Positions 1 to 38,969 of a stretch of DNA of 38,969 nucleotides are shown in pieces. Source of the stretch: Desulfurococcales archaeon (lineage in GTDB: Archaea; Thermoproteota; Thermoprotei_A; Sulfolobales; Desulfurococcaceae). A model generated the notes under the pieces. It worked only from the letters and a program-made list of their open reading frames with translations. It did no database searches and was not told where the DNA came from. How positions within the stretch are numbered: position 1 is the first letter of the stretch; each line of letters opens with the position of its first letter. A program made the translations under genes and the position numbers. The stretch is taken from contig JALVIT010000051.1 in assembly GCA_027028545.1 (NCBI GenBank), positions 1 to 38,969 on the forward strand. The letters run 5' to 3'.

Positions 1-1
1 G

Positions 2-412
2 ACTATGGGTATATTATCATCTTTATCAAGCAGTGATACCAATATAGACTTATTCTTAACAGGTGGCCCCCGTATACTAGTTGTATCTATGCTGACAGCA
101 CTACTCTTATCCCCCGAGAACATAGTTGAGAAGACCAAGATAGTTCTAGAGGGTGAAACATTTGAATACACGATAAATATAGATCCAAAAATCCTCCACA
201 AATTCATAAAACTTGAAGACATAGATAAAAGGATAATATATATTCTAATAAACTACGGTGAACAAAGACTTACAGACCTAAAAACCCAGTTGAACATACC
301 AAAATCAACACTACACCGTAGATTAGCCCAACTTGTTGAACAGGGATTTCTCGAAAAGGTTAATGGAAAGTACAGAGTGTCTGGAGAATTATATAGTTTG
401 TTCAAGATATAG
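2..412 (+). CDS. csa3: Csa3-like CRISPR-associated transcriptional regulator, C-terminal part (CARF end plus winged HTH); 5' end outside the window
   Basis: Translation contains LFLTGGPRILVVSMLTALLL (CARF-like TGG motif) followed by a MarR/ArsR-like wHTH (LTDLKTQLNIPKSTLHRRLAQLVEQGFLEKV); lies directly upstream of type I-A cas genes; frame remains open to the window edge. Confidence 0.75.
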   Translation, partial: TMGILSSLSSSDTNIDLFLTGGPRILVVSMLTALLLSPENIVEKTKIVLEGETFEYTINIDPKILHKFIKLEDIDKRIIYILINYGEQRLTDLKTQLNIPKSTLHRRLAQLVEQGFLEKVNGKYRVSGELYSLFKI

Positions 413-428
413 TTCCATTATATGGAAC
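412..428. promoter_or_regulatory. Perfect 7-bp inverted repeat GTTCCAT-TAT-ATGGAAC, possible operator
   Basis: Read directly; located at the end of csa3 and upstream of the csa5 promoter. Confidence 0.4.
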
Positions 429-487
429 AATTATAATAATACATATCCATAAAATAATATCATAGAACGAAACAATATTCTAAAGAT

Positions 488-502
488 AGAAAAGCTTAAA
501 TA
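488..502 (+). promoter_or_regulatory. Putative BRE/TATA element (gaaaagcttaaatat) for the csa5-cas operon
   Basis: A/T-rich TATA-like box with upstream purines, about 40-50 nt before the csa5 start. Confidence 0.4.
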
Positions 503-540
503 TCAGTTACAAAAACATAGATATTAGTGAGGGATTAGTA

Positions 541-906
541 TTGTTTGACGAACTAATAGATATACTCGGATTCCTTGGAGCACTTGGAGACTACAGCTAT
601 ATAGATAGACTTGGAAATGCAATAGATGAATCGACGATGATAGAATCACTGAAAGATGCCATTAGAATGTATCATACAGTACTAAATAGATGTAAAAATA
701 ACTGCTATGAGGTCAATGAGGGAGAATATATTGTATGTGTAAGGGTTGAACCAGATAAGCTTGAGGAATCCTTAAATAAACTATTAGCTATGATCGCGTC
801 CAAGCCTAGGATTGGGCAGGTAAAGCTCGCGAGGGAGATCGCTACAAAATCCTATGCTAGGCTTTTAAAGATAAGAAATACTAAATGTGGGGGTGGTTCT
901 ACGTGA
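541..906 (+). CDS. csa5: Type I-A Cascade small subunit Csa5 (Cas11a)
   Basis: Small 121-aa protein immediately upstream of cas7; GDYSYIDRLGNAIDESTMIESLKDAIR and IGQVKLAREIATKSYARLLKIR resemble Csa5; TTG start with GAGGGA upstream. Confidence 0.75.
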   Translation: MFDELIDILGFLGALGDYSYIDRLGNAIDESTMIESLKDAIRMYHTVLNRCKNNCYEVNEGEYIVCVRVEPDKLEESLNKLLAMIASKPRIGQVKLAREIATKSYARLLKIRNTKCGGGST

Positions 907-1991
907 TCATAAATCTATCCCTCTCAGCCCGGATCCTTGTAAATGCTGAAGCATTAAATATGGCTGAATCGGTTGGAAACTATACTCGACATAGGAAGGC
1001 TCCAGTGATACTCTATGATTCTGAAAAGAACGAATACTCTGTAATATATGTTCCAGCCGTTAGTGGGGAATCACTAGCTCACTCCTATCAAGAGTTATTA
1101 GCTAAAATAGCGTATGACAAAAAACTGCCGGTGACAAGGCTCGATCTTAGGGGTTTCTACCCGAAGTTCTCGAGTAAAGATATAATAGACAAATACTATG
1201 CTGACGAACTAGCAAAGGTTCTGGGAGGGGTTAAAGATAAGGTATCACAGGTTCTAAGTAAGATGAGCGTTTGCGATATTGAGAAGACGATCTTGAAGAC
1301 GAGCGTAGTAGCTGATGTAACTGGTTTCTTAGTAACGGATTATATGGTTAAGAGGACTTCACCGATAAAATTCTCCTATATGCTACCAACACTAGATGCA
1401 ATATCTAGCGGCGGTGTATCCGTAACTCCACAACTACATACCAGGTATATGCCAGAACCAGTAGAGAGGGAGCAGGCATTATTCTACCTAGAGAATAGTA
1501 GTGCACTATATAATCTATCCATACAGCTAGCCGTCTCCGATATAGCCAGGCCACAAAACTGTACAGATGATAAAGCTAAAGATCAACAACTCGTCAAAGA
1601 GTTTAAGCAAAGGGTTGAAGCAGCTTTAGATGCATTAATAGCTCTTATCGATGGATTAAACCTAGGGGCTAAGAGGAGTAGGAATAATCCATTATGGAGT
1701 GTTAAGAGCATAGTAGTGGCTTTAAGTAAGGGACCCATAGAATTCATTGTATCGCCTGGGCTAGATAAAAACTATTTGAAGGAGACTATTGAAAGAGCTA
1801 AAGCACTAGCCTCCTCGATCCCTAATGAAACAATAAACATCTACTACTACACCATCGAAAAGCTCCCATTAGCAGAGTTAGACGATATTAAAAACGTCAC
1901 ACTGAAGGAGACAAACTCGCATACAGAGGCATTAACGGAAGCTAAGAAGAAGATAATGGATCTAGTATCTCTAGCATTACTGATTAGATAG
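903..1991 (+). CDS. cas7: Type I-A Cas7 (Csa2/DevR family); GTG start at 903 more likely than 885
   Basis: VIINLSLSARILVNAEALNMAESVGNYTRHRKAP is the typical Csa2 N-terminus; purine/G-rich SD-like gtgggggtgg precedes GTG 903. Confidence 0.9.
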   Translation: MIINLSLSARILVNAEALNMAESVGNYTRHRKAPVILYDSEKNEYSVIYVPAVSGESLAHSYQELLAKIAYDKKLPVTRLDLRGFYPKFSSKDIIDKYYADELAKVLGGVKDKVSQVLSKMSVCDIEKTILKTSVVADVTGFLVTDYMVKRTSPIKFSYMLPTLDAISSGGVSVTPQLHTRYMPEPVEREQALFYLENSSALYNLSIQLAVSDIARPQNCTDDKAKDQQLVKEFKQRVEAALDALIALIDGLNLGAKRSRNNPLWSVKSIVVALSKGPIEFIVSPGLDKNYLKETIERAKALASSIPNETINIYYYTIEKLPLAELDDIKNVTLKETNSHTEALTEAKKKIMDLVSLALLIR

Positions 1992-2002
1992 AGGGGAATA
2001 AT

Positions 2003-2929
2003 ATGAATAATATACGTCTTTTTTACACCCAACTCAAAACCCATTGGGGCTATATTGTAAGATATCCCGGTTCCTCAGCTTCTCAACCATCATTTATAGT
2101 ACCTCCCCCGCCCACTATTGTCGGGTCCCTAGCATATGCTATAGCTAGGTATTTCAGGATCAAGTCTCGAAAGGTTTTAGAAAAAAGGAAACCTATAGGG
2201 TTTGGCGGGGGAGTTGTTATAACTCCATTAATGAAGGATGTATTAGAATCAACGATCACGGCATCTATGGGTATAGAACTCAGAGGCGGGGGGAAAATAT
2301 ATGGAGTAACACATAGTATGGAGCCTTCAAGACTAGTCTCTATAATGTATAAGGGAGGTAAGGAGAGGAGTAGGGCGACAAAGGAAATACCGTCTATGGA
2401 TAGTATAAAATTCTATAGTGAAGCGGTACCACGAATAATAACGACTCTAGGAGCGGGATACACTATAGCACCTGGAATTGTATTCAACCTTATATGGGTT
2501 TTCAAAATAGATCTACTAGCCGATAAACTAGGGATTGATGAAGAGGTTTTAGACAATGAGCTCTCGAAGGCGTTAAATGGTATCATAAGGATCGGGGCTA
2601 AGGAATCCCTAGTATCCATTAACCCCTCCAAAAACATATATGTTAAGAATCCTAAAATAACTGGTGGTGGAGCCGAGTTTAAATCCATATTCTATCAATC
2701 AACTAGGTGTGTAGATTTGATTAAGGGTTCATCCCACATGGTTAAGCTATACGGACTAGATTATAGGCCCATGGATTACTATTTACCAGCCTATATGGGA
2801 TCAAACAACTTCATAATACCCTTAATAGATGAATTCCTCATACCAAGATTTAGATTGAAGAATAATTGTTTAGCCTTCTCACCGGGTGATGAATATAAGT
2901 ATTTAGTGGTAAGTGGATATGTCGAGTAA
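2003..2929 (+). CDS. cas5: Type I-A Cas5
   Basis: N-terminal TQLKTHWGYIVRYPGSSASQPSFIVPPPPTIVGSLAYAIAR is a Cas5a hallmark; position in operon. Confidence 0.85.
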   Translation: MNNIRLFYTQLKTHWGYIVRYPGSSASQPSFIVPPPPTIVGSLAYAIARYFRIKSRKVLEKRKPIGFGGGVVITPLMKDVLESTITASMGIELRGGGKIYGVTHSMEPSRLVSIMYKGGKERSRATKEIPSMDSIKFYSEAVPRIITTLGAGYTIAPGIVFNLIWVFKIDLLADKLGIDEEVLDNELSKALNGIIRIGAKESLVSINPSKNIYVKNPKITGGGAEFKSIFYQSTRCVDLIKGSSHMVKLYGLDYRPMDYYLPAYMGSNNFIIPLIDEFLIPRFRLKNNCLAFSPGDEYKYLVVSGYVE

Positions 2930-4121
2930 TAATTATTATATAGATCTACTCCCTCCAGGCTCTTTTGGTAGAGAGCTTGAAATAGCACTCTATACAGCAA
3001 TATTCAATAATCTTAATCCGCTTCTTAAAAACAGAATTAAGGAGTTGATCAACACCGGATACATTAGATTAACCCAGACAGAATTTGATCAGTTGATGAA
3101 GACTATTGTTAGTGTAGTAGGATCTATTCTTCCATGTAAGAATAGAGCAGATGTTAGACCCAAACTATATGGTACTGGTGCCAACGATTACAAGATCCTT
3201 GGATCTATGATTGGCAAGAAGATGATAGATAAGAAGCAGCCATGTCTAGATGTGATAGACTATATTAGGAATAGTATAGGTACCAGCTATCCCGGATTAT
3301 TCGAAGACAAATCCTCAATACAACTAGTTAGAACACATCACTTCTCCGCACAGAGGAATTATCCCGTTGATATCAAGAGGGTTATGGGGTATCATAACCT
3401 TTTAACCTTCCTAGGAGGATGCATATCATTATTATCAAGTATTAATCTAAGAATGGGGGGTGAGAGGCCTAAACGTGTAGAGGTATATATTACACCAAAT
3501 GAATCCATAAACGTGCTCAACTACTCAATAGTATATACAATAATAAACGATTATGGTAGTATAAACCGGGATTGTAAGACCACTATTGATAAACCACAAA
3601 ACGTTGTGAAAAACCTACTAAACCTTGAAAGTATTAGTTTTGAAGTAGCTTTATTGATGGCGCTGATAATATACCTATATAAATATAATAGATACGTTAG
3701 AAGATTCACCCTCTCAAATATAGACTACTTCAACCTAGTAAAAATGGATGCTGAACAGAGGGGACAGATACGCTGGGTTAAACCCCTGATATTATCCGGT
3801 ATGTTCGGGAGAATAAACACGATCATAACAAGAACGGGTGGTAGAATAAACCTTATAGATACACTATACAACATGGTCAAAAACTATAACATACTTAAAA
3901 ACTTGAAGAGAAAGAAACAAATGATTCCAGAGATCGTGGAGGAATATCAAAGAGTAGTTGCAGACACTATACATTCAATATATAGATATCTCGAAACAGA
4001 GGATGAAACACTATTAATAACTATTGCAGCCGATCTAGCCAGACTGGTATCTAGGCTTGAAAGGAGTAATCTCGCCAGCTATACAGGGCCACTTACGAGA
4101 TTAATCTCTATACTGGCTTAA
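2913..4121 (+). CDS. cas8a: Type I-A large subunit Cas8a-like
   Basis: 402-aa protein between cas5 and cas3'; HHFSAQRNYPVDIKRVMGYHNLLTFLGG region; overlaps the cas5 stop. Confidence 0.7.
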   Translation: MDMSSNNYYIDLLPPGSFGRELEIALYTAIFNNLNPLLKNRIKELINTGYIRLTQTEFDQLMKTIVSVVGSILPCKNRADVRPKLYGTGANDYKILGSMIGKKMIDKKQPCLDVIDYIRNSIGTSYPGLFEDKSSIQLVRTHHFSAQRNYPVDIKRVMGYHNLLTFLGGCISLLSSINLRMGGERPKRVEVYITPNESINVLNYSIVYTIINDYGSINRDCKTTIDKPQNVVKNLLNLESISFEVALLMALIIYLYKYNRYVRRFTLSNIDYFNLVKMDAEQRGQIRWVKPLILSGMFGRINTIITRTGGRINLIDTLYNMVKNYNILKNLKRKKQMIPEIVEEYQRVVADTIHSIYRYLETEDETLLITIAADLARLVSRLERSNLASYTGPLTRLISILA

Positions 4122-4132
4122 GGGTTTAAATT

Positions 4133-5965
4133 ATGGTTAGGAAGGGTGTAGAAAAACTAGTCTCCTCCCTAGAAGAATGTAAGGATAATCAGTGTTTTAG
4201 AGTATTTATAGCTCCAACAGGATATGGCAAAACGATCTCATCTCCCCTACTCCTTGATAAAGCCCGTAGGCTTGGATTAGCCTATGGGTTAATACATGTA
4301 GTACCTCTCAGATCCCTTCTAAGGGAAATATATATTGAAAAGTTTAGGAATACTGGTTTCCTTACAGGTTATCAATCAATGGATTATATTAGGGAGGGTA
4401 TTAAATCACCCTATTATCTCAGGGAATTAATAGTTACAACCCTCGACAGCTTCTTCTACAACATATATAGGATACCTATAGCCGAATTCCATAAGATAGC
4501 TGGGAGATACTCTCATGGACACTATTACCCTATATATCTATCCCTCTACTCGTCAATTGTAGTATTCGATGAAGCACATATGTATTTAGGCTATACCGAC
4601 AAACCATATATTAAAGCACTATTGTTATCAATAATCGAATTCTTAGCTAATAGAGGCATACCTATAGTAATCGAGACAGCCACTATGAAGACAGATTTTT
4701 TAGCGGATATAATCCATGAGGCAAATAAATATATTAAGAAAGATTCAATGAAAATACTATATGTAAGAAGCTCCAGAAAAATAAATCCACAAATAAAAAG
4801 GTTAAAGAGTATAGGTTTAGAGGTCGAAGAAATATATGATAAAGAATACACTAATGAAAATAACATAGTATGGAATACGGAATTAATAAATAAAGAATCA
4901 ATAATCAATAAAATATTAGAATATTGTAATTCTGAAACTGTATTAGTCATTAGGAATACAATTGCTAAAACGGTAGAGACTTATAAGATGATCGGTGAGA
5001 AATGCAATAAGAAAGTATTAATTCATGGATTACTAGATAATATTGATCGTGATAAAGCAGTAGACTTGATAGAAGAAATAAATAGATTAGGAAGAGGAGT
5101 TATAGTAGCAACCCAGGTAGTTGAGGCAGGTGTTGAAATAAATTCTAGGATCATAATAACAGATCCAGCTCCGATAGAGAACTTGGTTCAGAGAATCGGT
5201 AGACTATGTAGGGGCAAATATAGGAAAACACTAGATGTATGCAAATATTCAAAGGATGGAGCGATAGTTTACATAGTCAAAGCTGATCCCCGAGATATTG
5301 GGCGTAAATATGATGGTATCTATAATGGAAAACTAGTTAAAGAAACGATCACATGGATACGGGATAACATAGATAAGAATAGGGAGATCGAATGGCGATT
5401 ATTCGACAACATAACTAAGAAAAATAAAGATCTGGTCATCAATTATATCTCATTCGTAGATCTGCTTGAGAATGAAAACTATATAGAACATGTAGAGGAC
5501 AAATCCACTCTCCACCAATTCACTTCAGAGTATCTAAAACATGATATACCACCGGGAGAGATCATAGACTACTTTGAGGGAATTGGTATATATGGTTTAA
5601 GAAATATCCCATTAACGATAGGCTATAAGAGAGATGAAGAATTACGATATCTAATATTGAGTCTTGAAAAATTTAGATCCTTAGTTAAGGCTGGCTGTAT
5701 AATGCATAAACAGATATATGATAAACACAAGCCATATCTATTAGTTACCGTGAGAACTAGTGATAAAATTAATAGGATATATGAGGTATTATCCAACGGC
5801 TTTATCGAAGATCTAATTTATGGGAACAGCTTCAGGAAGATAATTAATATCTATAAGCCGGAGAAGATAAGCATATTACCAGATCAAAAGGTATTAGACA
5901 CATATATTGAGCTAGATCCTAGATGTTATGAGGAAGGATTAGGTGTTATTCTTGAAACAAAATAA
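4133..5965 (+). CDS. cas3: CRISPR-associated helicase Cas3'
   Basis: Walker A APTGYGKT, DEAH box VFDEAH, motif VI-like QRIGRLCRG. Confidence 0.9.
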   Translation: MVRKGVEKLVSSLEECKDNQCFRVFIAPTGYGKTISSPLLLDKARRLGLAYGLIHVVPLRSLLREIYIEKFRNTGFLTGYQSMDYIREGIKSPYYLRELIVTTLDSFFYNIYRIPIAEFHKIAGRYSHGHYYPIYLSLYSSIVVFDEAHMYLGYTDKPYIKALLLSIIEFLANRGIPIVIETATMKTDFLADIIHEANKYIKKDSMKILYVRSSRKINPQIKRLKSIGLEVEEIYDKEYTNENNIVWNTELINKESIINKILEYCNSETVLVIRNTIAKTVETYKMIGEKCNKKVLIHGLLDNIDRDKAVDLIEEINRLGRGVIVATQVVEAGVEINSRIIITDPAPIENLVQRIGRLCRGKYRKTLDVCKYSKDGAIVYIVKADPRDIGRKYDGIYNGKLVKETITWIRDNIDKNREIEWRLFDNITKKNKDLVINYISFVDLLENENYIEHVEDKSTLHQFTSEYLKHDIPPGEIIDYFEGIGIYGLRNIPLTIGYKRDEELRYLILSLEKFRSLVKAGCIMHKQIYDKHKPYLLVTVRTSDKINRIYEVLSNGFIEDLIYGNSFRKIINIYKPEKISILPDQKVLDTYIELDPRCYEEGLGVILETK

Positions 5966-6884
5966 AAATGTATTTAAGCTTATAGAGGAGCATTGGCCCC
6001 TCTCATATGTTTTCGTTAATGAAGGGATTAAGCTGGTTCCATTAAAAGATCATTTGATCTCAACTGGTAAATTAATGGAATGTTTATTCAGTAGAAGATT
6101 CAAATATATCAGCAAATTAGATGTTAATGTATCCGAGCTATTATATACTGCAGGAGCTTTACATGATCTAGGTAAAGCTTCTAGATACTATATTAATATA
6201 TTTAAGAAGATAGATGGTCATAGTATTTCATTCTATCTTCATGAATATATAATGTATGTATTAACATCATATATTAACACGGCAGCATCCACAGAACGTG
6301 GAAAATCCCAGTTTACAGAATATGTCAACATATTAGGAGAAGCTATTGTGAGGCACCATGTAGCTATGGGAGGAAGGCATCCGGCATATATATTGATTAG
6401 GCAGGAGAAAAATAAAAGGAATAAACTAGCTCAGATAATATTTAATGCTCTAAAACTACTCGATCCCCAGTCATTTATAAAGACAGGATATATAGTTTGT
6501 GGAGGATACCCCTTCTGTAAGGAGACTATGGATAGAGTTAAAGAATCTTATTATGACGTGAAAAATCTCTCGAATATTGGAGCCATAATCCGCCTCCTAG
6601 AATATAGGCTGAAGAAGATGTCAAATCCAAACCCTACAACACTTAAGGTTATCCAGGCTTTATCTGGGGCATTAATCATAGCCGATAATATATCCGCATT
6701 ATACGAGAGAACCAGTTTTGAGAAAGATGCTGAAGAGCTAAAAGAGGATATACCTAGCTTCACAGCTTATTGGCTTAGGGAACTCTATGATGGGGAAAAG
6801 GGGAGGTTAATAAATTGTTTGAAGAATATCTATGAAGAGGAGAAGATTGAGAAGGTTATGAGGGCTATTGGTGTTTGGCGTTGA
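5943..6884 (+). CDS. CRISPR-associated HD nuclease Cas3''
   Basis: HD signature AGALHDLGKASRYY, downstream RHH motif; overlaps cas3'. Confidence 0.85.
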   Translation: MLFLKQNKNVFKLIEEHWPLSYVFVNEGIKLVPLKDHLISTGKLMECLFSRRFKYISKLDVNVSELLYTAGALHDLGKASRYYINIFKKIDGHSISFYLHEYIMYVLTSYINTAASTERGKSQFTEYVNILGEAIVRHHVAMGGRHPAYILIRQEKNKRNKLAQIIFNALKLLDPQSFIKTGYIVCGGYPFCKETMDRVKESYYDVKNLSNIGAIIRLLEYRLKKMSNPNPTTLKVIQALSGALIIADNISALYERTSFEKDAEELKEDIPSFTAYWLRELYDGEKGRLINCLKNIYEEEKIEKVMRAIGVWR

Positions 6885-7765
6885 TCGTTATAAGTTTTGA
6901 TGGGAAGAGGGTGTTGTTTTCTGAGCCTCCGCGTAAATTCTATATGATCCATGTGTCCCTCCACGTGTCTAATCCGGCGATCCTGCCGCCTTTTACTGGT
7001 AAGGTTGTTAAATCCTTATTGATCAAGGGTAATCCCGATCTTGAGAAGGTGTTTAAATCTAGTACTCCCGGCTATCCTAAGCCGATCCATATAACTCCTC
7101 TAGGTTATAGGAGGAGGGATAAGAGCGTAGTCTTTCTATGGAAGAAGGATAGGTCTAGATATATTGAGGCTAAGCCCGGCAGACAATACTTCTTCATAGT
7201 ATCCTGTAGTGAGGATGTATCAACGATGGTTTTAGACTCTATAATGGAGATCAATGGTGTAAAACTATTCAACACCGAGTGGAGTATTGATGCAGTTACA
7301 GCATCAACCCACGATCTACCAAGCAGTAAACCCCTCGTAAGACTCGATAATGCTAAATCGGTTAAGATAATGTTTAGAACACCGGTACAACCAATAGATC
7401 CATATAAGAAGACGATCTATAAAAGGATGAACATACTACCAGGAATACTCCTAGGATACAATGCTGGAGAGATAACCAGGATGTATAAGAGGGGTCCAGA
7501 ATACTGGAGGATCCTAGACATACTAAACTATGTATTAACAGAGAGCATAACATATTGGAAAACAGTCAAACCAATAGAAATACTATATGATAACAAACTA
7601 ATACCAACACTTACAGGCTATGTAAAATACTGGATAACCCTAGATGGAGTCGACGAAAATTCAAAAATACTAATAGAGAATATACTGAGCCATGCAGCAA
7701 TAATGGGAGTTGGATCAAGTAGATCGATCGGATTAGGACATATTGAAATAAAGGTTGAACACTAG
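6875..7765 (+). CDS. cas6: CRISPR RNA endoribonuclease Cas6
   Basis: C-terminal glycine-rich loop GVGSSRSIGLGHIEI; RAMP-like fold, last gene of the cas operon. Confidence 0.85.
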   Translation: MALIVISFDGKRVLFSEPPRKFYMIHVSLHVSNPAILPPFTGKVVKSLLIKGNPDLEKVFKSSTPGYPKPIHITPLGYRRRDKSVVFLWKKDRSRYIEAKPGRQYFFIVSCSEDVSTMVLDSIMEINGVKLFNTEWSIDAVTASTHDLPSSKPLVRLDNAKSVKIMFRTPVQPIDPYKKTIYKRMNILPGILLGYNAGEITRMYKRGPEYWRILDILNYVLTESITYWKTVKPIEILYDNKLIPTLTGYVKYWITLDGVDENSKILIENILSHAAIMGVGSSRSIGLGHIEIKVEH

Positions 7766-7847
7766 AATAGGCCTATTATCTCTACAAGGGGTTAACGTTA
7801 AATATTCATATATACAAATAGTATATTGTATAGGTGTGGGTGAAATA

Positions 7848-8498
7848 ATGAAATCACCGGAGGAGCATAGAAATAGATTGCTAATGGCTCTATCAGGGCT
7901 CAACGATATTCGGACGGGCAGTAAATTAGTACTCATAGGCTCATTGATCCTAGCCATATCTATATCATTACTAATATTCACTATGGGTTCTTGGGGTATG
8001 ATTAGAAGTTATAGGCATGGAGTCTTCAGTATGATCGGCTTACTAGCCCAATCACTATACGTGTTAGCATTATTCATCGTGGGAATTATAATTGTATTAT
8101 GGGGTATACATATGGGATACGTCCCAGGCGTGAGGGATCTGGCAGAATATGATCGATCCAAATACAATACAGCTAGTATGCTTATTTATATAGGATATCT
8201 CTGGGGCTCGATCTTCCTATTAATAGGATTATTAACAATACCCATACTTATTGGAATATTCATCATACCCCTAGGATTACTATTATTCACGATCGGACAT
8301 ATAGGCTCAGCAATACTCATGTTCCAGCTTGGAGGAGAACATGATTCATCATCTCTATTCTTTGCAGCCGTAATATTTCTACTCTCAATAGTGTTACCAA
8401 TAATATGGTTTATAGCATGGATACTAGTATACACCGGAGTCTCCAGCGTTAGGAAAAGTATACGTGAACAACTAGACAAGATCACAACCGGATACTAA
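7848..8498 (+). CDS. DUF973-like multi-pass membrane protein
   Basis: MKSPEEHRNRLLMALSGLNDIRTGSKLVLIGSLILAIS followed by several hydrophobic segments; ATG at 7848 preferred over the 7755 start in the track. Confidence 0.6.
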   Translation: MKSPEEHRNRLLMALSGLNDIRTGSKLVLIGSLILAISISLLIFTMGSWGMIRSYRHGVFSMIGLLAQSLYVLALFIVGIIIVLWGIHMGYVPGVRDLAEYDRSKYNTASMLIYIGYLWGSIFLLIGLLTIPILIGIFIIPLGLLLFTIGHIGSAILMFQLGGEHDSSSLFFAAVIFLLSIVLPIIWFIAWILVYTGVSSVRKSIREQLDKITTGY

Positions 8499-8622
8499 AA
8501 GCATGTGTCCGGAACCCAGATTTCTATAATAACATATTATTATATATTAGACATGTTAACGGGTTTAGGAGCATCTATGCTATGAGGAGAAAAAGGTTTA
8601 GGCATATAGAAGGGTTAAATTA

Positions 8623-10164
8623 TTAGACTAGATATCTCCATACCCCTCTACCGCGGTAGTTGTATACTATTGTTTTCCATGCTGTTACTTGTTCTATACT
8701 GTATCCTATTCCTTCACGTCCTATGCCTGAATCCTTCCTTCCCCCGAACGGATAATATCCTATTCCATGTCTCGGGTATTCGTTAATATATATTGCTCCA
8801 ACCTCTAGATATCTTATGAGTTTCCTGATCTTGTTTATGTCTTTGCCGAATATTGCTGCATCCAATCCATATCTACGCTTATTTATGATCTCTATTGCTT
8901 CATCAACGTTTTTAACTGGAGTTATCACTGCTATCGGTGCGAATATCTCCTTCTTGAATAGTATCGTCTCGTACAGCTTCTCCCTATCCCTGAACTCTAT
9001 GAGTGTTGGTTCTACATATGTTGGTCCAAGCCTTTTACCACCATATAGTATTACTCCACCCTTCTCTACAGCGTCCTTAACAGCCTCCATCATAGTATCG
9101 GCTACACTAGGCGTTATCAATGGCCCGACACTATTAGCCGGACACCTAGGATCCCCAACCCTATACTTACTCAGTTTATCAACTATGAGCTTCTTCAACT
9201 CCTCATACACTGGTTCCTCGGGTAGTACTAGTTTTATAGCATCACATCTCTGGCCAGCATAACTCGTAATGCCTACGGCTATGTTTCCAGCAGCCTGCTC
9301 TAGATCTGCATCATCGAGGACTACTACGGGATCCCCTCCTCCAAGCTCCATAATATACTGCTTGATCCCTGCATTCCTTATTATCTCCAACCCGGTCTCA
9401 GTGCTTCCAGTGAAGCTTATGACCCCTATCCTACGATCACCCAGTATCTCCGTTGTATCCCTACCGCTCAGGGTTAGTAGTGTGTATGAGTATTTTGGTA
9501 TTCCAACCTCCTCAAGGAGCCTCGTAAACAGTATCACTGGTATTGGATCTAGTGATGAAGGCTTAAACAATACAGCATTACCAGCTACAAAGCTATACGT
9601 GAACTTATTCACAGTGTCGAATAATGGGTAGTTGAAGGGTGTTATAGCCAATACTATACCATATGGCTCCTTACGTAGAATACCCTCAGTCTCAAGGGTT
9701 GTATAGCTCCAATCTCCGGGTACGTATTCACCTATGAGCTTCCTCAGATCCATCTTAGCCTTCCTAAGCCTCTCAATAGAGGCTTCAACCTCACCCCTAG
9801 CCTGTGAATATGTCTTACCAGCATTTAAGACCAGTGATTCAACTATATCATCCTTATGCTCCCGGAGGAGATCTGCAACCTTCTCCAACAACTCGATCCT
9901 CTTATCGCCGGGAGTATCCCTAACCTTCCACCTACCCATCCTATACATCTTATCAATAGTTGATTCGACAGCTTCAAGCTTAGGCTTACTTACAAGGGCT
10001 ATCAAGGAGTTATCTATGGGGCTGTGCACCTCTATATAGTCTCCGGTATCGATCCATTCACCATCAATATATGTCTTGAATACAACTACTCCATCATCCC
10101 TCACACGATATATATCCCTGAACAAGGAGTCATGTAGAACTAATAGAGTTTCATCCAAGACCAT
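8623..10164 (-). CDS. gapN: Aldehyde dehydrogenase family, probable non-phosphorylating glyceraldehyde-3-phosphate dehydrogenase (GapN)
   Basis: ALDH motifs ITPFNYPLFDTVNKF, FTGSTETG, MELGGGDPVVVLDDAD, GQRCDAIK; size 513 aa. Confidence 0.8.
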   Translation of the reverse strand: MVLDETLLVLHDSLFRDIYRVRDDGVVVFKTYIDGEWIDTGDYIEVHSPIDNSLIALVSKPKLEAVESTIDKMYRMGRWKVRDTPGDKRIELLEKVADLLREHKDDIVESLVLNAGKTYSQARGEVEASIERLRKAKMDLRKLIGEYVPGDWSYTTLETEGILRKEPYGIVLAITPFNYPLFDTVNKFTYSFVAGNAVLFKPSSLDPIPVILFTRLLEEVGIPKYSYTLLTLSGRDTTEILGDRRIGVISFTGSTETGLEIIRNAGIKQYIMELGGGDPVVVLDDADLEQAAGNIAVGITSYAGQRCDAIKLVLPEEPVYEELKKLIVDKLSKYRVGDPRCPANSVGPLITPSVADTMMEAVKDAVEKGGVILYGGKRLGPTYVEPTLIEFRDREKLYETILFKKEIFAPIAVITPVKNVDEAIEIINKRRYGLDAAIFGKDINKIRKLIRYLEVGAIYINEYPRHGIGYYPFGGRKDSGIGREGIGYSIEQVTAWKTIVYNYRGRGVWRYLV

Positions 10165-10291
10165 ATCACCATCCGGCTAGGATTGTATGTATATAGTATC
10201 TCCATTTATGAATATATGCTTTAAACCCCTTAAAACATTATACGTTAAAATATGATCTATTCGAGGAAGTCAAACTTTCCAACTAGTGCAA

Positions 10292-10745
10292 CTATCCTAT
10301 CCCCCTATAGATTGGATAGCTTCTCTCAGGCATATAGATGATCTCATATTCTCCACTCCTCGTTGTAACAACTGCTAGGGGTATCATATCCCATCTCATA
10401 AGTATATCTCTAAAGATCTCGCTGAAGGATCTGGAATCTCCCTCTCAATATTTCATTTCCAACATATATCTCGCATAGATTGAGTCTTCCATGAGCACCA
10501 CTGGACGTGTCTTCGATGAATCTATATATCGATGGATCTATACATGTATATGCTAATAGTCTTCCGGCGAAGGTTCTACTCGGTATAACCATATCGATTA
10601 GGTGGTTAGCTATTAATAGATCAGCTGTCTTCTTCAACTCAGACTCTGCAATTATGGTTGGATTCCTATGCATGATCCTACTGTTCGATAAGATGTTTCC
10701 AATCAATAGTAGGACGGCTACTATTAGAATTATGAATTGAGGCAC
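10292..10745 (-). pseudogene. Small signal-anchored protein of unknown function, apparently split by a +1 frameshift near 10440
   Basis: ORF 10410-10745 ends ...NEILRGRFQILQRDL; shifting one nt at AGAGGGAGA gives EILRGDSRSFSEIFRDILMRWDMIPLAVVTTRSGEYEIIYMPERSYPIYRGIG ending at TAG 10292-10294. Confidence 0.6.
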
Positions 10746-10845
10746 ACCATAAAACCTCTATTTTTGTGGGCGTTAACACTATATCTAACAATACAGGTAC
10801 GTTTCAAGAATTAATATCTTTCGGCAAAATAATGCAATGATACAA

Positions 10846-11442
10846 CTATTTATTCCAGTATGAATCAACTATACTTAGATCGATCCCCATATAACCATCA
10901 ACATTAGACATATTAACAGATAGCCATACAATACCCTTCCAGCCCGGATCAAGCACCATACCCATAGTGTTGTTCTCGAAGGGTAGATCACTTGGATCTA
11001 TATTCCCCCATACATCGCGATAACCCAACCCCGTCTTATAGGGTCCATAATAATACTTCCTAATAGTTACATCACTATATGATCCGGTGATGTTCATACT
11101 TACATCATCAATATTTATCGGAACTGTCCCATTATTGGCTAGTACAAGCCCGATCCATAGTGATAGATTGCACCCACTCGTATTGATACAGTAGCTGCTT
11201 AGATTCGTTAGTGAGAATTTCTTGGAGTCAGAACTTATAGATGCATCTTGATCCTCAACTCCTCTATAGTTTTTCGAACTGTTAATGTCTAATATGTATG
11301 CCTTATATGATCCGATATCTACACTATTATCATTGATATGTATATATACATTAACCCTTAGATCATCAAACCATAATCCATACGTCGTTAACGTCATGGA
11401 TATTATGAGAACTATTACCGCTAACTGATAAGTATATTTCAT
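10846..11442 (-). CDS. Exported protein with N-terminal hydrophobic signal; possible TasA/SipW-type or pilin-like beta-rich surface subunit
   Basis: MKYTYQLAVIVLIISMTLTTYGLWFDDLRVNVYIHINDNSVDIG; short signal then beta-rich, NXS/T-rich domain. Confidence 0.4.
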   Translation of the reverse strand: MKYTYQLAVIVLIISMTLTTYGLWFDDLRVNVYIHINDNSVDIGSYKAYILDINSSKNYRGVEDQDASISSDSKKFSLTNLSSYCINTSGCNLSLWIGLVLANNGTVPINIDDVSMNITGSYSDVTIRKYYYGPYKTGLGYRDVWGNIDPSDLPFENNTMGMVLDPGWKGIVWLSVNMSNVDGYMGIDLSIVDSYWNK

Positions 11443-11570
11443 AAGTGATCAACACTATCATCTGCACTAATATAGTATTTAACCGTTAACCATGTAAATA
11501 TGATACTGTATATCTTGAACATATGGGAGATACATATTAACGGTATTGACTAATTGAGCGGTGGATATAA

Positions 11571-12506
11571 ATGTATGAAGGATTCAACACTCAGAAGAAG
11601 TATAGGATCGGTAAATACGTTATCGGTGGATTACCCGGTGAAACACCCCTATGGCTTATAGGCTCGATGTTCTACATGGGTGATAAGGTGCTCATAGATG
11701 AGAGGGGGGTCTTTGACAGGGTTAAGGCTCGGGAAAGACTGGAGGATGCGATCAGTATAGCCAGTGAACACGGGGTAGTGTTTGGCCTCGATGCTGTATT
11801 CCCAACCGTTGAGAGCGTTGAAGCTATAATGCCCTTCATAGCCGAATACGATATACCGATCTTCCTAGACTCCCCCGACCCCCTGGCTCGTGCTAAAGCA
11901 TATACCATGTCTAGAGAGCTTGGAGTATCTGATCGGGTTATCGCTAATGGATTATTTATAGATAGTCCTAAGGAGGAGGTGGAGGCTCTGAGGGATAGTG
12001 GTATAGAGACAACTGTCCTAATGGCGTTTGATCCTAGGAATCCATATTATTCGATGAAGCCCGAGAATAGGCTGAAGCTTCTAGAGGAGAAACTACTATC
12101 CTTAGCCAGGGAGGCTGGAGTTAAGAATATTATAGTTGATGCAATAGTTATCGATCCAGCTAGTATAGCCTTTAGCGCTGAAACAATATACATGGTTAAG
12201 AAAAAATATGGTTACCCATCCGGTTGTGCACCGGCTAACGCTTTGGGACCGGTATCTAAGAAGAGTGTTGGATTGGAGGGTATGTATAGCGTTCATGGCG
12301 GTGTAACAGTTTATCTTAGGGTCTTTGGAGCGGACTATGTAATGTATGGCCCGGTGCAGCGTATAAAATATGTTGCTAAATCAGCTGCATTGGTTGATTC
12401 ATTACTAGGGTATGGTTTGAAGCATAGGGGATATAGGATTCCTAGAGAACACCCCTTGAGGAGATATTTTAGGAATATCCAGAAACTATTCGCATCATCT
12501 AGCTAG
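11571..12506 (+). CDS. MtrH-like tetrahydropterin/tetrahydrofolate:corrinoid methyltransferase
   Basis: IGGLPGETPLWLIGSMFYMGDKVLIDERGVFDR, NIIVDAIVIDPASI, YPSGCAPANAL: typical MtrH-family motifs. Confidence 0.85.
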   Translation: MYEGFNTQKKYRIGKYVIGGLPGETPLWLIGSMFYMGDKVLIDERGVFDRVKARERLEDAISIASEHGVVFGLDAVFPTVESVEAIMPFIAEYDIPIFLDSPDPLARAKAYTMSRELGVSDRVIANGLFIDSPKEEVEALRDSGIETTVLMAFDPRNPYYSMKPENRLKLLEEKLLSLAREAGVKNIIVDAIVIDPASIAFSAETIYMVKKKYGYPSGCAPANALGPVSKKSVGLEGMYSVHGGVTVYLRVFGADYVMYGPVQRIKYVAKSAALVDSLLGYGLKHRGYRIPREHPLRRYFRNIQKLFASSS

Positions 12507-14151
12507 GTCTACGTGGGAACTCTAAGCTGTTAATCCATACCCTCATATAATTCTCCTCCTCGGCTAAATTAATATGTCTAATACTCCTCAATAATTTACC
12601 GTGGAGCATATAATAGTCTCTATCCATAACGGCTATCCTAAGCCCCGTTAATACTAGGTTTCCGCCATAAATGATCTTATCAACGCTATCAGCCGGTACA
12701 AGCTCTAGATCTATTAGATCCCTTGGATCTATGCTCGAGCCAAAAGTTCCGGCAACAACTATCCTCTCGAGATCATCTATGTATAGCCCGGCTTTATCGA
12801 GTAGTATCCTCCAAGCACTACGCACCGCTGCATAAGCCTTCTGGAACTCTCTAAGATCCTTCTGTGTAAAGAATACTTTATGCTCTCTATCCACAACTAT
12901 AGTTTTTACACCATCAACTATTCTATAGCCCCTCCTAAACCTACCCCTATGATCTATTAAGCCATGCCTCCACAGCTCTGCAACCAGGCTTATTACCCCG
13001 GATCCTAAAAGCCCTCCACGACTGCCCCTATACCTATACTTGAAGACCGGTTTATCCCTCCTAAACCCCTCGATCCAGACCCTATATATACCCCCCATCA
13101 CGACCCCCGAACCCTTAGATATGTATCCCTCGAAGGCTGGTCCCGCCGGTGCACTGGTTGCATAAATCTCCTCTAAGTCCTTAACCAATATGACCTCAGT
13201 ATTAGTTCCAAGGTCTATTATTAGATAGGGCTTCTCGAGATCCATATAGATGGATGCTAGTAGTTCTGAATATGCATCACCACCAACATATCCAGATATT
13301 AAAGGCATAAGTATTGTCGGTGTCCTACCAGTATATGTTATGAATGGTCCACTGAATAATGGCTGATATGGTTTCTCGGCTAACCTATCCACCGGTAACC
13401 CCATGTATAGATGCTCCATAACGCTATTCCCAGCTATGAATACTATACCAGCCCTATACCTCTCGGCGAGTCCTATGATCTCTCTTCTGAGCCTATCCAT
13501 CATCTCGCCGAGTTTATCGGGGTTATCAAGTATGATCGTCATCCTAGATACTATATCCGATCCATAAACGTTTAATGGGTTAAACACGTATCCTTCATCA
13601 ATGATCCTACCATTAAGATCGATGTTTTGATATGCTATCTTAGTAGTTCCAAGATCAATTATTAAAGCCTTATCCGTCTCACCAGGTGATGTTAGATAAT
13701 ATGTGTCTAAGAATCTAAGAACATTTAAACCACCAATATGTGCTTCGCCGGGTAGTATCGGTAACCCTCTACGGAGGGGTAGGAGCTTATTCGATAGTCT
13801 AATTGGTTTAACCACCGGTTTAATACTTCTAAGATCTATATTTAGAGAATATATCGAGATCTTTGGAGGCCTTATCGTTGGAGCATAAACCCTAACGTCT
13901 CCGAGAACCCTAACCTGGCAGGCTAGTCTCTCACCACCACTAAGCCCCCTCAATACTTCATTACCTGTCGGAGGGGATACTTCGCCCTCAACCCTTACAC
14001 GGCATAATCCACACAGCCCATTGCCACCACATGGTAGGGGCATTATACCCTTAGAAGCTAATAGTATTCCTAGATTATCCCCTCTACAAGCATAGAATAC
14101 CCCCTTACCAACAACTTCTATTTTAACCCTACTACACTCCCTACTATTCAT
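12499..14151 (-). CDS. RACo-like ASKHA ATPase with N-terminal 2Fe-2S ferredoxin domain (reductive activator of corrinoid protein)
   Basis: Fe-S ligands CGGNGLCGLCRVRVEG...LACQV; ASKHA motifs IDLGTTKIAYQ, LIIDLGTNTEVIL, VAGTFGSSID. Confidence 0.85.
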   Translation of the reverse strand: MNSRECSRVKIEVVGKGVFYACRGDNLGILLASKGIMPLPCGGNGLCGLCRVRVEGEVSPPTGNEVLRGLSGGERLACQVRVLGDVRVYAPTIRPPKISIYSLNIDLRSIKPVVKPIRLSNKLLPLRRGLPILPGEAHIGGLNVLRFLDTYYLTSPGETDKALIIDLGTTKIAYQNIDLNGRIIDEGYVFNPLNVYGSDIVSRMTIILDNPDKLGEMMDRLRREIIGLAERYRAGIVFIAGNSVMEHLYMGLPVDRLAEKPYQPLFSGPFITYTGRTPTILMPLISGYVGGDAYSELLASIYMDLEKPYLIIDLGTNTEVILVKDLEEIYATSAPAGPAFEGYISKGSGVVMGGIYRVWIEGFRRDKPVFKYRYRGSRGGLLGSGVISLVAELWRHGLIDHRGRFRRGYRIVDGVKTIVVDREHKVFFTQKDLREFQKAYAAVRSAWRILLDKAGLYIDDLERIVVAGTFGSSIDPRDLIDLELVPADSVDKIIYGGNLVLTGLRIAVMDRDYYMLHGKLLRSIRHINLAEEENYMRVWINSLEFPRRPS

Positions 14152-14885
14152 TTCCCAGATCCACCGAGTTTATTTACTAGCTTAACGGCTTCTATAGCGT
14201 TTGAAGCCCATCCATCAGCCCCGATCCTCTCCGCGTATTCCCTAGTTGTAGCCGCTCCCCCGATAACTATCTTAACCCTACTCCTCAACCCCCTCCTATC
14301 CAACTCCTCTATAACCCTCTTCATATATCTCGATGTCGTTGTTAGTAATGCACTCATACCAAGTACATCTGGTTTATACTTCTCAACGGCCTCAATAAAC
14401 TTCTCAGCATCAACATCAACACCTAGATCAATCACTTCATGCCCCGCTGCCTGAAGCATTACAGCTACTAGGGTTTTACCTATATCGTGTATATCGCCCT
14501 TAACGGTTCCAATCACGATCCTAAGTCTCCTACCCCCTCCAAGCCCTCTAGACTCCTCCCTGATCAGTGGTTCGAGCTTCTTCATAGCCTCCTTAAATAT
14601 CTCTGCAGCCTCTATGAGTTCAGCTATAAAGTATTCCCCCTCCTCATATAGTCTTCCGATCTCCTCCATAGCCTTACTCATAGGTCCTAGAACTATCTCT
14701 GTAGCCTTAACACCCATACCCAATAGTTTATCAATGGTCTCCAATACACACTCTCTATCAAGATCAACCATACATCCTCTAAGCTTCTCGAATAATCTAT
14801 CTCTATCCAACACTACAGCACCGCATCTGGTAGGGAATACTTTTATCAATATGGTATGGATACTAGTATGATAAATATATTCCAT
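14148..14885 (-). CDS. Corrinoid (B12-binding) methyltransferase corrinoid protein; true start probably near 14815 (GTG/TTG before LDRDRLFEKL)
   Basis: B12-binding signature GDIHDIGKTLVAVMLQAAGHEVIDLGVDV, cap domain GPMSKAMEEIGRLYEEGEYFIAELIEAAEIFKEAMKKLEPL. Confidence 0.9.
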   Translation of the reverse strand: MEYIYHTSIHTILIKVFPTRCGAVVLDRDRLFEKLRGCMVDLDRECVLETIDKLLGMGVKATEIVLGPMSKAMEEIGRLYEEGEYFIAELIEAAEIFKEAMKKLEPLIREESRGLGGGRRLRIVIGTVKGDIHDIGKTLVAVMLQAAGHEVIDLGVDVDAEKFIEAVEKYKPDVLGMSALLTTTSRYMKRVIEELDRRGLRSRVKIVIGGAATTREYAERIGADGWASNAIEAVKLVNKLGGSGK

Positions 14886-14901
14886 CCATAATATAGGAGG
14901 G

Positions 14902-15891
14902 GTGTATAAGGGATTGATTAGAACCAGCCATGTTGGAAGCTTCCCACTACCCCCTAGCTTTGAGAATATTGAGAGGATAGTAGATGACCTATATAGTATA
15001 GGGTTAGATGCACCACCCTACCCCCAGCTACGTAGCTTCATAAACATTTATCTCGACCCCCTAAAGGATCTGGGGGTACTTTTTGAGAGGGATGGATTCT
15101 ACTTCCTAGACGATCCCGAGAAACTCTCCCTACTCGAAGACTATAAACCACATGTATTGGAGGCTGAGCAAACAATAGAGATCGTTAGAGGGGGGAGGTA
15201 TGGGTTTAAATGGCTACGAGCACCAGTCACAGGGGTATTTACACTAGCTTCAAGAATATACTTGTCAAGGAATATAGGGGAGGGTTTGAAGGCTACACTA
15301 CTAGCTCGTAAAGACCTCATAGAACCAATGAAAACATATGTTGCCAAACACCTAGAATACATGTCCCGGCTGGGATACAATATATTATTCATTGATGAAC
15401 CCGTTCTAGGGGTTATTGTTGGGCGTAGGAGGATACTATTCGGCTACACTGGGGAGGATATAGTTGAAACCATAAATACGCTATTCAACAAACTATCCGG
15501 AGAACACGGAATACATGTATGTGGAAGAATATCCCCAAGACTCTTCAAACTCCTAGCATCCGTGGAGAAACTAGACATATTAAACTTCGAATTCCACGAC
15601 TCACCAACTAATCTCAAAGTTATTGATGGAGAACTACTAGTATCTAGTGGGAAGAAACTAGCACCTGGTATAGCTAGCTCTAAAAAACCAGTTGTGGAGG
15701 ATATCGAGGAACTTAAACAAATACTCTTAGGGACCGGGGAGAGGGTTGATTGGAGGATAGACCTAGTCTCAGCCGATTGCGGATTCGGCGGATTATCGGT
15801 TGAGGGAGGTGATCAGTGGAGGGCTTATAGGATTGGGATCGAGAAGCTTAGGAACATAGTTAGAGTTGTTAAATCGATCACTCTAGACTAG
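14902..15891 (+). CDS. MetE C-terminal catalytic-domain-only protein (core methionine synthase-like)
   Basis: N-terminal RTSHVGSFPLPP; zinc-ligand pattern HVCGR ... FEFHD ... SADCGFGG; lacks the N-terminal MetE repeat domain. Confidence 0.8.
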   Translation: MYKGLIRTSHVGSFPLPPSFENIERIVDDLYSIGLDAPPYPQLRSFINIYLDPLKDLGVLFERDGFYFLDDPEKLSLLEDYKPHVLEAEQTIEIVRGGRYGFKWLRAPVTGVFTLASRIYLSRNIGEGLKATLLARKDLIEPMKTYVAKHLEYMSRLGYNILFIDEPVLGVIVGRRRILFGYTGEDIVETINTLFNKLSGEHGIHVCGRISPRLFKLLASVEKLDILNFEFHDSPTNLKVIDGELLVSSGKKLAPGIASSKKPVVEDIEELKQILLGTGERVDWRIDLVSADCGFGGLSVEGGDQWRAYRIGIEKLRNIVRVVKSITLD

Positions 15892-16596
15892 ATGTTTCGA
15901 GAATATCCTTATACCCTCCATGGGTTCAAAGGGTGATGATAAAACTATACCACTACAATTATCCATGATCAATTCCATGTGGTCTCTAAGTTCATCAACA
16001 CCTATAAATGGTTGATTAAGCTTCCTAAACAATTCTATATTCCTGCCAAAACCTAGTAGTATGAAAACATATATATCTGAACCCCTCTCTCTACCCATAC
16101 GGCAAACCCTTACTAGCTTATCCTCTCTATCCTCTCCATAGTTTATAACATGGTAGAAATCGGCTCCGAGATCGATCCTCTCTTTAATCTTGTCTAATGG
16201 ATAATTCAAGCTTATGATCAAGCCTTTACGGAAAACATAACCCTTCTTCCTCAGTAATTCTAAAGCCTCCTCACTACCGATATCTTCAACGATCCCGCCC
16301 CTCCATGGCTTATCCCCCCTAAGCAGTACTAATCCATCAATACCATACTCCCGGATAGCGTTAGCGATCGATAATAGTGCTAAACGATTAATATCGTAAA
16401 GCCTCAAATGGGGGTAAACACTGAAGCCATACATGAGCTTGATATACATAGCTGTAGCAACACTAAACAAACCAGGATAACCACCGGGGCCCTCGGGAAT
16501 AGTGTAGGCATCAAAAACATCCCTACCAGCATCTAGGAGTCTATCAACATCCCTCCTACTCCATGGAACAAGCTCAAACAAATACAAATATACCAC
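15883..16596 (-). CDS. Short methylenetetrahydrofolate reductase-like (MetF-family) protein
   Basis: LFELVPW start, IDGLVLLRGDKPWRGG motif, GADFYHVINYGEDREDKL; 237 aa; convergent 9-bp overlap with the MetE-like gene. Confidence 0.6.
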   Translation of the reverse strand: MVYLYLFELVPWSRRDVDRLLDAGRDVFDAYTIPEGPGGYPGLFSVATAMYIKLMYGFSVYPHLRLYDINRLALLSIANAIREYGIDGLVLLRGDKPWRGGIVEDIGSEEALELLRKKGYVFRKGLIISLNYPLDKIKERIDLGADFYHVINYGEDREDKLVRVCRMGRERGSDIYVFILLGFGRNIELFRKLNQPFIGVDELRDHMELIMDNCSGIVLSSPFEPMEGIRIFSKHLV

Positions 16597-16601
16597 CCCC
16601 T

Positions 16602-16641
16602 CCTACTAGATCAGCGGTATCATTGATAATATTCTAGTAGG
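16602..16641 (-). promoter_or_regulatory. Hairpin/inverted repeat (CCTACTAGA ... TCTAGTAGG) in the 5' leader of the MetF-like gene, abutting its SD
   Basis: 9-bp perfect arms at 16602-16610 and 16633-16641; inner TATCA-T-TGATA dyad in the loop; minus-strand SD AGGAGGGG directly follows. Confidence 0.5.
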
Positions 16642-16719
16642 CTTGGGGAGAATATAAACTCTAAGCTATGATTACGGTTTATGGCTTAACTATAAATATC
16701 TAGAGAAACTAATATTATA

Positions 16720-17553
16720 GTGTGTATCGATGGGGTGATGCCTATTGGTTATTGGGTAGATCCCTCAATAGATAAGCTGTTCCAGGATAAAGCCCATCTA
16801 TTCCTCATAGTATTGAATTATCGATGGGAGAGGGGTAGGGTAGAAGCTGAATATATTGCTCAACTATTGAAAAAGTATGGTATAGGACCGGATGATAAGA
16901 TACTCGATCTAGGATGCGGTAATGGTAGGATAGCTATACACTTAGCCTTGAAGGGTTATCGTGTAACGGGTCTGGATTATTCAAAGCTATTCATAGAGGA
17001 TGCCGTTAAGAAATCAAGACAATACAACGTATATGACAGGGTTGAATTCATACATGGAGACGCATATAGGCTAGATAAAATATTCAGCCGGGAGAGGTTT
17101 AAGGTAGTCCTCATATACTGGACGACACTAATAGGGTATAGCCTCGATCCAGATAAGGATCTAGAATTACTAGAGAAGATCTATAAAATAGTAGAAAAGG
17201 GAGGATATCTCATGATACTGAACCATGCATCGATCGAGAATTTAAACTATAGAGCTCTGGAAGAAGGTGTAAGTTATTATGTCGATCTGGGTGAATACGC
17301 GTTCCTCGATAAGGCATCATATGATCCGGCTAGATCAATACTACATGTAACATGGAGGTTCTACCGTAAAAGAGGTAATGATTTGGAGTTTATCGATGAA
17401 ATATCCTACGATCTAAAAGTATACTCTATGCATGAAATAGTTGAAATGGGTGAGAAAGCTGGATGGAGGCTTAAAGACATGTATTGTAGCGTAAAGACCC
17501 TTGAACCATATAAGCCTGGTAGATGTAGTTTAAACATAGTATTCACCAGATAG
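16720..17553 (+). CDS. Class I SAM-dependent methyltransferase
   Basis: KILDLGCGNGRIAIHLALKGYRVTGLDYS motif I/II. Confidence 0.85.
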   Translation: MCIDGVMPIGYWVDPSIDKLFQDKAHLFLIVLNYRWERGRVEAEYIAQLLKKYGIGPDDKILDLGCGNGRIAIHLALKGYRVTGLDYSKLFIEDAVKKSRQYNVYDRVEFIHGDAYRLDKIFSRERFKVVLIYWTTLIGYSLDPDKDLELLEKIYKIVEKGGYLMILNHASIENLNYRALEEGVSYYVDLGEYAFLDKASYDPARSILHVTWRFYRKRGNDLEFIDEISYDLKVYSMHEIVEMGEKAGWRLKDMYCSVKTLEPYKPGRCSLNIVFTR

Positions 17554-17617
17554 TTCAAGGCTTAGAAGAGATTATTGCTAATTAAGAATGTTTAACAGAT
17601 ACTATAGGTGAGGACGC

Positions 17618-18129
17618 GTGATGTTTAGAGAGGGTTTGAAGCATATCGCTGAACCATACAGATCCATTGTTAAGAGGCTATTAGAGGCTCTCCTAGATGT
17701 CTTTGGAGATAGGCTTGTCTCCGTAGTTGTTTACGGTAGTGTTGCTCGGGGGGAGGCTGGGCGTGAGAGTGATCTAGATATTTTAATCGTTATTAGGGAT
17801 CTTCCTAGATCAAGGCTTGAACGTATTAGGATGTATTTGAAGGCTGAGGAGAGGATAGATGATCTTCTAGATAGATTGCTCGACGAAGGATATGCGGTGT
17901 CAATTTCACCGATAATTAAGACCCCAGATGAAGCAAAGCATGTATCACCCCTCTACCTCGATATGGTTGAGGATGCAGTTATAATATATGATAGAGGAGG
18001 CTTCTTCAAAAAGATCCTGGTAAAGCTAAAGAAGAAACTTGAAGAATTAGGAGCTGAAAGGGTTTGGATAGGTAAGAAATGGTATTGGAGATTGAAGAAA
18101 GACTATAAATTTGGAGAGGTGATAGAGAT

Positions 18130-18133
<4 letters not shown>
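17618..18133 (+). CDS. Minimal nucleotidyltransferase (MNT) of a HEPN-MNT module
   Basis: VVVYGSVARGEAGRESDLDILIVI: GS-x(n)-DxD nucleotidyltransferase motif. Confidence 0.85.
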
Positions 18134-19192
<1,059 letters not shown>

Positions 19193-19252
19193 ATAGAAGA
19201 CTAAAGTTTCCATAATAACCAAAATATCACAAATGTTCAAACAAGCGAATAG

Positions 19253-19426
19253 TCTTTGAGGAAGGAGGGGGAGCTGGCAATGTATGGTGATGAAGAGGCG
19301 GGTATTCCTCCGGAGGAACTATATACTAGGATTGATGGAGAGAATGCTCTAGCCTATGCTGGGAAGGTTTTAAAACTTGTCGAGAGGCTTTTAGAGGAGG
19401 CTATTAGTAGGGATTTGAAAAAATAG
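19253..19426 (+). pseudogene. HEPN-domain protein, 3' fragment
   Basis: SLRKEGELAMYGDEEAGIPPEELYTRIDGENALAYAGKVLKLVERLLEEAISRDLKK then TAG; typical archaeal HEPN C-terminus. Confidence 0.8.
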
Positions 19427-19428
19427 TT

Positions 19429-19959
19429 TCATCCACCCTTGAGTAGCTTTATGAATTCCCTCATCCAGTATGGTATATCGCTGGGTATCCTAGCTGTTAC
19501 CAGGTTTCCATCTACGACAACTGGTTTATCGATCCATTCACCGCCTGCAGCTCTGATATCATCCGCTATACCTGGGTAACTTGTCAGTCTCCTACCCTTA
19601 ACAGCGTTAGCACTGATCAATAGTTGTGGTCCGTGACATATGGCTGCTATAGGCTTATCGTTCTCGATGAAGTGTTTAACTATTCTAACAGCGTCATCCC
19701 TAGCATAGTATCTAATCCTCTCGGGACCCCTACCACCAGGTATTACTAGAGCAATGTATTCCTCGGGTTTAACCTCTGCTAATACCTTATCGGGTTCAAC
19801 GCTATACCCATGTTTACCACTGATCCTTTTCTTCCATGGAGCTGCTACCTCAACACTGTATCCCTCCTCGAGTAGTCTATAGTATGGATAGAGGAGTTCA
19901 ACATCCTCAAACTCCGGACCAGTAATGATCAGTATCTTAGCCATAATACACCCCTCCAC
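19429..19959 (-). CDS. DJ-1/PfpI family protein
   Basis: KILIITGPEFEDVELLYPYYRLLEEGYSVEVAAP, nucleophile elbow AAICHGPQLL. Confidence 0.9.
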   Translation of the reverse strand: MEGCIMAKILIITGPEFEDVELLYPYYRLLEEGYSVEVAAPWKKRISGKHGYSVEPDKVLAEVKPEEYIALVIPGGRGPERIRYYARDDAVRIVKHFIENDKPIAAICHGPQLLISANAVKGRRLTSYPGIADDIRAAGGEWIDKPVVVDGNLVTARIPSDIPYWMREFIKLLKGG

Positions 19960-20028
19960 AGCAGAATGTATTATATTTACCTACTATGATCACCACAAAT
20001 TTTTTATATTTTATATTCTGGTGGTACC

Positions 20029-20838
20029 GTGAGGCGTGCTCCAGTACTAATATTAATAACTATTATAATGACTACATTTATCCTTAACGTTCACAACGCC
20101 ACAGCAATATCGGTAAACTATCCTCATATATACTACGCGTATATAGAGTATGATGCAGACTGGGCTAGTGATCTATACGATGGCGATGTTAACTATGCGG
20201 TTAATACCCAGATGTATAACCATATCAACAATAGGAATTGCTACTACGATAACCAGTATCCCTTTAGTATAACTACTATACAGCCTACTGTAGCAGAATA
20301 TTTCAGAAATAGGATAGAATACTATTCGAAAATGCATATATTCATACTACAAACATTCCTATACCAAAGAACAGAAACCTACGGATCAACAACTATTAGA
20401 TTCATAGGGTACTGGTTTAAACTAGCTAATGGCGTTGAGGTATCTCCCTACTATCTACTAAATCTAAATCTAGATAATCAATTATATGATAATACACCGT
20501 TAAGATACATAGTAATAGCATCACCATTTGGTTATCTAATGAATCCATCTGCATGGGCTTATTACCTATTCTTCATGGGGTATCCATTCTATCCAACATA
20601 TCACGACACATTCCCCAATGATATGGCATCACTCTTTGTAATGAAGAATGTAGCACATGTAATAGCCTTTGACATGGCAATGAGTTATAGTTATGATAGA
20701 TTGTTATGGGTTATTCAATTCTTCTATGGATTAGGCGGTGGAATCTATATGGACTTTGCCGAAAAATTCTATCGTATCCTAGCCGATCAGGGACAATATG
20801 TCCATCTGGGATACTATCCTACTCTGGATACCGCGTGA
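20029..20838 (+). CDS. Exported protein of unknown function; same frame continues past TGA to 20949
   Basis: N-terminal signal peptide MRRAPVLILITIIMTTFILNVHNATA; Tyr-rich mature region. Confidence 0.6.
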   Translation: MRRAPVLILITIIMTTFILNVHNATAISVNYPHIYYAYIEYDADWASDLYDGDVNYAVNTQMYNHINNRNCYYDNQYPFSITTIQPTVAEYFRNRIEYYSKMHIFILQTFLYQRTETYGSTTIRFIGYWFKLANGVEVSPYYLLNLNLDNQLYDNTPLRYIVIASPFGYLMNPSAWAYYLFFMGYPFYPTYHDTFPNDMASLFVMKNVAHVIAFDMAMSYSYDRLLWVIQFFYGLGGGIYMDFAEKFYRILADQGQYVHLGYYPTLDTA

Positions 20839-20993
20839 AGCATTATAAGGAATCCTGGAAATGGTGCAGACTCATTAGAATTTCCAGATGTTGTTGATCT
20901 AAGCGGGCCGTTATTCTTTGGATCGAGTAGTGTACCAGTATTTACATAAGGATTTTAAATAGCAAAAATAATAGTGAGGCTAGGGGGAGTAGG

Positions 20994-22109
20994 GTGAGCA
21001 CAGAAAATAGGATGTATAATAAGAGGATTTTTTATACAATACTAATAACATCCATCATAGTAACTGCATTCCTCGCTTCATATATTCTCCTAACTAATAG
21101 GGTATCGCATCAAAACCCCGTAGTTAGTCCTACAACTAAAACAACAACATATACTACACCACCAAATCTTATTACAAACAGACCATCTATTCCCAGGGTT
21201 TCGATGTTATATAAAACAGCATTCTCGGAACCTCTTAATCGGTTATCTACGCAACTTATCAATGGTTGTCTAGATATACCTAGAACATATAGGTATAGAT
21301 GTCTACCCGATATAGAGAAGTTGCTCTCAAGATATAGGATAGGAATAAATCTTAATAACCCCACCTCATTAGATGTATATCGTGTATTCCTTAGATATAA
21401 TGAATCGGTTATAGATTATGTGGCCTACTTTGGGAAGAATTATGATTATATCATGCTCAGTTTGAAGAATGGAGAACCATATAGCTTCTATAAAGTTTAT
21501 ACATGGGGGGAGTTCAATAATACTGTTAAGGGCTTTAACCCTGAAAAATACATGACTTACAGCATAAATTACGTGGCGGAACTATTATATAATACGACGG
21601 GGATAAACCTATCACACTATGGCGAACCATACATATTATACAAGAATCTATTTAGAAACATAAAGAGTGAAAGATATGGATACTTTAATGAAATATCATA
21701 TATGATTGGTTTCAAAATCGATGATCACGATGTACTTGTTGCTAGCAGTCCCCCTTATTTCAGGCTAAGTGTATATTTCTTTATCCAGTATAATGATAAA
21801 AACGTGATGGTCGGTTATAAAAGGAATCATAATCCTCCAGTTCTCAGAGATAACATACTTGAAGGGAAGAAATGTAGCTTCGATCTGAGTGGAACACTAG
21901 ATTCTATATTGAAATCGAAGATAATAAGATTAAATGTACTAGAGTCTAAGGATATATACTTCATAAAACCTCTAAAGGAAGACTTTTACTATGCACCGGG
22001 TCGGTTGGTTAAACTTACGGCTAGAACACCTTCCAGTAGCTATATGGTATTAGTATTATTTGACCTAAGTAGTTGTGCCTTATATGATTATGTAGCTGCA
22101 AGACAATAA
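20994..22109 (+). CDS. Membrane-anchored extracytoplasmic protein of unknown function
   Basis: N-terminal TM YKRIFYTILITSIIVTAFLASYILLT-like segment, Thr/Pro-rich linker, GTG start. Confidence 0.6.
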   Translation: MSTENRMYNKRIFYTILITSIIVTAFLASYILLTNRVSHQNPVVSPTTKTTTYTTPPNLITNRPSIPRVSMLYKTAFSEPLNRLSTQLINGCLDIPRTYRYRCLPDIEKLLSRYRIGINLNNPTSLDVYRVFLRYNESVIDYVAYFGKNYDYIMLSLKNGEPYSFYKVYTWGEFNNTVKGFNPEKYMTYSINYVAELLYNTTGINLSHYGEPYILYKNLFRNIKSERYGYFNEISYMIGFKIDDHDVLVASSPPYFRLSVYFFIQYNDKNVMVGYKRNHNPPVLRDNILEGKKCSFDLSGTLDSILKSKIIRLNVLESKDIYFIKPLKEDFYYAPGRLVKLTARTPSSSYMVLVLFDLSSCALYDYVAARQ

Positions 22110-22141
22110 CATTTGAATTGGGGTGGTTCATAATAAATAGG

Positions 22142-23584
22142 ATGATATACGTGTTGCTGATATTATTAGTAGTTATAGCTTCAACCAGTTTAACACAATT
22201 ATATGCTCAATGGAGCAGTGTCGTTAATGCTAGGATCCTGGCTGTATATCCATGGATGCAAACGCCCCATGGATTGTTTATCCAAGATCTAAACGGTGAT
22301 GGAGAGTATGAGTTAATCACCATGATCTATGGGCCTACCGGCATCTATACATTGGCTGTTATGGATCTAGTTAATGGTTATACCTATACTTATGATACGT
22401 TTCATCTATATAATGAAACACCCTATATAATATCCTATACTATATATAATAGGGAGATACTTGTTTTAATTCAAGCTTCCCAATATGACCCATTCCTCAA
22501 TTCAAGCACGATAATTATAAAGTTATTTGTTATTGGTATGAGGGATTCAAGACTTAATTTAATATATTCTAAAACATATCCTACAATCAGCCTTGATGGA
22601 ATGATAGTAACTGTATATAGTAATCCTATACCATCGATAAGTGTTGGAAAATATATTATTTTCAGGGGGTATCCATATAGTTTCATAGTAGATTCTGAAA
22701 ATGATTTCTCTATTGTTGAAAAGATACCTATGGTAACAAATAATGGTATAAGTATTCATCTGAATGAGAGATTAACATATCTTGAATCGAAACATATATT
22801 CGTAGTGTCATTAGGTGGATACATCATAAATATTACCGGGGATAATTTGAATATAATAAACATCACCGATTTTATAGTAGATGAATATGGAGATGGGAGA
22901 TATGGTGTGAAAAGTATAAGTATCAGGAGTGAGGCAATATCCTTCTTAGAGAACACCTTACTATACTCCGTATCCTATATTATAAGCAGTATTAAACCAT
23001 CCAATAACGAAGAGTTAATAAATAGAACAATTCTACTAACTATTAAGAATAACCATGTGATTAGAGATCTAAAACTACCGTCCACATATCGACCCATACT
23101 AGCTAGGAATGACATCATAATTATGGATATAGAAAATAATGGTGTAAAAATATTCAAATATAGAAACAACACACTCCATACACTATACAATATCAAGCTC
23201 AGAGAAGCTATTGAACCAGTAAATATTTTTAACAATGATACCAATAGAACATTATTATTCATCAGTACTCGTTATATCGTATTGATATGGATGTTTGGGG
23301 ATAATATTTCAGTTATTGAACTACCAACGAAAATATTTACTAATATGACCAACATATATCCTCAGTACTCCATATCTTATATTAGTAACGATCGTATGAT
23401 CATTTATACAATACATCATGAAATAAGACTTATAGGTCGTAAGGGCTCGGTTCGTGGCTATATAGTTGAGTATAGCCTAAATACAAATAAATTATATCTA
23501 TTAGACGAATGTATTTATACACCCATGCTCCTATTAGTATCTACTATGATAATAATGTATTTCTTAAAGAAAAGAATATCCTAG
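22142..23584 (+). CDS. Extracytoplasmic protein with N-terminal signal and C-terminal TM anchor; one FG-GAP/EF-hand-like motif
   Basis: MIYVLLILLVVIASTSLTQLYAQ signal; DLNGDGEYELI calcium-loop-like motif; C-terminal MLLLVSTMIIMYFLKKRIS. The track start at 22118 (TTG) is also possible. Confidence 0.6.
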   Translation: MIYVLLILLVVIASTSLTQLYAQWSSVVNARILAVYPWMQTPHGLFIQDLNGDGEYELITMIYGPTGIYTLAVMDLVNGYTYTYDTFHLYNETPYIISYTIYNREILVLIQASQYDPFLNSSTIIIKLFVIGMRDSRLNLIYSKTYPTISLDGMIVTVYSNPIPSISVGKYIIFRGYPYSFIVDSENDFSIVEKIPMVTNNGISIHLNERLTYLESKHIFVVSLGGYIINITGDNLNIINITDFIVDEYGDGRYGVKSISIRSEAISFLENTLLYSVSYIISSIKPSNNEELINRTILLTIKNNHVIRDLKLPSTYRPILARNDIIIMDIENNGVKIFKYRNNTLHTLYNIKLREAIEPVNIFNNDTNRTLLFISTRYIVLIWMFGDNISVIELPTKIFTNMTNIYPQYSISYISNDRMIIYTIHHEIRLIGRKGSVRGYIVEYSLNTNKLYLLDECIYTPMLLLVSTMIIMYFLKKRIS

Positions 23585-23689
23585 ACATCACCCGACTACT
23601 ATGGATTAACTTCTTATAGATATCTCCGGTATAGATGTATCAAAGACAGGGATTTAGGTGAAGATGCTTTACCCGATGAATATGTTAGA

Positions 23690-24013
23690 TTGTTGGTTGA
23701 GATTGGTATGGGTATTGATTTGATCGGTGAAGATGTTGAGCTTAGTGTTTTGAGGGCTATCGATGATATAGTTCATAGGGTCTGTATCCCCTACTTCCGT
23801 GAGAAGGGTATATCCTTTAGTGATGCTAGATTGATCATAGATATTTATACTCCTTATCCTGAAGGGGTTTCTGATGAAAGGGTATTATCGCATCTACCGG
23901 TTAAACCCGGTGATGCCGTTGTTAGGAAGCATCGTGGCGGTGCTATAGTCGAAACCCTTGGTAAAGGTGTTGTATCCATAGTTGCATTAACCATTATGAT
24001 CCCTAAACGATAA
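23690..24013 (+). CDS. Lin0512-like conserved protein
   Basis: VEIGMGIDLIGEDVELSVLRAIDDIVHRVCIP resembles the Lin0512 family N-terminus; TTG start. Confidence 0.5.
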   Translation: MLVEIGMGIDLIGEDVELSVLRAIDDIVHRVCIPYFREKGISFSDARLIIDIYTPYPEGVSDERVLSHLPVKPGDAVVRKHRGGAIVETLGKGVVSIVALTIMIPKR

Positions 24014-24176
24014 CCTATTAGAAACATGTGGAGTATGGGTTTGACCCTAAGCATCAAACCATATACTAATATAATATTACATCAACTAGGAGTATTAGAG
24101 GGGATTTGGAGACTCATAATAATGGGTCTCCGATCCTCTCACAGATAGAATCCGGGGTATATGGTGTATCAGAGAT

Positions 24177-27100
24177 ATGTCTAGTCTGGTCTCTAAAACA
24201 CTCTATATTATAGTCTTAATCCTTCTAATACTAAGTCTCACATCATCGATGGCATCAGCATATAATATTGAGGATTCCATGAGGGGAAGAATATATAGGT
24301 ACGATAAACTATTCCATAACTCCCTAGGCTGGAGTTTCGCACGGTTTAACAAGACTGTGCTCGATGCATTAATTAATGATGTTATACCCCCAAATGGTAG
24401 ACAGTATGACCCATATGTTGAGAAGCTGTTTTGGGAGGGATTTGTTCCTAGCGAGGCTTTCAACGGCTATTACTCCAAGCTATTGTTCGAGAAGCTGATC
24501 CCTGAAAACGTTAGTGATGGATACTATTACGAAATGTTTTGGAGATACATTATAGGTGAGGGGTTCCGGAAATACTTCATAGGTGAAGATGCGTCACCAA
24601 GGATAAGTATGGAGGGGTTCCAATACTACTATAATAAGTTATTCGGCGAGCTAATACCGGAGAACGTTAGTGATGGATACTACTACGAGATACTATTCTA
24701 TAAGCTATACTACTATAACATATGGAACTACCAGAAGATCCTAGCCTATACAGCCTACTATACACCATACAGCTATGTAGCGGGGATACTCACAAGGATC
24801 GATATGGAGAAATACCTACAATCGCTAAACACTACCGTTCCAAATAATGAACCGGTTATAGAGTCTAGCGAATGGGAGATACCTACTGGATGGCTATACG
24901 TTAAACTACTATCACCCTACGGACCCATTGAAGGAGCTACAGCGTCTATAATGACAGCATCATACTGTATGGGCTATGGTAGGTGTGGATGGTATTCGAT
25001 GGGCACGATAATGACGAATAGCAGTGGTGAGGCAATGATAAGGGTTCCAGCCGGCGAATACATGTTGAGGTTCTCTAATATAGTTTATGGTGAGACACAG
25101 ACAGTGGTGGTGAGAGCTAATGAGACGACAAACATCACACTATTACTGGGAGTAGTCAAAATAACACTATACGATATGGACGGTTATCCAATGACTGGTC
25201 TAAGCATAGACATCTATACACAAAATACGGGACCTACCGGAGAACCCGTTACGGGTTCAGAGATCAGTGTGGTCTCTCTGGGTAGTAATGGAACATTTAC
25301 GGGGTTCTTCATACCGGGAACATATATGGTTAAACCACTAGTCTACGGCCTCGGAGACTTCTACTTAACAGATATAGTCGCTGAACCAGGTGCTATTAGG
25401 ACGTATTTCTACACACTCGAAGCATTACAGGTGAACTTCATACCGCAACTACCTGTCTCAGTTACCGATCTCTATGTCTATATAGAGGTTAGATCAACGC
25501 TAAGCGGCTATGGCGAAACATATTATAGCGATGATAACGGAGTTGTAAACTTCTGGGTTAAACCCGGAACATATATTATAGAGATTAAGAGCATAAGCTC
25601 AGGCGGCTTATACTTCGGTTCATGGGTGTTTGGAGGACTAGTATATACTGTAAATGCCTATCCCAATGGACCTGTTAACGTCTACTATCAGCTCGGAGTC
25701 TTCGAGTATTCTCCGAGCGGTGTTATAGACTATACTCTTATACCATATGATGTATATGTGGTCCATGGATGGCCATTGATTAATGAGTCGGAATTCATCG
25801 ATACAGTTTATCTATTCCCAGGCGATAGGATCGCTTTACCTCCCGGATACTATGTATTTACACCGAGGCTTGGATACGGTTCTAAGAACTATAGTTTTGC
25901 AGTATATGCTACACCGACAACATATTATCAATACGTTGACACACTACCCGTGGGATACGTTAATGTTTCAACTATATATAACGGTTCTTTAGTCTACAAA
26001 ACATATGATATATTCTACCTTGATAACTATGTTAGAACTGGGTTCTCAGATACATTAATACCATTACTCCCCTACAACTACACTATACTAGTGAATAATA
26101 TCGGTTATCCAAACGTATACTACGCAAATATAACCAGTGGATCCATAACAACGATCACGATAAACCTTGGAAGAATACATGTTATAGCCAGATCATTTAA
26201 TGGTACAAAGCTTTCAGAACCCATACCAATATATCTATATGTATATAATGGTACAGACATATTATTCGATCAACTAGTTACATATACATGGACCAGTAAT
26301 GAGGAGGACTTCTTCGTCCTACCAGGTAGATATGCACTGGTAGTACCAGGTATAAACTTCTCCTACTACTGGTGGTTTAATGTTGGATATGGTGAGACTA
26401 TAGTAGACTTAAACGTTACAGAGGCAGGGATCATAAATGAGACGTTCAACCTTGGAAGACTTCTAGTCAATATATCGGTGTACGGACTACCTGAAGATAC
26501 GAGGGTTAGAACAGGCTACAACTACTTCGTATTAGCAGAGCAGGAATACTATAATGGAACACCATATATAGGGAGAAATATAGAAGAGTATTACTTCAGC
26601 TATGCGCCAACAAGCTTCCAGATAGAACTGACTAGAGGGACATATGCTGCATATATTGGAGAATACTATAATGGTGAATACCTACCATTTAATGGTACAA
26701 TAAGATACGATGTAACTATTAAGGAGAATGGTTTAACTGTTATAAACTATATGTTGAACCTCATAGAACTTCATCTAGTAGCTGGAAACTCTACACCAGT
26801 TATGGGTGAATACATCGACATATACCGTATCGTTGACGGCGAACTAGACTACTATGCTTATGTAAAGACAGATGTTAACGGTAAGGCATATCTAGCATTA
26901 CCTAATGGAACATATATGTTCAGTATATCGACTACGGAGGGAACACAGAACTTTGGTCCATTCAATATAACTCAGCCATACACGAATATAACACTGAGGT
27001 ATCCATCAGCACTAGTGAGGATCCATGGTGTTGGACCGAATGGTTATCCAGCAGGCGGTGTTTCTTTAAGAATAGTTCCAGAGGGATATTATTATGGCTA

Positions 27101-30100
27101 CTATGCTGAACTAGATCCTAGTGGTTATACAGAGATAATAATACCTGTAGGAAACTATACCGTAATTCCATCTCTAAGCTATCCCAATGGTATACCATTA
27201 ACCATTAATAGATCAGATGCTACAATTGACTTCTACATAAACTTCTCACTAGTTAGAGTCCACTTCAATATACCTGCTAGGAGAAGCATCTACCTATGCG
27301 TCTACCCGGAGGGAACCTATACGTATAACTCGAGATACCTAACCATCGACAACAACACAGTCTACTACCTATTCCTACTACCAGGAAACTATACGGTATT
27401 CCTACCAGGTTTGTCGACGAGCATACATACATGGAGCACCTATAGCTGGTTTGGATATGGTGCTGAAGAACATGTTGTTCTAGGAAACAACACGATCGTT
27501 GACATAGGCTTCACACTATCCATAATATCGTTCATGCTGAATACAAGCTATGATCCCGATAATGGTCTACACACATTACTCTTCGGATACGATCCATCAC
27601 AGCCCGATCCGTATATAGGATATATGGGTATGAGGTATCTAAGTAATTCATATGACGCTGTAGAATACATAGTAACCCCTGGAGTATACTCACTGATACT
27701 CCCAGGACCGCCCTTCGACTATGATTGGCTAAGTGATCACGGAGTGTATCTATGGGAGCTGGATGGTCTAGGATATTCATGGGTTATAAATGTGAGTGGA
27801 AGCGATGTTGTAAATATACCATTTACACCTGGCGCATTAATCCTGTACTATCCGGGGATTGGGTCAAGCCTCTACACAGAACAATATACTACAGCCAGCT
27901 ACCAGATCTACGTCTCTAATACTAGTACACTAGTTACTTCCGGAACCCTTAGTGAGGGTGAGTATTCGGTAATAGTATTGACGCCGGGCAACTACACGAT
28001 CATACATGGAGGTGTAGTAGAGGTATCATTAGCCCCTGGAGAGGCTAAGCTAGTGAATATAACACCTAGTGGTATATTGTTCAAACTACTTGGTCCGGAT
28101 GGTGAGCCTGTAACTGATACATATGTCTATCTTTATAGCCGTGACCTATCAACATATATAGGTTATGAGGTAACCGATGATAATGGTGTAGCCTACTTCG
28201 TAAACGTGAATCCCGGAGACTATGCGATCGTGTTGAAGGGATACAACTATTTCTACTCACCATATGATGCTAAATATTATGAGCGTAGAAGCCTAGGCTA
28301 TGGAGCGGTGATCAATGTATCATATGTTGAGGGATTAGTATCCTTAAACTATACGTTGTCGAGGATAGATGTGCATATTGATTCGGTTGAGGGAGATGTT
28401 TCAAGGGCACAGCTAATACTATACACACCCAGCTGGAACGTGTTAAAGGGTGAACTCACCGATAGCTCCGGTATGGCGCATTTCTACGTAACGCCTGGGA
28501 GCTATCTAGTTGTTATTAGGGGATTAGATTATGGTAGATATGACCACTACTATACGGGCTTCAGCTATTATCCATTATTCGGCTATGGAGAGGTGCTGGG
28601 TAATCTAACCATAGATAATGCATCGAGTGTATTACTGGAGGAGAGTTTGGGAACTATAAGTGTTAATATATCATCTATCGATGGAGAATATATTTATGGA
28701 ATCTATGTGCAACTATATGATTCAAACCTATACTACATTGTTGCTCACAGATACTACAACGGAGCACCAATATCCTTCCACATAACGGGTGGAAACTATA
28801 CAGTATTCTTCTCAATAGATGGTAAACCATACATCTACAGTGTCTACGTCGACTATGGAGGATATGAGGAAGTAGAACTAGTACTGACGAGAATATTTGT
28901 ATATGTAAAAGCGCCATTGGAGGATATTAGTCTAGCCGGGGTACGTGTGAGGATATACTATAATACGACAACACCTACGGGCGAATACTATCAGAAATAT
29001 ACCGATTCAACGGGATACGTGAGATTCTATGTTCCAATTAATATTAACGTGGTTGTAGCTGTTGCCTCGGGATATCTAGACTATAAAGTACTATATACTA
29101 ATACATCACACACAGTATACTTCACGGTATCCATACTAGTCGTGCATGCAGAATCATTCTATGGACCATTAGAAGATATTGGTTTCAACGTATATACTCT
29201 CGATTATACCTATTGGGACTACGAATCGACGAATTCAGAGGGTAATGCAGTATTCCTATTGACGAATGGAACATATATTGTAAAGTATGCATCATCATAC
29301 GGTTATGAGACTATAGGAGAATATCAGACACTAGTAGTTGTTGGATGGAATACTACAGTATATCATAACATATCCGTACCCATGCTGACGATAAATGTTG
29401 AGAGAGTAACTGGAGCGTCAGGGCTCCTAATATTGCATGTATATACTGGCACCACGTATAGGGATTCTCTATACATTTCTGGAGATGGTATGGATGTATT
29501 ATTCTTCCCTGGAACATATAGCTTATTAACATCTAGGTATAGCAACGGCAGGGATACAAACTATACATTCACGATAGAATTCGGGGAACATTTACAGGTT
29601 CTATACAAGCTGAGCGGCTTGTTATTTAGATTACTGAAGCCAAACGGTGAACCATTAAACTACATGGAGGATGAACAGCATCAAAACAGACCCTTCGTAT
29701 ACCTATATACCGTTGAGGATTCAACACTATACTATTCAAACACAGGCTATCTCAACACCAGTGGAGAGGTGTTCTTCACTGCACTACTGAATGGTACATA
29801 TGTTGTCAGAATGCCGGGATACTATAGCTACTACGGTATACCGAGGGATCTAGAGGTAAATGTTACATCGGATAGCATGGCATTATATGAATACACCATC
29901 GGTGGATTAAAGATAAAACTTGTTGGGAACACGGATGTATCCAATAGATACATTATGCTATATGGAATTGTAGACTCCTCAGAGTATTATCTTGGAACAT
30001 GGTATACTGATAGTAATGGAGAGGTCATAGTATACTTAACCGGTGGAACATATGCAGCATATATAGAGAATCTGGGAACAGTTTATGGATTGGAGGTTGT

Positions 30101-33100
30101 GGATGGAGAATGGCTGAATAGATCATACACTCTATCACCAGTAGATCTAGCAGTAGTATCCGTATCATGGACGCCGAGTAATCCAACCGATGGAGACACA
30201 ATGCTTGTATCAGCCAATATAACTAATTACGGACCTGGACACGCATTATCAGACTTCACCGTAAAGTTCTATCTAAACGGCACACTAGAATACACCGCTA
30301 TAGTGCACGGACTACTAGCAGGATACTATACAGTTGTGACAGCACCATTAACAGCCATGGCTGGCACGGATGAGGTTAGAGTCGTAGTAGATGAGGAGGA
30401 GTCTCAGGTTGATGAGAATAGGAGTAATAATGAGATGACGGTATACATACCGGTGTTAAAGCCCGATCTAACTGTTAGCATAGTGAACTTTACCGGAACA
30501 CTCCTCGATGGTGGAACGGTTACGGTTAATATCAATGTGACGAATCTAGGACCTGGAGCCATTAATCATAGATTCAGCGTAAACATATTCTACGATGGAA
30601 AACTCGTATCGACAATATACATTGATAGGCTTGGAGTTAATGAATCAGTTATAGTATCTAGAGAATTCGAAGCACTAGGTGGGGATAGAACTGTTCAGGC
30701 AGTAGTGGATCCCGAGAATGAGGTGCCGGAGATTCGTGAGGATAATAATGTTGATTCAAAGACTCTAAGCATACCAGCACCAGACCTAGCCGTGATAGAT
30801 GCTGTCCTCTCAGCACCTACAATGGTTGATGGAGAGATAGCGATCCTAAACGTTACATTGAGGAATCTCGGAGCTACAACACTAAACTCCTTCACCGTAA
30901 GGCTATATATAGATGGAGAATATATGGCTCTAAACTATATATCGGGAATGGAGAACAATAGTGAGGTAAACATTCTATTCTACCTAGTATTAAAGGGTGG
31001 AACACACACCTACACGATAAAGGTTGATGCTGAGGAATATGTCGGCGATCTAAATAGGGCAAACAACATATTTACAGACTCCTACACAATACCAGCACCA
31101 GACCTAGCCGTTATGGGTGTAGTCTTCCAGCCGGAAACACCCGGCTCTGGCGAACTAATCACAGTAACCATAAATGTCACAAACATCGGTGTAGGAGCTA
31201 CTAAGGCTAACTATGCTGTAGAGCTACGCGTGGATGGAAAAGTTAAAGCTACACAATACATAACTGAAGACATGGATCCGGGTGAAACAGTTACAGTAAT
31301 ACACCAATTCACATTGACTGGTGGAACACATGAGGTGAAAATAATTGTTGATCCAAACAAATTCGTCGGAGATGTCAATAGAGCAAACAACATCTACGTT
31401 AAGAATATAACGGTGCTCTACAGCGACCTAGAAGTAGTAAATGTAACCATAGAGCCGGGACCATACTACAACCTAGAGGACAAGAACCTAACCATAACCA
31501 TTAGGAATAATGGACCCGGACTAATCAATACAACATTCTACGTATCGATCTTCGACAACGATGAATTCATAGAACAGATACCGGTGCATGGACTCGGTGT
31601 AAACGACACCATAACGCTATATACAACGATAACGATGAAGACAGGGCTACGCAACATAACAGTTATAGCTGATGACCACTACCAGAGACTAATAGGGTCA
31701 AAATACATATATGGACACCACAGTGAAATACCAGATCCATTCCGTTCCAATAATGTATACTCGATAACCGTGAACGTATTAGGGCCCGACCTATCAGTCA
31801 TAAGTGCAGAGACAATACCAACACAGCCAAATGCATGGGAGGACTTCTACATTAACATAACAGTTACGAATAACGGAGATACACCGAGTACTGAGGTATT
31901 CCTAATAGTTGATGTTGGAACAAATAGATTCATAGATTCGGTATCAGCACTAGATCCAAACGAGACCGTCTCAGTACTAGTACCTATCAAAGGTGTTGAA
32001 CCTGGAACATATAATGTACACGTAGTTGTCAACCCATTCAAGGAGATAGAGGAGTACAACTATGCTGATAACGAGTACTCATTCACACTGATAGTTCCAG
32101 CACCCGATCTAACAATAACAAACGTAGTACCATTATCGCCAATGACCCCTCTGAATCCAGGAGATAGATTCACCGTTAACATTACGGTTAAGAATCTAGG
32201 AGCTGGATTTAGAAGGGATGTACGTATTGAAGCATACTCAGCTGCAGGATCATCTATTGGAACAGGATATATCTTTGGAGGTATGAGCTCCAGCGAGGAG
32301 ATCAACTTAACGCTGGAACTGGTGGCTGTACCGCCAAGTCTTAGAGGGGTAGTTATAGTAGTTGATCCAACGGATGAGATCTATGAGCTGGATGAAACAA
32401 ATAATAAGATGGTGTTCAATGGACCTAGAGTTAATGCATTACTCCTAGGTGCCACAAGCTATGACCTTATAAGGATCTATCGTGAAGACTTCAATATTAC
32501 ACTGACAAATATAGGATCTACAACCTTAAACCTGACAAATATAGTGTTTAATTCATCCCTAGCAACAATAGTATCCATCACAGATACGGTATTATCACCT
32601 GGTGAATCTGCTAATGTGTTAATACATGTATCTACAAGTAATGTAGCTGGAATAGGGTTCGCAGCGGAATTCATAGTTGAGACAAATACTACATTTAACA
32701 TATCAAGCGATATAACAGTAAGAGTCCATGATATCGAAGATCTATTCAGTCTAAACATATACGATACTGAATTGGTAGGGGGTGTTATCAATACAAGCCT
32801 TGGCGCAGTCGAACACCTAGGATTATATCCATCATACTCGACGATACTGGGTGTTAATGGGTTAAACGTTGAATTATCCGGTAATGGGACAATATTTGTA
32901 TCTGAGACAAGCTTCCTATTATCTCGTGAGAGGAGTCTACTCCTAGACTTTAGAAACTCGTCGATAGCTGAGGGGCACTATGTATTAGTATTCAATGTAT
33001 CTGCACCCGGAATACCATATTATAAGACATATATGATACATGTATATGTTAGCAGGGATCCGTATCTGACAATACTATCACCGTCATCGATGAATGTAAC

Positions 33101-36100
33101 CCTAGCATCCACAACACTCATAATATCAGGTATTGCTTCAGCACCGATTAATGGCTCGATATACTTCCGCGAGGTATCATCACCATCATGGACTAGAATA
33201 CAGTTTAACCAGTTTGGTAGGAAGAGGAGATTCACACTACAGATCGGTGGATTAATGGATGATTCGAGCTATGAATTCTACATAGTTGCAGACTCCGGAT
33301 ACGGTATAACGGTCACTAGCATATATCATGTAAATGTTACAGTATCGGTGACGTTTAAAGATCATGAAGTAAACGTCACAATCCTACGCGACTACAACCA
33401 GGTAATACATATATCCGTCGTCAACAATGATCCAGTATTCTCACACAACGTCTATGCTAAGATAATAAACACTGATCCAGAAATAGTGCTCGACTTCGTG
33501 GGCCCAGGATCTATTGATGGTGTATTAACCGTTTCAAGCAGTTCCGAAGCAACTATAACATTAGCTATACACGCTGCAGATGCTATAAAGATGAACTATA
33601 CAGTAACAGCCATGCTGGTAAACCTAGATACAAATGCAACCGACTACATGATCATACACATAACGGTTGTAGAGCCTAGATTCGATGTCGAAGTAGACTA
33701 TATAGGTATGGATAACTATACACTAGTGCAAACATATAGATTGGTAAACCATGGAGATACGATAACAGACCTAAGCGTCCACCTATCTGGGCCGGTTGCC
33801 AGCTTCGCCTACATATTCCCAACGATGAACCATGTAAGACTTGAAGCAGACTCAGCAATGTACTTCTATGTAATACCAGTGCTTGGAATGCTTCCCGAAG
33901 ACCCCGCACTACGTAATGGAACAATAATCATAGAGACAAAGGATCCGAGGACTATGGAGACAAGTATAAGACCGATCAACCCACCACCCGGTACCAAGGT
34001 ATATGGTGTACCTACAGAATCTCTACGTGGAAGGGCTGAATCTAAGGATTGGTATTGTACGAATAGACCCAATGTAAATACTAAGGTTATAATATCGATC
34101 GATCCCCCATTAAACGAGACAACCAATCAGACAATAATTAATGCTACATTAACAATATACTTCCATCCAACAGGATTCCCAGAACCACCTAAACCACACG
34201 ATGGTGTGATCACGGTCAATGGTATAACCGTGTATTCATGGACGAACAGTATCCCCGAGGGATATGTAACTGTTCCATTACCCTCAAGCATATTTACCTC
34301 AATGCCGTCTAGCGGTGCGAAATACGAGTTAAACATAGGAGTGCATACAAAGCATATGAATGGTGGACACTACGTTGTAGCAACCGATTATAAGGTCGAG
34401 ATAACAACATCCGGTGGAACATTCTACGTGGTGGCTGGTAGCTTCGATGAAGCCAGGAATGCTGTGAGACACCTATCCAAACCTAATAACGACCAGGTGA
34501 AGCCTAAGGAGTGTGATAAAAAGGTTAAGATGCCTGCATGGCTACAACAATTAATAACGATGCTTAAGGGATCTAAGTCCCTTGATATAAAGAACCTCCC
34601 AGTACCGGAGGCTCTACTAAAGCTTGTTAAGACCAGTGGACAGGCTAAGATCGATGTATCATTCGGTATTGAAGTTAATCCAACGCCATCGAAGATAACC
34701 ATCAGCGGATCAGGATCTGTTGATATAAAGATCGGTATATATGGTGGTGAGGGTGGAGTAAAGGTTGAGGGTTCATGGAGTATTAAGAACTGTAAATGGG
34801 GATTCGACGGGGCAACGGCGACATTCACGGCTAAGGGTGGATATAGATTCGACTTAGACATACCTGCCGAATGGGTTAAATGGCTGCCTGATGCAGGTGA
34901 AGATGCACCAGTAACAATTCATGCCCACTTCTACATCGGGATCCAATCAGCTGTCGTAGAGCTTACAGATCATCTAAAGATCAAGATGATAAGGTCATTA
35001 CTGGTAATCGTGGAGCTTAAGGGTAAGGCTGAGATAAAGGTCGGTAGAAGAGTTACACTCACAGCTGAAGCTGAAGCATCACTAACCGAGGGATATAAGA
35101 ATGGAGACTTCTACGCCCAGTTCAAGCTAGGATTCAGCGGAGACATTAAGGTAGACCTATCACTATTCAGTGTATCAGCGTCTGGATCCTTCGGGTTCAA
35201 ACTGATATGGAATGGATATGAATGGGTTAGGAAATCCTACGACGACCCAGGTATAATGATCTATAGATACCAGCTACACAATATACCGTTAATGTATCCA
35301 ACTCTAACCGATACATCGACAATGCATAGCACAGGTTTATCGACAAGCTACTCGCCTGGATACGGATTATATGCATCATGGATATCGAGCGACGGAGTAA
35401 ACACTTATGTAATGCTAAGCCGCTACAACAACACAGAATGGACAACGCCGGAAACACTGCCGTTTACAACTGGAAACTATGTATCAACAATATCCCTAGG
35501 ATTCACAGATTACCCAGGAATACTAGTGCTCGAGATGCCCGAGGTAAATGAATCTATGAGCATAGACGAACTGGTGGATTCACTATATAGGGGTAGGCTA
35601 TACTATACAGAATACATAGATGGATCATGGACAACACCAGTTGAGTTGGCATCAAACGTATCATTATCGGCTGATGCAGTAGCTATGGGTTCAGAGGCTA
35701 TAGCTGCATGGGTTCTCAGAAGCAACCACACCTACACAGTTATGACTATGATGTATAGTGAGGGTGCATGGAGCCCGCCAACAATGATACCAGGATCAAC
35801 AACTCCAGCCGGATACAACATCTACGATGTAGCCGTATCGTATATCAATGGCAAACCAATAGTTCTATGGGCTACAGAGATCTATAAGGATAACGAGACA
35901 AGTATAACAGCTATAAAGTATTCTATACTCGAAGAAACCGGATGGAGCCAGCCAGAGATAATGCCTGGAACATGGGGTGCTACATCCGTCGATGTAGCAT
36001 CAAGCGGAGATAAGGTATTCATAGCATGGAGCTCTAGCAGTGGAATACTCGGACTAGTAAGATATGATGAATCAACAATAGTTAATGTAACGATCGGTTA

Positions 36101-38969
36101 TGGATTCGGACCAGAGATAAACATACTTGGCTCAACAGTAGCCATAGCCGCTGGAAACATTTTCCAGCCCGGAGACATAGTGTTATATGCGGTATCACAG
36201 GATCTATCGAGGATCGTTGCGAGAAACTTAACGATGGATAACTACGTTGATAAAGAGTATAGCTTAGTATATGCACCCAATATCTTTACAGGTGTTATGT
36301 GGAGGCGCGCACCTGAGACACCGCAGGATCTACTCGATCAGTATAAGCTGTATGCTGCCGGAATAGTATATGTTGAACTATCAAACATCTCAATAACGGG
36401 ATTTGATGTATTAACTAAGGATATTGTGGAAGGAAACCCGCTAGAATACACGTTGAACATAACTAATACTGGTGGAGAAGGGAACGTAACGATAAACACG
36501 TATCTAAACGATACATTAATAGATACAAAAGAGGTGGCAATACCAGCTAATACAACATATGTATTCAACAACACGATCATACCAAGCGATTCGGGAACCT
36601 ATATCCTAAGGGTGGAGATAGAGACGCCGCCATCATCGATAAGCACTGTAACCAGCGTTGAGAGGATAATATATGTGAAGAGATTAATCAATAACACAAA
36701 CCTCATAGACGGCGCGGTCATCGGTGGAACATCTAATTTATCAATAATGTTAAACGGTATGGAGCCTGTCAATGTAAACGTCTATATTAACGGTTCACTA
36801 TTTGCATCAGAAATCGGAGTGGTGTCCAATACTACTTTAACACTAAACCTATTAGGGTTCTCGGATGGACCATTGAACATAACGATCACAGCGTTAACAT
36901 ATAATGGATTAGCTGATGATACAGCATCATATACTGTATTCCTCGATAAGACACCGCCAGTATTAATGATCTATACACCATTCAATAACACATACGTTAA
37001 AGGAATAATATATGTCAACTTCACAGCCTACGACACCTACTACAGCTTACCAGAAGCTCCGAAGCTATACATTAACGGAGCATTATATAATGTGACCAGC
37101 ATGCCTGGAGACATATACGTATATGAGCTCAACACAACCCTATATGCCGATGGAACGGTGTTGAACATAACGATCACCGTAACGGATATATCGGGTAAAA
37201 CGACCAGGTCAACACTATTCGTAACGGTAGATAATACACCGCCAACAACAACCCATAACTCTACGAAGACGTGGTATAATAGCAATGTAACGATACAGCT
37301 AACACCAAGCGATCCGGTATCTGGTGTAGCTACGACATACTATAGGATTGATGGTGGAGAATGGATTGAGGGTACAATAGTATATATACCAGCACCAAGC
37401 GATCACAGCAACGACGGCATACACTACGTAGAATTCTACAGTATAGATAATGCTGGAAACATAGAACCCATACACAATATAACAATAGGTATAGACACGT
37501 TGGAAGCAGAAATAACATCAAACATAGCCAACAACACATACTTCTCCGGCGGAGTTGTCAGCTTCTTCTTCTACATATCAGACTATGGATCAGGACTTAA
37601 AGAGGCGTGGGGATACTTCGATGGCGGATTACAGCGTCATAAGACATTCTCAGGAGAAAACCAGTACACTATGAGCTTCCAGGGATTAAACCTTGGATAC
37701 CTAAGGGAGGGTATGCACTGGTTCAAGATCGTGGTTGACGATATGGCTGGTAATAGGAGGGAGTATGTCCTAGTATTCTATGTCGATAAGACACCGCCGA
37801 CAGCAGAGATCATGACGCCGCCGGATGGTGCAGTCGTATCCGGGACGGTCAATATAACATTCAACTACACAGACAATCTATCACCAGTAATAGCTATGCT
37901 GACAATAGATGGGGAAACGATAAACGTGACTGGAAACTACAGCTACCTACTGGACACAACACAGTATCCAGATGGAGAGCTAACCATAACATTAACAGCT
38001 ACAGATTATTCTGGACGCTCAACCAGTGTATCAATAACGATAGTCATAGACAATACAGCACCGGAAATAACCATAACATCACCAACCAATGGCTCATACA
38101 TATCCGGCATAATCAACGTAGAGTACAGTATTGACGAACCACATCTAGACCAGGCATGGCTAATCATTGGAAGCCTAAGAGTGAATATTACTGGTACAAC
38201 AAGCTATACACTAAACACATCGATACTCCCCGACGGAGTATACACCCTAACAATATATGCAAACGATACACTAGGACATGAAGCAACGGCCGAGATCACA
38301 ATAATAATCGATAACACACCGCCAACGGCTGAGATTGCATCACCGGTCAACGGAACGTATGCCTCCGGACTACTAACGGTGCAGTTCAACTACAACGATT
38401 CAAACCTATATAGAGCATTACTATACATCGACACCGGATACGTAGATGTAACCGGATCATACAGCTATATCATAGATACAACACAGTACACCGATGGATG
38501 GCACATCATTAAGCTATATGTTGAAGACGAAGCCGGGAACACTGCAGAGTATAGTATAATGGTATTCTTCGACAACACACCACCAACAGCTATAATAGTA
38601 TCACCAGTCAATGGCTCGGTAATATCTGGTAATGTGTCCATAATAGTTGATTATAGTGATGCCAGCCTAGATAAAGCATACCTGATAATAGATGGCTTTA
38701 TAACCGATATAACTGGAACATACAGCTATCTTCTAGATACGACAACCTTAGATGATGGAGAACACAGTATAACACTACTCGTAACTGATAAAGCAGGAAA
38801 CAATGCATCATATACAATCACCGTTATAATCGATAATACGCCGCCGGTAGCAGAGATGATGAGTCCTGTTAATGGCTCATATGTATCCGGTATAGTCAAT
38901 ATCACCGTAAACTACAGTGATCTAACACTACATGAAGCACTACTGGTAATAGGTAACGAGACGATCAAT
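24177..38969 (+). CDS. Giant secreted multidomain surface protein / adhesin-like (>=4931 aa, C-terminus outside the window)
   Basis: ATG 24177 followed by signal peptide MSSLVSKTLYIIVLILLILSLTSSMASA; frame checked at several anchor points (27531, 30144, 38049, 38832) and ending in-frame at 38969; beta-rich NXS/T-rich domain repeats; no stop seen while reading through. Confidence 0.85.
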   Translation, partial: MSSLVSKTLYIIVLILLILSLTSSMASAYNIEDSMRGRIYRYDKLFHNSLGWSFARFNKTVLDALINDVIPPNGRQYDPYVEKLFWEGFVPSEAFNGYYSKLLFEKLIPENVSDGYYYEMFWRYIIGEGFRKYFIGEDASPRISMEGFQYYYNKLFGELIPENVSDGYYYEILFYKLYYYNIWNYQKILAYTAYYTPYSYVAGILTRIDMEKYLQSLNTTVPNNEPVIESSEWEIPTGWLYVKLLSPYGPIEGATASIMTASYCMGYGRCGWYSMGTIMTNSSGEAMIRVPAGEYMLRFSNIVYGETQTVVVRANETTNITLLLGVVKITLYDMDGYPMTGLSIDIYTQNTGPTGEPVTGSEISVVSLGSNGTFTGFFIPGTYMVKPLVYGLGDFYLTDIVAEPGAIRTYFYTLEALQVNFIPQLPVSVTDLYVYIEVRSTLSGYGETYYSDDNGVVNFWVKPGTYIIEIKSISSGGLYFGSWVFGGLVYTVNAYPNGPVNVYYQLGVFEYSPSGVIDYTLIPYDVYVVHGWPLINESEFIDTVYLFPGDRIALPPGYYVFTPRLGYGSKNYSFAVYATPTTYYQYVDTLPVGYVNVSTIYNGSLVYKTYDIFYLDNYVRTGFSDTLIPLLPYNYTILVNNIGYPNVYYANITSGSITTITINLGRIHVIARSFNGTKLSEPIPIYLYVYNGTDILFDQLVTYTWTSNEEDFFVLPGRYALVVPGINFSYYWWFNVGYGETIVDLNVTEAGIINETFNLGRLLVNISVYGLPEDTRVRTGYNYFVLAEQEYYNGTPYIGRNIEEYYFSYAPTSFQIELTRGTYAAYIGEYYNGEYLPFNGTIRYDVTIKENGLTVINYMLNLIELHLVAGNSTPVMGEYIDIYRIVDGELDYYAYVKTDVNGKAYLALPNGTYMFSISTTEGTQNFGPFNITQPYTNITLRYPSALVRIHGVGPNGYPAGGVSLRIVPEGYYYGYYAELDPSGYTEIIIPVGNYTVIPSLSYPNGIPLTINRSDATIDFYINFSLVRVHFNIPARRSIYLCVYPEGTYTYNSRYLTIDNNTVYYLFLLPGNYTVFLPGLSTSIHTWSTYSWFGYGAEEHVVLGNNTIVDIGFTLSIISFMLNTSYDPDNGLHTLLFGYDPSQPDPYIGYMGMRYLSNSYDAVEYIVTPGVYSLILPGPPFDYDWLSDHGVYLWELDGLGYSWVINVSGSDVVNIPFTPGALILYYPGIGSSLYTEQYTTASYQIYVSNTSTLVTSGTLSEGEYSVIVLTPGNYTIIHGGVVEVSLAPGEAKLVNITPSGILFKLLGPDGEPVTDTYVYLYSRDLSTYIGYEVTDDNGVAYFVNVNPGDYAIVLKGYNYFYSPYDAKYYERRSLGYGAVINVSYVEGLVSLNYTLSRIDVHIDSVEGDVSRAQLILYTPSWNVLKGELTDSSGMAHFYVTPGSYLVVIRGLDYGRYDHYYTGFSYYPLFGYGEVLGNLTIDNASSVLLEESLGTISVNISSIDGEYIYGIYVQLYDSNLYYIVAHRYYNGAPISFHITGGNYTVFFSIDGKPYIYSVYVDYGGYEEVELVLTRIFVYVKAPLEDISLAGVRVRIYYNTTTPTGEYYQKYTDSTGYVRFYVPININVVVAVASGYLDYKVLYTNTSHTVYFTVSILVVHAESFYGPLEDIGFNVYTLDYTYWDYESTNSEGNAVFLLTNGTYIVKYASSYGYETIGEYQTLVVVGWNTTVYHNISVPMLTINVERVTGASGLLILHVYTGTTYRDSLYISGDGMDVLFFPGTYSLLTSRYSNGRDTNYTFTIEFGEHLQVLYKLSGLLFRLLKPNGEPLNYMEDEQHQNRPFVYLYTVEDSTLYYSNTGYLNTSGEVFFTALLNGTYVVRMPGYYSYYGIPRDLEVNVTSDSMALYEYTIGGLKIKLVGNTDVSNRYIMLYGIVDSSEYYLGTWYTDSNGEVIVYLTGGTYAAYIENLGTVYGLEVVDGEWLNRSYTLSPVDLAVVSVSWTPSNPTDGDTMLVSANITNYGPGHALSDFTVKFYLNGTLEYTAIVHGLLAGYYTVVTAPLTAMAGTDEVRVVVDEEESQVDENRSNNEMTVYIPVLKPDLTVSIVNFTGTLLDGGTVTVNINVTNLGPGAINHRFSVNIFYDGKLVSTIYIDRLGVNESVIVSREFEALGGDRTVQAVVDPENEVPEIREDNNVDSKTLSIPAPDLAVIDAVLSAPTMVDGEIAILNVTLRNLGATTLNSFTVRLYIDGEYMALNYISGMENNSEVNILFYLVLKGGTHTYTIKVDAEEYVGDLNRANNIFTDSYTIPAPDLAVMGVVFQPETPGSGELITVTINVTNIGVGATKANYAVELRVDGKVKATQYITEDMDPGETVTVIHQFTLTGGTHEVKIIVDPNKFVGDVNRANNIYVKNITVLYSDLEVVNVTIEPGPYYNLEDKNLTITIRNNGPGLINTTFYVSIFDNDEFIEQIPVHGLGVNDTITLYTTITMKTGLRNITVIADDHYQRLIGSKYIYGHHSEIPDPFRSNNVYSITVNVLGPDLSVISAETIPTQPNAWEDFYINITVTNNGDTPSTEVFLIVDVGTNRFIDSVSALDPNETVSVLVPIKGVEPGTYNVHVVVNPFKEIEEYNYADNEYSFTLIVPAPDLTITNVVPLSPMTPLNPGDRFTVNITVKNLGAGFRRDVRIEAYSAAGSSIGTGYIFGGMSSSEEINLTLELVAVPPSLRGVVIVVDPTDEIYELDETNNKMVFNGPRVNALLLGATSYDLIRIYREDFNITLTNIGSTTLNLTNIVFNSSLATIVSITDTVLSPGESANVLIHVSTSNVAGIGFAAEFIVETNTTFNISSDITVRVHDIEDLFSLNIYDTELVGGVINTSLGAVEHLGLYPSYSTILGVNGLNVELSGNGTIFVSETSFLLSRERSLLLDFRNSSIAEGHYVLVFNVSAPGIPYYKTYMIHVYVSRDPYLTILSPSSMNVTLASTTLIISGIASAPINGSIYFREVSSPSWTRIQFNQFGRKRRFTLQIGGLMDDSSYEFYIVADSGYGITVTSIYHVNVTVSVTFKDHEVNVTILRDYNQVIHISVVNNDPVFSHNVYAKIINTDPEIVLDFVGPGSIDGVLTVSSSSEATITLAIHAADAIKMNYTVTAMLVNLDTNATDYMIIHITVVEPRFDVEVDYIGMDNYTLVQTYRLVNHGDTITDLSVHLSGPVASFAYIFPTMNHVRLEADSAMYFYVIPVLGMLPEDPALRNGTIIIETKDPRTMETSIRPINPPPGTKVYGVPTESLRGRAESKDWYCTNRPNVNTKVIISIDPPLNETTNQTIINATLTIYFHPTGFPEPPKPHDGVITVNGITVYSWTNSIPEGYVTVPLPSSIFTSMPSSGAKYELNIGVHTKHMNGGHYVVATDYKVEITTSGGTFYVVAGSFDEARNAVRHLSKPNNDQVKPKECDKKVKMPAWLQQLITMLKGSKSLDIKNLPVPEALLKLVKTSGQAKIDVSFGIEVNPTPSKITISGSGSVDIKIGIYGGEGGVKVEGSWSIKNCKWGFDGATATFTAKGGYRFDLDIPAEWVKWLPDAGEDAPVTIHAHFYIGIQSAVVELTDHLKIKMIRSLLVIVELKGKAEIKVGRRVTLTAEAEASLTEGYKNGDFYAQFKLGFSGDIKVDLSLFSVSASGSFGFKLIWNGYEWVRKSYDDPGIMIYRYQLHNIPLMYPTLTDTSTMHSTGLSTSYSPGYGLYASWISSDGVNTYVMLSRYNNTEWTTPETLPFTTGNYVSTISLGFTDYPGILVLEMPEVNESMSIDELVDSLYRGRLYYTEYIDGSWTTPVELASNVSLSADAVAMGSEAIAAWVLRSNHTYTVMTMMYSEGAWSPPTMIPGSTTPAGYNIYDVAVSYINGKPIVLWATEIYKDNETSITAIKYSILEETGWSQPEIMPGTWGATSVDVASSGDKVFIAWSSSSGILGLVRYDESTIVNVTIGYGFGPEINILGSTVAIAAGNIFQPGDIVLYAVSQDLSRIVARNLTMDNYVDKEYSLVYAPNIFTGVMWRRAPETPQDLLDQYKLYAAGIVYVELSNISITGFDVLTKDIVEGNPLEYTLNITNTGGEGNVTINTYLNDTLIDTKEVAIPANTTYVFNNTIIPSDSGTYILRVEIETPPSSISTVTSVERIIYVKRLINNTNLIDGAVIGGTSNLSIMLNGMEPVNVNVYINGSLFASEIGVVSNTTLTLNLLGFSDGPLNITITALTYNGLADDTASYTVFLDKTPPVLMIYTPFNNTYVKGIIYVNFTAYDTYYSLPEAPKLYINGALYNVTSMPGDIYVYELNTTLYADGTVLNITITVTDISGKTTRSTLFVTVDNTPPTTTHNSTKTWYNSNVTIQLTPSDPVSGVATTYYRIDGGEWIEGTIVYIPAPSDHSNDGIHYVEFYSIDNAGNIEPIHNITIGIDTLEAEITSNIANNTYFSGGVVSFFFYISDYGSGLKEAWGYFDGGLQRHKTFSGENQYTMSFQGLNLGYLREGMHWFKIVVDDMAGNRREYVLVFYVDKTPPTAEIMTPPDGAVVSGTVNITFNYTDNLSPVIAMLTIDGETINVTGNYSYLLDTTQYPDGELTITLTATDYSGRSTSVSITIVIDNTAPEITITSPTNGSYISGIINVEYSIDEPHLDQAWLIIGSLRVNITGTTSYTLNTSILPDGVYTLTIYANDTLGHEATAEITIIIDNTPPTAEIASPVNGTYASGLLTVQFNYNDSNLYRALLYIDTGYVDVTGSYSYIIDTTQYTDGWHIIKLYVEDEAGNTAEYSIMVFFDNTPPTAIIVSPVNGSVISGNVSIIVDYSDASLDKAYLIIDGFITDITGTYSYLLDTTTLDDGEHSITLLVTDKAGNNASYTITVIIDNTPPVAEMMSPVNGSYVSGIVNITVNYSDLTLHEALLVIGNETIN
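30141..32430 (+). repeat. Seven CARDB-like modules within the giant ORF (about 106 aa each)
   Basis: Recurrent (P)DL(A/T/S)V start at codons 30144, 30465, 30783, 31101, 31425, 31788, 32106; 'N(I/L)G.G....' and 'V(D)..N.V.E...NN' motifs. Confidence 0.8.
35340..36280 (+). repeat. Beta-propeller-like repeat region within the giant ORF
   Basis: Recurring EWTTPETLP, SWTTPVELA, AWSPPTMIP, GWSQPEIMP with intervening alternate beta-strand segments (IAAWVL, PIVLWATEI, VFIAWSS). Confidence 0.5.
37785..38969 (+). repeat. Tandem Ig-like modules, 87-88 aa, marked by (V/I/F)D(N/K)T(P/A)P...(S)P.(N/D)G...SG
   Basis: Marker codons at 37785, 38049, 38310, 38571, 38832: spacings 264, 261, 261, 261 nt. Confidence 0.85.

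Follow-up and report, generated by a model that had tools for sequence, protein, structure and literature searches.

The window analysed here, a 38,969-nt contig of a heat-loving Desulfurococcales archaeon, carries a five-gene cluster at positions 11571–16596. The original prediction, made from the sequence, had placed adjacent genes for an MtrH-like methyltransferase, a RACo-like activator, a B12-binding protein, a core MetE and a short MTHFR-like protein at this locus; all five open reading frames lie at the predicted coordinates, and the domain and fold matches agree with the assignments. The same arrangement recurs across the order and is thus not a product of chance. The flanking SAM-methyltransferase gene (16720–17553), which shows weak similarity to the corrinoid-associated CpaM model, was rejected as a sixth member because it is absent from the families conserved near the core MetE gene.

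Corrinoid- and pterin-dependent proteins of the cluster

Domains of the window proteins were assigned by Pfam and NCBIfam profile searches. The first gene (11571–12506, forward strand) encodes a 311-aa MtrH/MtgA-family methyltransferase (PF02007, 1.2e-39). The label MtrH-like holds at the level of this family, but the closest solved structure is the corrinoid/folate enzyme MtgA (6sj8, E = 4e-45) and not MtrH. Residues D74, D100, N126, D190, D195 and N223 are invariant across 22 orthologues; the alignment with MtgA assigns D100, N126, D190 and N223 to the Asp/Asn residues of the pterin site, and D100 aligns with an Asp that reads as Ala in the 6sjo chain. The protein is predicted to be a methyl-pterin:corrinoid-protein methyltransferase. 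Sequence does not fix the direction of its step, and MtgA, the nearest characterised relative, runs from corrinoid to folate.

The next gene (12499–14151, reverse strand) encodes a 550-aa RACo-type reductive activator of corrinoid proteins with a 2Fe-2S N-terminus and an ASKHA C-terminus (RACo_C_ter, 4.6e-51; Raco_middle, 7e-22; Fer2, 2.6e-6). It matches the solved RACo 3zyy (E = 3.5e-39), and C41, C47, C50 and C78 are kept in at least 95% of 28 sequences. Overlapping it by 4 bases is the gene for the corrinoid (B12-binding) methyl-carrier protein (14148–14885, reverse strand; up to 245 aa; PF02607 and PF02310), with B12-binding and B12-binding_2 matches of 1.2e-31 and 1e-15, respectively, a DxHxxG motif (D131, H133 and G136) invariant in 34 orthologues and similarity to the solved structure 1y80 (E = 5.7e-45). 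Most orthologues align only from residue 19–33 onward, and the true start is probably near 14813 (GTG).

The last gene (15883–16596, reverse strand) encodes a 237-aa short MTHFR-like protein, a predicted methylene-pterin reductase. It has no Pfam match, escaping PF02219, and its NCBIfam match is weak (TIGR00676, 1.1e-5). We upgraded the assignment because the first Foldseek matches of its AF2 model (pLDDT 94), 7wmz, 8uy1 and 5ume, are all MTHFR structures. The active-site Glu and FAD-site Asp, E8 and D95 (ELVP...LRGD), are nearly invariant in 18 sequences, which together with the fold places the protein in the MTHFR (MetF) family. Where genomes lack the short form, an MTHFR with PF02219 and PF12225 adjoins MtrH instead.

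A catalytic-domain-only MetE with a complete zinc site

The remaining gene (14902–15891, forward strand) encodes a 329-aa core methionine synthase (hereinafter Mes), a MetE catalytic domain to which the N-terminal MetE domain is not fused. Its start may be GTG 14902 or TTG 14914, the orthologues making the latter more likely. The Pfam Meth_synt_2 match falls just below the cut-off (3.3e-4; 20.5 bits versus 21). The assignment was upgraded because a profile–profile comparison (hhalign) aligns Mes to split MetE with 99.9% probability and E = 2.4e-35, despite only 24% identity, and because MesD (3rpd) and MetE rank first by fold for the Mes model (pLDDT 95). The zinc ligands H205, C207, E230 and C293 align to those of MetE, and they and the substrate residues S13, Q42 and D165 are each conserved in at least 86 of 88 homologues.

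The fold is also common to the Methanosarcina mazei methyltransferase 4ay7 (TM 0.67) and to URO-D, and Mes might then resemble MtaA and methylate coenzyme M or some other thiol rather than act as a methionine synthase. Conservation of the four-ligand H-x-C...E...C zinc site and of S13 and D165 of the MetE amino-acid pocket, together with the fold ranking led by MesD and MetE, makes this extremely improbable.

Alternatively, Mes could be one half of a split MetE, the catalytic one, and receive its methyl group straight from methyl-pterin, with the corrinoid protein, MtrH and RACo serving something else. Thermophilic archaea usually have MetE in split form (PMC7857596), and the catalytic half shows homology to Mes. 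Against this very unlikely arrangement stand the low identity to split MetE and the single PF01717 match in the source genome, Mes itself, where most MetE genomes give a second, N-terminal-domain-like match. In addition, a Gln (Q42) replaces the Glu of MetE at the Glu484 position, as in the methylcobalamin-using MesA (PMC7857596).

Family searches of the source genome, which is 96.5% complete, returned no match to MetH/BHMT, CdhD or MttB and no second MetE-like gene. Mes appears, from its sequence, to fit none of MesA, MesB and MesC and to represent a further core family, MesB and MesC being judged by description. NF002119 of NCBIfam, which we take to represent MesA, scores 54 bits where 258 are required, and identity to split MetE is 24%, although Mes and MesA share the Gln at position 484 and the H-x-C motif. 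Q42 is invariant (88/88), whereas MesB has no conserved Glu484 equivalent, and C207 is likewise present in 88/88, with H-x-H absent, unlike in most MesC. MesB is found with CODH/ACS, as is MesC, which usually has His for Cys643 (H-x-H), whereas CdhD is missing here; MesD, the best fold match, occurs in aerobes with MesX (DUF1852) (PMC7857596), and DUF1852 had no match among the window proteins scanned. MesA, MesB, MesC and MesD (PMC7857596) and core-MetE (PMC7005905) all resemble Mes in being MetE catalytic domains that carry no fused folate-binding N-domain and keep the zinc and homocysteine residues. For MesA, MesB and MesC the proposed donor is a corrinoid protein, namely MtrA or CoFeSP (PMC7857596); Mes differs from them in having a dedicated small corrinoid protein, predicted to be loaded by the MtrH-like enzyme.

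Conservation of the module across the order

Around Mes at 45 loci, only the five cluster families are co-conserved: the corrinoid protein at 27, RACo at 24, MTHFR and MtrH at 16 each, and the next family at 5. The co-occurrence across relatives that the original prediction had proposed to examine proved strong in 61 genomes of the order. Mes and strong MetE almost exclude each other, both being present in a single genome, and PF02574, the MetH homocysteine domain/BHMT family, has no match in any of the 61 genomes although 9 controls did match. The cluster genomes have no other known methionine synthase, and this, together with the near-exclusivity of Mes and MetE, further argues against methylation of another thiol by Mes.

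A corrinoid homologue occurs in 34/35 Mes genomes versus 0/26 others (p = 2e-16), a count that takes in paralogues of 43–53% identity, some of them beside MttB; this too speaks against direct use of methyl-pterin. Because of these paralogues we also worked with a narrower set, the 24 genomes that have close corrinoid orthologues; these orthologues accompany MtrH in 23/25 genomes and occur in 1/36 of the others. MTHFR is present in 36/38 genomes with the MtrH cluster or MetE versus 1/23 others, at a cut-off of E < 1e-10 that was fixed after the hits were seen and that leaves weak matches (1e-4 to 1e-7) in G005, G032, G038, G048 and G058 uncounted. Genomes without any methionine synthase also lack MTHFR. 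These tests count related genomes as independent, but all associations remain significant when collapsed to genus patterns (p = 4e-11 to 8e-4). Individual exceptions include G031 (81% complete), which has MtrH and lacks Mes and MTHFR, and the G027 locus (L152), which lacks RACo.

In a quick Mes tree, most MtrH-linked sequences fall into one weakly supported group (SH-aLRT 82), and the linkage label changes 7 times versus 18.8 when shuffled. Elsewhere in the tree, L067 combines Mes, RACo and MtrH with an MTHFR of the PF02219 and PF12225 type. Strong Mes matches occur in many families of the wider phylum, mostly without the cluster, so the module is largely order-specific.

A proposed methionine route and its methyl donors

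With a probability of about 0.8, the five genes constitute a complete, self-contained methionine route, for which we infer each reaction and its direction, which pterin takes part and the protein–protein transfer. The short MTHFR would reduce methylene-tetrahydropterin to methyl-tetrahydropterin, from which the MtrH/MtgA-like enzyme would transfer the methyl group to the small corrinoid protein in its Co(I) state; Mes would then pass it from the methyl-corrinoid protein to zinc-bound homocysteine, and RACo, using its 2Fe-2S cluster and ATP, would return corrinoid inadvertently oxidised to Co(II) to the reduced state. This order of steps is the one originally predicted, and the absence searches and co-occurrence support it. 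The net result would amount to MetH split up among several genes, its homocysteine domain exchanged for a MetE-type one. MetH likewise proceeds from methyl-pterin through corrinoid to homocysteine, with reactivation, and so shares the overall chemistry of the proposed route. It is, however, a single protein with a PF02574 homocysteine domain, unmatched here, and is reactivated by SAM and flavodoxin, not RACo.

The cluster might conversely serve catabolic or salvage demethylation: a substrate-specific methyltransferase encoded elsewhere would charge the corrinoid protein from a methylated compound, MtrH would hand methyl groups on to the pool of pterins, and Mes would use the same carrier. Among solved structures the MtrH-like protein is closest to MtgA, a methylcorrinoid:tetrahydrofolate methyltransferase (PMC12478193), similar mtrH–corrinoid–activator neighbourhoods have been interpreted as methylotrophic (PMC10033731, PMC9723716), and MttB or URO-D enzymes adjoin some Mes relatives. 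Such a role is nonetheless unlikely: the demethylating enzyme MttB is absent from the source genome and from every MtrH-cluster genome, and the conserved cluster contains no substrate-specific methyltransferase. Moreover, MTHFR, the maker of methyl-pterin, is linked to MtrH, tracks the presence of a methionine synthase and is missing where there is none.

Within the methionine route, CODH/ACS was rejected as methyl donor in the source genome, which has no CdhD, and none was found in the MtrH-cluster genomes; it is a possible donor in six relatives. In other genomes, members of the Mes family are found next to further possible methyl donors or share the genome with them. Mes genomes lacking MtrH possess CODH/ACS, an MttB or URO-D methyltransferase next to Mes, or a complete MetE, or their contig is broken. 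We lean, by a small margin, towards regarding Mes of the cluster type as a fifth core methionine synthase family, in which a corrinoid hub would accept methyl groups from an exchangeable donor (methyl-pterin through MtrH and MTHFR, MttB- or URO-D-type methyltransferases, or CODH/ACS), and at least part of the archaeal orphan mtrH–corrinoid–activator clusters as methionine modules rather than methylotrophy or methanogenesis genes.

The cluster would fill the missing methionine synthase in a group of hyperthermophilic archaea with neither MetE nor MetH. Published work has left open what donates the methyl group to core synthases in vivo (PMC7857596, PMC7005905), and the cluster names a concrete predicted donor outside the Wood–Ljungdahl pathway and methanogenesis. 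In earlier studies, orphan mtrH next to corrinoid and activator genes was read as pointing to methylotrophic methanogenesis or to the use of quaternary amines (PMC10033731, PMC9723716); here the set goes with amino-acid biosynthesis, which affects how metagenomes are read. As all five proteins are soluble, the route is directly testable.

We found no description of the module in the literature. One earlier paper noted a similar gene neighbourhood in a single MAG of a methanogen-related lineage, Ca. Methanomethylicus mesodigestum, where an orphan mtrH has a metE homologue and the gene for a corrinoid protein as neighbours, and raised an anabolic role of the mtrH–corrinoid couple as one possibility; that remark included neither MTHFR nor a co-occurrence analysis (PMC7886697). 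The MtgABC glycine betaine system and the marine-bacterial MtgBCDE likewise combine a pterin/corrinoid methyltransferase, a small corrinoid protein and a corrinoid activator, but have a quaternary-amine methyltransferase that is absent from the cluster here (PMC12478193). In marine bacteria the corrinoid hub of MtgBCDE also serves methionine synthesis, and the published description is of a cobalamin-dependent methionine synthase in split form, without a MetE-type domain (PMC12478193).

Architecture of the core MetE cluster

Five open reading frames occupy exactly the positions described in the original prediction, on contig C51 of a 1.86-Mb source genome that is 96.5% complete and whose closest named relatives belong to the Desulfurococcales: an mtrH-like gene (11571-12506, + strand), RACo (12499-14151, – strand), a corrinoid protein gene (14148-14885, – strand), a core MetE gene (hereinafter designated mes; 14902-15891, + strand) and a short MTHFR gene (15883-16596, – strand). 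The genes are tightly packed and their ends overlap. Judging from the lengths of their orthologues, the corrinoid gene probably begins at ~14813 and mes at ~14914, which would leave ~100 bases free for divergent promoters.

Three of the five proteins are clear from Pfam; Mes scores slightly below the Pfam cut-off and the short MTHFR has no Pfam match. A profile of 88 Mes homologues aligns with split MetE at 99.9% probability (E 2.4e-35), and the predicted Mes model (pLDDT 95) best matches MesD (3rpd) and MetE. Mes H205, C207, E230 and C293 align with the MetE zinc ligands, and S13, Q42 and D165 with MetE Ser433, Glu484 and Asp599, with residue roles taken from PMC7857596 and carried over to E. 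coli numbering by us. Q42, D165, H205 and C207 are invariant in all 88 homologues and S13, E230 and C293 have one or two exceptions each, in agreement with the predicted MetE catalytic domain retaining its zinc ligands. The glutamine at position 484 is shared with MesA and MesC, as reported in PMC7857596. The predicted short MTHFR model (pLDDT 94) finds MTHFR structures as its first matches, and its Glu (E8) and the Asp of its LRGD motif (D95) are nearly invariant in homologues. The nearest solved structures to the MtrH-like protein, corrinoid protein and activator are MtgA, 1y80 and RACo 3zyy, respectively.

Co-occurrence across the order

When all ORFs neighbouring Mes homologues at 45 loci were clustered into families, only five families were represented at over five loci: Mes (45), corrinoid protein (27), RACo (24), MTHFR (16) and MtrH (16). 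Gene order differs among these loci, making linkage through mere common descent less likely.

The co-occurrence anticipated by the original prediction is borne out among 61 genomes of the order, source genome included. Mes is present in 35; a corrinoid homologue (E<1e-30) accompanies it in 34 of these, compared with 0/26 genomes lacking Mes. Close MtrH (E<1e-80) occurs in 25 genomes, 24 of them with Mes, and strong CdhD in six, every one with Mes. MTHFR, short or canonical, is found in 36/38 genomes with an MtrH cluster or MetE and in 1/23 others, at a cut-off picked after the hits were seen; in the exception, G024, the contig ends within the cluster. All main associations remain significant after collapse to genus patterns, a step that controls only partly for relatedness. 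A search for MetH/BHMT returned none in the 61 genomes, source included.

Strong MetE (>200 bits) occurs in 13 genomes. Only G038 carries both Mes (244845-245807) and split MetE (590901-592825), on its contig C1 (1,875,953 bases); its Mes stands alone and may have another role there. Fourteen of the 61 genomes (e.g. G004, G017, G026, G029 and G044) have no Mes, no strong MetE and no MTHFR (0/14), and are probably methionine auxotrophs or carriers of yet another synthase.

Probable methyl donors and direction of transfer

By candidate donor, the 35 Mes genomes divide into MtrH (24), CODH/ACS (6), MttB beside Mes (2; G018 and G047), a URO-D-type methyltransferase (1; G032), a cut contig (1; G024) and full MetE (1; G038). 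Where the short MTHFR is missing (G039, G045, G049 and G059), a canonical MTHFR, a fused PF12225-PF02219 protein in the loci scanned, adjoins mtrH in each. Locus L067, whose Mes branches elsewhere in the Mes tree, likewise reads Mes-RACo-MtrH, closely followed by a fused MTHFR of this type. The recurrence of this MTHFR/MtrH pairing is the strongest support for a direction from methylene-pterin via methyl-pterin to corrinoid. MTHFR would produce methyl-pterin, the MtrH-like enzyme would methylate Co(I), Mes would move the methyl group from methyl-Co(III) onto zinc-bound homocysteine, and RACo would restore Co(I).

MesA-D were defined in PMC7857596, which proposes MtrA or CoFeSP as donors and leaves MtrH unmentioned; PMC7005905 discusses MtrH for methanogens only. 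None of the open-licence papers covered by our literature search describes the five-gene module. An mtrH-corrinoid-metE neighbourhood was noted in one methanogen-related MAG, with an anabolic role raised (PMC7886697), and mtrH clusters of similar kind have been interpreted as methylotrophy (PMC10033731, PMC9723716). A demethylation role is unlikely here: a search limited to MttB among the demethylating methyltransferases found none in the source genome or any MtrH-cluster genome. Together with the pairing of MTHFR and MtrH, this leads us to prefer the originally predicted route from MTHFR through the MtrH-like enzyme and corrinoid protein to Mes.

Some Mes homologues have genes for a corrinoid protein and for a methyltransferase of the MttB family as neighbours (L053:9001-12025, L054:287-5227, L056:9001-12067, L063:9001-14045 and L108:7305-12200); direct transfer from methylated amine to methionine is possible at these loci. 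Mes, RACo and corrinoid protein genes form a single run with that of a URO-D/MtaA-type methyltransferase at L039:8995-13836 and at L048:4635-9501, the L048 methyltransferase being assigned only via a model that itself includes that gene. A GH38 alpha-mannosidase follows the run in L039.

Other features of the window

A SAM-dependent methyltransferase gene (16720-17553, + strand) directly adjoins the cluster. Among NCBIfam models its product scores best against CpaM, a corrinoid-protein-associated methyltransferase (1.6e-20, below cut-off), and the gene is not conserved with the cluster in the 45-locus family clustering. Upstream, CRISPR-Cas genes (885-7765, + strand) encode Cas7/Csa2 (DevR family), a Cas3-type helicase and Cas6, interspersed with unassigned ORFs. 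A TnpB/IS605 OrfB-like protein (18332-19021, – strand; 229 aa, TTG start), N-terminally short in this reading frame, is perhaps the product of a decayed transposon gene.
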